Source: Candidatus Zixiibacteriota bacterium
Lineage (GTDB): Bacteria > Zixibacteria > MSB-5A5 > WJJR01
Assembly (NCBI GenBank): GCA_040752595.1
Contig: JBFMGX010000015.1
Span: 1 to 64,000 of the forward strand
DNA: 64,000 nt
Reading direction: 5' to 3'
Part shown: positions 1 through 64,000 of the stretch, one piece after another
Layout of the letters: each line of letters begins with the position of its first letter
How positions within the stretch are numbered: position 1 is the stretch's first letter
Translations under genes and position numbers: made by a program
Notes under the pieces: generated by a model
What the model saw: only the letters and a program-made list of their open reading frames with translations
Database searches by the model: none
Told to the model about the DNA's origin: nothing

Positions 1-384
1 TCAGCGGCGTCCCATGATCCTCGTCCATACATCCGTCCTCCGTCCCCTAATCTGGCCCGGAGAACCGACGCAAACCATCAACTTTTAGATGCTAAATCTG
101 TCCGACTGGAGCTGAAACAGGACATCAAAGAGATAGCGGGATTCAGGGTCCTTTTCATTGTGCCAGGTTCTCTTACCGAAAACGGCTCCCCGGCAGGAAG
201 GCTTGCCAACATGCTCGCTGCAATGCCGAGATTCGGGACGCGATTCGCCACCTCTGAGCTTTTCTGGTTCGCTCCGTTCGAGTCCATTGACCTTGAAAAT
301 CCTCTATCCGTCTTCGACAGGTTCTGGTTTACAGCCAATCCCCAACGAAATCTTCAGAGCTTGATTGAAGACGATCCGCGCTAA
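1..384 (+). CDS. C-terminal part of an unrecognised protein (gene begins upstream of the window)
   Basis: Frame 1 is open from the first base to a TAA at 382-384, giving 127 residues without a start that has a ribosome binding site, so the gene probably enters from the left. The first ~20 residues are Pro/Arg-rich and look like a linker; the rest is a mixed alpha/beta stretch (for example residues starting LDAKSVRLEL and FRVLFIVPGS). I do not recognise a family. It lies just upstream of an ssb gene inside the mobile element, so a conjugation or replication accessory role is possible but unsupported. A shorter reading from GTG at 160 is possible. Confidence 0.5.
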   Translation, partial: SAASHDPRPYIRPPSPNLARRTDANHQLLDAKSVRLELKQDIKEIAGFRVLFIVPGSLTENGSPAGRLANMLAAMPRFGTRFATSELFWFAPFESIDLENPLSVFDRFWFTANPQRNLQSLIEDDPR

Positions 385-640
385 CACCGGCCCGAGCGAA
401 TTCCGCCCACTCCGTATTCTTGGTCCAAGCTGACCAGTGAGGGCAAGGCGAGGCGGTAGGTGACGCCCACGTCTTGGTCCGCGCGGCTCAACACCTCATC
501 AGGGAGTGCGCGCGCGGCGCGGAATTGCCGGGCCGGCAATCGCCTCGATTTCCAAACCAAAGTCCCAAAGCGTCGACGCGGTGAGTCAGCGTAAATCGCG
601 ACGACAAAACTATTCATGCGCTGCAGAAAGGAACACTCGT

Positions 641-1033
641 ATGGACCTCAACAAACTCAGTTTGATCGGCAATCTAACTGCCGATCCCGAATCGAAGACG
701 TTTCCGAACGGAGACGTGGTCGTCCGCTTTTCGGTTGCCACCAATCGGACATGGAGAGATCCCAACACGGACGAACAGCAAAAACACGTTGAGTACACCG
801 CAGTCGCGGCCAGAGGCAAACTGGCCGACATCGTCCAACAGTACCTCCACAAGGGAAGCCGCGTTTACGTCGAAGGACGGCTCAAGACTCGCCGTTGGAA
901 AGACAAGGACGGCAATCCCAAGTCCAAGACGGAGCTGATCGTCTTACGGCTGATCATCTTCGGCGGCCGACAAGCCCGACCGGAAGATTTCAACACGCGC
1001 CTCGATCTCGAGAACGCGACAAAGCCTGTCTGA
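641..1033 (+). CDS. ssb: Single-stranded DNA-binding protein (element-borne SSB)
   Basis: A 130-residue OB-fold SSB. The N-terminus MDLNKLSLIGNLTADPE and the later GKLADIV, YLHKGSRVYVEG and KTELIVLRLIIFGG segments match the SSB core strand by strand. It binds and protects single-stranded DNA during replication or transfer. The start at ATG 641 is chosen because AGAAAGGA sits 9-10 bases upstream and it matches the family N-terminus; an upstream in-frame extension to 506 looks like leader sequence. The C-terminus (ENATKPV) lacks the acidic DDIPF-type tip that recruits partner proteins in chromosomal SSBs, as is common for plasmid and phage versions. A second, broken copy lies at 5544-5930. The 255 bases upstream (385-640) hold no gene I can support. 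Confidence 0.93.
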   Translation: MDLNKLSLIGNLTADPESKTFPNGDVVVRFSVATNRTWRDPNTDEQQKHVEYTAVAARGKLADIVQQYLHKGSRVYVEGRLKTRRWKDKDGNPKSKTELIVLRLIIFGGRQARPEDFNTRLDLENATKPV

Positions 1034-1087
1034 TCCACAGCGAACATCGTTCTTTCCTTCAAACAAAAGACCGAAAGGAGGTACTGC

Positions 1088-1390
1088 GTGAAGCAGACCA
1101 AAGCGCAGGACGCTTGCAGTAATGCAAGATCGTTCTCGCTTGGAAGCATCGTCATCACGTGCGGGGCGCACGTGGCTCTCACGGACGAAGACGTCCGAAC
1201 AGCACTCTCACGTCACGCTCGGTGCGACTGGGGCCACCTCGAAGCCGAGGACATTCGGAGCAATGACCACGCCTTGGAAAGTGGAGGCCGATTGTTTTCG
1301 GCCTACCACTCTGAACAAGGCACAAAGTTTTGGGTCATCACCGAATGGGATCGGTCGCTTACGACCATTCTCTTGCCCGAGGAGTACTGA
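1088..1390 (+). CDS. Small conserved mobile-element protein (about 100 aa, GDWG...TTILLPEEY family)
   Basis: A 100-residue soluble protein starting at GTG 1088, set by a strong AAAGGAGGT at 1074-1082. From memory of the family, plasmids and integrative elements carry a ~100-aa protein with the same order of motifs seen here: an N-terminal ITCGAHVAL-like segment, a CDWGHL/ED block, GGRLFSAYH, FWVITEWDRS and a final TTILLPEEY. Database names for the family such as 'restriction subunit M' are not supported by the sequence, and its function is unknown. It lies 54 bases after ssb, probably in the same transcript, and is closed by the terminator at 1420. Confidence 0.8.
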   Translation: MKQTKAQDACSNARSFSLGSIVITCGAHVALTDEDVRTALSRHARCDWGHLEAEDIRSNDHALESGGRLFSAYHSEQGTKFWVITEWDRSLTTILLPEEY

Positions 1391-1419
1391 GGAGCGAAGG
1401 GTGGCTCAAACCACCTATG

Positions 1420-1449
1420 GGGCCTGAAAGTATTACTTCAGGCCCTTTT
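1420..1449 (+). terminator. Rho-independent terminator after the ssb unit
   Basis: A perfect 9-bp stem, GGGCCTGAA (1420-1428) with TTCAGGCCC (1437-1445), an 8-base loop and then TTTT. It lies 29 bases after the stop of the ~100-aa gene and ends the ssb transcript. The next 200 bases (1450-1648) show no gene. Confidence 0.88.
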
Positions 1450-1648
1450 CATTCTTGCTGAATCCGGTGCGCGTTCCGGCCCGATTTTCTGCTTGATTCC
1501 GCAATCTCCCGAAATTTCTTGCCTTTCCTGGGCTTAGCCCTGTGGCCGAGTCGATGGGCCATGATAGGTCGGCGGGGAGTTGGGCATGACACGTTTTCCT
1601 CTAACAATCTCACTTCAGGAGTTTCGCTCGCGCTTCTGGGCGAACAAG

Positions 1649-1674
1649 AAAAAAGACCCGCCGAATGACGGGTC
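1649..1674 (-). terminator. Rho-independent terminator for the minus-strand 83-aa gene
   Basis: Read on the minus strand, GACCCG (1674-1669) pairs with CGGGTC (1660-1655) across an 8-base loop and is followed by a T6 run (1654-1649). It lies 33 bases past the stop of the gene at 1707-1958. Confidence 0.85.
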
Positions 1675-1706
1675 TCGCATGTGAACGGGGTTCTCTGGTA
1701 TGGATG

Positions 1707-1958
1707 TTACCTCGCCAGCTCCATACGGTCAATCAGTGCCGCGAGTTTCGCGCGCCACACCATCAGGTCCTTCTTTCGACCGCATTCACGCAACAATTTC
1801 ATGTGCGCGCTGTACAGTTCGAGACAGAACCGATGAGTGCGGTCACCCATATCCTCCGACGCGTCCAGTAGTCTCTCCATCACTTCAAACGCGGCGATTG
1901 GCACGTCATGTATTCCCTGTCCTCGAAGCGTCTTTGACGCACTGCAAGCCTTTGCCAT
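1707..1958 (-). CDS. Small helical protein of unknown function (83 aa)
   Basis: I do not recognise this gene. It is supported by a textbook Shine-Dalgarno (AAGGAGG at 1974-1968, 9 bases before ATG 1958), by a terminator immediately after it, and by plausible protein composition: after about 15 residues it is predicted to be almost all helix, with Leu/Met/Arg-rich segments such as FCLELYSAHMKLL. It is transcribed divergently from the two-gene ATPase unit at 2098, so the 139-base gap carries both promoters. This could make it a regulator or antitoxin-like partner of that unit, but there is no motif to show it. Confidence 0.68.
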   Translation of the reverse strand: MAKACSASKTLRGQGIHDVPIAAFEVMERLLDASEDMGDRTHRFCLELYSAHMKLLRECGRKKDLMVWRAKLAALIDRMELAR

Positions 1959-2097
1959 CTGGCGGTTCCTCCTTGAGAGCCGGTGACTGGTTAGAAAGAG
2001 CCTCTTTTCCCCCTGTATCGGCCCTCAAGGATGGCGCAATACAACAATCCATGATTGCACACTTTCGCAAACCTGTCAACCCACGGAGGGAACGCCC

Positions 2098-3462
2098 ATG
2101 AGTACACACGCGAACCAGTCGGAGCTCAACTCGTCGCTAGATCAGCTCTTCAGAAAAGTCACCGATGAGTTCAAGGAAGAACGCGCAAAAGAGTACGGAG
2201 ACCCAGAGACCAGAACGGCGAGACTTAAGCCGCCCGTTCTGAAGTTCATTCGTACTGCTCGCGAACATCTTGAGCGAGCTGGCGATGCCGACGCAGTCAA
2301 GTACGTTAAGGCTTTCGAATGGTACTGGACCGACCATTCGAAAGTCACCACCGACCAAGAGTCCGATGAGTTCATGCAAGAATGGTTCCGCAGGCGCAAG
2401 GACAACAATAAGGCACCGATTCTCCGCGTCCATGCGCTGTTCGAGAAGCTCAACAAGGACACCGAGGATCCACTCGTCGCGAAGCTCATCGGTGATCACA
2501 TCCAAATGATGCTTTTAGATGCATCGATCTCGAAGGATGGAAAGGGCGATTTCGGATTGATGCTGAAAGCGATGCTTCAACCTGCAGTGAAGCAGTTCTT
2601 TGGAATCTTCGACCGGAAGTTGGGTGACCGCTCCCAGAGAAAGCAACAAGTAGTCGCGCCGACCGCCGCTGTCATGGGCGAGGTAGCGAACAAGCTGGAC
2701 TCGGAGTCCCAGCCGCTCGCCGCGGCCTATCTGAGGGCCTTCGAAAACATGCTTGACGGAGCCCCTGACGATCCAGAGGACGCTCAGGCACACTCGGACG
2801 AAGTTGGTTCTCTTGTCCGAGATTGGGAGAAGGTGCGGAATCAGACTCCGGCCAGCGCAATTGATTCCGCACGAGTGGCCCTGGCACGGCACATGGAAAC
2901 TGTGGAAAAGGACGAAGTGCGAAACATGCTCGTACTGCAACTTCATCTAATGAAGTGTGACGCGGATGAAGCAGGAAAGGCTCGGCCCGATGTAACCCCC
3001 GAAGAGGAATCTTCACCTACAGTGCTTGGGATGCTTGTCAAGGTGGTCGGCACTGCCGCGTTCAAAACATACGACCGCGTCCGCTTCATCTTGGACAGGG
3101 AGATTCCGGGAGGAGCGGATACCGTTGACATCCCGACGTTTGTCAAGCTCTGCACGCTCAATGGAACACAGTTTTACAATTCGGTCGCCGATCTCAAACG
3201 CGAACATTACAAAATGGCGGCTACCGCGGCGGACACAAAACCACCGCAAGAGAAGGAAGATCCCATCCGCAAGATCGAACGCGAAGAGGCGGTGTGGACG
3301 GCACTTCACAAGCGGGCGGCACGATTCGCCAGACACAGGACGGAGCTCTTGGCGGGGCTCAAGAGGGAGTTGCGAGAAGCGGGATTCTCGGAAGAGGAAA
3401 TCCAAGACATGGTGGCCGACTTCGAACGGACCTTTGATGACCTAACAGGTGGAGACAAGTAG
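2098..3462 (+). CDS. Unknown protein with a tandemly duplicated helical domain, paired with a HerA/TraD-like ATPase
   Basis: 454 residues, start ATG 2098 with GGAGGG 7 bases upstream. No known family is apparent, but the protein contains an internal duplication visible by eye. Residues ~46-175 and ~187-332 align: DAVKYVKAFEWY with PLAAAYLRAFEN, then ESDEFMQEW with HSDEVGSLV, DPLVAKLIGDHIQMMLLDA with KDEVRNMLVLQLHLMKCDA, and a final LMLKAML...FFGIFDR with LGMLVKVV...FKTYDRV. The region from ~375 is highly charged and probably coiled coil. It has no signal peptide or membrane segment. The stop codon is followed after one base by the ATG of the ATPase gene, so the two are translationally linked and probably act together. 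Confidence 0.82.
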   Translation: MSTHANQSELNSSLDQLFRKVTDEFKEERAKEYGDPETRTARLKPPVLKFIRTAREHLERAGDADAVKYVKAFEWYWTDHSKVTTDQESDEFMQEWFRRRKDNNKAPILRVHALFEKLNKDTEDPLVAKLIGDHIQMMLLDASISKDGKGDFGLMLKAMLQPAVKQFFGIFDRKLGDRSQRKQQVVAPTAAVMGEVANKLDSESQPLAAAYLRAFENMLDGAPDDPEDAQAHSDEVGSLVRDWEKVRNQTPASAIDSARVALARHMETVEKDEVRNMLVLQLHLMKCDADEAGKARPDVTPEEESSPTVLGMLVKVVGTAAFKTYDRVRFILDREIPGGADTVDIPTFVKLCTLNGTQFYNSVADLKREHYKMAATAADTKPPQEKEDPIRKIEREEAVWTALHKRAARFARHRTELLAGLKRELREAGFSEEEIQDMVADFERTFDDLTGGDK

Positions 3463-3463
3463 C

Positions 3464-5215
3464 ATGGTACAAACAAAGCGCTTCAAACTTGGTAAGCACG
3501 CTCTCAAAGGGAGCGCTTTCACAGTCAAGGGCGACGAGCTTCAGACCCATGCCATGATCGTCGGTGGCACGGGTCGAGGGAAAAGTAAGTTTCTGGAATT
3601 GGCTGCGAGAAACTTCATCGAGTCAGAAACTCCCATCGTCGTCCTCGACCCCCACGGGGACACCGTCAAGAACATCTTACAGCACGCTACCGAACGACAC
3701 TTGGACAACCGAGTGGTGTGCATCGACCCCAACCAAGCCGTGGATGAGGCGGTCTATCCGCTCAACTTTTTACAGCGTACATCGGATGACATAGCGACGC
3801 ATGCCAGTCACATTATGCGGGCCATCGCCAAGGTCTTCGGTGAAGAGGACTCGCAGTCGAAGCCACGGCTTGAACGCCGCGAGCGTGCGACGCTTATGGC
3901 ACTCATTGAAGCGTCTTACTCGATGGCCGAGATGTTGCACTTCCTGTCGATCAGCGACCCACGATTCCGGCAACACGTGCTCAAGCGTGTAACGGACCCG
4001 TACGTGTTGTCCGAGTGGTCGGAGTACGACTCCATATCACGACGGGCCGAACGCGAACAGCTGCTGGAATCCTGTCTTAACCGTGCGGCGAAAATCATTC
4101 TCAACGAGCCGGTGAGACGCTGCTTGGGAGCACCATCCTGCAATCTCGACTGGGAAGATGTCGTTCGAAACAAGAAAATCGTTCTCGTGAATCTGCAACC
4201 GACGAAGGTGAGCCGGGAATGCATGCAACTCATGGGAATTCTGATTCTCGACCACCTGGTTCGGTTCGGAACGCGTTCAACCCGTCCTCTTAGTTCGCCC
4301 CTCTATGTATTGTGCGACGAACTGGATGAGCTCGCGAGTCCTGATCTGTCGTACGCACTGCAAGCACTTCGTAAGAGGCGCATTTTCGTCTGGGGGTGCA
4401 TTCAATATCTTGAGCAGCTTCGCACCCACGACACAACCTCGAAACTGTACCATTCCTTCATGGCGAATGCGGATCTCAAAGTCGTGTTTCACACGACATA
4501 TGAGGATGCCCAACTTCTCGTTCATGAATTGTTCGCCGGAGAGTTTCGCGGCGACATCGTGAAAGACGAGATCAAGAGAACGACTCCGATTCCCGTGGAA
4601 TCGGTCAGAAAGGTGTTCGGAACGACCGAGCATGAGAGTGCGACGCAGTCATCGGCGGACACAACAGGTTCTGCAGTATCGAGTAACACGGTTGACGTTG
4701 ACATGCGCTCTCACGCGCATGGTACGAATGAAATCCTCAGTCCTGACGGAACCATCGTTAGCCGGGGAGGCAGCGATATCGAGACGCGTGGAACGTCTAC
4801 TGCGCGAGGATCATCGGATGTGAGTAGCTCACAACACATGGAAGGGAGCGCACATACCGTGTCGCGCGGAAGTAGCGTTTCTGAAGTTCCCTTTTATGAG
4901 TACCTCTTGCGTCAGGAATTGACCAGCCGCACGTTCTATACGATCGAGGAGTTGACCGAGCAATTCATCGCGTTTCTCCAGTGCCAGCCGGAACGTCACG
5001 TCCAGATTAAGCTGAAGGATCGCAAGGGCGCACCGGTCGTGTTGAGCTTCGTGCACCCAACCCGAATACGGGAGAAACACGTTCTGAAACTCATTCATCG
5101 CAGTAACGAAAGAGTTGCGCTCCCGCCGCCTAAGGTGGATGCAATTCTGCACGAACGGTTGAAACTACCCGAGGCTGTCGAAGCAATCGAGGATGAAACA
5201 CCGCGCTGGGAATAG
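3464..5215 (+). CDS. Soluble HerA/FtsK-superfamily ATPase, TraD/VirD4-like (coupling protein type)
   Basis: 583 residues from ATG 3464. The Walker A is GGTGRGKS (34-41), followed by IVVLDPHGD (~58-66), a motif typical of VirD4/TraD and DUF87-type DNA pumps; the Walker B is LYVLCDEL (~280-287), and a later RKRRIFVWGC resembles the sensor strand. The usual N-terminal membrane helices of conjugative coupling proteins are absent, so this is a cytosolic form. Residues ~390-470 are a Ser/Thr/Gly-rich low-complexity linker before a C-terminal domain of ~115 residues. Known relatives move DNA using ATP. Its obligate-looking partner is the duplicated-domain gene just upstream. No relaxase or mating-pair genes are seen nearby, so conjugation is only one possibility. 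Confidence 0.85.
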   Translation: MVQTKRFKLGKHALKGSAFTVKGDELQTHAMIVGGTGRGKSKFLELAARNFIESETPIVVLDPHGDTVKNILQHATERHLDNRVVCIDPNQAVDEAVYPLNFLQRTSDDIATHASHIMRAIAKVFGEEDSQSKPRLERRERATLMALIEASYSMAEMLHFLSISDPRFRQHVLKRVTDPYVLSEWSEYDSISRRAEREQLLESCLNRAAKIILNEPVRRCLGAPSCNLDWEDVVRNKKIVLVNLQPTKVSRECMQLMGILILDHLVRFGTRSTRPLSSPLYVLCDELDELASPDLSYALQALRKRRIFVWGCIQYLEQLRTHDTTSKLYHSFMANADLKVVFHTTYEDAQLLVHELFAGEFRGDIVKDEIKRTTPIPVESVRKVFGTTEHESATQSSADTTGSAVSSNTVDVDMRSHAHGTNEILSPDGTIVSRGGSDIETRGTSTARGSSDVSSSQHMEGSAHTVSRGSSVSEVPFYEYLLRQELTSRTFYTIEELTEQFIAFLQCQPERHVQIKLKDRKGAPVVLSFVHPTRIREKHVLKLIHRSNERVALPPPKVDAILHERLKLPEAVEAIEDETPRWE

Positions 5216-5250
5216 CAGCGCTGGTGGTGTGCATAAAACTGAATAAGTAC

Positions 5251-5533
5251 GCCGTCTTGCCTCACCGTTGGCAGGGCGTTATAGAGTCTCAACACCCGTC
5301 CAAGGTAGTACAAGTCTCCACCTTGACGGGCTGCGCTCTTTTCGGCTGGTGGACAGCTTGCACCTGACCACAGCCTTCACCGGCTTGGCCTCGACAATCT
5401 CCGTTTGAAAGAGCATCCTCTTTCGCTCTCCGACTATCTCAGCTACTCCAGCCCTCTATGTTGGGTTGCCACGGGCGGAGAGGCAATCCAGTGAACGCCT
5501 CACCAGATTCATCCTTAAGCGCTGGAGAAAGGA
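5251..5533 (+). ncRNA. Structured 5' leader, copy A (unclassified RNA element)
   Basis: A ~283-base noncoding stretch upstream of the broken ssb that has a clear homologue at 6106-6382. Shared blocks include GTCTTGCC, GGCAGGG, CATAGAG/TATAGAG, CCAAGGTA, GTCTCCACCTTGACGG, CTTGGCCT and GCTACTCCAGCCCTCTATG. A hairpin is plain: CCGTCCAAGGT (5296-5306) pairs with ACCTTGACGG (5320-5329) with one bulged C. CTCCAGC (5446-5452) is exactly complementary to GCTGGAG (5521-5527), which abuts the AGAAAGGA ribosome binding site, so a long-range helix could mask or expose it. It could be a riboswitch-like or protein-binding leader; I do not recognise a class. Confidence 0.65.
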
Positions 5534-5543
5534 ATCGAGCGCT

Positions 5544-5930
5544 ATGAATCTGAACAAGGTCAGTCTCATCGGATAGCTCTCTGTCGATCCGTCCACTTCG
5601 AAGGACGCCTCCGGAAAGAGCGTCGTAACTTTCCCGCTGGTCACGTCGTACTCCTGGGACGACGCCGTCTCTGCGAGACGCGAGCACCTCTACGAAGTGC
5701 ATCCGGTTGTCGCCTACGGCAATCTCGGAACGATCGTCCAGAAGTATTTGAAGAAGGGCGACAGAGTGTACATAGAAGGTCGGCTGCAAAGACAGCAGTG
5801 CCGCAACGAGAAAGGTGAGAAGAGAACGTGCACGGAAGTTCTCGCGACGCAGTTGCTCATGCTGGGCGGCAAATCGAAGACCAGAGCGCCTAAAGACTCA
5901 GCTGAGGTCTCAACCGAGACCGCGAAATAA
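5544..5930 (+). pseudogene. Second SSB gene interrupted by an in-frame amber codon
   Basis: Starting at ATG 5544 the frame reads MNLNKVSLIG, then TAG at 5574-5576, then LSVDPSTSKD and on through an SSB core (EVHPVVAYGNLG, KKGDRVYIEGRL, CTEVLATQLLMLGGK) to the TAA at 5930. The amber codon sits where SSBs usually have Arg, Lys or Asn, so one base change (for example AAG to TAG) would explain it. The frame is otherwise intact for 117 codons, and a good Shine-Dalgarno lies upstream, so decay is recent, or the stop is suppressed, or it is a base error. A GTG at 5697 could give a 77-aa C-terminal fragment. Confidence 0.82.
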
Positions 5931-5940
5931 AAAGGGGGGC

Positions 5941-5972
5941 AGCGGAGAGGGTACATCCCTCTCCGCTTTTTT
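5941..5972 (+). terminator. Rho-independent terminator after the second ssb
   Basis: AGCGGAGAGGG (5941-5951) pairs perfectly with CCCTCTCCGCT (5957-5967) over a 5-base loop and is followed by a T run to 5972. It starts 10 bases after the ssb stop and separates this unit from the second structured leader. Confidence 0.92.
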
Positions 5973-6105
5973 CGTGCTCGTCAGAAAGTATTGAGCACGA
6001 TGTTCTAAGCGGTTACACCGATGCTGGCGTTCGCGCATCGGTGTGTTGTTTCATTCCCCACCCTGATTTTCAGCTCGCAAAGACTCCGGGACACCAAGCC
6101 GGGAC

Positions 6106-6382
6106 GCTGTCTTGCCGTAGGGCTTGGCAGGGTGTCATAGAGACTCAGTATCCGCCCAAGGTAAGAACGCTTCGCGTCTCCACCTTGACGGACAGCACCG
6201 ACCTTGGCTGATGGATATCCCTTGCTGAGATACCCACAGCAGGACGCCTTGGCCTGCAAAGACTCCGCTCTCCGAGCGAAATCTTCTTCGGCTACTCCAG
6301 CCCTCTATGCCATGGGAGGAGGGCAGGAACGGCAAACCAGCGTCAGCCATTCCGCTCTAATCATTCTCCGCTGGAGAAAGGA
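6106..6382 (+). ncRNA. Structured 5' leader, copy B (homologous to 5251-5533)
   Basis: This is the second copy of the leader described at 5251. The main hairpin is kept: CCGCCCAAGGT (6152-6162) with ACCTTGACGG (6182-6191), and here its loop carries an added mini-hairpin (ACGC-TTC-GCGT) that copy A lacks, as expected for a variable apical loop. The CTCCAGC block (6295-6301) again matches GCTGGAG (6370-6376) next to the AGAAAGGA ribosome binding site. The downstream gene is a 71-aa protein unrelated to SSB, so the leader is a portable unit rather than an autoregulatory site of one gene. Confidence 0.65.
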
Positions 6383-6392
6383 CCACACGTCC

Positions 6393-6608
6393 ATGGCATA
6401 CATAGACGGTGTTTACAAGCGCCTCGACGAGATCACGGGTGATCCTCGTGAGCCGATGAGCGACGTTCGCGACCGGCTCAAGGCGTTCATCGCCGAAGAG
6501 ATTCGGAAGTCGTTCTGGAACGGGGTCAAGTCCGGTTCGGGGCGGCGATCACGCTCTCCGAAAGACCAGCCAGTCTCGTCCGAGGAGGTGACGGTGTCCA
6601 AACAGTAG
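6393..6608 (+). CDS. Small protein of unknown function (71 aa)
   Basis: ATG 6393 follows an AGAAAGGA ribosome binding site inside the structured leader. The product starts MAYIDGVYKRLDEIT, has a helical middle (DVRDRLKAFIAEEIRKS) and a basic Ser/Arg/Lys-rich tail. I do not recognise it. Its leader is shared with the broken ssb, which suggests co-regulation with DNA-metabolism functions of the element. Confidence 0.65.
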   Translation: MAYIDGVYKRLDEITGDPREPMSDVRDRLKAFIAEEIRKSFWNGVKSGSGRRSRSPKDQPVSSEEVTVSKQ

Positions 6609-6677
6609 GGCACTGGCCGGCGCAGGCGGCGGCCAATCCGCCTGCACTCCAATCTAATCATTCACACGGTATCACGT

Positions 6678-6797
6678 ATGCGAAATCAGTACAACTCACC
6701 GAGCCTCTGGAGCTATATCCTCAAGGGGTTCATGGAGTTCGGCGTCGGAGTAGCAATCGTGCTCGGACTGCTACTCCTTCTCAAGGGCGGGCTCTAA
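6678..6797 (+). CDS. 39-aa single-span membrane micro-protein
   Basis: ATG 6678 to TAA 6797. The product has a short polar N-terminus (MRNQYNSPSLW), then a single hydrophobic helix rich in Gly, Val and Leu (about residues 16-36) ending in LLKGG. There is no strong Shine-Dalgarno (ACGGTATCACGT precedes it). Its stop codon lies inside the loop of the terminator at 6785-6809, which fits a deliberately compact last gene of the unit. The function is unknown. Confidence 0.5.
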   Translation: MRNQYNSPSLWSYILKGFMEFGVGVAIVLGLLLLLKGGL

Positions 6798-6809
6798 TCC
6801 CGCCCTTTT
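6785..6809 (+). terminator. Terminator overlapping the stop of the micro-protein gene
   Basis: GGGCGGG (6785-6791) pairs with CCCGCCC (6799-6805), followed by TTTT and a second T-rich run. The TAA at 6795-6797 is in the loop. Confidence 0.85.
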
Positions 6810-6957
6810 GTTCTTTTTTGCTCGCGGAAAATCTGCCCACCCAATCTCTTGCCGTGTAAGGCATTATCCCGTATTCTGTCTAGAGCGGCGGCATCCCTTG
6901 CGGTCAAGCCGTGTTGTGAACGCTTGGCCGGAGGGTTCCCGAAGGAGTGACAAATCT

Positions 6958-7869
6958 GTGCAAGACCCGCCACTGAAAATCGACTCGTTGGATTCAAGTA
7001 CATTTCCGAGACGTACTGACTATTCCAACGATCAAATTGCCCGCTATTATAGGGAAACTCGCTGGCAGTACCGTGGACTGTGGACCGGCAAGCGCAGCCT
7101 TGCCCTCCATTACGGCTACTCGGATGAGACTACTCGTGATCACGTGGATGCTCTCCACCGTATGAACGCTGTCCTGGCGGAACGAGCACGAATCTCCGCA
7201 ACCGATTCCGTATTGGACTCCGGATGTGGCTGGGGAGGATCCACAATCTGGCTCTACCAAAACCGAAAGTGTGATGCTCTCGGAATAACTCTCGAGGGCG
7301 AGCAAGTCGCAAAGTGCTGGGAGAAAGCTGAAGATGCCAAAGTCGCGCGGTACGTCAATTTCCTAAGGGCTGACTTCCACGACACGCCGTTCCGTGACGG
7401 TGCCTTCGACGTTGTGTGGGCGTTGGAGAGTTTCTGCCATAGCGACGACAAGCCGCGTGTCCTACGAGAAGCCCATCGTTTGCTGAAAAGAGGGGGACGG
7501 TTGATAGTTGCAGACTACTTCCGTGCAGCTCGTGACCTCAATGAACCAGCCGATTCACTCCTCAGGGTGTGGCTTGACCAGTGGGTCGTACCGGGACTTG
7601 ACACGATCCCGGAGTATACGACCTATCTTGTCCAAGCAGGCTTCGAAACGCTCGATGCAGAGGACATAACTGATCGGGTGCGCTTTTCCTCGCTCCTCCT
7701 CTATAAGAAGGGTTGCCGCCTTGCGCCCTTCGCACGCCTCCTGAACAAATTGCGTCCTTGGTTCTACACGGACATGAGCCACGCAAACTGGAGATCATCG
7801 ATCCTTCAGCACGAAGCGCTTGAGGCTGGCGCTTGGCGCTACGGCATTATACTTGCGCGCAAGCCGTAG
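6958..7869 (+). CDS. SAM-dependent methyltransferase (SMT / tocopherol-methyltransferase type)
   Basis: 303 residues from GTG 6958, chosen because GAAGGAG lies 10 bases upstream; a longer frame to 6808 overlaps the preceding terminator. The class I methyltransferase core is clear: motif I VLDSGCGWGGS, a LRADFHDTPF segment, motif IV AFDVVWALES and motif post-I LKRGGRLIVADYF. An LHYGYSDE segment before motif I is typical of sterol, tocopherol and terpenoid C-methyltransferases. It probably methylates a small hydrophobic molecule; the substrate is not predictable. It is cargo between the SSB region and the phage-type regulation region, followed by a membrane protein gene 37 bases downstream. Confidence 0.88.
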   Translation: MQDPPLKIDSLDSSTFPRRTDYSNDQIARYYRETRWQYRGLWTGKRSLALHYGYSDETTRDHVDALHRMNAVLAERARISATDSVLDSGCGWGGSTIWLYQNRKCDALGITLEGEQVAKCWEKAEDAKVARYVNFLRADFHDTPFRDGAFDVVWALESFCHSDDKPRVLREAHRLLKRGGRLIVADYFRAARDLNEPADSLLRVWLDQWVVPGLDTIPEYTTYLVQAGFETLDAEDITDRVRFSSLLLYKKGCRLAPFARLLNKLRPWFYTDMSHANWRSSILQHEALEAGAWRYGIILARKP

Positions 7870-7906
7870 TTTCTGAGGAAACGATAAGCTGTGGGGACCA
7901 ATACCC

Positions 7907-8989
7907 ATGCTAAGTCAAGAGATTCAAAAAGCCCAACCCCCTTATATCGCAATTCTCTCCCTATTCAGCTTTGGAGGCAGGCTCGGTCCGACGCTTGCAT
8001 CGGTAGTTCTCGCAGCCTTTGTATTCATCATGATGTTGTTGCTATCTCTGCTGGACCCCGGCCTCCAGAATGTTTGGTCACTAATAGACCTGCCTTTCTT
8101 GATCGCTGCAACTATAAGACTCACATCCGCAGGCTACTTCGCAGTCCTCAGGGAGGCGTCTGCAATCGAATCCCTTCTCGTGGAGGTTCCGCAGCGAGAT
8201 TGCGTCCGCCAGGTTCTCGTCGATATGTTTCGAGCACGCCTTCAAATGGTCTCTAGTTGGTTCTTTTCTCTCTTGATGGTCGGTTCACTCATTGTTCTAC
8301 GAGAACTCGTCGGTCTTCCCACCGTCTTTCAACAGCTAGGCACAATTGCGTTTTACAGTGGCCTCATTGGGGTATTTGTTGCGGGTTTCTTCGGCGGGTG
8401 GGGGTTTTGGCTGGTGACGTCAATGGTTCGATTCATTCTCGTGCTCGGCCGATTACCCGCGTTGCGCTTGGATAATTTGTCGCCTCACTCAACAGTTGGC
8501 CTGCAACGAGTCCAGAGCCTTGTTCGTCTCTTCGCTGTGTGTTATTCCGTTGGCGTCGTAGCTATTGGTATGCCAATCCTATTTCTCGAATGGTCTGCGC
8601 ACAGCCTCTTAGTACGGATCATCACAGTTTATCTCTGGCCGGTACTCTTTGGAGTAGGGCTTCTCGTTTTTCTATTGATTCTGCCGAGAGTCGTTTTCTC
8701 TCATCATGTACGTCTGAAACGGGATGCGAGCTTGACCAAACTCCAGGATCAAATTGAACGTATTATGTCTTCTCATTTGTCCGAGGCTGATACTGACGAA
8801 TTGGTCAAACTTGGAAAACTTCAAACTCAGCTTCTTGGTGCTCGTCTATCTCTTCTAGATCCCGGGGGGCTAATCACGTGGGTTTCAAGTCTCGGCATCC
8901 AACTCCCGTTTGTCGTTCAATGGTTCGATCGCGTGGGTCTCGACTGGAAATCCTTCATATCAAGAGTGGCTAGCTCAATCACGGGCTAG
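7907..8989 (+). CDS. Polytopic membrane protein of unknown function
   Basis: 360 residues from ATG 7907. Hydrophobic helices are visible near residues 32-53, 58-75, 117-135, 143-175 (probably two), 208-230 and 236-262, so about six or seven spans, then a soluble helical C-terminal part of ~100 residues (DQIERIMSSHLSEADTDEL). I find no catalytic or transport motif. It follows the methyltransferase by 37 bases with only a weak ribosome binding site, and the two genes together look like one cargo module. Confidence 0.72.
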   Translation: MLSQEIQKAQPPYIAILSLFSFGGRLGPTLASVVLAAFVFIMMLLLSLLDPGLQNVWSLIDLPFLIAATIRLTSAGYFAVLREASAIESLLVEVPQRDCVRQVLVDMFRARLQMVSSWFFSLLMVGSLIVLRELVGLPTVFQQLGTIAFYSGLIGVFVAGFFGGWGFWLVTSMVRFILVLGRLPALRLDNLSPHSTVGLQRVQSLVRLFAVCYSVGVVAIGMPILFLEWSAHSLLVRIITVYLWPVLFGVGLLVFLLILPRVVFSHHVRLKRDASLTKLQDQIERIMSSHLSEADTDELVKLGKLQTQLLGARLSLLDPGGLITWVSSLGIQLPFVVQWFDRVGLDWKSFISRVASSITG

Positions 8990-9059
8990 TCCTATCCGAT
9001 TGAGCCTATCAGCAAGAAGCGACATGGATTTCACATTCCAAACCAGCGCCTATACCGAC

Positions 9060-9641
9060 TCAGGCGGTCTCCACTGGCACGCCGAGATTGATCAGCCGAA
9101 ACACCATCGCCTCCAAACTCACCCGATACCGGGAAGCAAGTGGCTTTATGTCTGTGAGACTCCGTATCGGAACGGAAATACTCCGCTTCTCTATATCTGC
9201 AAAGAGCAAGTCCTGTGGCATCAGTAGAGCAGCCGCGAATCGGTTTGCCTCAATCTCGTGTGGATCCGTTGCCATCGAGGAGACCTTGTCCCTAAAGAAC
9301 CGCTTTCCGCTTTCCGTCTCCGCAGGCTTGGCGAGTTCGCCTGCATACTTCCTGTCAATGTAAATGCTGCCATCGTGTAGCACGAGATGGCCAATCTCAT
9401 GGGCTACGGTGAAACGCTGGCGCAAGCCATTGTCATTATTGTTCACGCCGATCACGCATTCGCCCGCACGCCGGTATAGAACACCAGACAGGTCACCTTC
9501 ATACGGTTCCTTGCGCACGGCAGCACCGAGCTTTCGCGCAATCCGTTCTACAGGAATTGGCGGAGAATCCACTCCGAAGTCGCCAAGAATCTTAGCGACC
9601 CGCTTCTCGATCCGCTCCTGTCCTATTGTCGCTTTTGCCAT
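9060..9641 (-). CDS. ImmA/IrrE-family zinc metallopeptidase
   Basis: 193 residues with the zincin motif AHEIGHLVLH and a downstream metal-ligand region EANRFAAALLMP, the two hallmarks of the ImmA/IrrE family. In ICEBs1-like elements and phages ImmA cleaves the neighbouring XRE repressor to start excision. That role fits here because the gene follows an XRE-type regulator by one base on the same strand, opposite an Xis-like gene and near the integrase. Confidence 0.92.
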   Translation of the reverse strand: MAKATIGQERIEKRVAKILGDFGVDSPPIPVERIARKLGAAVRKEPYEGDLSGVLYRRAGECVIGVNNNDNGLRQRFTVAHEIGHLVLHDGSIYIDRKYAGELAKPAETESGKRFFRDKVSSMATDPHEIEANRFAAALLMPQDLLFADIEKRSISVPIRSLTDIKPLASRYRVSLEAMVFRLINLGVPVETA

Positions 9642-9642
9642 A

Positions 9643-9993
9643 CTACTGCTCCGCGGTTATCGGTCGCCTGACCACTTTCGAAAGCCACTTCGCAAGCTTC
9701 GGGTCCTTTGCCAGTTCAGACTGAAGCGTTTCGTCCCCAGACGGAAACATATCCTCAACTGATGGTAGCAACCGCGCGGGGTCAACATCCAGTCCCCGGG
9801 CTATCAAGTACAGATGGTGAACCGCGAGTCGCTGTCTCCCTGATTCAATGTTTGCCACGGCTGAACGCGTCAATTCTCCACCCGTCCGATCCGCCAGTTG
9901 CTGTTGAGTCAACCGCCTGGCAGCGTTTCGACGGGCTTCCGCGATCGCTTTGCCCACCGTCCGGTACACGTGAGAGTATCCGCTCCGCTCCAT
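9643..9993 (-). CDS. XRE-family repressor, partner of ImmA
   Basis: A helix-turn-helix (LTQQQLADRTGGELTRSAVANIESGRQ) follows a short N-terminal helix, and ARGLDVDPARLLPS is the usual tail of such Cro/CI-type domains. ATG 9993 gives 116 residues; a longer in-frame start at 10059 (GTG) would run through the operator cluster and is less likely. It probably represses the divergent xis/int genes and is inactivated by the ImmA peptidase, as in ICEBs1 and related elements. Confidence 0.87.
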   Translation of the reverse strand: MERSGYSHVYRTVGKAIAEARRNAARRLTQQQLADRTGGELTRSAVANIESGRQRLAVHHLYLIARGLDVDPARLLPSVEDMFPSGDETLQSELAKDPKLAKWLSKVVRRPITAEQ

Positions 9994-9999
9994 CACGCA

Positions 10000-10083
10000 G
10001 TCAAGGAAAACCCGCACAAGAAATATGTCAAGGATAAACACAATGTGTCTATATGACACAATCTGAACGTCAAGAATCTTGAC
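10000..10083. promoter_or_regulatory. Operator/promoter cluster between the XRE repressor and xis genes
   Basis: The sequence GTCAAG recurs at 10000-10005, 10027-10032 and 10069-10074; the last is half of a perfect palindrome GTCAAG-AAT-CTTGAC (10069-10083). Between them is a second dyad, TGTGTC (10044-10049) TATAT GACACA (10055-10060). The rightmost site contains a TTGACA that could be a -35 box for the xis direction, although I see no clear -10. Repeated operators in a divergent repressor/xis gap fit a lysogeny-type switch. Confidence 0.6.
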
Positions 10084-10136
10084 ACGCCTTTCCGCCCGGT
10101 GTTTCTTGCAGTCGACACTCGAACCATGGGGGGCAC

Positions 10137-10328
10137 ATGAATCGGTTTCTCAGCGTCAAAGAACTCGCGGAAGTCCTGGGCGTCCCCGTCTCGTGGATCT
10201 ACGACCGAACCCGTCAGGGAGGACCCGAGCAACTGCCGCACTACAAGGTCGGGAAATACGTCCGGTTTTCGGAGGCGGAAATCGAAGAGTACCTCAAAGC
10301 CAAGAGTCAGCAGGCGGAATCGATTTAG
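10137..10328 (+). CDS. Excisionase-like helix-turn-helix DNA-binding protein
   Basis: 63 residues forming the small HTH_17/excisionase fold: FLSVKELAEVLGVPVSWIY, a basic turn, then a wing ending VGKYVRFSEAEIEEYL. Proteins of this size next to an integrase usually act as recombination directionality factors or local regulators. It is divergent from the XRE repressor and 164 bases before the integrase. Confidence 0.83.
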   Translation: MNRFLSVKELAEVLGVPVSWIYDRTRQGGPEQLPHYKVGKYVRFSEAEIEEYLKAKSQQAESI

Positions 10329-10408
10329 CTGATTGACCGCGACTGACCGAGCGGGTAGGTTCTATTCCGATGACTGCCCGCCACACCAGATCATGGAATC
10401 AGACACGC

Positions 10409-10440
10409 GCCCTGACAGTGCTCTTTATGAGCGTCAGGGC
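10409..10440 (+). promoter_or_regulatory. Hairpin in the integrase leader
   Basis: GCCCTGAC (10409-10416) pairs with GTCAGGGC (10433-10440), and inside it GCTC/GAGC extends the stem around a TTTAT loop. It lies between the xis-like gene and the integrase ribosome binding site and could attenuate integrase expression. No T run follows, so it is not a simple terminator. Confidence 0.5.
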
Positions 10441-10492
10441 ATTTGCGTCTACTCTCAAGCAAGCCACACCGAAGGGAGGTGATGACGACACA

Positions 10493-11649
10493 GTGGCAAA
10501 AGGAAGCGTCATTAAGCGCTCTGGAAGCTGGTACGCGGTCTATCGGGATGGCAGCAGACAGAAGTGGGAGAAGGTCGGAACGTCGAAGCGAACAGCCGAG
10601 AAGGTCCTGGCGGAACGTCTGGATCAACTCAATTCTGGTGGCTACCAGGAACTGACTCAGATTCGCTTCCGCGAATTCGCCGAGAAGTGGCTCAAGGACT
10701 ACGCCGAAGTCAACACCAAGCCGTCGACGTATCACTCGTACGTGGGCGTCATTCAGCTGCATTTGAATCCGTATCTTGGCGACCGGTGGCTCCACAAGAT
10801 TACCGCCGGACACATTCAGGAGATTGTCTCCACGAAGATCTCCGATCACGGTCTCTCGCCGAAGTCCGTTGGCAACGTCCTTGTTGTTCTCAAACGGATG
10901 TTCCAGCACGCCGTTCTCTGGGGCTACCTCAGACGCAACCCGGCCGCGCTCGTGCAGAAGCCGCGCGTTGAGCGTCAGGAGATGGACATCCTCAACCCCG
11001 AGGAAGTCCGGATCTTCCTGCAGCACGTGCGAGCCAAGCACTACGCCTTGTTCCTGACGGCAGTGCTCACGGGCATGCGCCGGGGAGAGCTTCTCGCCCT
11101 CCAATGGGGAGACATTGACTGGCGCTCGTCGCAGATCATCGTTCGACGGTCCCTGTACAAGGGACAGTTCACATCACCGAAGACGAAGTATTCTTGCAGA
11201 CGCATCGTCATGTCCAAGACCCTACAGGAAGCACTCCAGCAACACCGTCTGATTTCGATTCGCTCCGAGGACGACTTGATCTTCTGCAACGAGAACGGCA
11301 AACCTCTCGATCCCGACGACCTCGTCAAGCGGGAGTTCTTTCCCGCACTCGACAGAGCTGGCTTACACCGGATACGCTTCCATGATCTGAGGCATACCTA
11401 CGCTTCACTCCTGATCGCGCAGGGCGAAAACATCAAGTTCATCCAGCACCAACTCGGCCACGCGTCAGCGACAACGACGCTCGACCGGTACGGACACCTC
11501 ATGTCCGATCGGAACGTCGAAGCGGCAGAACGCCTCGATCAAACGGTTTTCGGAGGTTTTGTTAGAAAACTGTTAGAAAATCCGGAATCTGAAGGCATTC
11601 CCCAAAAACACGAACTCCCCGAAGTGTTTCCACTTCAGGGAGTTAAGCT

Positions 11650-11671
<22 letters not shown>
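10493..11671 (+). CDS. int: Tyrosine recombinase / integrase of the mobile element
   Basis: 392 residues from GTG 10493, selected because AAGGGAGGTGA (10472-10482) precedes it; the upstream in-frame sequence has no better start. The N-terminus is an AP2-like arm-binding domain (YAVYRDGSRQKWEKVGTSK), then the SAM-like core-binding domain, then the catalytic domain with R (TGMRRGELLAL), K (SPKTKYS), HxxR (HDLRHTYAS), H (QLGHAS) and the nucleophile Y (LDRYGHL). All catalytic residues are present. The last codons (GVKLGSGGRI) and stop lie inside the tRNA-fMet gene on the other strand, so integration regenerates the end of the integrase. Confidence 0.96.
11604..11644 (-). terminator. Terminator of the tRNA-fMet transcript, inside the integrase coding end
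   Basis: AACTCCC (11613-11619) and CGAAGTG pair with CACTTC and GGGAGTT (11638-11644) around a TTTC loop. On the minus strand the hairpin is followed within 4 bases by T5 (11608-11604). It is 5 bases from the tRNA 3' end, so it ends the tRNA transcript while also encoding integrase residues. Confidence 0.72.
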
Positions 11672-11726
<55 letters not shown>

Positions 11727-11982
11727 GCCAGCCGGAAAGAAAGCGCGGGGCCGCGTCACAAGTCAAGGGGTTCATGGCTTTCCGCCTCCAGGCCCAACGA
11801 GTTACTCCGCCGCGGCGGACTCCACCCTGCGGCCGGTGGGGAATCCATGAATGCCGTCCGGGGACGTCAGGCGGCTCCTGGCGCTTGGCTTCGCAGGGAG
11901 GCGTTGCCGCTTGGATCGTGGGGTTGAATGGGATGCGGGGGTGGTGTACCCTTGCGTTAGGAAGCGGCTGCGGGAGGCGGAT

Positions 11983-12534
11983 ATGGATCGGGATCAGGCG
12001 TGGGCGTTACTGAACGAGTACACCAAGAACCCGGCATTGATCAAGCATGCGCTGGCGGTCGAGGCGGCGATGAAGGCATACGCCCGCCAGTACGGCGAAG
12101 ATGAGACTGTCTGGGGGATCATCGGTCTTCTGCACGATTTCGATTACGAGCGCTACCCCACGCGTGAGGATCATCCCGCGCGCGGGGCCGAGGTTCTGCG
12201 CGGGCTGGGCGTGAGCGAGGACTGGATTCGGACCATCCTGTCGCACACGCCATACACCGGCGTGCCGCGCGACACTCAGGTGGCGAAGGTCCTCTTTGCG
12301 GTGGATGAGCTGTGCGGCTTTCTGACGGCGTGCGCGCTGGTGCGTCCGGACAAACGCATTGCGACGGTCGAAGTGGCCTCGGTCCGGAAGAAGATGAAAC
12401 AGAAGGCGTTTGCCGCGCAGGTCTCGCGGGAGGAGATCACAGCCGGGGCGGAACAACTCGGTGTCGATCTGGATGCGCACATCGCCATGGTGCGCGATGC
12501 GATGGCGGGGATTGCCGGGGAGTTGGGGCTGTAG
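11983..12534 (+). CDS. HD-domain phosphohydrolase-like protein
   Basis: 183 residues from ATG 11983 (GGGAGG upstream). The HD motif is LLHDFDYERYP with an earlier histidine in IKHALAVEAAM and later histidines in REDHPARG and LSHTPYTG, matching the common ~185-aa 'HDIG' family that carries the H...HD...D metal set. Such proteins hydrolyse phosphate esters of nucleotides, but the substrate here is unknown. It is the first chromosomal gene right of the tRNA; the 256 bases between (11727-11982) hold no gene. Confidence 0.88.
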   Translation: MDRDQAWALLNEYTKNPALIKHALAVEAAMKAYARQYGEDETVWGIIGLLHDFDYERYPTREDHPARGAEVLRGLGVSEDWIRTILSHTPYTGVPRDTQVAKVLFAVDELCGFLTACALVRPDKRIATVEVASVRKKMKQKAFAAQVSREEITAGAEQLGVDLDAHIAMVRDAMAGIAGELGL

Positions 12535-12568
12535 GCGTATCTGGCGTCGTGAGTCGACGGAAGAATCG

Positions 12569-12695
12569 CTCACCCGCCCGCCTTTGGCGGGCGACCTCCC
12601 CCGGAGGGGGAGGTTAAGAGCTATACCTTGCTCATTGATAACCTCTCCCTACGGGAGAGGTCGATCCGGGCTTTAGCCCGGATCCGGTGAGGGAG
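12569..12695. repeat. Dispersed hairpin repeat, family 1
   Basis: Two adjacent hairpin units: GCCCGCC-TTT-GGCGGGC and CCTCCCCC/GGGGGAGG, then CTCTCCC/GGGAGAG and ATCCGGGC/GCCCGGAT, closed by GGTGAGGGAG. The same arrangement (CTCACCCGATCC..., CTCTCCC hairpin, ...GGATCGGGTGAGGG) recurs at 17073, 20660, 24495, 25593, 31721 and 37737. Confidence 0.8.
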
Positions 12696-12715
12696 AAGTC
12701 GTCCATTGCTACCCC

Positions 12716-14047
12716 TCACAACTTCCGCACCCGGCCGGTGCCGGGCGGGACGTGCTTGGTCGCGTTGCGGCAGTCGAAGACCAAGCGTGAGGTGGCGCAG
12801 ATGTGCGGATAGTCGAAGGCGGAATGGTCGGTGAGAATGACGACGCAGTCGGCGGCGGCCAGCGCGGTGTCGGTGAGGTCGATGGCGCGCATGTCGGAGC
12901 CATCCTCCATCTTGACGCTCGGCACATGGGGATCGGCATAGGTGACCTGCGCGCCGCGGACGTGCAATAGGCGGATCACATCCAACGAGGGCGATTCGCG
13001 GACATCGGAGATGTCGCGTTTGTAGGCGACGCCCAGGATGAGAATGCGGGCGCCGCGCAAAGCCTTGCCATCTTCATTGAGTAGGCGGGCTGTGCGGTCG
13101 ACGACATACTCCGGCATGTGGGAGTTGATCTCCCCGGCCAACTCGATGAAGCGGGCATAGTAATTCAGCGATTTGAGTTTCCACGACCAATAGTGAGGAT
13201 CGATAGGAATGCAATGTCCGCCCAGCCCCGGACCGGGATAGAACGGCATGAAGCCGAACGGCTTTGTCGCGGCCGCCTCGATGATCTCCCAGACATCGAG
13301 GTTGAGACGGTCGCACATCAGCGCCACTTCATTGACCAAACCGATGTTCACCGAACGGAAGGTGTTTTCCAGCAACTTCACGGTCTCGGCCGCCTGCGTG
13401 GACGACACAGGGACGACGGAATCGAGGAATATTCGGTAGAACACCTGCGCGACGCGGGTGCAGGCGGGCGTGGTGCCGCCGACGATGCGGGGGGTGTTCT
13501 TGGTGCCGTACTGGGGATTCCCCGGATCGACCCGCTCGGGCGAGAAGGCCAGATAGAAATCCCGACCGACTTTGAGGCCACCCGCTTCCAACTTGGGACG
13601 GATCAGTTCCTCGGTTGTGCCGGGATAGGTGGTCGATTCCAGCACCACCAGCATGTCCTTGTGCAGATGGGTGACGACGCTTTCGACCGCGGCCAGAATA
13701 TAGGAGACATCGGGGTCCTTGGTCTTCGAGAGCGGGGTCGGCACACAGATCGCCACGCAGTCGGCGGTGGCGAGGACACACGGATCGAGCGTAGCACGCA
13801 GCTTGCCGGCTTTGACGAGTGGCGCGAGCGTGGCATCATCGATGTCATCGATGTCGGAGTGTCCGGCGCTGATCGTGTCGACCTTTTTCTGTAGAATCTC
13901 CAACCCGATCACATTCAATCCGGCCTTGGCAACTTCCACCGCCAACGGGAGGCCGACATAGCCGAGGCCGATCACGATGACCGTCGCGGTGCGGTCGGCG
14001 AGCTTGTTCTCCAGGGTGGAGCGTGTCAGAGTTTGCGCGGTGTTCAT
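12716..14047 (-). CDS. UDP-N-acetyl-D-sugar 6-dehydrogenase (UDP-GlcNAc/ManNAc dehydrogenase family)
   Basis: 443 residues. The Rossmann motif VIGLGYVGLPLA begins at ~25; SPERVDPG and the NTPRIVGG block are typical of the WecC/WbpA branch; the catalytic cysteine is in GLGGHCIPIDPHYW, and the C-terminal NAD/UDP domain has VAYKRDISDVRESP. It oxidises a UDP-HexNAc to the uronic acid for surface polysaccharide. It stands alone on the minus strand, facing an HD gene, with a Skp-like gene 118 bases upstream. Confidence 0.93.
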   Translation of the reverse strand: MNTAQTLTRSTLENKLADRTATVIVIGLGYVGLPLAVEVAKAGLNVIGLEILQKKVDTISAGHSDIDDIDDATLAPLVKAGKLRATLDPCVLATADCVAICVPTPLSKTKDPDVSYILAAVESVVTHLHKDMLVVLESTTYPGTTEELIRPKLEAGGLKVGRDFYLAFSPERVDPGNPQYGTKNTPRIVGGTTPACTRVAQVFYRIFLDSVVPVSSTQAAETVKLLENTFRSVNIGLVNEVALMCDRLNLDVWEIIEAAATKPFGFMPFYPGPGLGGHCIPIDPHYWSWKLKSLNYYARFIELAGEINSHMPEYVVDRTARLLNEDGKALRGARILILGVAYKRDISDVRESPSLDVIRLLHVRGAQVTYADPHVPSVKMEDGSDMRAIDLTDTALAAADCVVILTDHSAFDYPHICATSRLVFDCRNATKHVPPGTGRVRKL

Positions 14048-14165
14048 GTTATGTTCCTACGATTCCCACCCCCACCCCCGCCCTCCCCGTCCACGGGGAG
14101 GGGGAAGAAGTCCTCCCCCCGTTGACGGGGGGAGTTAGCGGGGAGGAGTGAGTCCAAAGTCAGCG

Positions 14166-14717
14166 CTATCGCAGCTTGGCCAGTTCCACCAGCACGGCAT
14201 CGGTAACGTCGAGTTGGTCCGATGTGAACAGCGGATTGATCTGCTCCAGATCCAGGATCAAATCGAGTTTCTGCGCCTGGGCGACGACCTTGGCCGCCTC
14301 CGCCAGCTTCTGGTAGAGGGGCGTCATCAGTTCGGATGAATGGGTCTCGATGATCCCATTGGTGCCGAAGGTCTCATCCATGAACGTGCCGAACTCCCGG
14401 GATTTCTCGGTCAGGGCCCGCCTATATCGATCGACCGTGGCCGACAGATTGCGGTCCGTCGCCTCCTGCAGTTCCTGCGACAGCGAATCGAGCTCGGCGC
14501 GTTTGCGATCGCGACGCTTCTCGAAGTCGGCCACCATGTCATCGATTTCCTTCAGGGCGCTTTTGAACGCGGGCGAGTCCTTGCGCACACGCTCCACGTC
14601 GACCGTACCGACATGCACCTGTGCCAGCGCGGGGCGGGCGCCTGTCAGCGCGACCATCACGGTCACGGCCGGCAGGCAGCGCCGCAGTACCCAGCCCGGA
14701 ACTCTCTGTCTACGCAT
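14166..14717 (-). CDS. Skp/OmpH-family periplasmic chaperone
   Basis: 183 residues from ATG 14717 (GGGAGAAG just upstream); the longer frame to 14801 adds a basic segment unlike a signal peptide. A signal peptide (about residues 1-33, ending PALAQ) is followed by VHVGTVDVERV, a long coiled coil (residues ~45-130, repeated Lys/Arg/Glu/Leu heptads) and a conserved C-terminal LDLILDLEQINPLF segment. Skp-like proteins hold unfolded outer membrane proteins in the periplasm. Confidence 0.87.
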   Translation of the reverse strand: MRRQRVPGWVLRRCLPAVTVMVALTGARPALAQVHVGTVDVERVRKDSPAFKSALKEIDDMVADFEKRRDRKRAELDSLSQELQEATDRNLSATVDRYRRALTEKSREFGTFMDETFGTNGIIETHSSELMTPLYQKLAEAAKVVAQAQKLDLILDLEQINPLFTSDQLDVTDAVLVELAKLR

Positions 14718-15018
14718 CGCTTCTCCCATCATGCGGCGTCTGTGGCCGCTTCTTCCGTGCGTCGCTTGGACCCTGCGGCGTTGCCGGTGGTTTGGCTGCA
14801 CCTTGGGGTCGTTTCATTATATCGACCGTTGCAGCCCCGGTCAATTCCCCACCCGGACAGCGGTCGATTATGTCAATGGCTTATAGCGCCCGCAGGGCGC
14901 TATCGCCCCTGGCTGTTCCCGTTTTTTCGCGCGGCGGTTCCGCCGCGCGAGGATCAAGGTGTTATCTTCCGCTGGTGTTCCCGGGGAGGGGGAACTGACG
15001 CTGACTTGGAGGTTACAA

Positions 15019-17004
15019 TTGGTTTTGCCAATGATGATCAGAAGATCCGTCCGGCATACGATGTTGATATCCACGTCCATGCTCCGTAAGGCGGTGACAG
15101 CGACGGCGGCGGGTCTCGTTGCGCTGGCAGTCTTGATTCCTTCCGGCGCGGCGCCGCAGGCCCAGACCAGAGCCAGAGCTCCGCGCGACACGGTCCGTCT
15201 CATTCCGCCCATTCTGGACACCGCCCTTCTCCGCAGCGGCGAGTTGGTGCCCGGTCGGGGGGTGCGCGTTCGGGTCATGTCTGGCCACCTGCGCCCGGAG
15301 GTGATGGAGGCCGAGCAGTTGATGGACCAGCAGCGGTTCCAGGATGCGATCAACCTCCTGACGCCGATCTGGGACAGCACGCCATCGCCGTCCCGCGACG
15401 ATCCGGTGGCATCATCACTCAAGCGTGCCCATCGTGGGCTCAAGGACTACGGCGGTGTGTTCCGCGTCCTACACAAGCAGTTGTCGGCTCAACCGGGGGA
15501 CCCGCTGCTGTTGTCGGAGCTGGCGGATACATACTTCGCTGCCGATGCCGCGGATTCGGCGGCGGCGGTCCTGCGTCAATTGATCGCGGCGTCTCCCGAG
15601 GATCCGTCGCGTTACCAGTTGGCTGCGGAGTCGTACATGCGAAGTGGCCGAACCAACGACGGGGTAGCGACTTACAGAGCCGGTCGGGCACGGATCGGCG
15701 ATTCGGCGATCTTTGCCGAGAATCTGGCCCGCATCTTGGAGGCGCGTCGGGAGTACACCGGCGCCATCAGCGAGTATTTCCGTTGGCTGGGTGCGCAACC
15801 GGATGCGGGGGCCGTGGTGCAACGGGAGGTCACGACCCTGATCAAGATCTCGGAGGCGGCCGACCAGGTCACCGCGGCGCTGCGGAAGATCGTCATTGCC
15901 TCGCCGAAGAACGAGTTCGCCCATGCCCTGTACGGCGATCTGTTGGCGGAGTCGGGGCAGCTCGACAGCGCCTTTGCCGAGTACCGGCGTGCCGATCTTT
16001 TGGCGTCGCAGCCCGGCAAGCACCGGCGCGCAGGGATTGAACGCTGCCTGGAAACCAGGCACTATCGCGAAGCGCGTGACGAGGCGATCGCGTTTCTGCA
16101 AGACTACCCCGGCCACCCGGATGGGATCCGTGTCTGGCTGGCGCGGGGACGCGCGGAGTTGGCGCTGGGGCAGCCATTCGTCGCCGCCGACCTGCTCAAA
16201 GAGTTGATGGGGCAGATGCCCGACTTGCCGGAGCGTACCCGGATCGCGTACGAGGTCGGCGAGATCTACCGGCTGCACACCGACCGGCAGGATTCGGCAC
16301 AGGTCTATTTCCGCCGCGTGGTCGAGCACCCCGGACGGGTGCCGGAGCGGGCGGTCGCTTTGCTTCGCTTGGGAGAAATCGCGATCCACGACGGCAGCCT
16401 GGTGCGCGCCGATTCGATCTTCCAGCAGGCCGGGGGGGAGAATCCGACGCCACCGCTGGAGGAGGAGATTGCCTTCCGTCGGGGGGAGCTGCTGTTTTTC
16501 ACCGGCGCCTATGATGAGTGCTCGGCGCATCTCACAGAGTTGGTCAAGCGATTTCCCCGCGGGATGTTTGTGAACGACGCTCTGGAACTGAGTCTGATGC
16601 TCAAGGAGAACAAGGACGCCATGAACTGGTCGTTGAATCGCTACGCGGCGGGGATGCTGGCGGCGCGTCGCGGCCAGACCGACTCGGCTCTGGCGTATTT
16701 GGCGACGCTGGCGGGGGATTCGGCCAACTCGCTGGCGGACGAGGCGATCTTCCAGGAGGGGCTGCTCTACACCGCGATCGGCCGCCCACAGGATGCCGGG
16801 GCGGCATACCGCAATCTGATCGCGCGCTATCCCGACTGCTTCCTTGTTCCCCGGGCGTGGGTCCGTCTGGGAGAGCTCTATGCCGGACCATTGGCCGACC
16901 TCGCCCAGGCGCGGGCCGCCTACCAGACTGTCCTAACCGACTTCCAAGATTCGCCTCTGGTGGAGGAGGCACGACGGCGTCTGCAGGCGCTCCCATCACC
17001 GTGA
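15019..17004 (+). CDS. Large periplasmic tetratricopeptide-repeat protein
   Basis: 661 residues from TTG 15019, placed by GGAGG at 15008-15012; ATG 15031 is an alternative. A signal peptide (RKAVTATAAGLVALAVLIP... to AQ) leads into repeated TPR helices throughout, for example ALLLSELADTYFAADAADSA-like pairs, AHALYGDLLAESGQLDSAFA and IFQEGLLYTAIGRPQDAG. The last quarter resembles the CpoB/YbgF type (FLVPRAWVRLGELY). It is probably a scaffold for envelope complexes. The 217 bases upstream contain two strong hairpins (14883-14903 and 14928-14949). Confidence 0.85.
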   Translation: MVLPMMIRRSVRHTMLISTSMLRKAVTATAAGLVALAVLIPSGAAPQAQTRARAPRDTVRLIPPILDTALLRSGELVPGRGVRVRVMSGHLRPEVMEAEQLMDQQRFQDAINLLTPIWDSTPSPSRDDPVASSLKRAHRGLKDYGGVFRVLHKQLSAQPGDPLLLSELADTYFAADAADSAAAVLRQLIAASPEDPSRYQLAAESYMRSGRTNDGVATYRAGRARIGDSAIFAENLARILEARREYTGAISEYFRWLGAQPDAGAVVQREVTTLIKISEAADQVTAALRKIVIASPKNEFAHALYGDLLAESGQLDSAFAEYRRADLLASQPGKHRRAGIERCLETRHYREARDEAIAFLQDYPGHPDGIRVWLARGRAELALGQPFVAADLLKELMGQMPDLPERTRIAYEVGEIYRLHTDRQDSAQVYFRRVVEHPGRVPERAVALLRLGEIAIHDGSLVRADSIFQQAGGENPTPPLEEEIAFRRGELLFFTGAYDECSAHLTELVKRFPRGMFVNDALELSLMLKENKDAMNWSLNRYAAGMLAARRGQTDSALAYLATLAGDSANSLADEAIFQEGLLYTAIGRPQDAGAAYRNLIARYPDCFLVPRAWVRLGELYAGPLADLAQARAAYQTVLTDFQDSPLVEEARRRLQALPSP

Positions 17005-17072
17005 GGCGACTCGGCCCCGGGATGGGTTTGTGAATCTCTAAGCGCCTCTAATGAATGAATGGGCGAGAGAGC

Positions 17073-17213
17073 TCCCTCACTCGATCCGTCCTCTGGACGG
17101 ATCGACCTCTCCCGGAGGGAGAGGTGACTTATTCCCTCTCCCTTCTGGGGAGAGGGCAGGCCTGCCCTGAGCGACTTGTCCTGAGCGGAGTCGAAGGAAG
17201 CCGAAGGGGTGAG
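17073..17213. repeat. Dispersed repeats, families 1 and 2
   Basis: Family 1 (CTCACTCGATCC, GTCC-TCT-GGAC, CTCTCCCGGAGGGAGAG) is joined to family 2, a unit with CTGAGCGACTTGTCCTGAGC and GTCGAAGG that recurs at 20582, 25621, 37781, 39216, 48711 and 63940. The whole 17005-17418 gap holds only repeats. Confidence 0.8.
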
Positions 17214-17295
17214 GGGTTGTTGCCAGCGCATTGCACATCGCGAAGCCACATCGTGCCATGAACTTCTCGTTGTGTTACACGCTCAACTAGAACGC

Positions 17296-17347
17296 TGCGG
17301 TCAGGTGTCCACACCTGGCCGCAACGCCGGGTGTAGGCACCCGGCGC
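17296..17347. repeat. Dispersed repeat, family 5 (CCACACC... hairpins)
   Basis: Consecutive dyads around GGTCAGGTGTCCACACCTGG and GCCGGGTGTAGGCACCCGGC. Related units are at 22993-23047 and 36259-36308. Confidence 0.7.
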
Positions 17348-17418
17348 CACCGTGTGTCTTGGTCGGGATCTCGGATATGCGGCAGCGTGCCGCTCACTGC
17401 CGACCGTCTGGGGCGAAC

Positions 17419-17694
17419 TCAAACCCCGAAACCGGCCGTCTGGACCGGCTCACGGACTCCCATTCCCGCGTTCTTCTTCAGCGCGAAGACTTCCTCTTCG
17501 AGCGCCATGATGCGTGCCGTCTGTTGCTCAAAGGTCCGCAGTCGCATCTTGGTGGTGGTGCGGACCAGGAGCCCGAGCGATACCAGCATGAACAGCACCG
17601 AGTTCACTTGGCGGAAGATCTCGCCGTAATTGAACAGACTGTCCAGAAACGCCATGACCCCCATGGCGAACAGGACACCGCACCAGATCAACAT
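17419..17694 (-). CDS. Small two-span membrane protein with a coiled-coil tail
   Basis: 91 residues from ATG 17694, 5 bases after GGAGG; an upstream in-frame start at 17721 is weaker. Two hydrophobic helices (about residues 2-18 and 32-46) are followed by a basic patch and a short coiled coil (EQQTARIMALEEEVFALKK). I do not recognise it; homologues would be expected as small 'hypothetical membrane proteins'. It is divergent from the DUF2723 gene. Confidence 0.7.
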   Translation of the reverse strand: MLIWCGVLFAMGVMAFLDSLFNYGEIFRQVNSVLFMLVSLGLLVRTTTKMRLRTFEQQTARIMALEEEVFALKKNAGMGVREPVQTAGFGV

Positions 17695-17972
17695 CTCACC
17701 CTCCCGGGTATGGTGGTTCACGGCACCGCCGGATGGCTCCGGCTTTTTGATTGTCGCGGCGCCGATTGGACATTACCTTACCGGCCTTTGATTTATCGAC
17801 CGTTTGTCGGGGAGCTTGAGATCGGGCAGGGAGTCCAAGGCCAGCATGGGAAGTCGACGCTGAGAGGATGCCAGGGCCCACGGCCCAAGACCGACCAGAA
17901 CGGAGAGTTCTGATTCCCTTGAATTGAACCGGCGGAAACCCGCCAAGTGTCGTTTTCGACGAGCCCAAGACC

Positions 17973-20513
17973 ATGGAAGAATCCCGTTTTCGCAGAACGC
18001 AATACGTCGTCGGCGGCCTCACCGCCTTGTTCACGCTGATGGTCTATGCGATGACGGTCGCGCCGACGTTCTCGTATTGGGACTGCGGCGAGTTCATCGC
18101 CTGCTCCTACATCCTGGGGATCCCCCATCCCCCGGGCACACCGCTGTTTGTGATGCTGGGGCGGGTCTTCACGCTGTTGCCGATCTCCGCCGACTACGCG
18201 GTTCGGGTCAATTACATCTCGGTGGTGACCAGCGCCATGGCGGCATTCATCGCCTTTTTCGTCACGGCGCGGCTGGTCCGTGCCGGTCTCCAGGGAATGA
18301 CCCTCCACCCCTTGGAGCGCTGGCAGGCGATGGTGGTCCTCGGTGGGGGAGTTTGCGGGGCGCTGTTCCTGGCGTTTTCGAGCACGCATTGGAATAACGC
18401 CGTGGAGGCGGAAGTCTACGGCGCCTCAATGTTCCTTATACTGGCGCTCGGCTGGATGGCAATGCACTGGGCCGACGAACACTCCGAACTCCGGGTCAAC
18501 CGGTATCTGGTCGCCATCTCGTACGTGGCCTTGCTGTCCGTGGGCATCCACATGACGGTCTACCTCGTGATGCCGGTCGTCTTTCTGTTCGTGATCATCG
18601 TCGACCCCGCGTTGCGACGGGATTGGCGTTTCTGGCTGACCGGATTGATTCTGTTCACCGTTGCCGTCGACCTCACCTGGTTCCTGCTCGGATCGGCCTT
18701 CTGGCTGGCGATCAGCGTGATCATGGCCCTCGGTCGCCGGGCGTTGGGATGGGGGCTGATCGCGGCGATCATGGTCGCCGCCTGGCTGGGATACTCGTCG
18801 CAACTGTTCCTGCCGATTCGTTCCGCGCAGAATCCGCACATCGATGAAAACAACCCGGAGACCTTCAAGGCCTTCCGCAGCTTTCTGGAGCGGAAGCAGT
18901 ACGGCCAGACCGGGATGATCAAACGATCGTTCGACCGTCGCGGTACGCTGGCCAACCAGTTCGGCGATCATGCCCACATGGGGTTTTACCGCTACTGGCG
19001 CGTGCAATACGGCTTTGACGGTTGGGCGATGTTACCCGTGATCCTGGTGGGGTCTTTCGGAGCGTACTGGCTCTACCGTCGGTCACCGCCACAGGGGGTG
19101 TTCCTCGTCGCTCTGTTTCTGGTCGGCTCGGTGGGGCTGATCTGGTATATGAACTTCGCCGACGGGACGCAGTACTATCGTCTCAATCCCGACGCCTACA
19201 TGGAAGTGCGCAACCGGGATTATTTCTTCACGCCCGGGTTCATTGTCTTTGGCATGATGATGGGTCTGGGGTTGGCGGGGCTGGCCGCGCGGCTGGGAGA
19301 GAAGGGTGGCCGTGGCCGCACGGCGGCGGTGGCTGTGGCGGTTATCGCGGCGCTCTTGCCCCTGCGGACACTGCAGGCCAATTGGCGCGGCGCCGACCGC
19401 TCGCAGAATTACACGCCCTACGATTACGCCTGGAACCTGCTGCAGTCGTGCTCGCCGAATGCGATTCTCTTCACCTCGGGCGACAATGACACCTTCCCCT
19501 TGTGGTGCATCCAGGACGTGTACGGCGTGCGCAAGGACGTCTCCATCGTCAATCTGTCATTGGCGCAGACCGACTGGTACATCATGCAGATGAAGTACCA
19601 ATGGGGTCTGCCGGTGACATTCGATGATGATCAGATTCTATGGACGGTTCCGGACAACACCACCGGCGGGTTGCTCGAACGCCCCAAGGAGCCCTATCGC
19701 GACCCGGTGTCCGGCAATCGCCACTACCTGTTCGCCACCCGTGACGGTGACCGCTACGTGCCGGTGAGCATGATGATCGTCGAACACGTCGTGATCAACA
19801 ACGCGAAGGACGGTTGGAAACGCCCGATCTTCTTCTCCTCCGGTCCGGCCGACAAATCGCGGTTGGGACTGGAAAAACGCACGCGCATGGTTGGCCAGGC
19901 ATTCGAGGTGCTCCCGGAAGAACGCGCCATGGAGTTCGATTACCCGGCAACGGCGAAGCTGATGGATTCGGTCTTTCTCTACCGCGGGTACGACAACCCG
20001 AAGGTGGGATTGGACGACAACGGTGTCGGCATGTCGCTGGCGTTTCCCGAGCGGATGATTGCCGTGTCCGACTACTATCGGCGTGCCGGAGATACGACCC
20101 GCTGGATCGATTGGATGGACAAGGCCCGCAAGACGTTTCCGGCATACTATCGCACGCATGAGACGTGGGCGGCATATCAGCATGTCACCGGTGACTCGGC
20201 GGCCGCGCAGCAAACGCTGGTAGACGGCGTTGCGACGATTCAGCGGTATGTCGACGAGATGCCCGACAACCGGCTGTACTGGTTTTCGTTGGGGAAAATG
20301 CAGGAGGACGCAGGCCGTGACACCGAGGCAGAGCGGTCGCTGGCGCGTGCCTTCTGGATGAATCCGAATGACGGGATGGTGTACAACGACTATGTCGGCT
20401 TCCTGGCGCAACGCGGCAAGACCGCGGAGGCGGCACGTGCGGCGGTGCGTTGGTTGACCTACTATCCCAAGGATCAGCGCGCCCGCACCCTGGCCGGCGC
20501 GGCACGACGGTAA
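17973..20513 (+). CDS. DUF2723-family membrane protein (GT117-like glycosyltransferase)
   Basis: 846 residues from ATG 17973. Residues 1-400 are polytopic membrane (about ten spans) and begin with the DUF2723 signature APTFSYWDCGEFIACSY followed by GIPHPPGTPLFVMLGR, which contains the acidic residue expected of GT-C lipid-sugar transferases. A large periplasmic part follows (DNDTFPLWCIQDVYGVRKDV is another family block), and the last ~120 residues look like TPR. DUF2723 proteins are widespread in Bacteroidota and related phyla and belong to a protein O-glycosylation group. The following GT2 gene may supply the polyprenyl-phosphate sugar donor. Confidence 0.9.
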   Translation: MEESRFRRTQYVVGGLTALFTLMVYAMTVAPTFSYWDCGEFIACSYILGIPHPPGTPLFVMLGRVFTLLPISADYAVRVNYISVVTSAMAAFIAFFVTARLVRAGLQGMTLHPLERWQAMVVLGGGVCGALFLAFSSTHWNNAVEAEVYGASMFLILALGWMAMHWADEHSELRVNRYLVAISYVALLSVGIHMTVYLVMPVVFLFVIIVDPALRRDWRFWLTGLILFTVAVDLTWFLLGSAFWLAISVIMALGRRALGWGLIAAIMVAAWLGYSSQLFLPIRSAQNPHIDENNPETFKAFRSFLERKQYGQTGMIKRSFDRRGTLANQFGDHAHMGFYRYWRVQYGFDGWAMLPVILVGSFGAYWLYRRSPPQGVFLVALFLVGSVGLIWYMNFADGTQYYRLNPDAYMEVRNRDYFFTPGFIVFGMMMGLGLAGLAARLGEKGGRGRTAAVAVAVIAALLPLRTLQANWRGADRSQNYTPYDYAWNLLQSCSPNAILFTSGDNDTFPLWCIQDVYGVRKDVSIVNLSLAQTDWYIMQMKYQWGLPVTFDDDQILWTVPDNTTGGLLERPKEPYRDPVSGNRHYLFATRDGDRYVPVSMMIVEHVVINNAKDGWKRPIFFSSGPADKSRLGLEKRTRMVGQAFEVLPEERAMEFDYPATAKLMDSVFLYRGYDNPKVGLDDNGVGMSLAFPERMIAVSDYYRRAGDTTRWIDWMDKARKTFPAYYRTHETWAAYQHVTGDSAAAQQTLVDGVATIQRYVDEMPDNRLYWFSLGKMQEDAGRDTEAERSLARAFWMNPNDGMVYNDYVGFLAQRGKTAEAARAAVRWLTYYPKDQRARTLAGAARR

Positions 20514-20581
20514 GAGCCGCAACAGGATGAGTAGTGCTGTTCATCTTGCGAGAGCCTTGATTCCCGTGTTGAGCGCGATTA

Positions 20582-20723
20582 CCCCTCACCCCTTCGGATT
20601 CCCTCGACTCCGCTCGGGACAAGTCGCTCAGGGCAGGCCGACCCTCTTCCCAGAGGGGAAAGGGGAAGTCTAACCTCTCCCTCCGGGAGAGGTCGATCGG
20701 CCGCTGGCGGATCGGGTGAGGGA
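20582..20723. repeat. Dispersed repeats, families 2 and 1, filling the 20514-20822 gap
   Basis: CCCCTTCGGATTCCCTCGAC...CTCAGGGCAGG (family 2) is followed by CTCTCCCTCCGGGAGAGGTC and GGATCGGGTGAGGGAG (family 1). No gene is visible in the 309-base gap. Confidence 0.8.
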
Positions 20724-20822
20724 GTTCTTTCGCTCGTTCATTTCGTTAGAGGCCCTTGGCCATTCTGTCAGACGATCTCACGCCATGATTCTCAGCCCCA
20801 GCCGCCCGATCCGGTCGCGCCC

Positions 20823-21548
20823 GTGAATAGTCCCGCGCCGAAAATCCTCGCTTGCGTCTTCGTCTACAACGAGGGCGAGAAGCTGCAGGCGACGCTGGCG
20901 CGTTTTCCCGAGAGGCGCAACTACGATGTCATCGTGATGGACGACGGCTCGACCGACGAGGCGCGGGCGATCATCGACCATTTCCCGTTCGTGCATCTGC
21001 GTCACGACACGAACCGCGGCGTCGGCGCCGCTTTTCGCACCGCTTTCGCCTATGCGCTGGAACGCGGGTATGACATCTTCATTCCCATGGCGGGGAACGG
21101 CAAGATGCACCCCGAGGACATTCCCTCGCTGCTGGCGCCGATTCTCGAAGACGGTTACGATTACGTGCAGGGCTCGCGTTACATGCCCGGCGGCTTCCAC
21201 GAGCATCTGCCGCAGTTCCGGAAACTGGCGATCCCGATCGTCACCCGCCTGATCGGGCTGCTGATCGGATATCGCGGCGGCACCGACATCACCTGTGGCT
21301 TCCGCGCCTACAAGCTGGCGTTGATCCGCGACCCGCGGCTGGACATCAACCAATCCTGGCTGGACCGCTATGAAATGGAATATTACATACACTACTATGC
21401 CGTGACGCTGGGATACCGGATTACCGAGGCGCCGGTGGCGATGCGCTACCCCGCCTCGAAGAAGAACTACTCCAAGATCCGCGTCTTCACCGGCTGGTGG
21501 TCGATGCTGCGCCCGTGGGTGTACCTGACGTTGGGGCTGAGGAAGTAG
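20823..21548 (+). CDS. Family 2 glycosyltransferase, dolichyl-phosphate-mannose-synthase-like
   Basis: 241 residues from GTG 20823. It has a GT-A fold: [12 protein letters not shown], the metal/nucleotide site [36 protein letters not shown] and QGSRYMPGG. There are no C-terminal transmembrane helices, so it is a soluble or peripheral DPM1-like enzyme. The expected reaction is transfer of a hexose from a nucleotide sugar to a polyprenyl phosphate. The usual DGQHD acceptor motif is altered to AGNGKMH. Confidence 0.88.
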
Positions 21549-21586
21549 ACGGCGCGACCGCCACGCTCTGTGGCAGGTACTACTTC

Positions 21587-22957
21587 ATGAAGCAGCGACG
21601 GTCGCGATCTCCATCCTCCACAGCTAAACCGACCGACGGCTGGCGGCGCGACGTCAGCACACCCTCGATGCCGGAGGTGCACGCGTCGATCCCGGTTTCG
21701 GACGGGGCCGGCTTCTGGCGGAAGCTGTGGGTCTTCAGCGGCCCGGGGCTGATGGTCGCGGTCGGGTACATGGACCCGGGGAACTGGGCGACCGATCTGG
21801 CCGGGGGTGCCCGATTCGGATACGCCCTGCTGAGCGTGATCCTGATCTCCAATCTGATGGCGATCCTCCTGCAGCATCTGGCGCTCAAGCTGGGGATTGT
21901 CTCCGGGCGAGATCTGGCACAGGCCTGTCGCGATCACTATTCGCGCCCGGTCGCCATGGTCCTCTGGGTGCTTTGCGAGATCGCCATCGCGGCCTGCGAT
22001 CTGGCCGAGGTGATCGGCTCGGCGATTGCGCTCAATCTCCTCTTCGGCATTCCGCTGGTCGTCGGCGTGGTCCTCACGGCCGCCGACGTCCTGTTGGTGC
22101 TGTTCATGCAGTATCGCGGGTTTCGCTATGTGGAATCACTCGTGGCCGGGTTGATTGCCGTGATCGGCGGCTGCTTTGCCTACGAGTTGATCGTCGCTGA
22201 GCCCTCCTTGTCGGCGATGCTGGGTGGTCTGGTGCCTCGGCCGGAGATCATCACCAATCCGGGGATGCTCTACATCGCCATCGGCATTCTCGGCGCCACG
22301 GTGATGCCGCACAATCTGTACCTGCACTCCAGCATCGTCCAGACCCGCGCCTATGAGCGCACCGACAACGGGCGGGCGCTGGCAATCCGTTTCGCCACGA
22401 TCGACTCGACCGTGTCGCTGCTGTTCGCCTTCTTCATCAATGCGGCGATCCTGATTCTGAGCGCCGCGGCGTTCCATGGCTCCGCGCACGAGGGGGTCGC
22501 CGACATTGCCGATGCTTATCAGTTGCTCACCCCGATCCTCGGTGCCGCCTTTGCCAGTACGCTCTTTGCCGTGGCGCTCCTGGCCTCGGGTCAGAACTCC
22601 ACGCTGACCGGAACCATGGCCGGCCAGATTGTCATGGAGGGATTCCTCGACATCCGCATCCGTCCGTGGCTGCGACGATTGATGACGCGGCTCGTGGCGA
22701 TCGTTCCGGCGGTGATCGTCGCCGGTTTTTCCGGCGAACGCGGCGTCGGCCAACTCCTGATTTTGAGCCAGGTGATACTCTCGCTGCAGCTCGGGTTCGC
22801 GGTCGTGCCGCTGGTCCAATTCACCAGCGACAGGAAGAAGATGGGGCGATTCGCCAATCGACGCTGGCTGGTGATCGTGGCCTGGATCGTGACTTTCGTT
22901 ATCATCACGCTGAACGTATTCATGTTGGCGCAGACCGTGCGCGAATGGGTGGGTTGA
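21587..22957 (+). CDS. mntH: Nramp-family divalent metal (Mn/Fe) transporter
   Basis: 456 residues from ATG 21587 (an upstream frame to 21497 overlaps the GT gene). Eleven membrane spans carry the two diagnostic unwound-helix motifs: [11 protein letters not shown] in the first and [11 protein letters not shown] in the sixth, which supply the metal-binding Asp, Asn and Met. It imports Mn2+ or Fe2+ with protons. The N-terminal ~50 residues are basic, Ser-rich and soluble. A universal stress protein follows after a repeat, a pairing seen elsewhere for Nramp genes. Confidence 0.94.
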
Positions 22958-22992
22958 GTGAGGCGATGATCCCGGCGACACATGATGCCCCC

Positions 22993-23047
22993 GTGGCGCC
23001 GGGTGCCCACACCCGGCGCCGCGGTCAGGTGTGGGCACCTGACTGCA
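22993..23047. repeat. Dispersed repeat, family 5
   Basis: GGCGCCGGGTGCCCACACCC and GGTCAGGTGTGGGCACCTGAC form overlapping dyads, related to the copies at 17296 and 36259. Confidence 0.7.
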
Positions 23048-23100
23048 CACTCCTGCCGTTCGGAGATCGATCGGCATTGGGATTCCAGTGGAGGTGACCC

Positions 23101-23514
23101 ATGTACCGACATATCTTGATACCGCTGGAGAACACGCCGACCGACGAGGCGATTCTGGCCCATATCCGCGGGCTGGCGCGCTTCACCAAGGCGAAGCTGA
23201 CGCTGATTCATGTGGCCGATGGCTACATGGCGCGCAATCAGAAGTACTTCGGCGAATCGGAGGAGATGCGCCGGGACCGCGACTACCTGGCGCGCCGCGA
23301 AAGCGAGTTGAAAGCCGAGGGGTTCGAGGTCCGCACTCTCTTGGTGTGCGGCAATCCCGCCAAAGAGGTACTGGCGGCGGCCGACAGTGAGCATTGCGAC
23401 TTGATCGCCATGGCCACGCATGGACATCGGTTCATCGGCGACCTCATCCGGGGGAGCGTCGCCTCCGATGTCCATCACCGGGCCAGAATTCCGGTGCTGC
23501 TCGTCCGCGCGTGA
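23101..23514 (+). CDS. Universal stress protein (UspA family)
   Basis: 137 residues from ATG 23101 with GGAGGTGA upstream. The fold markers are present: RHILIPLENT at the start, LTLIHVADGY, and the ATP-binding loop ATHGHRFIGDLIRGSVA, which matches the G-x2-G-x9-G-S/T pattern of nucleotide-binding Usps. It probably tunes the metal transporter gene product upstream or general stress survival. Confidence 0.93.
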   Translation: MYRHILIPLENTPTDEAILAHIRGLARFTKAKLTLIHVADGYMARNQKYFGESEEMRRDRDYLARRESELKAEGFEVRTLLVCGNPAKEVLAAADSEHCDLIAMATHGHRFIGDLIRGSVASDVHHRARIPVLLVRA

Positions 23515-23629
23515 TGACGGATCGCGGATTGTCCGCCGAATCCGTGACACAGGAGATCGCCAATACTTGGAACCCGGCGCGCGTTCAAGAGTGCCGCTCG
23601 CAGGCGCAGGGGCGGCCGGGTCAACGACG

Positions 23630-24487
23630 ATGAACTCCGGATTCACCTGCGGTGATCAGACAATGGTCTCCGACTCCCTGCGTGAGAAGGAGTCAGTCCT
23701 GGTCGGGCGACTGCGTTCGCTCGGCCCGGTGATTGTCGCCTATTCCGGCGGCGTCGATTCCACATACCTGGCGGATGTCGCCCACGATGTGCTGGGGGAG
23801 CGCGCCCTGATCGTCACCGCCCAGTCACCATCCATGGCCGGTCCGGAGTTTGTGTTCGCGCGGACACTGGCCGTCGAGCGGGGCTGGAACTGGCGAGTCG
23901 TCTACACCGCCGAGGTCGACGACCCGCGTTGGTTGCGCAACGATTCTCAGCGGTGCTATTTCTGCAAGGCGGAGTTGTTCACGGTCCTCGGTCAGTTGGC
24001 GCGGCGTGAGCGGATCGCGCATCTTCTCTATGGCGCCATTCCCGACGATGCCGGCGACGTCCGTCCCGGCCAGCGAGCGGCCAGGGAATTCGCGGTGGAA
24101 GCGCCGTTGGTTGATGTCGGTATGAGCAAGAACGAGATTCGGGCGTTGTCGCAAGCCCGTGGTCTGCCGACCTGGGACAAACCGCAGACGGCGTGTCTGG
24201 CGTCGCGCTTTCCGACCGGGACGGCGATCACGCGCGCGGAGTTGCAAAAGGTCGATGGCGCTGAGGCGGCGCTGACGGCTCTGGGATTCCGAGGGCATCG
24301 TGTGCGCCACCATGGCGATCTGGCGCGTGTCGAGTTGCAGCCCGAGGGTTGGGCCAGAATCGGTGATGCGACGGTACGGGAACGAGTCGTCGCAGCCGTG
24401 CAGGAAGCCGGATACAAGTATGTGGCCGTCGATCTGCAGGGGTACCGTCCGGCGGGGTTGAATCAGCAAGACCATCGGATAGAATGA
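23630..24487 (+). CDS. larE: ATP-dependent sacrificial sulfur transferase LarE
   Basis: 285 residues from ATG 23630 (ATG 23663 is an alternative). The N-type PP-loop VAYSGGVDSTYLADVA, the QRCYFCKAELF block and TACLASRFPTG, whose cysteine matches the one that LarE sacrifices, identify the family. LarE transfers sulfur to P2CMN during nickel-pincer (NPN) cofactor synthesis for lactate racemase-type enzymes. larB follows after a repeat-filled gap; no larC or racemase gene is in the window. Confidence 0.92.
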   Translation: MNSGFTCGDQTMVSDSLREKESVLVGRLRSLGPVIVAYSGGVDSTYLADVAHDVLGERALIVTAQSPSMAGPEFVFARTLAVERGWNWRVVYTAEVDDPRWLRNDSQRCYFCKAELFTVLGQLARRERIAHLLYGAIPDDAGDVRPGQRAAREFAVEAPLVDVGMSKNEIRALSQARGLPTWDKPQTACLASRFPTGTAITRAELQKVDGAEAALTALGFRGHRVRHHGDLARVELQPEGWARIGDATVRERVVAAVQEAGYKYVAVDLQGYRPAGLNQQDHRIE

Positions 24488-24494
24488 GCGGACG

Positions 24495-24597
24495 AAAGAG
24501 CTCCCTCACCCGATCCGTCCTCCGGACGGCTCGACCTCTCCCGGCGGGAGAGGTTTTCATTCTCCCTCTCCATCCGGGAGAGGGTCAGGGTGAGGGA
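24495..24597. repeat. Dispersed hairpin repeat, family 1
   Basis: CTCACCCGATCCGTCC-TCC-GGACGG, then CTCTCCCGGCGGGAGAG and CTCTCCATCCGGGAGAG; same family as 12569. Confidence 0.8.
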
Positions 24598-24707
24598 TTC
24601 TGCCGCGTGAGAGCCGCATCGCCACTCCCTTGCACACAACCGCCACGCCATGGTCGTCTTTGTGTCAGGGGCTCCAAGCGCGGCAGAGTCGGCCATCGTA
24701 TTGGAGA

Positions 24708-24729
24708 ACAAGGGGCTTAAGCCCCTTGT
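24708..24729. repeat. Perfect 22-bp palindrome, family 4
   Basis: ACAAGGGGCTT and its exact complement. Near-identical copies are at 35399-35420 and 63346-63365. Confidence 0.85.
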
Positions 24730-24792
24730 TTGCCCATTGGTGCAGCGGCCTCGCGGGTGTGGAATCGACCAATTGCTTCCCGATGTGATCTG

Positions 24793-25572
24793 ATGGACAT
24801 ACGCTCCCTCCTTGCCGATGTCGCTGCCGGTCGGCTCGATCCGCGCGAGGCCGGACGTCTTTTGGCGCACTGGCCGGTCAGTGCGCTCGGTTTCGCCACG
24901 CTCGACATGCAGCGCGAGTCGCGCACGGGATTCATCGAGGTTGTCTACTGTGCCGGCAAGTCGCCGGAGCAAGTCGCCGCCATTCTCTCACGTCAGGCCG
25001 AATCGCACCGCGTCCTTCTGGCGACGCGTGCGGATCGCAGCCACTCCGAGGCGGCACGAAAAGCGCTGCCCGACCTGGAGTATCATCCCGAGGCCGGGAT
25101 CTTGCGGCGATTGGATCCGGAGCGCCGTGTCGCTGCGCCGCCGATCGCGGTGGTGTCCGCCGGAACATCCGATCTCCCCGTGGCGGAGGAGGCGGCATTG
25201 ACGATCGAGACGATCGGGCATTCGGCATTGCGGCGCTATGACATTGGCATCGCCGGGCTGCATCGTGTCGCGGCGATCCGTGACGAACTGAGCCGCTGCG
25301 GGTGCGTCGTGGCTGTCGCCGGGATGGAAGGGGCACTGCCATCGGTGATTGCGGGGTTGATACCGCGTCCGGTCATCGCCGTGCCGACGTCGGTGGGGTA
25401 TGGCGTGGCCTTCGGCGGCTTGGCGGCGCTGCTGGCGATGTTGGCGGGGTGCGCACCGGGCGTCTCGGTCGTGAACATCGACAATGGATTCGGAGCGGCA
25501 CTGGCCGCCTGCCGGATCAATACGCCCGCTGGACAGTCAGGGCAAGGGGCTTCCTCTCCTCAGGGCAGTTGA
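24793..25572 (+). CDS. larB: Nickel-pincer cofactor biosynthesis protein LarB
   Basis: 259 residues from ATG 24793. The N-terminal helical part (MDIRSLLADVAAGRLDPREA) precedes a PurE-like core with VVSAGTSDLPVAEEAALT, VVAVAGMEGALPSVIAGL and PTSVGYGVAFGG, the LarB signature blocks. LarB carboxylates and hydrolyses nicotinic acid adenine dinucleotide to P2CMN, the substrate that LarE then sulfurates. The last ~15 residues (PAGQSGQGASSPQGS) are probably run-on into intergenic repeat sequence. Confidence 0.92.
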   Translation: MDIRSLLADVAAGRLDPREAGRLLAHWPVSALGFATLDMQRESRTGFIEVVYCAGKSPEQVAAILSRQAESHRVLLATRADRSHSEAARKALPDLEYHPEAGILRRLDPERRVAAPPIAVVSAGTSDLPVAEEAALTIETIGHSALRRYDIGIAGLHRVAAIRDELSRCGCVVAVAGMEGALPSVIAGLIPRPVIAVPTSVGYGVAFGGLAALLAMLAGCAPGVSVVNIDNGFGAALAACRINTPAGQSGQGASSPQGS

Positions 25573-25592
25573 CAGAGCGAACGGACGAAAAA

Positions 25593-25683
25593 GCTCCCTC
25601 ACCCCGACCCTCTCCCTCCGGCTTGCCCTGAGCGAAGTCGAGGGGGAGAGGTCGATCCGGCGGGCGACCGGATCGGGTGAGGG
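25593..25683. repeat. Dispersed repeat, families 1 and 2 interleaved
   Basis: A family 2 unit (CTTGCCCTGAGCGAAGTCGA) sits inside the CTCTCCC/GGGAGAG stem of a family 1 unit, followed by GATCCGG...CCGGATC and GGGTGAGGG. Confidence 0.75.
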
Positions 25684-25742
25684 TGCTCGTCGTTCATTCA
25701 TTCTGTTAGACGCCCTTAAAGAGATGTGACAACGCTGGATCA

Positions 25743-27269
25743 TCAATCCACCGACCGCAAGCTCATCCCCCGGGATTCCGCCCACGCCTTATTGAGCAGG
25801 ATCGCATAGTCGTAGCGCCAAACCGCCGTTGTTGTCCTGCCCAGACAGTATTTCCAGAGCCCGTATCGTTTCCGGAACAACGAATCATTCATCATGGCGC
25901 GATCCATCCCGAGCCGCGGCTGCAAATCACCCGACGCCGTGATATCCACTGACATGACATAGACCTCCGGATTTCGCGCCACTACCGCGGCGGCGGAGAA
26001 CCCGCTGCGGGCGAACTCGCGATCACACAGTCCCCAGACATCGAGTGTCGGCAAGTCTGTCCAATAGGGAATGCACCCGGCATCGACCAGTGCCACCGTG
26101 GGTCAATCGGGGAGCGTGACCAGATGCTCCGCGATGCAGTGCCGACCTCGACGCAGGTAGTCTTCGGCCGCCTGGCGCTCCCGGACCACGTGCCAATCTT
26201 GCAGCGACCAGAGCACCAGAAACACGGCGAACAGAATCCCGAGCCGCGGTCTCAACCGATCGAGGCGATCGAGGGCGGAAGGAACCGGCAACACAACCAA
26301 CGGCAGCAAGGCGACCTGATAGCGATGCAGGAAGTTCATGACCGGAACGACAGTTGTAGAGATGAGAACCTGGCACACGACCAGCGCCGCCGACGTGACA
26401 AACAGCAACCAATGGGCCGTGCGGCGCAGTTCCGAGCCGGCGAGCACCCAGACCACCCAGAATGGCACTCCGAACAACACCCACTGCACCGCGTGCGACC
26501 ACCCCGGCAGAGCGAACGAGAACTTCGCCGTCACGGTGTTGGGAAACAGGGTGCCGTAGTAGAGTAATCGAAGAACCGTCAGAGCACCCGTCACACCCAG
26601 CACGACAAGAAGTGGGTATCGCAGTGCACCGACTCGATTCTTCCAGGGCTGCACTCGGTCACGCGCCAATGCGATGAGGAGGATGATCGCCGCGAACACG
26701 AGTCCTTCCGGTCGCGTGAGGATCATGCCGCCAAGCCCCAGTGAAAGAAGAAGTGCACGATTCCGCGATGGGTCGGAGAGGGCCATGGCGGAGACCAACA
26801 GAAATATCCCCATCATCGGTGTTTCCAGTCCGCTGACGCTCCAGGCGACCCATGTCGACGTGAGGGAGACAAGAACGGCCGGCAGCCACCAGTATCGCAC
26901 GGATGACCAAAGACGGCGGCACAGCAGGGACAGCAGCAACAGACTCACGCTGCCGCAGACCACACCGGTGATCTTCGCTGCAATCTCAATGCCGAAGCCG
27001 ATCCGACCGAACGCGGCGTGGATCAACACCCATAGGAAGTTGGAGTATCCCTCGACCGGTGCGCCGCCGGGATTCCAACTCAGCCCCTGCCCCGCCGCCA
27101 GATGTCGGGCATAGCGAAAGGAGATGGCCGCATCATCGATGCTGAAGCTCCAGAGCCGCGCTGCCAGAACAACGTAAATCACAAGAGGCAACACCGCCGC
27201 ACTCAGAATCAGCCATCGCCGTGGCGTTCCGGCGGACGGGGGAATACTGGCGGGCGCGGGATCATCCAT
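25743..27269 (-). pseudogene. Membrane glycosyltransferase (ArnT/GT39-like), broken by an in-frame UGA
   Basis: Two ORFs in the same frame (27269-26103 and 26096-25743) are separated only by TGA at 26105-26103. The first has about ten membrane spans with an N-terminal SIDDAAISFRYARHLAAGQG segment (the acidic pair of GT-C transferases) and GYSNFLWVLIHA; the second starts ALVDAGCIPYWTDLPTLDVWGL, which is the conserved periplasmic tail of the same family. Joined, they make ~508 residues. The second ORF has no ribosome binding site. TGG or CGA to TGA would create the break; UGA followed by C is a leaky context, so some full product is conceivable. Confidence 0.78.
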
Positions 27270-27427
27270 GGCGTCGCAGCCAATTTACCGCCCTGGGCTT
27301 TTGCCGACAGCGATTTTGCGCCGCCATCGACGACGGGTCGGCCATGTCCAATAGCGGTTGCTTTTTCTCCGAATTATGCTATGTTGAATGCGTGCATTCG
27401 AGGGCATATCGCACGCGGCGCGCTTCT

Positions 27428-29314
27428 ATGGGTGACCGCCGAACACCGGCCGGATTATTCACTCTGACCCTGTCGGTGTTGGTGCTGGCGGTTTCTGCTC
27501 CCGACTGTGCGCCGGCGTCCCCAGCGGTCGAAACGACAGTCGTGGACCTGCTCCCCGACATTATCGTGCGGCAGTCCGACCTGTATAACAACGACATCGT
27601 CACGACCATCGAACCGGGGCACGTCCACTTGCGGTTCGCCAATGCCACCCCCAACGTCGGACCCGGCAAGCTCGAGCTGGTCGGAATCCTGCCGCCGATC
27701 AACGACACCCAGCAGGTCGTCGACCAACGGATCTTCCGCTCTGACGGCACTTCTTGGGAACGGGAGGCGGGGACATTCATCTACCATCCGACCCACGAGC
27801 ACATTCATTTTGAAGGATGGTGCCTGTATCGACTGCGTGAGATTCTCCCCGCCGATGGCGTCGGGCCCGTGGTCGCCCAAGGGGCGAAGACCAGCTTCTG
27901 CATCGTTGACCTGGCGATCTACGACAGCTCCGTGGTGAACTTCAATCGGGCCGGCGAGTTCTTCTTCTGCTCGCGCGAACAGCAGGGCATCTCGGTCGGA
28001 TGGCTCGATCTCTACTCCAAGGGGCTGCCCGGACAAAACATCGACATTACGGATGTCCCCCCCGGCGTCTACTGGCTCGAAGCCGAGGCCGACCCGGACA
28101 ATAAGATCCTCGAAGCCAACGAGGGTAATAACACCGCGCGCGTGAAAGTCACGATCGGCGGCAGTGGCGGATTCCTTCCCGACGCCTATGAGCCGAATGA
28201 CGATCGCGCCTCCGTCGATTCCCGTCCCGTGGGTCAACCCAACAGCCCAAATCTCGGCCCCTGCAACCCGCTGAAAGTGATCTCCAACTTGTCGATCCAC
28301 GCCGCCGCCAACGGCGACTACTTCAAGTTCTATGCCTGTGACCCGGGCGCGGCCGGTGATTTCGTGCGCATCGATTTCCTGCACGGCGCCGGAGACTTGG
28401 ACATGCGGCTGCTGGATGCCGCCGGATCTGAGGTCGCTCGCTCCGATGCGATCGTCGACAGTGAGTCTATCTCACTGGCCGGCCGCAGCGGTGGATGGTA
28501 CTACGTGCACGTGTACGGCTACAACAATGCCGTCAATCCCATATACGAGCTCACGATCAACCCCCCGTCCAGCAATCCCCCGACCCTGACGATTCTCGAT
28601 CCGCCAGCGGGGAATGTCGTGCGCGTGCATGGGTTCGAAAATTACACCGTCACCTGGCTGGCATCCGATCCGGACAGTGATCCGACGTGGGTCACGTTGT
28701 ACGTGAACGCGCAACCGGTGCTCGACGGCAACCAGATCCCGGTGGAGGCCTCCGAGTTCACCGATGGCCCGACCGGGTTCCATGTGCTGAACTCCGCGTC
28801 GATTCCTCCGGGGACATGGTGGGTCTATGGCGAAGTCACCGACGGCGGCGCCACGACGGGCAATTGGTCCGCGGGAACGATCACGTTCGCCGAGGCCGCC
28901 GATGCGGATCACGATGGCGTCTTCGACGTCGCCGACAATTGCCCCACGTTCGTCAATCCCGGTCAGGAGGACGCGGACAGCGACGGGGTCGGTGACGCCT
29001 GCGACAACTGCCCGTACTTCCCAAATGCCGATCAGGTCGGCTGCCTACACCACGGCGATCCCGATCCGAACGGAACCGTCAATCTGTACGACGTTGTGCA
29101 CGCCGTCGACATTGCCTTCCGGAGTGGTGCGCCGCTGGTCGATGTCGCCTGCCCGCATGCGCCGGCGGGCAGGACCGACGTGAATTGCGACGGCGTCACC
29201 AACGTCACCGACGTTCTCCTCTTCATCGATGTGGCCTTCCGCGACACCCCTCACACATTCTGCAATCCCTGCGCCTGCAACCCGTACCCCTCGGGATGTC
29301 CACAGATACCCTGA
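27428..29314 (+). CDS. Secreted lysyl-oxidase-like protein with PPC, thrombospondin-3-type and dockerin-like domains
   Basis: 628 residues from ATG 27428, which starts a signal peptide (GLFTLTLSVLVLAVSAP). Residues ~35-250 match the bacterial lysyl oxidase-like domain: FIYHPTHEHIHFEGW carries the copper-type histidines and GISVGWLDLYSKGLPGQ is the second family block, followed by a CARDB-like ADPDNKILEANEGNNTA. Next come a pre-peptidase C-terminal domain, an Ig-like domain, DADHDGVFDVADNCP-type calcium repeats and a cysteine-framed dockerin-like tail (NLYDVVHAVDIAFRSG ... NVTDVLLFIDVAFRD). An extracellular oxidoreductase or matrix protein is likely. Confidence 0.8.
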   Translation: MGDRRTPAGLFTLTLSVLVLAVSAPDCAPASPAVETTVVDLLPDIIVRQSDLYNNDIVTTIEPGHVHLRFANATPNVGPGKLELVGILPPINDTQQVVDQRIFRSDGTSWEREAGTFIYHPTHEHIHFEGWCLYRLREILPADGVGPVVAQGAKTSFCIVDLAIYDSSVVNFNRAGEFFFCSREQQGISVGWLDLYSKGLPGQNIDITDVPPGVYWLEAEADPDNKILEANEGNNTARVKVTIGGSGGFLPDAYEPNDDRASVDSRPVGQPNSPNLGPCNPLKVISNLSIHAAANGDYFKFYACDPGAAGDFVRIDFLHGAGDLDMRLLDAAGSEVARSDAIVDSESISLAGRSGGWYYVHVYGYNNAVNPIYELTINPPSSNPPTLTILDPPAGNVVRVHGFENYTVTWLASDPDSDPTWVTLYVNAQPVLDGNQIPVEASEFTDGPTGFHVLNSASIPPGTWWVYGEVTDGGATTGNWSAGTITFAEAADADHDGVFDVADNCPTFVNPGQEDADSDGVGDACDNCPYFPNADQVGCLHHGDPDPNGTVNLYDVVHAVDIAFRSGAPLVDVACPHAPAGRTDVNCDGVTNVTDVLLFIDVAFRDTPHTFCNPCACNPYPSGCPQIP

Positions 29315-29356
29315 TCGGTTCCTGTGAGCCGAATAGGGATAGCGCTCTCAATCTGT

Positions 29357-29415
29357 CATCCCGAGCGACTTGTCCCGAACGGAGTGAGGGAAGCGAGGGA
29401 TCTGCTGTTTCTTGT
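29357..29415. repeat. Dispersed repeat, family 3
   Basis: CATCCCGAGCGACTTGTCCC then GGAAGCGAGGGATCTGCTGT. Related copies, some on the opposite strand, are at 39205, 48610, 51900 and 63195. The rest of the 29315-29575 gap is featureless. Confidence 0.75.
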
Positions 29416-29575
29416 TGATGTCGATCCTGCGCCCGGAGCCCAATGCCGATTTCCGCCAACCGGCAACAAACGGTTACATTATATTGTTGTAGAACGTGCA
29501 CCGGCCGATCGAAGCCCCGATCGCCCGGAGCGTGATTTGGATTGCCCCTTCTGTTCCTGCCGAGTTGGAGTGTTC

Positions 29576-31615
29576 ATGCCCACAATCAACCGCCCAGCAC
29601 TTGCGATGTGCGGCATCGCGCTATTCTCTCTCTCGTTCTTGGGCCGCGGCGTCGGACCTGCGGTCGCAGCCCAGCCGCCGCAGCGGGCGCTACACACCGA
29701 CGCCAAGACGCCCGATTACTCCGCCCACTTCGACGCCAACTCGCTTCTCATGTTCGTGACCAATCGGGGGTCATTCGCCTTCGATGTGACGGGACTGCTC
29801 AGTAACGAAGGCGGCTTGCACTACCCGGGGAATTCCGACAAGACGGCGATCTTCGCCGGCGGCCTCTGGGTCGCCGCCAAGCTGGGCAAAGGCGTGCGGG
29901 CTTCTACGGCCGAGTATGCTTTCGATTACGTTCCCGGCCCGATGCAGCAGAGCACGTATGTACCGGATCAACCCCGTTTCCACGTCTACAAAATCAATCG
30001 CGGCGACACGCGCGCAAGCAATCCGGACTACCGCGACTGGCCCTTCGACGACGGCGCGCCAGCCGCGAGGGACTTCTGGGGCAACGATTCACTCGACGCC
30101 GAAGGACGACCGTTGCCGTTGCTGTTGGGCGATCAGACCCTCTGGGCCGTCTGTAACGATGCCAATCAATACGCCCGCGACGCCGACCCCGGTAGTCCCT
30201 TGCCTCTCGGAATCGAAGTACAGACGCTGGTGTGGGGCCATAACATCCCCGGTTCGCTGGATCGCACGATCTTCCTGCGCTTCACCATCATCAACAAAGG
30301 CGATTCGATCTTCCGTGACCCTTACGTTTCCTTGTGGTGCGATGCCGATCTCGGCAGCGCCGGTGACGACCTGGTCGGGTGCGATACGTCGTTGTCGCTC
30401 GGCTATTGCTACAACAGCGGCCCCGATGCCATCTATGGCAGCGCCCCGCCCGCCGTGGGGTATGTCCTCTTGGAGGGTCCGCGTGGCGGCACAGTCGATC
30501 AGGCCAGGCCGATGACCGCATTCAGCGGCTTCGCCAACGGCGACGATCCGAACTTCGCGTTGGCCGGGTACTACTACATGCACGGTCTGTCGGTGGATGG
30601 AGAAGTCGTCATCAACCCGGTCACGGGACTTCCCACCGCCTACATGCTCTCCGGCGATCCGGTGGCCGGAAGTGGCTGGCTCGATGACAATCCGTCGGAC
30701 CGTCGCTTCATGGTCAACTCCGGGCCGTTCACGATGGCCCCGGGCGACACGCAAGTCGTCGCTCTCGCCGTTCTGGTCGGACAAGGCAACGACCGGCTCG
30801 AATCCGTCGCATCCTTGCGCGAGGCGGCAATTCGAGCCCGGCAGGTCTACGACAGTCTTCTCCATCCGCCGGTGATCGTCGCGATCGATATCCGTCCCCA
30901 GCAGTGCCCCAACACGCTCGCAGATTTCATGATCAGAGACATCGACCGTCCGCGGGCCACCGGCGTGGTGCCCGGTGGCGATCTCCCTGTGGCATTGCTG
31001 GGGACCGCGAGCTTCGACGTGTCTACGGTCGATCCTGCTACGGTGAGAATGGCAGGCGTTGCGCCCGTCTCCTGGGATTACGAGGATCTGGCAGCACCCC
31101 TGGAATGGCGTGAATCTCCCTGTGATTGTGCTGCTACCGGCAAGGACGGAGTTATCGATCTGGTCTGCCGGTTTCGTGGCGCCGACGTCGTCGCCGCTGT
31201 CCAGCCGACAGTGGACCATCAGACTCAAGCTTTGGTCGTGACCGGTCGCTTCCGGGATGGTCATCCCCTGGCGGGCCGCGATTGCATCACCTTCCTTCTG
31301 TCGATCGGACCGGGCGCCGTGGTACCGCGCCCGCGCGGAACACACCAACTCATCAGGGCGAATCCGAATCCCTTCAACGCCGCCGTGACCCTCACGTATT
31401 CCATCGAGCAGCCCGGCAATGTCCGTCTGGATGTGTATGATGTTCTCGGACGGCGGATCACGACGTTGATCGACCGCCGTCAGGATGCCGGTTCGCATGA
31501 GGTGACCTGGATGGGAGATGACCAGCAGGGCCGCCCCGTGGCCTCGGGACTGTACATCGCCCGACTGGCGACAAAAGCGACCGTGAGCACGGAGAAGCTC
31601 TTGCTCATGAAATAG
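29576..31615 (+). CDS. Large secreted protein with C-terminal type IX-like (FlgD-fold) sorting domain
   Basis: 679 residues from ATG 29576, with TTGGAG upstream and a signal peptide ending AVAAQ. The N-terminal ~500 residues include NSDKTAIFAGGLWVAAKL and FLRFTIINKGDS, blocks common in large secreted proteins of Ignavibacteria, Zixibacteria and relatives, but with no known activity. A middle domain (VAIDIRPQQCPNTLADF) resembles cell-surface modules. The last ~85 residues are a FlgD Ig-like/T9SS type A domain: ANPNPFNAAVTLTYSI, VRLDVYDVLGRRI, GSHEVTWMGDD, SGLYIARL and a final LLLMK. Export through a type IX-like system is expected. Confidence 0.82.
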   Translation: MPTINRPALAMCGIALFSLSFLGRGVGPAVAAQPPQRALHTDAKTPDYSAHFDANSLLMFVTNRGSFAFDVTGLLSNEGGLHYPGNSDKTAIFAGGLWVAAKLGKGVRASTAEYAFDYVPGPMQQSTYVPDQPRFHVYKINRGDTRASNPDYRDWPFDDGAPAARDFWGNDSLDAEGRPLPLLLGDQTLWAVCNDANQYARDADPGSPLPLGIEVQTLVWGHNIPGSLDRTIFLRFTIINKGDSIFRDPYVSLWCDADLGSAGDDLVGCDTSLSLGYCYNSGPDAIYGSAPPAVGYVLLEGPRGGTVDQARPMTAFSGFANGDDPNFALAGYYYMHGLSVDGEVVINPVTGLPTAYMLSGDPVAGSGWLDDNPSDRRFMVNSGPFTMAPGDTQVVALAVLVGQGNDRLESVASLREAAIRARQVYDSLLHPPVIVAIDIRPQQCPNTLADFMIRDIDRPRATGVVPGGDLPVALLGTASFDVSTVDPATVRMAGVAPVSWDYEDLAAPLEWRESPCDCAATGKDGVIDLVCRFRGADVVAAVQPTVDHQTQALVVTGRFRDGHPLAGRDCITFLLSIGPGAVVPRPRGTHQLIRANPNPFNAAVTLTYSIEQPGNVRLDVYDVLGRRITTLIDRRQDAGSHEVTWMGDDQQGRPVASGLYIARLATKATVSTEKLLLMK

Positions 31616-31720
31616 ACCCGGCATTCCGCATTGTCCGACATGCTCGGGAGACGACGAGTAATGGGCGAGCAAGGCGACGCGCCAACGCCGATGTCCGGCA
31701 GGAAAGCGTGTGGCCAAGGT

Positions 31721-31773
31721 AACCTCTCCCCCCGGGAGAGGTCGATCCGACCGAAGGTCGGATCGGGTGAGGG
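31721..31773. repeat. Family 1 repeat lying inside the 5' part of the protease reading frame
   Basis: AACCTCTCCCCCCGGGAGAG, GATCCGACC-GAA-GGTCGGATC and GGGTGAGGG. It is in frame with the protease, so any start codon upstream of it would have the repeat translated. Confidence 0.8.
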
Positions 31774-31786
31774 ATCTCTTGCCGTC

Positions 31787-34700
31787 GTGCTGACCCTCTT
31801 CCTGACTCTCGCGACGGCGGCATCCCCACATGTCCTATCTGCCGCGACCATTCCATTGTCCTCCCGAACCACGATGGCGGACACAGCGGCAGAATCCCAC
31901 AGCGTCATCGTGAAGGTGAAGCCGGAGTTTGCCGGACTCCCCCCGGCGACACGCAATCCGCATGATCGCATCTCCGCTGCCGGCGCGGCAGGAACGATCC
32001 AACGTTGGTGCTCATCCTTGGGCGTGCACGGTGCAAAGCCACTGTGGACGAATGCCGTCGGCATCCCGATGACGGAGGCTGGGAAGGACCACCCGGGCGC
32101 GCGTACCTTCGTGCTGGCGGTTGATTCGACGACGACACCACAAGAAGCTGTCGATCGTCTGCGCGACCTTCCCTGGGTCGAATACGCCGAAATCGACCGC
32201 CGCTGGGAGCTCCATCAACGCCCCAGTGATCCTCTCTACAGCCGACAATGGGATTTGGAGAACACCGGTGCACCCTACTGGTCCGTCCTGAGTGTCCCCG
32301 GTGAGGAAAACGACACTTTGATCGAGCGCAACGGCAGCATCGGTGCCGACATCCGTTTTCCGGCGGCCTACTCGCGTCCTGGTCCATGGGCGGATGTGAT
32401 CGTCGGCGTCCTCGACACCGGCGTCGACACAGGGCACGTCGAGCTCAGGGACAACCTCGCGAGGAACTCACGCGAGACCGCCGGGAATGGACTCGACGAT
32501 GACCACAACGGTCTTGTCGACGACGTCTGCGGCTGGGATTTCTCCGGTAATGCCGCCGCCACGCCGGTGGACATTGTCGGCGATAATGACGTCGCGGACT
32601 ACATGGGACACGGCACTCATGTCGCCGGCACGATCGCGGCCACGGTCGACAACGGCATCGGCATCGCGGGAATCTGTGCGCCGGCGCGCATCCTGCCGGT
32701 CAAGATCTTTCCCAACCCCTTCTTCTCGGTCTCGGCACAGGCCGTCTATTATGCCGTCGCGCGCGGCGCCCGCGTAATCAACATGAGCTGGGGCGGCCAG
32801 TTCCGCTCCCGCGTGCTCGAAGATGCTCTCGCCTTCGCCCATGACCGGGGCGTCGTGTTGGTGGCTTCCATGGGGAACTCCGGCGATGATCAGATCTTCT
32901 ATCCCTCGGCATATCCCCAAACGATCGGCGTCGGCGCCACCAACGCCCGCGATGAACTGGCCGGATTCTCCACCTACAACGAATTCATCGATCTCCTCGC
33001 GCCGGGAGTCGACATCCTCTCCCTCCGCGCCACCGGCACCGATCTCTACGCCGACGTCGGCGAACCGCGCGTGCATATTATCGACAACGACTACCTGATT
33101 GCCTCGGGAACATCGATGGCCGCACCCCATGTCAGTGGAGCGGCAGCGGTGCTGCTGTCGTTCGCGCCGGGATTGACGAATGAGCGGATCCGGGAGATTC
33201 TGCGGGCGACGGTGCATGAGATCGTCGGTTCTCCCCTCGCCGGACGGATCGACCTCGAGACGGCCCTCGCCGCTCTCCCGGGTCTGTTCGTGCGGATCGA
33301 GTCACCCAAGTCGTATGAGTGGATCGGCGGCGATATGGCGATCGTCGGATCGGCGACCGGTCTGGCGTTCGATCATTACCTGGTCCTAGTCGCCGCCGGC
33401 CATCCGCCGGCGGATCTGACTTGGACCACGATCACTTCGGCCGCCACTCCGGTTGACTCCGGCCTGCTGGCGCATTGGACAACGAACACTGCTGAAGGCC
33501 CCTACACAATCCGCCTCGATGCCGGGCCGGATGCGCGGCTCGATGTCCCGGTTTATCTTGTACAACGGGCGACCGCACGCCTCCTGTCACCGCTTCCTCA
33601 CGATACGATACAACTGCTCAGGACTATCGTCGGCAGCGCCGCGGCACCCGGCTTCCGGGGCTACCGCCTCGATGCCGTCGGACCGCTTCCCAATGGAGAC
33701 GTGCACGCGATTGGGACTTCGAACCGTCCTGTGTGGGAGGATACGCTGGCCGTCTGGCGGACAGACTCTCTGTTGGAAGGTGAGTACTTCCTGATCCTGT
33801 CGGTCGATGCGCCCGGCGGCGGAATGAGAGATTCCCTTCGCGTGACGGTCCAAGATGCGTTTATGGCCGGATGGCCGGTCACGCTGCCGGCACCGACGCA
33901 TTTCGCCGTCACCGCCGTAAACCTGGATGGGACCGCCGGCGATGAAGTCATTTGTCCGACCACGCATGGACTGCACATTCTCCGTGCCGATGGCACACCC
34001 TATCCCGGTTGGCCGCGCGACATCCAGGCCGATCTGTCTACGGCTTGCGCCATCGCCGATCTCGACCTCGATGGCCGCTTCGAGGTGATCGTCGCCGGGC
34101 GCGACGCCATGTACGCCTACGCCTTCATCGGCGAGCAGTACTATTCCTGGCCGCGCCCGTTTGACGGCCGGCTGAACGGTATCTTCGGGAACAGTCTGCC
34201 GAGCGTCGGCGACATGGACGGTCGCGGCGCGCTGGAGGTCGCGGCGATTGACCGCAACGGTGCCATTCACGTCTGGAATGAGGATGGGACGCGCTACGTC
34301 CCCGCCGGGGGCCGCTCGTTCGGCATGATCCCGTACGTCCGCCCGACCAGTAGCTCACCCCCGCAGGCGTCCATCTGCGATCTGAATCGCGATGGCCGAC
34401 CTGAGCTCATCGCCGTCGGGGATGAAATCCACATCTTTGATGGCCAAACCGCGCTGCCGATGATCGGCCTCGATTCCTCGCTGCTCGTCAGCCACTACTC
34501 CATCCACGCCGTGGTCATCGGCGATTTCGACGACGACAACGTGCGCGACATCGCCTACGTCGCCACCGGTTCAGAGCGCGGCCGTTATCTGATCAATATC
34601 GTCGATGTGCACGGACGCAGTCTGCCGGGGTGGCCGCGCCAGATCCCCCAGACTTGGGACAAGTACGTCTTGTATTCACTGGCGGCGGGCGACGTCGATG

Positions 34701-35347
34701 GTGATGGGACATTGGAGCTGTTCGCGGCCCCGTACTCCGTGGGGGACGGACTCCTCTATGCCTTCCATGCGAATGGCGCGCCCCTCGGATCGGACTCGAC
34801 CAATGGACTACTGGCCGATCTCTCCGGCTCACTATCGTCCGTCGCGTTGGTCGACATCGATGGTGACGACGCCCCGGAAATCGTCCTGCGCGTCGGCGAT
34901 CTCCTCTTCGGACCCGATCAGATCGTCGCGCTCAAACCCGACGGCCGCCTGGTGCCGGGATATCCGATCAACTTCGGCTACGGCTCCTCCCCGATCATCC
35001 CGGCCCCACTGGTCGGCGACATCGACCGTGATGGCCGCACCGACATGGTCACCGTGCAATCGACCTCCGAAAACGTCGCGGCTTGGGAGTTGGGCACTCC
35101 CGCAGGAACCCGGGGCCGCCCTTGGCCCAGATTCCTTGGCGATCTGTGGAATTCCGGTGTCGCGATCACGCCCCGCTACGACGTCGTCTATCTCGTCCGT
35201 CTCATCAATATGACGCTTCGCCGGGGCACGCCGCTGCCGCCGTATGAACCCTCCGACATCGACGGCAATGGCACGACCGAAATCGCCGACATCATCTATC
35301 TGGCCGAGTACCTCTTCCGCAATGGCCCCGCGCCCTGTGCCCCATAG
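31787..35347 (+). CDS. Secreted subtilisin-like protease with C-terminal beta-propeller and dockerin-like tail
   Basis: 1186 residues if started at GTG 31787 just before a signal-peptide-like VLTLFLTLATAASPHVLSA; the frame is open to 31631 but that would add ~50 polar residues encoded partly by a dispersed repeat. After a prodomain (~150 residues) comes an S8 domain with all catalytic residues: VGVLDTGVDTGH (Asp), MGHGTHVAGTIAA (His) and ASGTSMAAPHVSGAA (Ser). Ig-like domains follow, then FG-GAP-type repeats (ICDLNRDGRPELIAV, GDVDGDGTLELFA, DIDGDDAPEIV) likely forming a propeller, and a terminal DIDGNGTTEIADIIYLAEYLF dockerin-like motif. Confidence 0.88.
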   Translation: MLTLFLTLATAASPHVLSAATIPLSSRTTMADTAAESHSVIVKVKPEFAGLPPATRNPHDRISAAGAAGTIQRWCSSLGVHGAKPLWTNAVGIPMTEAGKDHPGARTFVLAVDSTTTPQEAVDRLRDLPWVEYAEIDRRWELHQRPSDPLYSRQWDLENTGAPYWSVLSVPGEENDTLIERNGSIGADIRFPAAYSRPGPWADVIVGVLDTGVDTGHVELRDNLARNSRETAGNGLDDDHNGLVDDVCGWDFSGNAAATPVDIVGDNDVADYMGHGTHVAGTIAATVDNGIGIAGICAPARILPVKIFPNPFFSVSAQAVYYAVARGARVINMSWGGQFRSRVLEDALAFAHDRGVVLVASMGNSGDDQIFYPSAYPQTIGVGATNARDELAGFSTYNEFIDLLAPGVDILSLRATGTDLYADVGEPRVHIIDNDYLIASGTSMAAPHVSGAAAVLLSFAPGLTNERIREILRATVHEIVGSPLAGRIDLETALAALPGLFVRIESPKSYEWIGGDMAIVGSATGLAFDHYLVLVAAGHPPADLTWTTITSAATPVDSGLLAHWTTNTAEGPYTIRLDAGPDARLDVPVYLVQRATARLLSPLPHDTIQLLRTIVGSAAAPGFRGYRLDAVGPLPNGDVHAIGTSNRPVWEDTLAVWRTDSLLEGEYFLILSVDAPGGGMRDSLRVTVQDAFMAGWPVTLPAPTHFAVTAVNLDGTAGDEVICPTTHGLHILRADGTPYPGWPRDIQADLSTACAIADLDLDGRFEVIVAGRDAMYAYAFIGEQYYSWPRPFDGRLNGIFGNSLPSVGDMDGRGALEVAAIDRNGAIHVWNEDGTRYVPAGGRSFGMIPYVRPTSSSPPQASICDLNRDGRPELIAVGDEIHIFDGQTALPMIGLDSSLLVSHYSIHAVVIGDFDDDNVRDIAYVATGSERGRYLINIVDVHGRSLPGWPRQIPQTWDKYVLYSLAAGDVDGDGTLELFAAPYSVGDGLLYAFHANGAPLGSDSTNGLLADLSGSLSSVALVDIDGDDAPEIVLRVGDLLFGPDQIVALKPDGRLVPGYPINFGYGSSPIIPAPLVGDIDRDGRTDMVTVQSTSENVAAWELGTPAGTRGRPWPRFLGDLWNSGVAITPRYDVVYLVRLINMTLRRGTPLPPYEPSDIDGNGTTEIADIIYLAEYLFRNGPAPCAP

Positions 35348-35398
35348 AATCGAGGGCAAGCCCCCGCGAATTGCCGGTCACGTGACACACGATGGTAA

Positions 35399-35420
35399 AC
35401 AAGGGACTTAAGCCCCTTGT
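35399..35420. repeat. Family 4 palindrome copy
   Basis: ACAAGGGACTTAAGCCCCTTGT, one mismatch from the perfect copy at 24708. Confidence 0.75.
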
Positions 35421-35492
35421 CTGCCCATTCACACTGTGGTGCGAAAGACCTTCTGGCAGAATAGTGATAGAGCGCGTAGGTCAGAAATCCTG

Positions 35493-35523
35493 CCTGTGGT
35501 GAGCCCGCCGCGGCGGGTCGAAC
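35493..35523. repeat. Dispersed repeat, family 6 (TGTGGTGAGC...GTCGAAC)
   Basis: CCTGTGGTGAGC, a CCCGCCG/CGGCGGG mini-hairpin, then GTCGAAC. The same ends occur twice in tandem inside mnmG at 46586-46638. Confidence 0.75.
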
Positions 35524-35534
35524 TGAGTTCGCGA

Positions 35535-36116
35535 CTACTTCAGCCGATATCGCATGATCGGCCTGGCGGCAGAGCGTCGGGCCACCTCGACAAATCCTGC
35601 GCGACGAAACGCAGCCGCCGTTCCGGTCCAGACGAACGCATCCGGCCAGGGACCGCTGGCCGGCTCTTGCGGATATCCCTCGACGATCCGCGCACCCCGG
35701 CGTTTGGCGAACTTGACGGCGGCTTCGAGCAGGTGAACGCTGATCCCCTGACGTCGATACGGCCGGGCGACGAAGAAGCAGGTGATCGACCAGACCGGCT
35801 GATCATCGATCGGCGCCAATATCCGTGAACGTCCAAGCGCCGGATAGCATTCCCTCGGGGCCAGAGCGCACCATCCCACCGGCTCCCCACCGACATAGGC
35901 GAGCAGACCGGGCGGCGTGCCGGACTTCACAATCGCCTTGAACGCGCGCTTGTTCCCCGACCCCTTCTGCTTGTCGAACTGGGACCGCGGCAGCCGCCAG
36001 CTCATGCACCAGCATCCTCCACAGGCACCGCGTGGCCCGAACAGCGCCTCCAGATCCGCCCAGCGATCGATGGTCAGCGGATGAACAGTGATCTTCTGGG
36101 TACCGCCATCATACAT
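35535..36116 (-). CDS. GNAT-family acetyltransferase
   Basis: 193 residues. GACGGCWCMSWRLP near residue 31 is typical of a GNAT subgroup annotated from environmental bacteria; the acetyl-CoA site is FFVARPYRRQGIS (motif A, R/Q-x-x-G) and the C-terminal FRRAGFVEVARR strand closes the fold. The substrate is unknown. The 329 bases beyond its start (36117-36445) hold only repeat sequence. Confidence 0.87.
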   Translation of the reverse strand: MYDGGTQKITVHPLTIDRWADLEALFGPRGACGGCWCMSWRLPRSQFDKQKGSGNKRAFKAIVKSGTPPGLLAYVGGEPVGWCALAPRECYPALGRSRILAPIDDQPVWSITCFFVARPYRRQGISVHLLEAAVKFAKRRGARIVEGYPQEPASGPWPDAFVWTGTAAAFRRAGFVEVARRSAARPIMRYRLK

Positions 36117-36258
36117 GTTGCAGCGTCTCCATTCAGTCAGACCTCGCGTGGAACCTCAAACCCCACCTCGTTCAGGTCAATCACTTTCCAGTGATCCATA
36201 CTGACACCCCAACGCCAGAATCGGTTTCACAACCGAGATACATGGTCAAAACACGTTG

Positions 36259-36308
36259 TGGCGCCGGGTGTGGGTTCATCCTGAAGGATTCACCCTGAAG
36301 GGCACCCG
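36259..36308. repeat. Dispersed repeat, family 5 variant
   Basis: GGCGCCGGGTGTGGGTTCATCC then GAAGGATTCACCCTGAAGG and GGCACCCGACC; related to 17296 and 22993. Confidence 0.55.
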
Positions 36309-36445
36309 ACCGCACAGGAACGAGGTTGTGCAACCAGTTGCAGAAGAGGACAGGGGGCTTTCAGCCCCCTGATGAAACATCTGGACTCGATGACAGGGCA
36401 GGAAGCGGGGCTCCGTCGATACGGCCACGGATGACAGCAGGTGCC

Positions 36446-37516
36446 TCAATCGATCAGAAACGTCGTCCGCACATTGGCGATATAGTCGGACGACAACTGC
36501 GACTCGTTGAAGTTGCGATAGATCGGAATCTGAACCGAGGCCTGGAATGTCACCGCGCGCGAGCCCACATAGATCAACGATGGCGTGTAGTACACAATCG
36601 ACCCGCCGCGACTGGTCACCGGAGCGCCATTGAGCCGGTCGCGTTCCATGTAGTTGCCGTTGGCCTGATTGACCCATTCCAATGCCCGCGTGAGCCGGTA
36701 GGAAACATACGCCGCGCCGAGGATCTCATTGCCCCATTGATAGTGATTGATGTTCTCCTGCGATGAAATACGACCTAACGCCGACGCACCCCATCCCAGT
36801 CGGTAGTAGCGATGATGATAAAGCAGCCCGACAATCGGGTCCATCGTTCCGGTGCCGAGTTGCAGATCGTCCGGCAGACGGCCGCCGTCCTTGTCCTTCA
36901 CATCAGTGCGCCCGGTGGGAAGACGCACCCCCAGCGCCAGCGCCACCACCGCGCCCTGCTCACGCCCGGCGTAAACGCTGTTCCCTTCATCGATGTAGTC
37001 GTCGTAGCCGTCCCGACCGTCCTGTTCATAGTCGTTGCCGAAACGCAACAGGGAGCCAAAGTGGAGCTTCCAATAGGTCATCACCACCACGTCGCCCAGC
37101 CCCTGCGTACCGCGCCGCGAATCGAAGAACAACCCCGGCGTCCCGGTCGCCAGACCCGAGTCGACCCGGTGCGTGTTGTAGACATACTTGTAGGGCACGA
37201 TGGCGTTGACCGTCAGCGCCGACGACAACCCATAGGTCAGATCGAGCGCCACCGTGTTGTTGAGCGTGGTCGAATTGTCGGTGTTGGCGGCTATCTCCCG
37301 TTTGGCGTAGGCATCTTCGAGAATCTCATACTCGTACGACAGCGCCGCCACCATCGCGCCCGACGGCACCGTGAGATACGCCTCCTTCGCCAGATTCTCT
37401 TCGGGGAGCGTCATCCGCCGCGGATTGACGTCTTGCGCGTGTGCTATTGCGCCCATGGCAACGAGTACGACCGCCGCGAGTACGGTCAGAATGCGAGTGG
37501 TACGTGTGGTGAACAT
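36446..37516 (-). CDS. Outer-membrane beta-barrel protein (DUF3570 / phenol-pathway MetA-like type)
   Basis: 356 residues from ATG 37516; the signal peptide runs to AIAHAQ. The mature part has alternating polar/hydrophobic strands (VALDLTYGLSSALTVNAIVPYKY, GSIVYYTPSLIYVGSRAVTFQASVQIPI) and the GLGDVVVMTYWKL block typical of the MetA/'transporter' outer-membrane family (PF13557-like). It probably forms a channel for small hydrophobic molecules or serves an unknown outer-membrane role. The C-terminal residue is Asp rather than Phe. Confidence 0.72.
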   Translation of the reverse strand: MFTTRTTRILTVLAAVVLVAMGAIAHAQDVNPRRMTLPEENLAKEAYLTVPSGAMVAALSYEYEILEDAYAKREIAANTDNSTTLNNTVALDLTYGLSSALTVNAIVPYKYVYNTHRVDSGLATGTPGLFFDSRRGTQGLGDVVVMTYWKLHFGSLLRFGNDYEQDGRDGYDDYIDEGNSVYAGREQGAVVALALGVRLPTGRTDVKDKDGGRLPDDLQLGTGTMDPIVGLLYHHRYYRLGWGASALGRISSQENINHYQWGNEILGAAYVSYRLTRALEWVNQANGNYMERDRLNGAPVTSRGGSIVYYTPSLIYVGSRAVTFQASVQIPIYRNFNESQLSSDYIANVRTTFLID

Positions 37517-37736
37517 GGTTTCGGTCCCTGAAACCGGGTGTAACGTCATGGACGGAGGGAGAGTGCTCCTCCGCGCTTGTTATTCTCTTGTATCGGCCTT
37601 TGCGTGCGAGCCTGAAGCCAAGTCCGTCTATCAGAAAGAGAGACGTGGCCGATTCGATTGGAGGACTGGGGCGGGTGATACGATGTCTGGCGTGTCAAAA
37701 CCTCTCATCCCGACCGGAGAAAGCGGGCGAGTGATA

Positions 37737-37813
37737 ACCTCTCCCTCCGGGAGAGGTCGATCCGTCCGGAGGACGGATCGGCTTGCCCTGAGCGAAGCCG
37801 AAGGGGTGAGGGA
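37737..37813. repeat. Dispersed repeats, families 1 and 2
   Basis: CTCTCCCTCCGGGAGAGGTC, GATCCGTCC-GGA-GGACGGATC, then CTTGCCCTGAGCGAAGCCGA and GGGTGAGGGAG. The 37550-37860 gap contains nothing else. Confidence 0.8.
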
Positions 37814-37860
37814 GTTCTTCGTTTGTTTGTTCGTTCATTCTGTCGGGGTTCCGAGACGGC

Positions 37861-39183
37861 TCAGATCCCGTCGTCAGAATCAGCGGTCAAAAGGTCCGCC
37901 TGCACACCGCGGCTCAAACGTCCGATGGCGGGCACTTCGGGAATGTCCGTCTGCGCCGTGGCACCGAGCTCCTTCAGTTTCCGTGCTGTGACCAAGACCC
38001 GCGACTCCAGCGAACCGGCCGCCTTGTCATACGATGCCATCGCCTGATCCAGAGACCGCCCGACTCCCGCGAAGTGGCTGACAAAGGTCGCAATACGATC
38101 GTGAAACTCGTGGCCGAGTCTTCTGATTTGCTCGGCGTTTTCGGCGAACTGCGCCTCCCGCCATTCCATGGCCAGAGTACGCAGCGCCATGACGACGGTC
38201 GCGGGCGACGTGAGCGCGACTCTGTTGCGGATGGCCTCGTCGATCAATCCGGGTTCAACCTCGACCGCGGCGACAAAGAAGGACTCACCTGGAATGAACA
38301 TCACGACATAGTCCGGGGTTCGGGCAAACTGCTTCCAGTATTCCTTGCCGCTCAACTTCCTGAGATGCTCCCGTACCTGTTTTCCATGTCGCCGGAATCC
38401 CTCGGCCCGCGTTTCGTCGGAGGAGGCTTCGACGGCATCCAGGAACGCTTCGAGCGGGACCTTCGAGTCGATCACGACTTCCCGTCCCCCGGGCATGCGA
38501 ACCACGACGTCGGGTCGTTGAATCGTGTTACCATCGCCAACCGAGACCTGCTCCTGGAAATCGCAATACTTGGAGAGCCCCGCCTGTTCGAGGGCGTTCC
38601 GGAGCGTGAGCTCTCCCCATCGGCCCCGTACTTGGGGTTTACGGAGCGCCTTGACGAGATTGTCCGCCTCGACCTGTACCTGCTGTGTAACCTTGGTAAC
38701 GGTCTTCAGTTGTTCTTCGAGACTGCCATAGGCCTGTTGTCGGCTGGCTTCAAGTAGTCGCGTCTGTTCCTCGTAGCGATGGAGCGCCTCATCCAACGGC
38801 TTGACCGCCGCGTCGGCGCGCTCCAAGAATGATCGCGTATTGCTGTCGAGCGCATCCTTCGAGAGTGCCTTGAATGTATCCTCCAATTGTTTCTTGCTGT
38901 TCTCGACAAACTGCCTCTGCTCCTCGAGTCTTCGTTCGGTCTCGCGCAGTGTCGCTTCCAACCCGGCGCGGGCGACACGCTCGCCATCATACAGACTGCG
39001 CAGCTTGCCGATCTCGGTGTTCTTGTCCTCGATTTCCTTGCCGACAATGCCCAGCGCATCCCGATTGGCCGCCGTCACCTCGGCGCGCACCGCCTCCAAC
39101 GCCGCCCGACTCTGCGCCCGCATGACCGCCCACGCAATCACCGCCCCGGCTGCCAATCCCACAAAGAGAAGTATCCAGTTCAT
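37861..39183 (-). CDS. rmuC: DNA recombination protein RmuC
   Basis: 440 residues from ATG 39183 (MNWILLFVGLAAGAVIAWAV is the single N-terminal membrane anchor). A long coiled coil spans ~25-180, followed by the RmuC domain with RGRWGELTLRNALEQAGL, RPDVVVRMPGGREVVIDSKVPLEAF and TPDYVVMFIPGESFF, which carry the nuclease-like PD-(D/E)xK residues. RmuC limits DNA inversions and aberrant recombination. Confidence 0.95.
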   Translation of the reverse strand: MNWILLFVGLAAGAVIAWAVMRAQSRAALEAVRAEVTAANRDALGIVGKEIEDKNTEIGKLRSLYDGERVARAGLEATLRETERRLEEQRQFVENSKKQLEDTFKALSKDALDSNTRSFLERADAAVKPLDEALHRYEEQTRLLEASRQQAYGSLEEQLKTVTKVTQQVQVEADNLVKALRKPQVRGRWGELTLRNALEQAGLSKYCDFQEQVSVGDGNTIQRPDVVVRMPGGREVVIDSKVPLEAFLDAVEASSDETRAEGFRRHGKQVREHLRKLSGKEYWKQFARTPDYVVMFIPGESFFVAAVEVEPGLIDEAIRNRVALTSPATVVMALRTLAMEWREAQFAENAEQIRRLGHEFHDRIATFVSHFAGVGRSLDQAMASYDKAAGSLESRVLVTARKLKELGATAQTDIPEVPAIGRLSRGVQADLLTADSDDGI

Positions 39184-39204
39184 ACCGTCTCCCAATTGCG
39201 CTCT

Positions 39205-39290
39205 CATCCCGAACGACTTGTCCCGAGCGACTTGTCCTGAGCGTAGTCGAAGGGGGTGAGGGAAGCGAGGGAGCTGCTGTTAGAGATAGA
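39205..39290. repeat. Dispersed repeats, families 3 and 2
   Basis: CTCATCCCGAACGACTTGTC, CTTGTCCTGAGCGTAGTCGA and GAAGCGAGGGAGCTGCTGTT occupy the rmuC-helicase gap. Confidence 0.75.
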
Positions 39291-39303
39291 ACGCAGCAGG
39301 TCG

Positions 39304-41352
39304 CTACCTCTTTCCGCCCCGTTTGCTCGTCGACCCGCCCTGGATCGGTCTTGTGAAACGACATCCCTTGGTTGCGAAGTTGGAGCAACCCCAGAACTTC
39401 CTGCCGAACTTGGAGCGAACGATCAGATAACCACCGCAATCTGGATTCACACACATCTCGGGGGATTGGAAACCGCTGGGCAACTCATCTTCCAGTTCCA
39501 AGTTTTTCAACACTTCTTTCACTGAAGACTCGCCCTCGACCCGCCACATGTGCTCGCCCGTTCCGCTGTGGCTGAGTATGTTGAGACTCCCGTCCCAGAG
39601 GATTCGGTCGTCAATGATGGCGGTCTTGAAATGCCTCCTGGACGTGTGGTACTCTTCGATGACTCTGACCCCTATGCCGCGCAGACTCCCGACAGCAATG
39701 CGTGACTGTTCAGCCATGACACCCTGTTGGCGATTGCTCGGCCATGTGTGCACATGTATCTCGACCCCGTTGGCGGCTTTTGATCGGAGAGTATCCATGA
39801 ACTTCGCGACTCTCTTCACGGTCAAGAACGGACTGTAAATGAAGACTCTCTTCTGAGCCGCACGGAAATCCTCGATGAATTGGGGCCAGAAATCTCTTTC
39901 AGTGTACTGGTCGACAGGGATTGGCTTCCGGATCGGGCCGCTATCAACGAGCAGCGCGTCAGCCCACCTCTCAAAGTCCGAACAAAAGTAGGGGTCAACG
40001 AGAGACTCAGATGGGATGATTTGGGCAGCCTGCAGGAGATGCTCGACGATTCTCGCCAAAACGGCATCCGATTTCAGACTCGAGATCAAATGGGTCGTAT
40101 TCCCGATGAAGTAGAAACGTTGTCTGCTCCGCGTGATTGCAACGTTCAAGAGCCTCGTAGGGTCAGAGTCCGCCTGACTACCTGACAACATCGGAGCCAC
40201 TCTTGTGCCAAGACCCTCGACGGAATCGAAAACGATGAATGGCTCCTCCCCTCCCTGAAATCTGTGAACAGTGCTGACACGGACGTGGTCTGACATGTCC
40301 CAATCTTGAGCGATCTTGTCTATGAGCCGTGCCTGTGCACCGTACGGCGCGATAATGCCGATCCTGGCGTCTCCGTTTCCCTCCTTCTCCCTCAACCTTG
40401 CCAATCCAGCTGTCATCTTCCTGGCCAGAGTCACGGCAAGCACCGCGTGGTACAGGTTGAAGCGACTCCCACCGGTAAGCCTGCTGCACCACGCCCCGAT
40501 ACCTCCTGTCTCGACCAGAACGAGAGGCGACCCTGAAACGCCGTCATTGACCGAAGGCACGCTGGTGACTTCCGCGTCCTTGAGAACGCCCCCGTAAAAC
40601 AAACGATTCGGAATGGCGGAAATGGCTGGATTCATCCGGTATTGCGTATCGAGGAGTCGGACACGAGAGTCCTTGGAGGCACCCTTCACGTCATGGACGC
40701 CCAGTACCTCGAACACGCTTCTTCCCAGCCACTTCTGTGCCATTGGTTCACGTGAGATGCATATCGGGGGTAGCTGCAGAAAATCCCCGACGACGGTCAC
40801 GAAATCCCGACAGCGCCCGGATGCCCAGAACAAGTGCGGGAGCGGTGCCATGCTGGCTTCATCTAAGACAAGTACGTCAAACGGAGCGTCCGGTAGCTGC
40901 CTGGCAGAAAATGTCTTGGTCAACGTCGTGGCTACAAGCCTTGCGTCGAAGAGGACACGTTTCTCTATCTCTTCGAGATTGGCGTTGATCTCCTCGATTC
41001 TCAGTGGAATCCAGTTCTTTCTCTCCTTGAGAAACGCATGCCGATCTTCTGCCTCACGCGCTGACACGCCCAGGTGTGCGAGTTGTCTCCCCGCCTGAGC
41101 ACACGCCTCCGCAGTCTGAGCTTCCATTGACTGTACGCGATTTCCTTCTTCATGTACGTGGGTCTTGTGCCGTTCCAGCTCATCTTCCTGATGCTCAATC
41201 CTCTCCCGTAACTGCTCGACATCGCGCAACAGCCGTTTAAAGTTGAGTCCTAAGATCCAGGCGCGCAAAGCGCCCGCCCTCGCCGCTTTGTCGAGCTGCG
41301 CGCCCATGCCCGCTCGAAGCGCAACGAGTTCCCTCAGCTTGTCATTCATCAT
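39304..41352 (-). CDS. Split helicase-nuclease, downstream part: SF1 helicase motifs II-VI, PLD nuclease, zinc ribbon (Mokosh type II-like)
   Basis: 682 residues from ATG 41352, which overlaps the stop of the upstream ORF as ATGA. Residues 1-110 are coiled coil; then VLVLDEASMAPLPHL (motif II), VVGDFLQLPP (III), LLDTQYRMNPAIS (IV), VSTVHRFQGGEEPFIVFDSV (V) and LNVAITRSRQRFYFIG (VI) of a COG1112/Upf1-like helicase. A phospholipase-D nuclease motif (SRRHFKTAIIDDRILWDGS) and a topoisomerase-type zinc ribbon (CVNPDCGGY...CSNFATKGC) follow. Helicase plus PLD in one chain is the architecture of Mokosh type II anti-phage defence. Walker A is missing here and is encoded by the upstream ORF. Confidence 0.85.
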   Translation of the reverse strand: MMNDKLRELVALRAGMGAQLDKAARAGALRAWILGLNFKRLLRDVEQLRERIEHQEDELERHKTHVHEEGNRVQSMEAQTAEACAQAGRQLAHLGVSAREAEDRHAFLKERKNWIPLRIEEINANLEEIEKRVLFDARLVATTLTKTFSARQLPDAPFDVLVLDEASMAPLPHLFWASGRCRDFVTVVGDFLQLPPICISREPMAQKWLGRSVFEVLGVHDVKGASKDSRVRLLDTQYRMNPAISAIPNRLFYGGVLKDAEVTSVPSVNDGVSGSPLVLVETGGIGAWCSRLTGGSRFNLYHAVLAVTLARKMTAGLARLREKEGNGDARIGIIAPYGAQARLIDKIAQDWDMSDHVRVSTVHRFQGGEEPFIVFDSVEGLGTRVAPMLSGSQADSDPTRLLNVAITRSRQRFYFIGNTTHLISSLKSDAVLARIVEHLLQAAQIIPSESLVDPYFCSDFERWADALLVDSGPIRKPIPVDQYTERDFWPQFIEDFRAAQKRVFIYSPFLTVKRVAKFMDTLRSKAANGVEIHVHTWPSNRQQGVMAEQSRIAVGSLRGIGVRVIEEYHTSRRHFKTAIIDDRILWDGSLNILSHSGTGEHMWRVEGESSVKEVLKNLELEDELPSGFQSPEMCVNPDCGGYLIVRSKFGRKFWGCSNFATKGCRFTRPIQGGSTSKRGGKR

Positions 41353-42302
41353 ATCCTGTTGCGCAATCGCCGAAGCCAGCTCAGATCGGGCACGCTCAAG
41401 ACTTTGACTCTGTTCCGCCGCGCACCGAAGCTTACCATAACAGGTTCAAGCTCGTGAAGGGTCTCGTCGATCCGTACCATCTCCTCCTGCAGCGCTGCTC
41501 GCTCTTCGATAAGCGGCTGTCCTTGGTGACGCGCAATGTTCTCTGGCCGAACCAATGGGAATCTCTCTGACAGGCTACTTCCGGGTGTTCCCAATCGGAC
41601 GAGCTTCCCCTCTTCGTAGAGCTCAGATCCGTTAAGATGCTTAGCGACATCGCAAAGGGCTTCATCAACTGCGTTGTTTGCATGGGAAACAAGGAGAACC
41701 CGTCGACCGAGGTGCAAGTGTGCCTCGACGGCTTTGGCTATGGTCCTCGTCTTGCCTGTGCCAGGGGGGCCCCAGATGATGCACAACTTTGACCCAACTG
41801 ACGACTCGGCGGCTCTCTGTTGCGGGTCGATGGCAGGGGACCTTGAGCCGTGGTCGCGAGCACCCGCTTCTCCACTCCGCTCCGATTCCCGCCTGCTGGA
41901 AAACAGAAATTCTCCCAGACGGAAATCGGATTTGAGATTTCCGTTAACCACTTCGGCGTACTTGTCTCGAAGTAGTTTGAGCAAATACCACAGATTCGTA
42001 TTCAGCACTGCCTCGGGAATGAACTGACTGCAGTTCTGCTCAATCCCGATCTCGACTTCCAGTCCACGTGCCACCAGCACACGGGCTTGATACCGATGTC
42101 CGCGGATTTCGATCTCCGCAGGTGCCTCGTCGAGCACCGCTAGGAAGTTCTCCAAGTGAAAGACGTAAACGAAAAGCCCTGACACTTCACGCAGGAATCG
42201 GCCGTTGAAGATCCTGATGAAGCTACCGCCCTGGCCCTTCTTGATCGCTGCGATCTCTTCGTCGAGGGCTTGGATGAATTCTCTGATTATAGCGAGATCC
42301 AC
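41349..42302 (-). CDS. Split helicase-nuclease, upstream part with Walker A
   Basis: 317 residues: an N-terminal domain of ~165 residues followed by the SF1 motif I IIWGPPGTGKTRT (Walker A at 178-185) and motif Ia RVLLVSHANNAVDEAL, then predicted helices. It lacks motif II onward. The last ~25 residues (GARRNRVKVL...) are poor protein, whereas the -1 frame from about 41448 down to ATG 41352 is open and encodes good coiled coil (AAEQSQSLERARSELASAI) leading straight into the next ORF. This points to a single-indel frameshift near 41425-41448 in an originally ~1000-residue protein. A deliberate two-subunit split through ATGA coupling is the alternative. Confidence 0.82.
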   Translation of the reverse strand: MDLAIIREFIQALDEEIAAIKKGQGGSFIRIFNGRFLREVSGLFVYVFHLENFLAVLDEAPAEIEIRGHRYQARVLVARGLEVEIGIEQNCSQFIPEAVLNTNLWYLLKLLRDKYAEVVNGNLKSDFRLGEFLFSSRRESERSGEAGARDHGSRSPAIDPQQRAAESSVGSKLCIIWGPPGTGKTRTIAKAVEAHLHLGRRVLLVSHANNAVDEALCDVAKHLNGSELYEEGKLVRLGTPGSSLSERFPLVRPENIARHQGQPLIEERAALQEEMVRIDETLHELEPVMVSFGARRNRVKVLSVPDLSWLRRLRNRI

Positions 42303-42312
42303 GGCCCTGACC

Positions 42313-43158
42313 TCACCCCACCCCCAACACCCCCAGAATCCGGTTCAGATCATCGTTACCATAGTAGTCGATCACGATCCGGCCGCGCTTCCCCGACTCG
42401 GTCAGGTGCACTGTGGCGCCCAACTTCAAACGCAACTGCCGCTCGACCGCATCCAACTCCGGTGAGCGCTTCTTCGCGCGCGACAAGACCCGCTTGGGAC
42501 GACCATAGACGATCTCCTCCAATCGCCTGACCGACAACTGCTCGGCAACGACGCGCCCCGCGAGTCTGATCTGCTCCCGTTCCGATGGGAGAGCCAATAG
42601 CGCCCGCGCATGCCCGGCGGTGAGTTTCCCCGCTGCGATCTTCTCCCGCACGCTTTCGGGCAGCCCGAGCAGCCGCAGCAGGTTCGACACGGTCGAGCGG
42701 TCCTTCCCGACGCGTGTCGCCATTTCCTCCTGCGTGTACCCGAACTTCTGCGCCAACTTCATGTACCCTTCGGCCTCGTCGATCGGATTGAGATCCTCCC
42801 GCTGCAGATTCTCGATCAGGGCCCACTCGACCTCCGCCTCCCGTCCGTGCTTGTTCGAGACGATCGCCGGAATCTCGTTTAGTCCCGCCTCGCGCGCGGC
42901 ACGCCAACGCCGCTCCCCCGCGATTAACTGGTAATGATCACCGGACATCGTCACCAAAATCGGCTGCAAAACCCCATGCAAGCGAATCGAAGCCGCCAGC
43001 TGATGCAGCGCCGCCGGGTTGCTTTGCGTGCGCGGCTGACTCGGATTCGGAACGATCTTGTCCAAAGGCAGATTCACGATCTGCGCGGCGGATGCTCCCG
43101 CCGCCGTCACTGTCGGAATCAATGCATCCAGCCCGCGCCCCAATGCGATACGGTTCAT
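42313..43158 (-). CDS. parB: Chromosome-partitioning protein ParB
   Basis: 281 residues. RGLDALIP is the ParA-stimulating N-terminus, followed by the CTPase domain (NPSQPRTQ, LQPILV, LIAGERRWRAA, IENLQREDLNPI), an HTH (TQEEMATRVGKDRSTVSNLLRLL) and the C-terminal dimer domain. ParB binds parS and, as a CTP clamp, spreads on DNA to condense the origin. Its ATG overlaps the parA stop (ATGA). Two parS sites lie 1.5 kb upstream. Confidence 0.97.
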   Translation of the reverse strand: MNRIALGRGLDALIPTVTAAGASAAQIVNLPLDKIVPNPSQPRTQSNPAALHQLAASIRLHGVLQPILVTMSGDHYQLIAGERRWRAAREAGLNEIPAIVSNKHGREAEVEWALIENLQREDLNPIDEAEGYMKLAQKFGYTQEEMATRVGKDRSTVSNLLRLLGLPESVREKIAAGKLTAGHARALLALPSEREQIRLAGRVVAEQLSVRRLEEIVYGRPKRVLSRAKKRSPELDAVERQLRLKLGATVHLTESGKRGRIVIDYYGNDDLNRILGVLGVG

Positions 43159-43988
43159 GTCGCCATGACCTCCTTGGCTAACGACACATAGTTATCTGCT
43201 CCCGTGGAGAGCATATCATACACAACGATCGGCTTGCCGAATCCCGGCGCCTCCGCCAGACGCACATTCCGCTGGATCACCGTCTGGTACACCTTCCCCG
43301 CAAAGACGCGACGCGCCTCGGCCTCGACCTGACGCGACAGATTCAAACGTCCATCAAACATGGTCAGAACGACCCCCTCCAGCACCAACTCCCGATTCAG
43401 TGAGCTCTGGACGCGCTTGATCGTGTCCAAAAGCAGCCCCAATCCCTCCAGCGCGAAGTACTCAGTCTGCACCGGTATCAAGACCGAATTGGCGGCAACT
43501 AACGCATTGAGGGTCAACATGTTAAGGGCTGGCGGGCAATCGATGACCACATAGTCGTAATCGAGATGCGGGTCGTTGAGCGCCTCTCGCAAACGGCTCT
43601 CGCGATTCTCCATCCCCACCAGTTCGACCTCCGCGCCGACCAGGCGGATCGCCGAAGGGAGCAGATCGAGGCGTTCGATCCCAGGAGAGATGATCGCCTG
43701 CGTGATCGGCAACCCCGCCACCAGAACTTCATAGGTGGAGTCCTTGACCTCGGATTTGTTGATACCGAGAAACGATGTCGTGTTCGCCTGCGGATCCAAG
43801 TCGATCAATAGTGTCCGCTTGCCGTCGAGCGCCATGCAGGTTGAGAGATTGACTGCGGTCGTGGTCTTTCCGACACCGCCCTTCTGATTCGCAATCGCGA
43901 TCACTCGTCGTATGGGTCGCGGCTGATCGCTCGATCGAGCAATGACATCTTCAATCCGGAACACGGTCGTACCCTCAGACGCTGTCAT
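43155..43988 (-). CDS. parA: Chromosome-partitioning ATPase ParA (Soj)
   Basis: 277 residues. The deviant Walker A is IANQKGGVGKTTTAVNL, Walker A' LLIDLDPQANTT, Walker B DYVVIDCPP, plus the usual QTEYFALEGL and LTMFDGRLNLS blocks. It has a ~28-residue N-terminal extension before the Walker A. ParA binds DNA non-specifically when ATP-bound and moves ParB-parS complexes. Confidence 0.97.
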   Translation of the reverse strand: MTASEGTTVFRIEDVIARSSDQPRPIRRVIAIANQKGGVGKTTTAVNLSTCMALDGKRTLLIDLDPQANTTSFLGINKSEVKDSTYEVLVAGLPITQAIISPGIERLDLLPSAIRLVGAEVELVGMENRESRLREALNDPHLDYDYVVIDCPPALNMLTLNALVAANSVLIPVQTEYFALEGLGLLLDTIKRVQSSLNRELVLEGVVLTMFDGRLNLSRQVEAEARRVFAGKVYQTVIQRNVRLAEAPGFGKPIVVYDMLSTGADNYVSLAKEVMAT

Positions 43989-44020
43989 GGCAACTCCAAG
44001 TTGGGCAATCGAGTCTCACT

Positions 44021-44713
44021 CTATGCCTTTCTCATGATGATGATGCGCGTGCCGACATCGGGGACAATATGCCTAATCGACAGTTCGTCAACAAGTTCAA
44101 AGCCGGCCTTACACACCATCAGCAACTCGCTCTCGCTGGGCGACGAGGGCTTGTATGTGGCCAGTTGGCCACCCGCCGCCAGTAAGTGCTCAGCCCAGCG
44201 CAAGCACTCTTGCCATCCCGTGACCGCCTTGGCTGTCATCCAATCATAGGGAAGCTCCAGAGTGCCCCGACTGATAGCATCTTCGATCCGGCAGTTGCGG
44301 ACCGCCACGTTGCTGATGGCCAGCGCGTCGCATGTCCGTTCGAGGAAAAAGGCCTTCTTGGCCACGGATTCGACCAGATCGAACTGATCGCCCGGGCGAA
44401 GGATGGCCAAAGGAATGGCCGGGAAGCCACCGCCGGAGCCGACATCGATCCAGCGCAATCGACTGAGGGGCAAGAAGGGTAGGATGGCGATTGAAAGGAG
44501 GAACTGCCGCTCGATCTCTCGCTCGACCGAGCCGACACGTGAGATCAGATTGATGCGACGATTCGCTTCGATCAACAGATCGCAATACCGCTCGGAGGCG
44601 GCAATCTTGCTGTCATCAATCGATTGTAAATGAGCGAGTTTCGCGATCGCATCTGCGGGTAGTTTCACGTGAAACACCCCCCCGACGCCGGAATCAGGAC
44701 TGTCGACCAGCAC
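44021..44713 (-). CDS. rsmG: 16S rRNA (guanine-527-N7)-methyltransferase RsmG
   Basis: 230 residues if started at GTG 44713. The family blocks are NRRINLISRV, the SAM motif IDVGSGGGFPAIPLAI, LVESVAKKAFFLE and ELPYDWMTAKAV. RsmG methylates G527 of 16S rRNA. A parS site lies inside the 5' end: with this start the sequence encodes VFHVK, and GTG 44677 or GTG 44671 are alternative starts within or beside the parS. rsmG-parA-parB order next to mnmG is the classic origin-proximal arrangement. Confidence 0.94.
   Translation of the reverse strand: MLVDSPDSGVGGVFHVKLPADAIAKLAHLQSIDDSKIAASERYCDLLIEANRRINLISRVGSVEREIERQFLLSIAILPFLPLSRLRWIDVGSGGGFPAIPLAILRPGDQFDLVESVAKKAFFLERTCDALAISNVAVRNCRIEDAISRGTLELPYDWMTAKAVTGWQECLRWAEHLLAAGGQLATYKPSSPSESELLMVCKAGFELVDELSIRHIVPDVGTRIIIMRKA
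44661..44676. promoter_or_regulatory. parS site 1 (inside rsmG 5' end)
   Basis: AGTTTCACGTGAAACA matches the near-universal consensus TGTTTCACGTGAAACA at 15 of 16 positions. It is the expected ParB loading site. Confidence 0.92.
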
Positions 44714-44743
44714 CTGTCAACCATCTTTCGTGGTCGGCGACGC

Positions 44744-44759
44744 TGTTTCACGTGAAACA
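44744..44759. promoter_or_regulatory. parS site 2 (rsmG-mnmG gap)
   Basis: A perfect TGTTTCACGTGAAACA palindrome, 83 bases from site 1, between mnmG and rsmG. Confidence 0.96.
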
Positions 44760-44798
44760 GCGGTCGAGACAAGGGTCGGAACGATGCTGTAGGATGAC

Positions 44799-46706
44799 TT
44801 ACTGTGGAGTGGCTTCTCGAGATGAGCCATTCCCGGCCTTGAGATGGATCATAAGCAAACTGAGATCGGAGGCCGTGATCCCGGGGATGCGCGAGGCCTG
44901 GCCCAATGTCCGCGGACGGATTCGCTCGAGCTTCTCGATCGACTCACGGCGCAGACCACCCAGATCCCGATAGCCAATGTACTCCGGGACACGGAGGTCC
45001 TCCAGACGGCGAAACTGCTCGATCTGTTTGTCCTGCCTGGCGATATATCCATCGTACTTGATCGCGATCTCCACCGCTTCTGCCACCGCTGGATCGAGGC
45101 GCGGCAATCCCGGATCGAGCCCATAGAGCTCGTCAACCGTAACCTCAGGAATACGTAAGAGTTGGGCTACTGTCGCCCCACCCTGCCGTTTCAACCCATT
45201 GAAGGGGATGCGTTCAGCGGAAACCGTTGTCCGTTCAAACGAACCGACTTGGCGGTCGACCTCATCCCACTGTTGTTGCAGGCGGTCATACTCTTCCTGC
45301 GATATCAGGCCGAGACGGAGCGCATGCTGCGCCAAACGGCGTTCGGCGTTGTCCTCACGAAGGTGCAAACGGTGCTCGGCCCGCGACGTGAACATCCGGT
45401 ATGGCTCATCGACACCGAGCGTCACCAAGTCATCGATCATGACACCGATGTATGCCTCGGCGCGATCGAGGATGAATGGCTCCTCGCCACGGCATGACAG
45501 GACCGCATTGACGCCAGCGACGAATCCTTGCCCGGCGGCTTCCTCATACCCGGAGGTCCCATTGATCTGCCCGGCAAAGAAGAGGCTATCGATGAGCTTA
45601 GTCTCAAGCGTCGCTTTCAGTTGCGTCGGCGGGAAGAAATCGTATTCGACCGCATAACCAGGGCGATTCATCGCCACGTTCCTGAGAGCGGGAATCGTCC
45701 GGAGCGCCGCCAGTTGGATCTCGGCCGGGAGCGAAGTCGAAAAACCGTTGATGTAGATCTCGTCGGTGTCGAGTCCTTCCGGTTCGAGGAAGAGTTGATG
45801 ACGCGGCTTCTCAGCGAACTTCATCACTTTGTCTTCGACCGAGGGGCAATAGCGCGGGCCGATCCCGCTGATGCGTCCATTGTAGAGCGGCGAATGACCG
45901 ATGTTCGCGGCGATGAGCTCGTGGGTCTCTCTTGTTGTGTAGGTCAACCAGCAGACCGCGCGGTTCGCAACCGGGATCGGTTTACGGCGCGAGAATCCCT
46001 TGGGAGGTTCATCCCCGGGCTGTAAGTCGCAGAGGGATAAGTCGATCGTCCTGCCATCGAGACGCGGCGGCGTGCCGGTCTTGAGTCGTCCGACTTCGAA
46101 CCCGAGGTCGCGCAACTGACCTGATAGACCAAGCGCCGGCGGCTCGCCAATCCGTCCCGCAGGACGGGACTCGTCGCCGATGTGGATAACCGCTTCGAGG
46201 AATGTCCCGGCGCAGAGAACGACGGCGTCGGCGTCATACCGCCGACCCGATGTCCCAACGACTCCGACCGCGCGCCCGTTGCGAATCAAGATCGATTCGA
46301 TGCCATCGGCAACGATCTTGACGCCCTGCTCATTCTTTATATCCTCTTGTGCGACAGATTGATATAGCGCCCGATCGCACTGGCAGCGCGACGATTGGAC
46401 GGCGGGGCCTTTGCGGCGATTCAGCACCTTGAACTGGATTCCGGCGCGATCGGCCGAGTATCCCATCCGCCCGCCGAGGGCATCGAGCTCGCGCACAATC
46501 TGCCCCTTGCCGATCCCCCCAATCGCCGGATTGCACGACATCCTCCCGATTGCCTTCGGGTCCTGCGTGATGAAAGTGACCTCGGCCTGTGGTGAGCGCC
46601 CATGTCGAACCGCTTGTGGTGAGCGATCTTGCCGAACCACCGCCGCCGCCGCCTCGATCCCGGCATGTCCGCCACCAATGACAATGATGCGGGGGGAGGG
46701 TCGCAT
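44799..46706 (-). CDS. mnmG: tRNA uridine-34 carboxymethylaminomethyl synthesis protein MnmG (GidA), with an N-terminal repeat insertion
   Basis: 635 residues. The FAD site IVIGGGHAGIEAA, GRMSCNPAIGGIGKG, LKTGTPPRLDGRTID, NGTSGYEEAAGQG, MFTSRAEHRLHLR and the C-terminal MnmE-binding helices (EYIGYRDLGGL, QASRIPGIT) are all present, so the enzyme is complete. Unusually, residues ~25-41 (RQDRSPQAVRHGRSPQA) are an extra loop in the first beta-alpha unit encoded by two tandem copies of a dispersed intergenic repeat. With MnmE (48945) it forms cmnm5U34 in tRNA wobble positions. Confidence 0.96.
   Translation of the reverse strand: MRPSPRIIVIGGGHAGIEAAAAVVRQDRSPQAVRHGRSPQAEVTFITQDPKAIGRMSCNPAIGGIGKGQIVRELDALGGRMGYSADRAGIQFKVLNRRKGPAVQSSRCQCDRALYQSVAQEDIKNEQGVKIVADGIESILIRNGRAVGVVGTSGRRYDADAVVLCAGTFLEAVIHIGDESRPAGRIGEPPALGLSGQLRDLGFEVGRLKTGTPPRLDGRTIDLSLCDLQPGDEPPKGFSRRKPIPVANRAVCWLTYTTRETHELIAANIGHSPLYNGRISGIGPRYCPSVEDKVMKFAEKPRHQLFLEPEGLDTDEIYINGFSTSLPAEIQLAALRTIPALRNVAMNRPGYAVEYDFFPPTQLKATLETKLIDSLFFAGQINGTSGYEEAAGQGFVAGVNAVLSCRGEEPFILDRAEAYIGVMIDDLVTLGVDEPYRMFTSRAEHRLHLREDNAERRLAQHALRLGLISQEEYDRLQQQWDEVDRQVGSFERTTVSAERIPFNGLKRQGGATVAQLLRIPEVTVDELYGLDPGLPRLDPAVAEAVEIAIKYDGYIARQDKQIEQFRRLEDLRVPEYIGYRDLGGLRRESIEKLERIRPRTLGQASRIPGITASDLSLLMIHLKAGNGSSREATPQ
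46586..46638. repeat. Two tandem family 6 repeats inside mnmG
   Basis: CCTGTGGTGAGCG...TGTCGAACC (46586-46611) and CTTGTGGTGAGCG...TGCCGAACC (46613-46638) are 26-base units offset by 27 bases, so the reading frame is kept. The free-standing copy is at 35493-35523. Confidence 0.8.
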
Positions 46707-46920
46707 ACCGCAGAAACGTACGCCGGAGTGAGCTGTTTGAGCAAGCCGCTGATGTGAGACCTCATGTCATGTGCACGCCACGCGCCCTCGCGTGGCGCAG
46801 ATCCTGCGGGCAGCGCTGCCCAAGAAATCGCTGGATTTCTGAGTCATGACTGCGGAAATTGACTCCGCAAGGTCTACGGCTCTACAACGACACAACTTCA
46901 TCATCTAAAGGAGGCCTGCC

Positions 46921-48377
46921 ATGCGCAGCCGCGAACTGCTTCTCACCGGAACCGTGGTGGCGGTGATCACACTTCTGTGTGCCCCCGGAGCCGCGGGGGG
47001 GGGGGTGGACATGGGGCTACTGGCTACGAGACCCGACAATTGGAGTCGCAGACACCGGCGTATTTCCCGGGAACGGGACACTGGTATGAGTTGATTCCCT
47101 CGACCACGTGCTGGACTCAGGCGCGCGATTCCGCCACGGCGCGCGGTGGTTATCTGTCTACTGTCCTGTCCGGCGCGGAGAATGATTTCATAGTTGCCGA
47201 AGTACTCCCCAGTGACTTCATCGCATGGCTTGGAGGATATGAACCGAACAACGACGGAGACTGGTTGTGGTACACGGGCGAAGTCTGGTCATATACGAAC
47301 TGGCAACCGGGAGAGCCCAATAACGCCACTGGTCCCGAGAACCGTCTCCAGATCGTGACCCAACCGGGTTGGGAAGGGAGATGGAATGACGGAGTCGATT
47401 GTCACCCTGTGATGGGGTTTGTCGTTGAGTACGACTGCCTCTCGTCTACAGTCTTCGGTCCGGCGCTGCAGTTCGACGGTGTCGATGATTACGTCGAGGT
47501 CCCCCATTCTGCGGCTCTCAATCCGTCGCCGCAACTGACTGTCGAGGCACGGATAGTACTGGACTCTCTACCCGAGAGAAACGGATACGTCATAGTCTCC
47601 AAGTGGCGCAGTTCTTGGAACCCCAACGGGAGTTACCACTTCTGGGTTGCGGGCTCGACCCATCCGGACAGCCTCAAACTCGTGTTCCACACAGAAAGCG
47701 GCTACTGTTTTTCTGGCAAGACATTGAGTCCGTGCCGGACGTATCACGTTGCTGCAAGCGCGGACGGATCGAACATCCGGCTGTATATAGACGGGGTCTT
47801 GGACGGCACCGTAGCCGCGGGCCCGGCCCCAATGAATTCCGACCGCGTGCTGCTTATCGGCCGAAACAGCCACGGATTGATAGACCCTTTGCTTTCTGAC
47901 CACTTCCCCGGGCGCATAGATGAGGTGAGGATCAGCAACATCGCGCGGGATCCCTCTGAGTTCTGCATGACGGGAGAGTGCACACCGGATGGAAGCACGA
48001 TCGGTTTGTGGCACTTCGACGAGGCATCGGGTGATGTCGCTGTCGATGCTACTGGAGCCCACAACGGGGCAATCTACGGAGCGTCGCGTGTCGACAACTG
48101 CTTCTGCTGCAACAGCCCCTGCCATGGTGATCCCGTCTGCGACAGCGTCACCAACGTGCAGGACGTCGTCGAGACAATCAACGTCGCCTTCCGTGGATCT
48201 CCACCGATGTGCGATGTCGGTTGCCCGGCATCGCGCACCGACGTCAATTGCGATGGTGTCAGCACAATCCAGGATGTCGTGAAGATGGTGAACGTGGCGT
48301 TCCGCGGGGCCGATCCGGCGACGGAGTTCTGCGCTCCGTGCTTGACTTCGCCGCCGTTGCCGCGGGAATGTCCATAG
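46921..48377 (+). CDS. Secreted C-type lectin / LamG protein with a frame break at a G11 tract (possibly phase-variable)
   Basis: ATG 46921 follows a strong AAAGGAGG (46907-46914) and starts a signal peptide (MRSRELLLTGTVVAVITLL...APGAA). After the G11 run at 46995-47005 this frame soon stops; the main protein continues in another frame to 48377. One more G (12), or two fewer (9), would join them. The body has a C-type lectin domain with the sugar-site EPN motif (NWQPGEPNNATG) and WND (EGRWNDGVD), a LamG-like domain (ALQFDGVDDYVEVPHS) and a cysteine-framed dockerin-like tail (NVQDVVETINVAFRG, TIQDVVKMVNVAFRG). Homopolymer miscounting in the assembly is the alternative. The gap 46707-46920 shows no gene. 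Confidence 0.8.
46995..47005 (+). repeat. Poly-G tract (G11) at the signal-peptide boundary
   Basis: Eleven consecutive G bases, the longest homopolymer I see in the window, placed exactly where the signal-peptide frame and the lectin frame separate. Confidence 0.95.
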
Positions 48378-48399
48378 GCGAAGGTGGGCCATCCCATCG

Positions 48400-48944
48400 C
48401 AAGCGGTGGGGCACCCGGTATAGCACCCAAGAATCCCACCCTTCGGGTGGGGCACCGGAGATGCTCTTGGTGCCACGCACAAACTTGTTTGTGCGTGTCT
48501 TGATCGGGGACGGGATGCACGCACAAGCATCCCGACGTTGTCACGTAGGGATGCTCGTGCATGGTTCACCACGAGTGGCACCCGGCACCCGGTAGCGTGA
48601 AGAGACAGCAGATCCCTCGCTTCGTTCTGTCCGTGGGACAGAACTTCGCTCGGGATGACAGCGTGGTGTCGTGTTGGGAGGTTTGAGGGCGAACACGGGG
48701 GTTCGCCCCTACCCTTCGGCTTCGCTCAGGGCAAGCCCCTCGACGATGCTCGGGGCAAGCCCCTCGACGATACTCGGGGCAAGCGGGTGCAGCGGGGCGG
48801 CGCAGGGGCGTATGGCCATACGCCCCTGCGATGGAGGGCGACAGAATGGTGGGCGGAGCCCACCCTACGCTGTTCAATAGCTTCGTCTTCGTAGGGTGGG
48901 CTCCGCCCACCAACAACAGGCCCTGTCGGTGGGGCACCAAGACA
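48400..48944. repeat. Repeat-filled convergent intergenic region
   Basis: No gene is visible between the lectin stop and mnmE. The region holds CCCACCCTTCGGGTGGGGCACC, family 3 (48608-48662), three tandem family 2 fragments CTCGACGATGCTCGGGGCAAG (48711-48785), a GGGCGTATGGCCATACGCCC palindrome, and a 22-bp inverted repeat. Confidence 0.75.
48848..48911. repeat. Perfect 22-bp inverted repeat between convergent genes
   Basis: GGTGGGCGGAGCCCACCCTACG (48848-48869; given here as arms of GGTGGGCGGAGC plus CCACCCTACG) is exactly complementary to 48890-48911 across a 20-base spacer. It may act as a bidirectional transcription barrier. Confidence 0.85.
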
Positions 48945-50405
48945 TCACTTGCCGATGCAAAAGCTTGAGAAGATGTCAGACAGAATGTCCTCGGTCGTGG
49001 TTGTGCCGATGATTTCGCCCACGGCAATGGCGGCGCAATTGGCATCGAACGCGACCACCTCCGGTGAGCGGCCTTCGTTGAGCGATTCCCGGGCCTGAGC
49101 GATCGATTGTTGCGCGCGCAGCAGGGCATCGCGATGGCGGTCATTGATCACAATCGGCGCCGACTGACGATCGGTGTCGCAGGCGGCAATCCATTGCCTG
49201 ATCCTGTCGATTACGTTTTCGACGCCGTCGCCGGTTTGCGCGGAGATGCCGATGACCGGAGACGACGATGACAATGTCGCGAGATTGTGCGCGGCGACGT
49301 TGCGCACAGCGGCGGCAGGGTCGGCGAGCAGGTCGAGTTTGTTCACGGCAATCAGCCACGGGATCGAAAGATCGCGGAACGACTCGGGCGGCCGCTGGGG
49401 GAGCCACGCCATGCTTCCATCAATGAGCCAGATGGCTCCGTCGGCGGAGCGAACGGCGCCGTGCGAACGCTCGACGCCGATCTTCTCCACCAGGTCGGTG
49501 GCGTCGTGTATCCCGGCGGTGTCGATCAGACAGACAGGGTAGCCGTCGAGATTAATGAACTCGCGCAGGATGTCGCGGGTTGTACCGGGGATCTCGGTGA
49601 CGATGGCGCGTTCGTCCTGCGCCAGCCGGTTGAACAGAGTCGACTTGCCGACATTCGGCGGACCGGCGAGGACGACAACGAAGCCATCGCGCAGGATGCG
49701 GCCGCGGTTGTAGCCGGCCAGGAGTTGATCGATCTGCGTGGCAACGGCTTGGAAGCGTCGACCGACATCGGCGAGCTCGCGGGGGTCTAAGTCCTCCTCG
49801 GTGAAGTCGATCCCCATCTCGAGACGGGCCATGGCTGCGATCAGTTCCTCGCGGAGCCGGGCGATGGCGCTGTTGAGTGACCCCTGCAATTGGGCCAGGG
49901 CGGCACCGGCGGCTTCATCGGTCTTGGCGTTGGTGATCTCCGCAACTGCCTCGGCTTGAGTGAGATCGATCCGGCCATTGAGGAAGGCTCTGAGGGTGAA
50001 TTCTCCCGGAAGCGCCAATTCGGCGCCATTAGATGCCAATACGGCAGCGATGCGTCGAATGACGGTGGGCCCGCCGTGCCCGGTGATCTCCACCAAGTCT
50101 TCACCGGTGAATGACTTCGGCGCACGGAACAGCGATACGATCACCTCGTCGATTCTCGTGTCGGACGGTGTCTCGACGATGTATCCGTGGTGAATGGAAT
50201 ACCCCGGCTGGGAGGCGAGATTCGCGACATGGCTGGGTCGAAAGACCCGGTCGACGATGGCAATGGCCTCGGGACCGGAGAGACGGACGATCCCCAAGGC
50301 GCCGCGTCCGAGCGGGGTGGCGATGGCGCAGACCGTGCGGGTCAGATCGACTTTCGTGTAATCAGCGGCCAAGGGAACACCTGCTTTGGAGGTCCAAGAT
50401 GACAA
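48945..50405 (-). CDS. mnmE: tRNA modification GTPase MnmE (TrmE)
   Basis: 486 residues from ATG 50405; a later start near residue 18 (before VDLTRTVCAIATPLGRGALG) is possible because the first ~15 residues are atypical. The tetrahydrofolate-binding N-domain, the helical domain with HGGPTVIRRI and GEFTLRAFLNGRIDLTQAEA, the G domain (AGPPNVGKSTLFN, PGTTRD, DTAG, NKLD) and the terminal CIGK are all present. It pairs with MnmG for U34 modification. Confidence 0.96.
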   Translation of the reverse strand: MSSWTSKAGVPLAADYTKVDLTRTVCAIATPLGRGALGIVRLSGPEAIAIVDRVFRPSHVANLASQPGYSIHHGYIVETPSDTRIDEVIVSLFRAPKSFTGEDLVEITGHGGPTVIRRIAAVLASNGAELALPGEFTLRAFLNGRIDLTQAEAVAEITNAKTDEAAGAALAQLQGSLNSAIARLREELIAAMARLEMGIDFTEEDLDPRELADVGRRFQAVATQIDQLLAGYNRGRILRDGFVVVLAGPPNVGKSTLFNRLAQDERAIVTEIPGTTRDILREFINLDGYPVCLIDTAGIHDATDLVEKIGVERSHGAVRSADGAIWLIDGSMAWLPQRPPESFRDLSIPWLIAVNKLDLLADPAAAVRNVAAHNLATLSSSSPVIGISAQTGDGVENVIDRIRQWIAACDTDRQSAPIVINDRHRDALLRAQQSIAQARESLNEGRSPEVVAFDANCAAIAVGEIIGTTTTEDILSDIFSSFCIGK

Positions 50406-50622
50406 TCCTGCTTACGTAATATAGATTCCCGCCTGCGGGAATGGGAGCCCGATGCTTGGCGCGGGCGGTGGGACAAGCAGGGCAAATCTTCTCCGGAATT
50501 GTCTTGTCGGGTCGGCTCCAGGTGCGGTATCCTCCGGGATTGCCGGTGGCTTGGGGATGCGATCCGGTATCGTCGAAATCGTCAGATGTCCGGGCCGGTC
50601 TGAGCCCGGGGAGGGAGTCCCC

Positions 50623-51843
50623 ATGCATCGCATCAAGCACACGCTGCTGCTTTTGGCCATCGCGTTCGGTCTGGTCGGTCTGCCCCTCAGCGCTCAGGCG
50701 CAGCTCGGCGGCCTGAAGAAGGCGGCCAAGAAGAAGGTCGAAGAGAAGGCCAAGGAGAAAGTCGAGCAGACCGGCGAAGGCACCAGCGATCAGGAGCATG
50801 AGGAGAAGACCGACGCCGCCGAACAGCCAGGGGAGGAAGGTGCGGCCGAAGGCACGGCGGGCGAAGCCGCCTTGGAGAAGCCGGGCGGGGGAGTCTGGCT
50901 AAAGTACGACTTCGTACCCGGCGATCGGGTCATCTTCTTCGAAGATTTCACCCGCGACGAAGTGGGGAACTTCCCGCAACGGCTCGAATTGCTGAAAGGG
51001 AACATGGAAGTGGCGGAATGGAAGGGGATCCGCTGGCTGAGGGGCTCAACCTACTGCGATTTCGTCATTCCCCTTCCGGAGGTTCTGCCGAGTCGTTTCA
51101 CCTTCGAGTTTGACCTCTATGCCCCTTGGGAGTGGAACACGGTGGACATCTCCACCGTGTCGGAGGACGAAGACACCGGGGACGCGGAGCTCACCGAGGT
51201 CTGCTTTGCACCATGGGAGAGAGGCGGAGGTGTGAAGGTGTGGAGGAGCAAAGAGGCGCTGGCAATGGGAAAGGTTCCGGACACGGTCCTCAATGAGATC
51301 ATGCACTGCCGGGTGATGGCGGACGGGAAATACATGAAAGTCTACATCAATGAGACCCGGGTGGCGAATTTCCCGAACACGAATTTCGGGCGGTCCGACC
51401 GGCTGTACTTCTATGTCTCCGCCGAGGAGGAACGGCCGGCGATGTTTGCCAACTTCCGGATCGCGGCGAGCGACAAGAAGATGTACGACGCGCTGACCGC
51501 CAACGGCCGGGTGGCGACACAGGGGATCTTCTTCGATTCCGGCTCGGACAAGATCCGTCCCGAGTCGACGCCGACCTTGAAGGAGATAGGGCTGATGCTG
51601 AAGGACCATCCCGATCTGAAGCTGTTGATCGAAGGCCACACCGACAACGTCGGTGATGACGCCGCAAACCAGACCTTGAGTGAGAAACGGGCCAACGCGG
51701 TGCGCGATAATCTCATCAGTCAGTACGGGATTGAAGGAACGCGGCTGCAGGCCAAGGGATACGGCGAGACCAAGCCGGTCAGTTCCAACGACACGCCGGA
51801 GGGGCGTCAGAACAATCGGCGCGTGGAGTTGGTGAAGTTGTAG
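50623..51843 (+). CDS. OmpA-family outer-membrane/peptidoglycan-associated protein
   Basis: 406 residues from ATG 50623 (GGGAGGGAG upstream); signal peptide ends SAQAQ. A Lys/Glu-rich low-complexity stretch (~30-80) is followed by a ~170-residue jelly-roll-like domain (VIFFEDFTRDEVGNFP, FEFDLYAPWEW) and a C-terminal OmpA domain with IFFDSGSDKIRPEST, LIEGHTDNVGDD, LSEKRANAVRDNLI and GYGETKPVSSNDTPEGR. The OmpA part binds peptidoglycan through the HTDN/R pair. The jelly-roll may bind glycans (inference). Confidence 0.9.
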   Translation: MHRIKHTLLLLAIAFGLVGLPLSAQAQLGGLKKAAKKKVEEKAKEKVEQTGEGTSDQEHEEKTDAAEQPGEEGAAEGTAGEAALEKPGGGVWLKYDFVPGDRVIFFEDFTRDEVGNFPQRLELLKGNMEVAEWKGIRWLRGSTYCDFVIPLPEVLPSRFTFEFDLYAPWEWNTVDISTVSEDEDTGDAELTEVCFAPWERGGGVKVWRSKEALAMGKVPDTVLNEIMHCRVMADGKYMKVYINETRVANFPNTNFGRSDRLYFYVSAEEERPAMFANFRIAASDKKMYDALTANGRVATQGIFFDSGSDKIRPESTPTLKEIGLMLKDHPDLKLLIEGHTDNVGDDAANQTLSEKRANAVRDNLISQYGIEGTRLQAKGYGETKPVSSNDTPEGRQNNRRVELVKL

Positions 51844-51899
51844 CGGACTTGGCAGGATGCTGAGGAATCGTTCCACACTGTCATTCTAAACCGCGCCGT

Positions 51900-52005
51900 T
51901 CTTCGGCGGGGTGAAGAATCTGCTGTTTCTTCATCGGGGATGGAAAGCAGATCCTTCGCTTCATCCCGCCCGCCGCGGCGGGCGGGGTTCGCTCAGGATG
52001 ACAAT
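51900..52005. repeat. Dispersed repeat, family 3
   Basis: GGGTGAAGAATCTGCTGTTTC, AGATCCTTCGCTTCATCCCG, CCCGCCGC/GCGGCGGG and GGTTCGCTCAGGATGAC; the same order appears at 63195-63300. Confidence 0.75.
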
Positions 52006-52086
52006 GATGGTCAAATCGCGTTCTTCCTGAGTTGTTCAGCAACGTGTGACAAATCGACGAATCCACAAACCTGGAAAGGAACAGGC

Positions 52087-53697
52087 ATGAGGAAGCACTG
52101 GTTGGGACCGCTTCTGGCGATCGTGTTGCTGGGAGCGCTGTTGAATCTGTCCTGCGGAGGGAGCGACAAAGGCACCGGAACGACCTCCGACGGCGAGCCG
52201 CCGGCGTTGCCGGAGTTCGACTTCCCCGACAAGGTGGGCATTGCGCCGATCAACAGCGACGCGCAGGCGGCCAAAGATCTCGCCGAGAGCTATCTCGGCG
52301 CCGGGCTCGAGAACCTCGACTTGTCCTGGTTTTCGCCGAATGACGTCACCGACTGGGGCACAAAGACCGGCGGATGCTGGAACGGGGCGAACACGGGCTC
52401 GGGATGCACCTCGAACTATGACGTCTGCGACACGACCTCCGGGTACAAATGGACAGCCACGCTGGACGGCAATTGTGGCGGCCAGAAACCATACAGCAAC
52501 TGGGTCGCGACACACGGCGTCACGAGTACCGACGGCCGTACCGGCAATTTTGCATTCTATGTCGACAGCGGGATCGCCATCTCCCGGACCTTAACATACG
52601 CGGTCGCGGCCAACGACCAGTCCGGCAACCTGCAGGTCTATACCGGCGACGATGTGCCGGCCAACCTCCTGGCGACGCGGACGTTCACCTACAACGCCAA
52701 CCAGTCGCGGGACTACACCGGCGAGAATTACGCGTTCGGCTCCCTGGCCGCGGGCGTGGAGCGGGTCAAGTGGGAACTGCACCTGTCCCCCGATCCGGAT
52801 TCGGGTTGGATGAAGACCTACACATGGTCCGGATCGCCGGCACAATACCGCATGCGCAACCGGATCACCTGGGATGCCGATTCCTCTGGAAGTTGGATCG
52901 AGTATGACGCCAACAACCAGATTCTACACCAACACACATGGCAGAAGAGCACCTCACAACCGCCGCACCTGCGCGGACTCCAAATCCCGGACACCGTGGA
53001 CTTCTGCAGCGATGATCTTGATGCGCAGCAGGCGGAGACGATGGTCAAGGGAATCATCGCCGCCGCCAAGGGGTATGCCGCTCTCGGCATGGCGTACTTC
53101 GCGGCGTTGGATTCCGCGCAGTGGGGCAATGTGGTGAGCGGGTGCCGGTCATGGTCCTACGCCTATGGCGGTTGTTCGTGGCAGTACCAGGCCTGCGAGC
53201 AGGGGAACGACTACCATTGGACGTATGCGGTCGACGGGAGTTGCTTCGGTCAGGTCTACAACAATTGGACGGTCTTCCAAGGCACGACGAGCAGCGACGG
53301 GGCCACCGGCACGATGATCTTTTACGAGCTGAACTCCACGATTGTGCAGTCGACCTGGAAGTGGAGCGATGCGGCCGACGGGAAGTCGGGATGGTGGGAG
53401 TACTACGACGGCATCGAATCGCCGACGACTCTGCAGGTGCGTCTGACGTGGACGGAGAACGCCGGTGGCTCCTATGACGTGGTCTGGGAGAATTTCGACG
53501 CCGGGACACCGCAGTCGAAGTGGGTGCTGCACAAGTCGGCCGACGGCAGGTCCGGGACGATGACGTTCTGGGAGTACAACGAGACGACATCGACCTACTG
53601 GAAACAGCAGGAGATCATCTGGAACTCCGACTGCAGCGGTTCATCGACCTACTATGACGAAGAGGGGAACATCGTCTCACAGCAGACATGGCCGTAG
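52087..53697 (+). CDS. Repeat-containing surface lipoprotein of unknown function
   Basis: 536 residues from ATG 52087 (AAAGGAA upstream). A lipoprotein signal peptide ends LLNLSC (lipobox, Cys ~21). The mature protein contains two copies of a ~190-residue unit: WGTKTGGCWNG...GYKWTATLDGNCGGQ...YSNWVATHGVTSTDGRTGNFAFY aligns with WGNVVSGCRSW...DYHWTYAVDGSCFGQ...YNNWTVFQGTTSSDGATGTMIFY, each followed by KWELHLS or KWVLHKSADGRSG segments. It is rich in Trp, Tyr, Ser and Gly with paired cysteines, suggesting an outer-surface beta structure. I do not recognise a family. Confidence 0.78.
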   Translation: MRKHWLGPLLAIVLLGALLNLSCGGSDKGTGTTSDGEPPALPEFDFPDKVGIAPINSDAQAAKDLAESYLGAGLENLDLSWFSPNDVTDWGTKTGGCWNGANTGSGCTSNYDVCDTTSGYKWTATLDGNCGGQKPYSNWVATHGVTSTDGRTGNFAFYVDSGIAISRTLTYAVAANDQSGNLQVYTGDDVPANLLATRTFTYNANQSRDYTGENYAFGSLAAGVERVKWELHLSPDPDSGWMKTYTWSGSPAQYRMRNRITWDADSSGSWIEYDANNQILHQHTWQKSTSQPPHLRGLQIPDTVDFCSDDLDAQQAETMVKGIIAAAKGYAALGMAYFAALDSAQWGNVVSGCRSWSYAYGGCSWQYQACEQGNDYHWTYAVDGSCFGQVYNNWTVFQGTTSSDGATGTMIFYELNSTIVQSTWKWSDAADGKSGWWEYYDGIESPTTLQVRLTWTENAGGSYDVVWENFDAGTPQSKWVLHKSADGRSGTMTFWEYNETTSTYWKQQEIIWNSDCSGSSTYYDEEGNIVSQQTWP

Positions 53698-53724
53698 CGG
53701 CACCGCATGCACGCACGAATCCCG

Positions 53725-53760
53725 ACCCGCCCCGTCGAGTGACGGGGCGGGTTCTGTCTT
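53725..53760 (+). terminator. Rho-independent terminator after the lipoprotein
   Basis: ACCCGCCCCGTC (53725-53736) pairs perfectly with GACGGGGCGGGT (53741-53752) across a GAGT loop, followed by TCTGTCTT. Confidence 0.85.
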
Positions 53761-53873
53761 GCTTCGCATTGACATTGTCCCACGGCTCACGGGGGAGTTG
53801 AGAAAGTAGCCCTTGCGCGGTACGTGGGGCAGAAGTGTGGAGAATCCTGCTAAGAACAACCATTGTCAGCGTT

Positions 53874-53933
53874 GGTGGCGCAGGCATTCCTGCCTGCGCA
53901 TGATCATGGGCAGACAGGAATGTCTGCCCCACC
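53874..53933. repeat. Nested inverted repeats in the 53761-54109 gap
   Basis: GCGCAGGCA-TTCC-TGCCTGCGC and GGCAGACA-GGAA-TGTCTGCC lie within outer GGTGG/CCACC ends. No gene is visible in this gap. Confidence 0.7.
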
Positions 53934-54109
53934 AAGGGCCTTCTCAACACGCCCTTACGCCGTGGACTTTGATCTTGCGCCCCTTTGGGGCTAAAGCCCC
54001 TGGTCCCCGAAAGGCGATATCCGAGGTGCAGAGATTACACACCCGACCGTCTCCGAGGACGGTGCGTCCGGAAGACACGCTATACAATCACTGCCAAACT
54101 GGGGAATCA

Positions 54110-56326
54110 CTATCTGAACGAGAGCACATGTGAGCCGGCGGTACCGGACACCGGCGAACGCAAGCGCTCCAAGAACTCGACGGCACGTGAGAAGCTCCCG
54201 GAGAGCGAGTACGGGCTGTGAATGCCGTGCGGATACAGAAAGAACTGAACATCCGGCTCGCCGCGACCGAGATCGTACATCACCTGAATCAGGCGCTGCG
54301 CTTCACTAACGGGAACGATGGGATCGCTCAGGCCATGGTGTCCCTGAAGCCCCGGGAGACGGTCCGCGAAGTAGGCCGGCGAGCGCCGGATCAGCTCAGC
54401 GCGGACGTCTTCGTAGGAACGCTGACCGAGCACTAATGGCAGTATCAAGGCCCCATACAAATCGTCGAAGCCCGGAAGCCAGCTCATGTGACCGTTGAGC
54501 GCGTCAGTGGCTACGCCCCTGACAAAGGACCCGAGGAAGTCCGTCACGCCGAAGAACTCAACCACCAAGTCGATCCGGGGATCGCGGGCTGCCATCAGCA
54601 TACCGACCGTGGCACCCCGGCTGAAGCCAAGCACCCCGATCTTGCCCGAGTCAACCGAAGGGTTCGTGATCAAGGCGACATTGAGGAGCGCCAGCGCATC
54701 GTCGACATCACGATCCCATGGGCTGGGAGCTCCCTCTGAGACGTATGTCGTATCCCCATACGTCAGCCGCTCCGAACGAAACGAAGGGACAACGAATACA
54801 AAATCGCCGACGATCGACGTCAACTCCGGAGGGAGCAACGACAGCAGCCCCTTGACATCGACTCCCCGGTCGGACTCATGGCAGTAGACAATGACCGGAC
54901 AGGACTGCGGCGGCGCTGCCGCCGGTGACACGATGGCACCGTACTGCCGCACGCCTTCGACCGAGTACGACACAATGGAGACCGTCAACGAGACGCCGCC
55001 GACCGTCTGCTCATCGTTGGCGATGTGCTGGATCTGTTGCGGGGTGACATCGCGATCACGCCATGGGATCAGGGCCGACGTGATTTCGGCCGGGCGCGGC
55101 GCGGCAAACAACCGTGTCAAGTTGACGTTCTGAATGACGACGTCGGTGTCGCGTCTTACGAGAGGCGTCAGGTAGTCGACCGCGCGGACTTGAGCCAAAG
55201 GCAGTTCGGGCAACTCATGTCCGACACTCGGGTAGAAGTAGTGCTCGAAGAACGGTTCGCGCTTGCCCAGTCTGTCCAGCGCCTCGATCATCCGTTCCGC
55301 TTCGTCGACCGACGTTATGGAATCGACCACGCCGTGTTGGATCTGGAGAGATCGGAGTCGGTTCGCGAAATAGACGGGCGATCGTTGCACCAGAGCCGCA
55401 CGGACATCTGCCAGCGACATCACGCCCTTTTGGAGTGATCTGATGAGAGAGGAATCGATGTACTGGAAACACGGCCGGCCCGAGGGGTGGCCGTTGAGGT
55501 AGTCCTCGACCATGCCCTGGACGGATGGGCCGAAGAAATCGGTGAGCCCCGAGAACTCGACCACGCGATCGATGCGCGCATCGCGTGTTGCCATCAGCAT
55601 GGCGACGGTCCCGCCACGACCAATGCCAAGGACGCCAATGGACGATGAATCCGCCGACTCTGTAGTCGTCAGCGCCGCATTCAACAGCGCCAGTGCATCG
55701 TCGACGTCGTAGTCCCAGGGGCTCGGCGCACCCCCAGACTGATAAACAACACCGTCCGAAACAAGTGCTTCGGAGCGATAGGCGGGGATGACGTAGATGA
55801 AATGGTCGACGCTGGACCCGAACGCGTGCAGCAGGGACGAGAGATCCCGGTCAATGTCGATTCCGTCGTCACCGTCGTGGGCGAGGACAAGCAGAGGTAG
55901 CGTGCCGGGCAGCGCACCCGATGGAACCAAGATCGCGCCGACGTGCGTGATCCCGGCGACCGAGTGCGACACAATGTGGACAAGGAACGGCTTGGCCGCG
56001 ATGGAGCGAAATGATGCGGCCATCTCGCCGACGCCGGATGCCCGCGTGTCCCGGGTGTTCCACAGCGATAATGCCGCCTGGATCTCGTCGTCGCGCGGCG
56101 GGGCGAACAACTGTGTCATGTTCACGCCGCCTACGATGCGGTCCGGTGATTCGCTCGAGGGTGCAGTTGGAGATTCCGCACATGCCGAGGCCACCGCTGC
56201 GCACAACAAGACGCCGCAGATGGCAATCAACTTCTGCCAGACCTCACGTACCGGCATAGATCGCTGGGTCGTCGCACAAGCGTGCGTGTGTATTCGTTGC
56301 CCGGTCCTGATAACGGGCTTCTTCAT
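54110..56326 (-). CDS. Tandem alpha/beta-hydrolase lipoprotein; first copy lacks the catalytic serine
   Basis: 738 residues from ATG 56326, which overlaps the yidC stop as ATGA; ATG 56257 is an alternative that would start directly at a lipoprotein-type signal (…AAVASAC). Two homologous prolyl-oligopeptidase/dienelactone-hydrolase-like domains follow (~64-390 and ~397-725), sharing GGAPSPWDYDVDDALALLN and EGAPSPWDRDVDDALALLN. Copy 2 has the nucleophile elbow GFSRGAT (Ser ~569), Asp ~668 and His ~703. Copy 1 reads GIGRGGT, with Gly in place of Ser, while keeping Asp ~335 and His ~370, so it is probably non-catalytic. The substrate is unknown. Confidence 0.85.
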   Translation of the reverse strand: MKKPVIRTGQRIHTHACATTQRSMPVREVWQKLIAICGVLLCAAVASACAESPTAPSSESPDRIVGGVNMTQLFAPPRDDEIQAALSLWNTRDTRASGVGEMAASFRSIAAKPFLVHIVSHSVAGITHVGAILVPSGALPGTLPLLVLAHDGDDGIDIDRDLSSLLHAFGSSVDHFIYVIPAYRSEALVSDGVVYQSGGAPSPWDYDVDDALALLNAALTTTESADSSSIGVLGIGRGGTVAMLMATRDARIDRVVEFSGLTDFFGPSVQGMVEDYLNGHPSGRPCFQYIDSSLIRSLQKGVMSLADVRAALVQRSPVYFANRLRSLQIQHGVVDSITSVDEAERMIEALDRLGKREPFFEHYFYPSVGHELPELPLAQVRAVDYLTPLVRRDTDVVIQNVNLTRLFAAPRPAEITSALIPWRDRDVTPQQIQHIANDEQTVGGVSLTVSIVSYSVEGVRQYGAIVSPAAAPPQSCPVIVYCHESDRGVDVKGLLSLLPPELTSIVGDFVFVVPSFRSERLTYGDTTYVSEGAPSPWDRDVDDALALLNVALITNPSVDSGKIGVLGFSRGATVGMLMAARDPRIDLVVEFFGVTDFLGSFVRGVATDALNGHMSWLPGFDDLYGALILPLVLGQRSYEDVRAELIRRSPAYFADRLPGLQGHHGLSDPIVPVSEAQRLIQVMYDLGRGEPDVQFFLYPHGIHSPYSLSGSFSRAVEFLERLRSPVSGTAGSHVLSFR

Positions 56327-58074
56327 GCACCAGCCCGGCTCTTGAGAATCTTTCCCGAGCCGACTTCGCCGGTCGAGAGCGACTCGTCGTCCGAGGGATG
56401 GCCGATCAGCCAGACCTGCTCGATCACCGAGAAGATGTTGTACATCGTCCAGTACAGGTTCAGCCCGGCTGGAAAGTTGTGGAACATGAAGCCGAACAAC
56501 AGCGGCATCAGGTAGGTCAGCATCTTCTGCTTGGGATCTTTGGTCGAGAGCTTCTGCTGCAGGAACATGCTGACGGTCATGATGATCGGCAGGATGTAGT
56601 AGGGGTCCTTCTGGGACAAATCGGTGAGCCAGAAGGCAAAGTGGGCGCCGCGCAGCTCGATCGTGGTGCGGAAGACCTGGAACAGCGCATAGAAGATCGG
56701 CATCTGCGGCAGAAGCGGCAGACATCCGGCCACGGGATTGATCCCCGCCTCGCGGTAGAGCTTCATCATTTCCTGATTGAGGCGCTGGGGATCGCCTTTG
56801 AGACGCTCGCGCAGCTTCTCCACCCTGGGCTGCAGGGACTGCATCCGACGCATCGAGCGCACCTGCTTCTTGGTGAGGGGATGGAAGGCGGCCTTGATCA
56901 GAAGCGAGAAAACGATGATGACGACGCCGTAGTTGGGCATCAACGCATACAGCTTCTGGAACAGCCAGAGGATCACCAGGGCGAAGGGACGGACGATCCA
57001 GCGCCAGCCGAGATCGACCATCTCTTCGAGGCCGACGCGGTAGGACTTGAGGACATCGTAATCGATGGGACCGGCATAGACCGTGAAGCCCAGGTCGATC
57101 GGCTCCCCGGTGCGCAGCGGCATGAGGACCGAGGCCGAGAATTGCTTCAACTCCAGCGTGGCGGCCTCGTGGGTGTACGGCCGCTGGCGGGCTTCGACGC
57201 GGAACCCCTCGGCCGGTGTACGCGGGATCGTCGCGCAGACGAAGTACTTGGTGCGGACCGCCGCCCAGTGAGTCAGCCCGCTCAGATTGGTGAGCGGCTG
57301 GTCGCGGTCGACCTTGCCGATCTTCTCCAAGTCCTTGCCCATGAGGGCCACGGCGGCAAAGTCACCATTGTCGCCATCGGGATCGGGCTCGGTCGGCCAT
57401 AGGCCCCCCTGCCAGCCATAGTGCAACTCGCGCTCGATGCCGTCCTGCCACGGCGCGGCAATCTGGAGGCGGGTGTCAAAGTCACTGCGATTGGAGCGAA
57501 ACGTGTACGTGATGGCCAGTTCGCCGCCGGAGCGCGTGACCGCCACGAAGCGGACAGTACCTGAATCATTCCCCGACAGCGTCAGCGACATGCGGTCGGC
57601 ACGAAACGCCGCATCGTCAAGACTGAAACCCGGTCGGTCAAATTGGAAGCGCGGCCCGACGCCGAGCGCGGCATCCATGGTATCGAGCAGGACAATCGGC
57701 TGACCTTTGCGGCCCGGATCGTTGTAGTGGTATCCCTTCAGGATGAGGCGGACCAAACGAGCGCCGCGGGTGCTGAACTGGGCTTCAAGGCGCGGCGTGT
57801 TGATGGTGACGAGCTCCTCATGCCAGAGCGAATCGCGCACGAATGGCGTGCGTGTCGTGTCGGCGGAAACGGGGGGCGGCGACGGCGCCACCGTGGCGGA
57901 AGGCGCTGCGACAACCGATGAATCGGCCGGTGCGGTCGCTGTCACCGGCGCGCGACGCGGGGCCTGCTTGTAGCCGATCCACTCCCAGTAAGCCGGCAGA
58001 AGCAACACCAGGGCGATCAAGACCGCGAACGCCGCGACGACCTTGAAATCGATGGGTCTTTGTTCCTCGCTCAC
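56323..58074 (-). CDS. yidC: Membrane protein insertase YidC
   Basis: 583 residues. An N-terminal anchor (VVAAFAVLIALVLLLPAYWEWI), a large periplasmic beta-sandwich (~60-340) and the five-helix core with FQKLYALMPNYGVVIIVFSLLIK, the conserved arginine-bearing segment KKQVRSMRRMQSLQP, GCLPLLPQMPIFYALF and GLNLYWTMYNIFSVIEQ identify YidC of the gram-negative type. It inserts and folds inner-membrane proteins. It follows yidD and rnpA on the same strand. Confidence 0.96.
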   Translation of the reverse strand: MSEEQRPIDFKVVAAFAVLIALVLLLPAYWEWIGYKQAPRRAPVTATAPADSSVVAAPSATVAPSPPPVSADTTRTPFVRDSLWHEELVTINTPRLEAQFSTRGARLVRLILKGYHYNDPGRKGQPIVLLDTMDAALGVGPRFQFDRPGFSLDDAAFRADRMSLTLSGNDSGTVRFVAVTRSGGELAITYTFRSNRSDFDTRLQIAAPWQDGIERELHYGWQGGLWPTEPDPDGDNGDFAAVALMGKDLEKIGKVDRDQPLTNLSGLTHWAAVRTKYFVCATIPRTPAEGFRVEARQRPYTHEAATLELKQFSASVLMPLRTGEPIDLGFTVYAGPIDYDVLKSYRVGLEEMVDLGWRWIVRPFALVILWLFQKLYALMPNYGVVIIVFSLLIKAAFHPLTKKQVRSMRRMQSLQPRVEKLRERLKGDPQRLNQEMMKLYREAGINPVAGCLPLLPQMPIFYALFQVFRTTIELRGAHFAFWLTDLSQKDPYYILPIIMTVSMFLQQKLSTKDPKQKMLTYLMPLLFGFMFHNFPAGLNLYWTMYNIFSVIEQVWLIGHPSDDESLSTGEVGSGKILKSRAGA

Positions 58075-58109
58075 CGCAGTCTCCGCAGGAGTGAATTGAT
58101 CAGGATCGA

Positions 58110-58361
58110 CTATTCTCTGGTGCCGGGAACGGGATCATATCCCATGCTGCCGCCGGGCCGGCAACGACTGAGCCGGCGTAGGGAGAGCATCAGGCCGTGT
58201 CCAGGGCCATGAAGGCGCAGCGCCTCCAACGTGTACTCCGAACAGCTCGGAATGTGACGGCAGCCGCCGATCAGCAATGGCGACAGCAGTAGCTGATAAG
58301 CACGGACAAGCAACGACAGGGCGAAAACGAGGAGCCGTGCCATGGCCGTGCGCGGATTCAT
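58110..58361 (-). CDS. yidD: Membrane protein insertion efficiency factor YidD
   Basis: 83 residues from ATG 58361, which overlaps the rnpA stop as ATGA (ATG 58343 is the next choice). It has one hydrophobic helix then the family core: YQLLLSPLLIGGCRHIPSCSEYTLEAL, with the conserved CRHxPSCSEY motif, and the end RCRPGGSMGYDPVP. It assists YidC-dependent insertion. Confidence 0.94.
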   Translation of the reverse strand: MNPRTAMARLLVFALSLLVRAYQLLLSPLLIGGCRHIPSCSEYTLEALRLHGPGHGLMLSLRRLSRCRPGGSMGYDPVPGTRE

Positions 58362-58777
58362 TCGGAACCGGTTGCGATCCTGCCGTGCGCCTGATTGCCT
58401 ATCCATACGAGCGATTCCCTCACCTGTTCGCGCAGCGATGCGAACGAAACACGGGCCGCCTCGCCGGAATCGGTAATGTAGATGACGGCCATGGCGGCGG
58501 GCCACAGCTCACGCTGCGTTCGTACCGATTCCCGCAGCCGCCGCCGGATGCGGTTGCGGACGTGCGCCGGCCCGGCACGTCGCGAAACGACAAACGCAAA
58601 GCGCGGCATGCCAGCCAGATGCGCCGGTCGCCGGTCGCGCGCGGCCATCGAACCGACCACGCGAAACGCACCAAAGCGCTTGCGTCGGCTCTCTGGACTG
58701 TGCAGGACGGCACGGATGACAAGCGGGCTTTTCAGTCGACAGTACGAAGGGAACGACTGTGATCGGGCGATGGTCAC
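58358..58777 (-). CDS. rnpA: Ribonuclease P protein component
   Basis: 139 residues from GTG 58777, overlapping the rpmH stop (GTGA). The RNR signature is [10 protein letters not shown], preceded by [15 protein letters not shown] and an N-terminal [11 protein letters not shown] strand. The protein binds the RNase P RNA and helps pre-tRNA 5' cleavage. The segment between ~30 and 55 is longer than in most RnpA. Confidence 0.94.
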
Positions 58778-58923
58778 TTCCCGGCGGCGCGAACCGTCAG
58801 ACGTTTGCGCCCCTTGGCCCGACGCCGCTTCAAGACGGCGCGCCCGTTCTTGGTCGACATGCGCTTGCGGAAGCCATGGTCGGCGAGCTTCTTGCGATTC
58901 GATGGTTGAAACGTTCTTTTCAT
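58774..58923 (-). CDS. rpmH: 50S ribosomal protein L34
   Basis: 49 residues: [49 protein letters not shown]. The length and sequence are typical of L34. It is the first gene of the rpmH-rnpA-yidD-yidC operon; AGAGGTTCC precedes the ATG. Confidence 0.98.
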
Positions 58924-58956
58924 GGAACCTCTTTCTCTTCTCCCAAACGAAACTTT

Positions 58957-58984
58957 ATTATAACATCCGGCGCTGGTACCTCAA
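58957..58984 (-). promoter_or_regulatory. Sigma-70-type promoter of the rpmH operon
   Basis: On the minus strand TTGAGG (58984-58979) and a perfect TATAAT (58962-58957) are separated by 16 bases, 34 bases upstream of the L34 start codon. The gap 58985-59159 carries only a CCCACGG/CCGTGGG hairpin near 59010 and repeat fragments. Confidence 0.8.
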
Positions 58985-59159
58985 AGAGGTTCTTTGATCA
59001 CCGGGTGACCCCACGGGTTGCGCCGTGGGCTATCATCTGCCGCCCCGCTGGGGTTCTCTTGCTCTGGTGCCCCACCCGAAGGGTGGGTTTCTTCCTCCGG
59101 TCACGACGACCCGCGATCCCCACAGTGGCCGATTGTCCTGCGGCCCTTTGGAGTCGCGG

Positions 59160-59864
59160 CTAATCGGCGACGTGCGAAGAAGATACGACGTCGTCGGCGT
59201 TGTAGTCCAGGATCAGCGCCTTCTGGCTTCCCAAGACGACACCCCCGGATCCCACATCATAATGTGCCCGGACTCTGGCCCCATCGGCAGGGCCGAGGAG
59301 TTCCTGTACGTTGGTCAGCGTTGGTCCGCGGGCACGGATTCGACCCAAAGCCCTGATGATGACGTCGACGCGGCGGGCGTGATCCGGATTGAACCACAGG
59401 GATGAATCAAACGGTGCCGACCCCAGCGTGGGGCGACGGTGGCTGTACAGGACATCGGTGATCGCACCGGTCGGGTTATAGGAGAAGACAACGTGCAGGT
59501 GGCTGGAATCGCCGACGGCAGCGCGCGGATCGAGCGGGACACCGGAGCGGATGGAACCCAAGTCGTACCAGAATTGGCGCTCGTCGAAGTCCGGCGGGCC
59601 CAGATAAATTTCGGCGTTGGCGCGCGTGAAGCCGACGAAGTCGGTCTGCGCGAAGAGTGACTTCAGCATGCGCCCCCGCTCCGGACCGAGTGCGCTCTGC
59701 CATCGCGCCGGGCTGAACGGCCGTGGACGAAAGTGCAGCCAGAGGCCGGCGATTGCCAGAAACACGAGCTGGCCAGCCACCAGCATGGTGATGCGAATCA
59801 TCCAGTTCTGCTTCGGCGGGATGACATCCGGGTCCGGCGCCAATATGGGGTGGTGGTCATCCAT
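59160..59864 (-). CDS. Single-span membrane protein with BamE/SmpA-like fold
   Basis: 234 residues from ATG 59864, which overlaps the end of the radical SAM gene by 8 bases; the longer frame to 59987 is a shadow of that gene. One membrane helix (MIRITMLVAGQLVFLAIAGL) is followed by FTRANAEIYLGPPDFDERQFWYDLG and HLHVVFSYNPTGAITDVLYSH, a helix-strand pattern like that of BamE/SmpA domains (GMs..eV...LG.Pd...w.Y.lG), with a related second half (PTLTNVQELLGPADGARVRAHYDVG). The function is unknown. Confidence 0.7.
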   Translation of the reverse strand: MDDHHPILAPDPDVIPPKQNWMIRITMLVAGQLVFLAIAGLWLHFRPRPFSPARWQSALGPERGRMLKSLFAQTDFVGFTRANAEIYLGPPDFDERQFWYDLGSIRSGVPLDPRAAVGDSSHLHVVFSYNPTGAITDVLYSHRRPTLGSAPFDSSLWFNPDHARRVDVIIRALGRIRARGPTLTNVQELLGPADGARVRAHYDVGSGGVVLGSQKALILDYNADDVVSSSHVAD

Positions 59865-60816
59865 GCGCGGCTTTGACCACGAGCGGCCGGGCTGTGAACC
59901 GGCCAGCTCCCACCGATGGAAGTGCCGGCCCCCGGACCGCGTATTGCCCACAATTGGAGCCGATCGTGTTCTCATCATATTCGCCAATACTCAACAACAC
60001 GTCGAACCCCGCCTGCGCCAGGGCGTCCACCAAGGGACGCGCGCGCGACTCGGTTCCTGGACCAATGAGGGAGGACAGCCGCCAACGCCGCGCCGCCGCC
60101 GTCGGATTGAGTGGCGTCAACTTGATCACGAAGTCCTCAGGATCGAAAGTGTCCCGGATTACCCCCATATCGATCGGGAATCCCTCGATCAGACAGAAGT
60201 TCAATGTTATCTTGCGGTCTCCCGGTGCCCGAAAGCCCTTTCCGATCGCTGCCATTTGATGCAACGAGAGCGACTCGACGGGACAGAGCCACGACCTGTG
60301 CTCCGGGTCGGTTGAGTGAATCGAAAACTGCAACTGGAATCTGCCGCCGCTGTACCGGAGGTCCTTGATCTGACGCAACCGTTCAACGAAACGTTCGGCA
60401 CGTCGGGGCGCCACCGTGGAGACGGACGCCGTAACCCGGGTGCCGGGGAATTCTGCGGGCAACGCGGCCAGCGCCTCGATAACCGACGGATTGAGAGAAG
60501 GCTCGCCCATGCGCGCCATCTGGATCTTCAGCATCCGTGTCTGGGGTCGTCCTGAGGGGAATCGCAATCCGACCGCGGTCCGGACTTGCCAGAGAATCTC
60601 CGCCGCATTCAGGCGCCCCTCAGTCCACCCTCCCGCATCGCACATGCGGCAGCCGACCGGGCATCCGAACATCGTCGAGACAATTACGACCCACTTCTCC
60701 GACCGGGGACGCGGCGGCTGGACGGAATCCACGAACTCCACGCGGCGTCCACGGGCGTCGGCGGCGACGTGAACCATCGCGAGCCGGGGGTTGCCGGTTG
60801 AAGAGACAAGCTTCAA
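59857..60816 (-). CDS. RlmN/Cfr-like radical SAM protein
   Basis: 319 residues from TTG 60816 (GGAGGAAGG upstream), the TTG overlapping the stop of the flavoprotein gene (TTGA). The [4Fe-4S] motif is VSTMFGCPVGCRMCDAGGW (CxxxCxxC); later MARMGEPSLNP and ASVSTVAPRRAERF, FSIHSTDPEHRSWLCP match the RlmN/Cfr family core. At ~319 residues it is shorter than RlmN (~370) and lacks the N-terminal HTH-like domain, so it is probably not the housekeeping enzyme. The substrate is unknown. Confidence 0.85.
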   Translation of the reverse strand: MKLVSSTGNPRLAMVHVAADARGRRVEFVDSVQPPRPRSEKWVVIVSTMFGCPVGCRMCDAGGWTEGRLNAAEILWQVRTAVGLRFPSGRPQTRMLKIQMARMGEPSLNPSVIEALAALPAEFPGTRVTASVSTVAPRRAERFVERLRQIKDLRYSGGRFQLQFSIHSTDPEHRSWLCPVESLSLHQMAAIGKGFRAPGDRKITLNFCLIEGFPIDMGVIRDTFDPEDFVIKLTPLNPTAAARRWRLSSLIGPGTESRARPLVDALAQAGFDVLLSIGEYDENTIGSNCGQYAVRGPALPSVGAGRFTARPLVVKAAHG

Positions 60817-61724
60817 TGTCCTTCCTCCCTGAGATATTCATCGCAACACATGGCGGCATCCAACCCCTGTCCGTAGGCGATGGCAATCTGCCGCCTCAGT
60901 CCGGCGGTCACGTCACCCGCCGCAAACAAGCCGGGTATGCCCTTGTCCAAGATCATCTTAGCCCCGATGTTCCGACCCTCGACGGTCGCGACAGGCGGTA
61001 TCTGAGGATCACGACCGATGGATACGAGCACGTGGTCAACCGGAAGGCATACGATGCCCTCGCGTGTTCGGCATTCGACGAAACGTTGTGTGCCGTTGCG
61101 AAAACCGACAGTCTCATGTTCGTAGCGCACGCGGATCAGCGGCCTCGTCTTCGCTTCGGTGGCAAGCCGACTATTGCACCGCAACCGGACCGAGCGCACC
61201 AGCAGCTCCACCGTGAATCCGGCATCCGCAAGGGACAGTGCCTGATCAACAGCCAGATCGCCCCCGCCCACGACGGCGACACGTCCAGAGGCGCACTTTC
61301 TCAGGTCGGTCCAGCGGTATTGTACCCAGTCACTCCCCGCCGCCGACAGCCCCAATCGGCGGGGGGAGGTGCCGGTCGCCAGGATTGCGCCCCAGGTGTT
61401 GATATCTCCGGTTTCAGAGGTGAGGCGGAACCATCCCCCAGACGCGGTCACGGCGTGAAGGCGCTGTTTAATGATCGTCGGAGCGAAGCGCATCAGTTGA
61501 GCCCGCAGCGCATCGACAATGGCATCGCCGGGGCAAGGTCCCCCCACAAGGGGAGCATTTTCGACGCGGCGTGCTTCACATGCCAATCCCCCGACACGGG
61601 CGCACTCGAAGGCTACGACGCGCCAACCGTAGCGAACCAGCTCGGTGGCCGCGGCAATCCCCGCCGGGCCCAAGCCAGCAACGGCCACGTCGAAAGGTAG
61701 GTTGGATCGGTCCCTCCGCATCAT
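60813..61724 (-). CDS. Thioredoxin-reductase-like FAD/NAD(P) oxidoreductase without the redox CxxC
   Basis: 303 residues. FAD motif VAVAGLGPAGIAAATELVRYG, NAD(P) motif VAVVGGGDLAVDQALSLADAG and the C-terminal FAD block GIPGLFAAGDVTAGLRRQIAIAYGQG are those of the thioredoxin reductase fold. At the place where TrxR has CxxC it reads LRKCASGR, with one cysteine, so it cannot reduce thioredoxin the normal way and resembles ferredoxin/flavodoxin reductase-type members. It overlaps the radical SAM gene and may supply it with electrons. Confidence 0.85.
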   Translation of the reverse strand: MMRRDRSNLPFDVAVAGLGPAGIAAATELVRYGWRVVAFECARVGGLACEARRVENAPLVGGPCPGDAIVDALRAQLMRFAPTIIKQRLHAVTASGGWFRLTSETGDINTWGAILATGTSPRRLGLSAAGSDWVQYRWTDLRKCASGRVAVVGGGDLAVDQALSLADAGFTVELLVRSVRLRCNSRLATEAKTRPLIRVRYEHETVGFRNGTQRFVECRTREGIVCLPVDHVLVSIGRDPQIPPVATVEGRNIGAKMILDKGIPGLFAAGDVTAGLRRQIAIAYGQGLDAAMCCDEYLREEGH

Positions 61725-61787
61725 CCCCGAATCAATGAAACATGATGTGTGCGCAGTCCAGCAGGAAGGACGAACCCCAGCCGTTTG

Positions 61788-63125
61788 TCACGGAAAGAGG
61801 AGAAACGCCGCCGTGACGACGGCAACATAGGCGAGGAAGATCAGGATGGCATATCCCATGATCTCCTTGAAATCGATCTTCGCCACCGCCAAAAGCGGGA
61901 GCGCCCAGAACGGTTGGATGATGTCGGTCGCCATGTCGCCCCAGGCGTAGGCGACGACGATTTGGGGTGTGGCGACGCCGAGTGTCTTGCCCGCCGACAG
62001 GATGTATGGCGCTTCGATCGCCCATTTCGATCCGCCGGAGGGTACGAAGTAGTTGACGATCCCCGAATACCAGTAGACAATGGCCGGGTATGTATGCGCC
62101 GAAGCCACCGAGACAAAGGCATCAGCGAGCCGTTCGGCCAAGCCCGACGACTTGATGATGCCGTACATGCCGGCGTAGAACGGAAACTGCAAGACGATTC
62201 CCCAGAGTAGTTTGCCGCCCTCGCCGGCGGCTTTGAGCAATGAGGCCGTGTTGCGGTGCAGCAAAACGCCGAGAAACAGCACGGTGAAGTTGAAGGCATC
62301 GAGCGTCAATGAACCATGGCGCCCGGCGAAATACCACACCGCCCAGATCAATCCCAGAATGCCGAAGACGGCGTTCATGAGATAGGAATGCTCCAGACGG
62401 TCGGCGGGCGACGGTGTCGCGGGCGGCTCCGGCACAGAGAAATCCGCAAAGTCGTGCAGGACGTCTGGTGAGACAGTGACCGTGCGCTCGCGGCGGGGAT
62501 GCAGCATCGGCGTGAAGAAGCAGAGGAAGATGCAAACGATCCCAACAAGGATGAGGTTGAAAGGGGCGAAGACTGTCTCGCCCATCGGTATCAGGCCGAT
62601 CTCTTTCTCCAAAAAATGCCCCGGCGTGGCGACCAGAAGCGGCGCCGAGGCGGACAGGCCGGCATGCCAAGTGCAACCCATGCCGAGATAGGCGCAGGCG
62701 ACGAGCAGACGGTAATCGACATCGCGTCTCTGCGCGGCGATGAATCGCACCATCAAGGCCGCGCCAACGATCGAGAGCCCCCAGTGAATCCAAGCCAGCG
62801 CCAGGGAGAGGATGGTCATCGTCAGGATCGCCGACTTCGGTCCCTTGGGGATGCGGGCAACCGCGACCAAGAGCCGCCGCACCGGGGTCGAGACGGCGAC
62901 GATGTACCCGGTGAAGACGATCAGGCACATCTGCATGGCAAACGACAACAGCGACCAGAAGCCATCACCCCAGTAGTTGACGCAGGTGAAAATACCGGTC
63001 GGCGTGAGTGTGATCGCCGCCGCAAAGACGATCAGGGTCAACAGACAGGCGATGATGAACGAATTCGGAACCCAACGTACGGAGAAACGAGTCAGACCGG
63101 CGGCGGCACGTTCGAGCAGAGGCAT
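61788..63125 (-). CDS. Short-chain fatty acid transporter (AtoE family)
   Basis: 445 residues, ~12 membrane spans. LTRFSVRWVPNSFIIACLLT at the N-terminus, FWSLLSFAMQMCLIVFTGY, HWGLSIVGAALMVRF, GCTWHAGLSASAPLLVATPGH and FVPSGGSKWAIEAPYI are conserved AtoE/TIGR00366 blocks. It is expected to take up acetoacetate, butyrate or similar acids. It is transcribed ahead of the flavoprotein operon with a 63-base gap. Confidence 0.92.
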   Translation of the reverse strand: MPLLERAAAGLTRFSVRWVPNSFIIACLLTLIVFAAAITLTPTGIFTCVNYWGDGFWSLLSFAMQMCLIVFTGYIVAVSTPVRRLLVAVARIPKGPKSAILTMTILSLALAWIHWGLSIVGAALMVRFIAAQRRDVDYRLLVACAYLGMGCTWHAGLSASAPLLVATPGHFLEKEIGLIPMGETVFAPFNLILVGIVCIFLCFFTPMLHPRRERTVTVSPDVLHDFADFSVPEPPATPSPADRLEHSYLMNAVFGILGLIWAVWYFAGRHGSLTLDAFNFTVLFLGVLLHRNTASLLKAAGEGGKLLWGIVLQFPFYAGMYGIIKSSGLAERLADAFVSVASAHTYPAIVYWYSGIVNYFVPSGGSKWAIEAPYILSAGKTLGVATPQIVVAYAWGDMATDIIQPFWALPLLAVAKIDFKEIMGYAILIFLAYVAVVTAAFLLFP

Positions 63126-63194
63126 GGCGGGAAGATACTCGCGACAGCCGGGAGCGAAAGCGCCTTCTCACCATCAGCCACGAACCTACAACTG

Positions 63195-63365
63195 TCATGC
63201 TGAGCGAATCCCGCCCGCCGCGGCGGGCGGGATGACACGAAGCACCTGCTGTCGGTCGTTCACAGGAGGAAAGCAGATCCCTCACTTCGTTCGGGATGAC
63301 ATGGTGGTGCCTTCAACTCCCATCCTATCGCGCACTCATGGCAAGCAAGGGGCTCAAGCCCCTTG
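63195..63365. repeat. Dispersed repeats, families 3 and 4
   Basis: GTCATGCTGAGCGAATCC, a CCCGCCGC/GCGGCGGG hairpin and AGATCCCTCACTTCGTTCGG (family 3) are followed by CAAGGGGCTCAAGCCCCTTG (63346-63365, family 4). No gene is visible in the 63126-63506 gap. Confidence 0.78.
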
Positions 63366-63506
63366 TTGACCAATCCGATTCGAACCCCCGCATCTGATAC
63401 GATCACGCGAGCGATCCCCCTGGCGCCTCGGGTTTTGTGTATCTTCCCCATCGGTCGACAGAGGCGCGGCGCGGACGGAGGGGATCATGCCGCAAAGGAG
63501 ACGGCG

Positions 63507-63920
63507 ATGGCGGGATTGGAACTGACCGATGAAGCGATTGCGAAGCTGACCGACGAGCAGATGACGGTCTTGCAGGATTTGGGCGAGTTGGCGGCGAAGA
63601 AGTTGAAAGTGGCGCAACAGATCAATGAGTTCACCGAGCGGGTGGTGGCCTCGCAGCGGACGATGGGGTTTCAGACCAAGGACGATCCTGCCGGGCTGCA
63701 CGAGGACCCGGAGGTGCTGTCGCTGGTGACGATCAAAGAGCGATTCAAGATGGGGAACATCCGCGAGCAGGTGCGCCGCACCCTGCGTCGGGCGGTCGAA
63801 GTGGGGCTTGGCGACCTGGCGATCATTCAACGGCAGTGCAAGATCTACGGTGTGGACTGCACGCCGGGTGCGACGACGGAGCGGCGGTATTTCTCCGATC
63901 CGCCAACGTCGGGGAATTGA
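63507..63920 (+). CDS. Conserved-looking small soluble protein (137 aa), unknown function
   Basis: ATG 63507 follows AAAGGAGA at 63494-63501. The product is soluble and mostly helical: MAGLELTDEAIAKLTDEQMT, LGELAAKKLKVAQQINEFTERVV, then IKERFKMGNIREQVRRTLRRAVEVGLGDLAIIQRQCKIYGVDC. I do not recognise a family. The frame is open to 63363, but that part has no start signal and covers repeat sequence. Confidence 0.72.
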   Translation: MAGLELTDEAIAKLTDEQMTVLQDLGELAAKKLKVAQQINEFTERVVASQRTMGFQTKDDPAGLHEDPEVLSLVTIKERFKMGNIREQVRRTLRRAVEVGLGDLAIIQRQCKIYGVDCTPGATTERRYFSDPPTSGN

Positions 63921-63939
63921 GTGGTATACGCCCACCCCT

Positions 63940-63998
63940 TCGACTTCCCTCGGCTTCGCTCGGGACAAGTCGCTCAGGGCAAGCCCGGCCCTCCCCGC
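63940..63998. repeat. Dispersed repeat, family 2, at the window edge
   Basis: CCCTTCGACTTCCCTCGGCTT, GCTCGGGACAAGTCGCTCAGG and GGCAAGCC; same unit as 20582. Confidence 0.78.
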
Positions 63999-64000
63999 CT

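Follow-up and report, generated by a model that had tools for sequence, protein, structure and literature searches.

The locus raises the question of what a structured region of ~280 nt, present twice on one mobile element of an uncultured phylum, does in front of two different genes. The stretch analysed (the window, 64,000 nt) forms the start of contig C15 in a 2.94-Mb genome, and both copies of the region, A and B, lie in its first 7 kb.

Two leader copies on an integrative element

The genes around A and B suggest the right-hand portion of an integrative element. They include a tyrosine integrase (10430-11671), encoded against a tRNA (11653-11726), an excisionase-like HTH protein and an ImmA/IrrE-type protease. 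A VirD4/HerA-like ATPase is found at 3461-5215, and a Replic_Relax protein is represented by its end (1-384). The left part of the element was sought on the other contigs and was not found.

As the preliminary description had it, the two copies have ordered blocks in common and keep a main hairpin (P2) with a variable apical loop, that of B being six bases longer than that of A. They start at ~5246 and ~6101 and run to the ATGs of their genes (Table 1). The block CTACTCCAGCCCTCTATG has two exact occurrences in the window (5443 and 6292), with 0.01 expected. Likewise, CGCTGGAGAAAGGA occurs twice exactly (5520 and 6369) and a third time with one mismatch at 619, within a diverged third copy that consists of the 3' module. 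The genes behind A and B were also described correctly, as a broken ssb and a 71-aa unknown protein. The ssb after A is interrupted by a single stop codon, and an intact second ssb starts at 641 on the same element. Domain searches with the 71-aa protein and with the 39-aa hydrophobic protein encoded behind it returned no match. Together, the two ORFs possibly make up a two-gene unit with a membrane peptide.

Table 1. Features of the leader copies, their genes and the ends of unit B (the leader-gene-terminator unit of copy B) in the window; all lie on the + strand.
Feature	Position	Details
Diverged third copy, 3' module only, before intact ssb at 641	578-643	CAGCG/CGCTG and Shine-Dalgarno; model R1 20.9 bits, E 6.6e-5 in 12 kb
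Leader copy A, including ATG of broken ssb	5246-5546	model R1 83.3 bits, model R2 69.4 bits
A: P0 5' strand	5257-5263	TTGCCTC; partner GAGGCAA 5480-5486
A: P1 5' strand	5280-5286	TATAGAG; partner CTCTATG 5454-5460
A: P2 main hairpin	5296-5329	CCGTCCAAGGT 5296-5306 / ACCTTGACGG 5320-5329
A: P3 hairpin	5344-5375	GGCTGGTGGACAG/CTGACCACAGCC
A: P1 3' strand	5454-5460	CTCTATG
A: P5 stem	5477-5504	GGAGAGGC/GCCTCACC; GGC within also used by P0
A: pseudoknot helix PK	5488-5525	CCAGTG 5488-5493 / CGCTGG 5520-5525
A: Shine-Dalgarno	5527-5532	GAAAGG
Broken ssb after copy A	5544-5930	single in-frame TAG at codon 11, remaining frame intact
Intrinsic terminator after ssb	5941-5972	AGCGGAGAGGG..CCCTCTCCGCT and T-run; common to other units
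Unit B: left direct repeat	6057-6063	CCCACCC
Unit B: left inverted repeat	6065-6081	GATTTTCAGCTCGCAAA
Leader copy B, including ATG of 71-aa ORF	6101-6395	R1 95 bits, R2 72.4 bits
B: P0 5' strand	6112-6118	TTGCCGT; partner ACGGCAA 6329-6335
B: P1 5' strand	6136-6142	CATAGAG; partner CTCTATG 6303-6309
B: P2 main hairpin	6152-6191	CCGCCCAAGGT 6152-6162 / ACCTTGACGG 6182-6191
B: P3 hairpin	6206-6240	
B: P5 stem	6326-6353	GGAACGGC/GCCATTCC
B: pseudoknot helix PK	6337-6374	CCAGCG/CGCTGG
B: Shine-Dalgarno	6376-6381	GAAAGG
71-aa ORF after copy B	6393-6608	homologues L017 (70%), L032 (31%); SFWNGVK motif; predicted two-helix protein
39-aa hydrophobic ORF	6678-6797	kept beside 71-aa ORF in G004 (L017)
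Intrinsic terminator of unit B	6783-6812	
Unit B: right inverted repeat	6817-6833	TTTGCTCGCGGAAAATC
Unit B: right direct repeat	6836-6842	CCCACCC

Spread of the leader and the genes behind it

A BLAST search of related genomes, combined with a covariance model of the 3' part, located leader copies in nine of the 132 genomes of the phylum and in none of ~250 other genomes scanned. Remnants in G094 and G115 were picked up in addition with a sequence model built on the 5' part. Given these homologues in further genomes of the phylum, the leader is more than a chance likeness between A and B. Eleven copies are full: A, B, eight more from Zixibacteria and one (L032) on a 3.5-kb contig labelled Thorarchaeota, which may be misbinned. 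The organisms are mostly recorded as Candidatus Zixiibacteriota, Zixibacteria or GN15, with one record labelled Ignavibacterium.

The downstream genes had been called unrelated, and this holds for A and B. Overall, however, ssb is the main partner of the leader, as it follows eight of the 11 full copies (A and L018 to L024, the ssb of L021 being cut short). B and L032 precede members of the 71-aa family, while in G044 the ATG is lost and an unknown gene is found ~200 nt downstream. A look at the genes behind other copies had been recommended; among the nine further full copies, seven thus stand before ssb, one before a 71-aa homologue and one lacks a start codon. The partial copy L017 (3' half) also lies ahead of a 71-aa homologue. 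Two other partial copies, in G131 (3' half, with a degraded ssb) and in G115 (5' half), both adjoin tRNA sequence; by locus, leader remnants next to tRNA sequence were recorded at L045, L119 and L120. These positions are consistent with element integration at tRNA genes. A DUF932 protein (PHROG 1362) is encoded downstream of the leader units in L020 (4586-5665), L022 (5197-6276), L024 and L046.

The leader is absent from 20 other second-tier ssb genes of the phylum, which rules out a general ssb leader, and no homologue was found among plasmid and phage sequences. Pattern matches on IMG/VR phage contigs (L055-L059) were rejected: they contain CTACTCCANCCCTCTATG, a single block in common by chance, in otherwise unlike surroundings. 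This calls for caution in pattern searches that use CTACTCCANCCCTCTATG. The weak matches of L121 and L122 to model R2 are likewise chance-like. No Rfam family matched the leader at gathering score, in agreement with the earlier description, which could not assign it to a known class.

A second conserved intergenic element of ~116 bp was observed in two of these loci, L032 (1216-1331) and L020 (G027 C129, 6684-6797, minus strand), with 84% identity. It contains hairpin-like repeats. In L032 an ArdC antirestriction gene follows it, while in G027 it adjoins a leader unit and that gene is missing. The element may be another early-gene leader.

Covarying helices and two exclusive pairings

The 11 full copies were aligned by hand on anchors, and every register was scanned with no structure presupposed. 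Among 31,001 five-pair registers, P3, P0, PK, P1 and P5 are found among the top scorers. On a MAFFT alignment, the combination of P1, P2, P3, P5 and PK pairs 91.8% of the cells and reaches a covariation score of 0.185, compared to 0.098 for shuffled alignments and at most 0.068 when the structure is slid along. For P0, scoring was confined to the hand alignment, as MAFFT displaces the 5' strand of this helix by a single base in four copies. Taken helix by helix, the observed score is reached by 1 (P3), 7 (P0), 15 (P2), 33 (P5), 53 (PK) and 94 (P1) of 5000 permutations. With the maximum taken over all registers, it is reached in 8 of 300 permutations for PK and in 4 of 60 for the long-range helices, the latter not being significant. 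These figures stem from 11 sequences only, some of which are closely related. Nonetheless, double-sided changes in 13 of the 41 pairs and a covariation score above all 500 shuffles indicate that the conserved fold is real. The three objections that the preliminary description had raised against itself, a lack of covariation in homologues, a match to a known Rfam family and a decayed coding sequence, all fall away: covariation is present in the 11 copies, no Rfam family matched, and all six frames of every copy hold stops.

Read from 5' to 3', the leader starts with the 5' strands of P0 and P1, followed by the hairpins P2 and P3 and a variable stretch. The conserved block CTACTCCAnCyCTCTATG comes next, and its end forms the 3' strand of P1. 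P0 and P1 thereby close the 5' part, with its two hairpins, onto the 3' part. The 5' strand of P5 (GGAGxGGC) doubles as the source of the P0 3' strand, and the loop of P5 holds the 5' strand of PK (CCAGCG). The P5 3' strand, a linker of 13-17 nt and the PK 3' strand (CGCTGG) then lead up to the Shine-Dalgarno sequence GAAAGG, which begins 1 nt after the pseudoknot, with the ATG ~9-11 nt further on. Together, P5 and PK make up a pseudoknot of the H type, whose loops measure 3-4, 2-3 and 13-17 nt. The spacing of pseudoknot, Shine-Dalgarno sequence and ATG is kept wherever a gene follows. In G044, where no ATG is found at that place, one pair of PK is broken.

Compensatory changes can be observed in P1 (CATAGAG/CTCTATG to CACAGAG/CTCTGTG in L024 and G044), in PK (CCAGCG/CGCTGG to CCGGTG/CACCGG in L024) and in P5 (GAGGC/GCCTC to GAGAC/GTCTC), while one pair of P0 occurs as TA, AT and GC. 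A different helix had been proposed as the translational gate, namely CTCCAGC with GCTGGAG beside the ribosome binding site. The two blocks are indeed complementary in A and B, but not a single compensatory change joins them in the 11 copies, and CTCC stays unchanged where GGAG becomes GGTG or GGGG. The helices with compensatory changes are instead PK, P5, P0, P1 and P3. P4b (GCTxCTCC/GGAGxGGC) was rejected as well, since its changes are uncompensated.

P0 and P5 compete for one GGC and therefore cannot coexist, which yields two exclusive states, with compensatory changes present in both helices. In constrained folds (ViennaRNA, whose energies leave out the pseudoknot itself), in most copies the P0+P1 state and the P5 state both lie no more than ~10 kcal/mol from the optimum; for P0+P1, L023 is an exception. 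As for the strand that folds, departures of the G-U versus the A-C kind number 8:2 in P5 and 0:3 in P2, so that the sense strand is not clearly favoured by them. The loop lengths, on the other hand, suggest an H-type pseudoknot of the sense strand.

Proposed function and alternative explanations

The leader is thus real, unclassified and covariation-supported, and it is wider spread and more elaborate than first seen. The explanation preferred here, which we hold at roughly even chances, is that the leader is a cis-acting element of the mRNA and governs how translation is initiated on the early genes (mostly ssb) of integrative elements in Zixibacteria. Translational control is thought most likely because the fold reaches just up to the Shine-Dalgarno sequence with an almost constant spacing, because PK degenerates in the sole copy without a start codon (G044) and because the pseudoknot loops fit the sense strand. 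Directly supported are the conservation, the covarying helices, the exclusivity (on paper) of P0 and P5, the placement next to the Shine-Dalgarno sequence and the association with ssb. We infer from these that the leader acts as RNA, and the assignment of states and signal would then be as follows. The pseudoknot state (P5 with PK) would be expected to crowd the ribosome site and hinder the 30S subunit (off). In the long-range P0 state, only a simple PK hairpin with a loop of ~30 nt would be left, and the hindrance would be relieved (on). The signal could be the level of the element's SSB, as a feedback like that of T4 gene 32, or the unwinding of the leader early after entry; SSB would be the likeliest, as the most economical choice. 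Of the portable, translation-gating RNA that had been proposed at the outset, there remain the unclassified structured leader, its mobile element, its different genes and its end at the ribosome binding site, whereas the original gate helix is lost. That the leader is a portable switch is probably correct.

The closest mechanistic parallel to this translational switch is offered by phage T4 and RB69, where the gene of a single-strand-binding protein, also on a mobile genome, has a pseudoknot upstream of its Shine-Dalgarno sequence (PMC535899). In T4, the pseudoknot ahead of the gp32 ribosome site is recognized by gp32 itself (PMC535899). In the leader, P5 and PK covary in 11 copies, eight of which precede ssb in the same arrangement. 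The T4 operator comprises a pseudoknot of ~28 nt and >40 nt of little structure with UUAAA repeats (PMC535899). The leader differs in its length (~280 nt), in its pseudoknot that abuts the Shine-Dalgarno sequence, in its large 5' domain with an exclusive alternative pairing and in its bacterial-type SSB. Moreover, UUAAA/UAAA repeats across the ribosome site are absent from the 16-19 nt between PK and ATG. Ribosomal protein leaders (e.g. rpsO and the alpha operon) also have a regulatory pseudoknot at the ribosome site, and an alternative fold besides. The leader resembles these in both respects, but no ribosomal protein gene lies downstream and no Rfam match was obtained.

The same sequence is compatible with action as RNA and with action as folded single-stranded transfer DNA. 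In the latter case, the leader would be a promoter like Frpo/ssi: folding of the transferred strand would recruit RNA polymerase, and ssb and other early genes would be made upon entry. Frpo indeed folds as single-stranded DNA, its stems rebuild the -35 and -10 boxes, and it drives early expression (PMC9849209, PMC11541004). It precedes ssb and anti-defence genes (PMC11541004), and the F plasmid bears two such repeats, one of them before ssbF (PMC9849209). The similarity to Frpo1/Frpo2 and ssi is considerable (PMC9849209), as the element studied here also carries two related folded repeats of ~280 nt, one before ssb and one before another early gene, in the orientation of their genes. The VirD4/HerA-like ATPase and Replic_Relax protein on the integrative element, and the ArdC antirestriction gene that adjoins the L032 copy, strongly recall the leading region of conjugative plasmids; by its genes, the context would fit the placement of Frpo/ssi. 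The combination of ssb, ArdC and repeats on one element would suit a single-stranded promoter equally well. However, the folded stems contain no -35/-10 pair. In a consensus scan, the window copies and L020 gave no match and L019 a single weak one, and no sigma-70-like promoter was detected near the window copies; transcription of the whole leader is therefore an assumption. As the promoter consensus of this phylum may differ, the missing boxes are not decisive against a Frpo-like promoter. Other observations against it are that the compensatory P1 change in L024 and G044 destroys the only -10-like hexamer (TATCAT to TATCAC), that the conserved fold extends to the ribosome binding site and stops there, and that no similar plasmid sequence was found. 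A promoter of this kind is consequently considered rather unlikely, though it is the main contender to translational control. By context, the nearest RNA motif is STAXI (RF01728), a pseudoknot found near ssb, antirestriction and integrase genes in tandem (x2 or x3), for which the authors left RNA or single-stranded DNA open but favoured RNA (PMC2864571). The leader likewise occurs near ssb, ArdC (L032) and an integrase, but with one pseudoknot and no tandem repeat. STAXI identity was set aside on the lack of a covariance model match in the window or 129 genomes, a search in which the control genomes were equally silent. The two exclusive folds and the highly conserved, apparently unpaired blocks (CTACTCCAGCC) could also form the pocket of a small-molecule riboswitch or the target site of an element-encoded antisense RNA, instead of a switch driven by SSB or the ribosome. 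This is judged very improbable: the cargo genes encode DNA-handling proteins and not metabolic ones, and no candidate ligand or antisense gene was found.

A further explanation concerns DNA mobility: the structured region would be the 5' portion of a small module flanked by recombination sites, and a recombinase or relaxase would need the fold of this region. Units of leader, gene and terminator are indeed enclosed by direct repeats CCCACCC(A/T) in B, G031, both G027 copies (C129 and C9) and G014, and less exactly in L032; by locus, such units were recorded at 6057-6842 of the window and in L019, L020, L022, L024 and L032. Just inside the direct repeats, left and right inverted repeats match within a unit and differ between units. 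This combination of a direct repeat core and inverted arms at both ends is clear in all but L032. Among 120 permutations of left and right ends, the correct pairing ranks first. At least 98% of shuffles are beaten by five of the six units, L032 being the one that fails. Since the right arm lies beyond the T-run of the terminator, the inverted repeats are a DNA feature. In the two G027 copies, unrelated sequence starts directly outside CCCACCCA, with similar insides. From their sequence, the unit ends look like attL/attR of site-specifically integrated modules. The pdif modules of Acinetobacter plasmids are alike in placing small genes between short site-specific recombination sites; those are Xer sites, whereas here a constant CCCACCC is combined with unit-specific arms and no recombinase is tied to them. 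A role of the fold itself in mobility is nevertheless improbable, as the module ends fall outside the leader while P5 and PK track the Shine-Dalgarno sequence and ATG. Furthermore, copy A has no CCCACCC or inverted-repeat ends, the units encode no recombinase, and no empty site was found among the flanks of the loci compared. A search for further modules by their 3' end returned only those already known.

Returning to translational control, the modules and leaders might together represent an undescribed system of Zixibacteria, a suggestion made tentatively here. It would consist of CCCACCC-bounded modules of one or two genes, each early gene having its own two-state leader and terminator, and the state of the incoming element, single-stranded or bound by SSB, would switch expression. 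In any case, mobile elements of an uncultured phylum carry an unclassified structured leader that is linked to ssb. How elements time the synthesis of single-strand-binding and early-entry proteins has so far been answered mainly by Frpo (enterobacterial plasmids) and gene 32 (T4). The leader offers a concrete test of this timing, as the exclusive pairing of P0 and P5 is a predicted switch that can be probed by point mutants.

Follow-up and report, generated by a model that had tools for sequence, protein, structure and literature searches.

Two overlapping open reading frames (ORFs) lie next to parB on the minus strand of the 64,000-nt stretch of DNA analysed here (the window). The upstream ORF (42302-41349, 317 aa) begins with GTG 10 nt past parB and encodes an N-terminal domain, Walker A (GPPGTGKT, 41771-41748), motif Ia (SHANNAVD, 41687-41664), the initial portion of a coil, and a 31-residue tail, probably not in the ancestral frame, that ends at TGA. 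The downstream ORF (41352-39304, 682 aa) encodes the remaining coil, SF1 motifs II-VI (DEAS, 40863-40852; GDFLQLPP, 40788-40765; QYRM, 40644-40633; TVHRFQGGE, 40272-40246; NVAITRS, 40146-40126), a PLDc_2 domain with an intact HxK(x4)D(x6)GSxN motif (39633-39580), and a C4 zinc ribbon with its four cysteines within 39453-39361; all of these features are on the minus strand. Pfam family AAA_11 was divided between the two ORFs, with profile positions 4-104 on the upstream ORF and 110-257 on the downstream ORF, where the C-terminal part was followed by AAA_12, PLDc_2, and a weak match to a topoisomerase-type zinc ribbon. Across both ORFs, every SF1 motif, the PLD motif, and the four cysteines were undamaged, and no further stop codons were found in 2 kb. 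The ORF coordinates, strands, ATGA overlap, and motif distribution agreed with a preliminary description of the locus.

The two ORFs overlap as ATGA (41352-41349, minus strand), and AGGA is located a few bases 5' of this overlap; together they form a possible termination-reinitiation site. Both frames are open on the minus strand over 41446-41353. As had been described, the -1 frame is open before the second ATG, its 31 codons running from the TGA immediately 5' of 41446 as far as the ATG at 41352, and in the overlap it reads as a helix continuous with the downstream ORF. The open -1 frame alone was considered weak evidence because 51.5% of 31-codon stretches in the window genes were also open in that frame. 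Little weight was likewise given to the ATGA overlap, since any TGA stop automatically brings an NTG codon with it in the -1 frame.

The six full-length relatives found for the gene were all single open frames of about 1030-1155 aa, from other genera and mostly from other phyla. The closest one in the genome collections was a 1086-aa protein from a Calditrichota MAG (L004, QQUE01000004.1), which has the same architecture as the split gene and is collinear with it (36% identity with the upstream ORF and 35% with the downstream ORF), but has an intact frame. Five relatives (L004; L002, from the same class; L018, L019, and L020, from other phyla) were inspected, and each proved to be one ORF (1027-1154 aa) that carries motif I, the coil, motifs II-VI, and PLD in the same frame, and the sixth (L049, from the genus of L018) was open across 1101 codons. 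The long helical coil of the relatives falls exactly at the break point of the window gene. A natural two-ORF homologue with the window junction was not found among the approximately 1170 genomes sampled. Alignment with intact proteins, a check that the preliminary description had proposed, thus gave one unbroken frame as the ancestral state, and the single-frame organization of all six full-length relatives argues strongly for a one-frame helicase-PLD ancestor. No relatives were found in phage records. Viral contigs gave no match with the L004 query and only generic helicases with the alignment of the relatives, and plasmids contained only partial helicase relatives. The relative on plasmid2 of Nostoc sp. 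HK-01 (L021:2670-5303) is annotated as two CDS, yet the protein alignment crosses both in one frame, which suggests an in-frame stop and an independent break of a different kind.

The position of the frame break was estimated by joining the frames, for search purposes only, at each codon of the overlap and scoring the products with a profile of five intact relatives. Reading the -1 frame through the overlap gave 790-791 bits, compared with 782 bits for the +0 frame (a gain of 8.5 bits). The joined-frame scores remained at 788-791 bits for a change placed at 41445-41403 and fell to 782 bits near 41355. For calibration, off-frame translations were put in place of 31-residue segments from the coils of the relatives themselves, and the products were scored with leave-one-out profiles; the replacement cost 9.9±6.8 bits, and in 8.6% of the controls it cost nothing. 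Codon usage preferred neither frame, as the two frames scored -1.5 and +0.5 in the overlap (real frame, 9.4±5.7; off-frame, -7.4±6.0), placing both between coding and non-coding values, and the change-point curve was flat throughout, its shallow best point lying near 41384. By the profile scores, most of the overlap was probably read in the -1 frame ancestrally, and the shift may sit anywhere within about 41446-41400 of the dual-frame stretch. The location of 41425-41448 that had been suggested earlier was therefore too narrow, as the profile score was flat from 41445 to about 41400 and codon usage was flat as well. The coil continuity claimed for the -1 frame was favoured by the profile over most of the overlap; the arguments from openness and from ATGA added little. 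The relatives and the profile agreed with the central claim of the preliminary description, namely that a single ancestral helicase-PLD gene was divided into the two ORFs by a net -1 change within the coiled coil.

In the AlphaFold model of L004, helices were predicted at residues 284-363, 377-432, and 436-474, between motifs Ia and II, with pLDDT values of about 54-81 (mostly near 70-80, and about 54 at the turn). The model as a whole was too poor for a fold search because its overall pLDDT was 52. The window junction maps to L004 residues of about 312-340, inside the first coil helix. A break inside a long helical hairpin, as predicted by this poor model, would suit a natural two-chain variant in which the downstream chain is made by reinitiation at ATGA and the chains reassociate through the antiparallel coil, so that Walker A is brought together with Walker B in trans. 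Such a variant would also fit the ATGA overlap near AGGA and the intact state of both halves, and the downstream ORF retains a start codon, a possible Shine-Dalgarno sequence, and 682 codons without interruption, which would be in keeping with a working two-chain gene and runs contrary to what a broken gene suggests. Against it, no relative shares the window junction, an arginine-rich tail containing proline has taken the place of about 31 ancestral helix residues, and ATGA is frequently expected after a -1 shift. On balance this arrangement is regarded as quite unlikely. Its fuller form, a split SF1 helicase whose translationally coupled Walker A and Walker B chains are linked through a hairpin of coiled coil and deliver the PLD nuclease, is held to be distinctly improbable. 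We know of no working design in which RecA1 is split between Walker A and Walker B.

The overlap was also inspected for sequences that could produce a full-length protein by programmed -1 ribosomal frameshifting or transcriptional slippage, an option raised in the preliminary description. The frames are related by -1 and share about 94 nt, in line with recoding, but the final 120 nt of the upstream ORF contained no in-frame canonical X XXY YYZ heptamer, the overlap had no homopolymer longer than 3, and the relatives require no recoding; recoding is accordingly considered very improbable. The same lack of homopolymers longer than 3 bears on sequencing or assembly error, by which the living organism would keep one intact frame. 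The assembly is a draft in 50 contigs, and an error of one nucleotide would give an identical appearance with all motifs intact. When 64 conserved, collinear genes of the contig (about 20,000 codons) were compared with ORFs of a same-genus contig, however, zero two-frame pairs were found, and on these two grounds the error hypothesis was lowered to unlikely. Given the lack of a slippery heptamer and of any homopolymer longer than 3, and the 64 unbroken genes, a real and recent mutation is favoured over both a programmed shift and a sequencing error.

Comparison with known systems was based on PADLOC profiles and Pfam and TIGRFAM models, beginning with Mokosh, to whose type II the gene had been likened. 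The anti-phage proteins of Mokosh type I (MkoA/MkoB) and type II (MkoC) share an SF1 helicase and a PLD nuclease with the split gene, and a PLD-like domain is given for both types in a review table (PMC10952713). The downstream ORF matched MkoC at 1e-35, and the two halves matched MkoA at 2e-33 and 2e-15. The MkoC alignment covered positions 777-1120 of 1136, which is under a third of the profile, and the upstream ORF, although it matched MkoA, gave no MkoC match at E 0.1, so neither ORF matched across most of MkoC. The intact relative L004 also matched MkoC only partially (857-1109), and the MkoC profile alone is not diagnostic, as it had matches in 11 of 14 control genomes. In the window gene, Walker A is in a different frame from Walker B and PLD, whereas the intact relatives do carry helicase and PLD in one polypeptide. 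Unlike Mokosh, the window gene occupies two frames, has no partner, and lies outside a defence cluster; none of the ten window neighbours provided an association with defence genes. Because a single chain and a match over most of MkoC were both lacking, the gene was not filed as Mokosh type II, and the likeness is one of resemblance, not membership; it would work, or have worked, in the manner of a Mokosh-type helicase-PLD fusion.

The helicase core is shared with the IGHMBP2/SMUBP-2-Upf1-type SF1B helicases (TIGR00376), from which the split gene differs in its much longer coil and in the added PLD and zinc ribbon. TIGR00376 matched the downstream ORF with an E value of 1e-29, and the two ORFs scored 46 and 103 bits, far below the curated cut-off of 349. 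The best solved structures for the relatives' profile were SMUBP-2 (4b3f/4b3g) and UPF1, and this group serves as the structural reference for the helicase core; the coil would correspond in position to subdomain 1C in the Upf1-like helicases.

In a genome of the same genus, rsmG, mnmG, parA, and parB are contiguous, matching the mnmE-mnmG-rsmG-parA-parB side of the window. Synteny stops exactly at the end of parB (window 42313), where the following gene differs; none of the window genes tested downstream of parB follows parB in that genome, and its rmuC is located on another contig. The end of parB (42313) may be a site of gene turnover. None of the other genomes examined from the same genus and family contained the helicase-PLD gene, and 132 genomes of the phylum yielded a single relative. 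The GC3 of the split gene was 0.62-0.65, about 1-1.4 sd lower than the window-gene mean of 0.73±0.07. Horizontal gain at the synteny break fits the absence from the genus and family, the lower GC3, and the end of synteny at parB, and the gene was probably acquired horizontally next to parB. A scan of ten window neighbours gave no credible defence match, only subtilase and OmpA/MotB-like cross-matches, so the earlier placement of the gene away from a defence island holds for these neighbours.

Two other gene neighbourhoods were recorded during this survey. Window positions 2098-11726 form a block of lower GC3 (0.51-0.68) that encodes a DUF87/T4SS-type ATPase, a methyltransferase, and a tyrosine integrase (10370-11671, plus strand), the 3' end of which overlaps a tRNA-Met gene (11650-11726, minus strand); from its gene content, the block looks like an integrative element in tRNA-Met. 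The L018 relative (L044:2015-7930, G272) has a defence-like neighbourhood: genes for CARF-RelE, CARF-HEPN (Csx1/Csm6-like), and a UvrD helicase lie beside it, as in type III CRISPR signalling. The other relatives' neighbourhoods that were examined were housekeeping, by mutS/lptD, dnaX, and thrS.

The reading that is considered probable is that of an ordinary, horizontally acquired SF1 helicase-PLD-zinc ribbon gene whose frame was recently broken by a real mutation. One SF1 helicase of the Upf1/SMUBP-2-like kind, joined to a PLD-family nuclease and a zinc ribbon, would have been gained beside parB, and a net one-nucleotide frame change in the first coil helix, between motifs Ia and II, would then have broken its reading frame. 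The break appears to be young, given that every motif has survived and that 2 kb of sequence hold no further stop. Its predicted products would be a 317-aa chain that has Walker A and lacks Walker B and, perhaps by reinitiation at the ATGA overlap, a 682-aa chain that has Walker B and PLD and lacks Walker A; helicase-dependent activity would presumably be lost. In the intact state, the helicase may load on nucleic acid and bring the PLD nuclease there; this mechanism and a role in defence are inferred from the domain content and the resemblance to Mokosh.

The split gene is a real but ordinary feature of this genome; most likely it is a helicase-PLD gene that was acquired horizontally and whose frame was recently broken. 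Should the two chains cooperate, a RecA-like ATPase domain would here be naturally divided in an unusual way. If the gene is broken, it is a caution against annotating such a locus as a functional Mokosh system, and it would be one more horizontally gained helicase-nuclease, possibly for defence, that was lost or became polymorphic soon after its gain.
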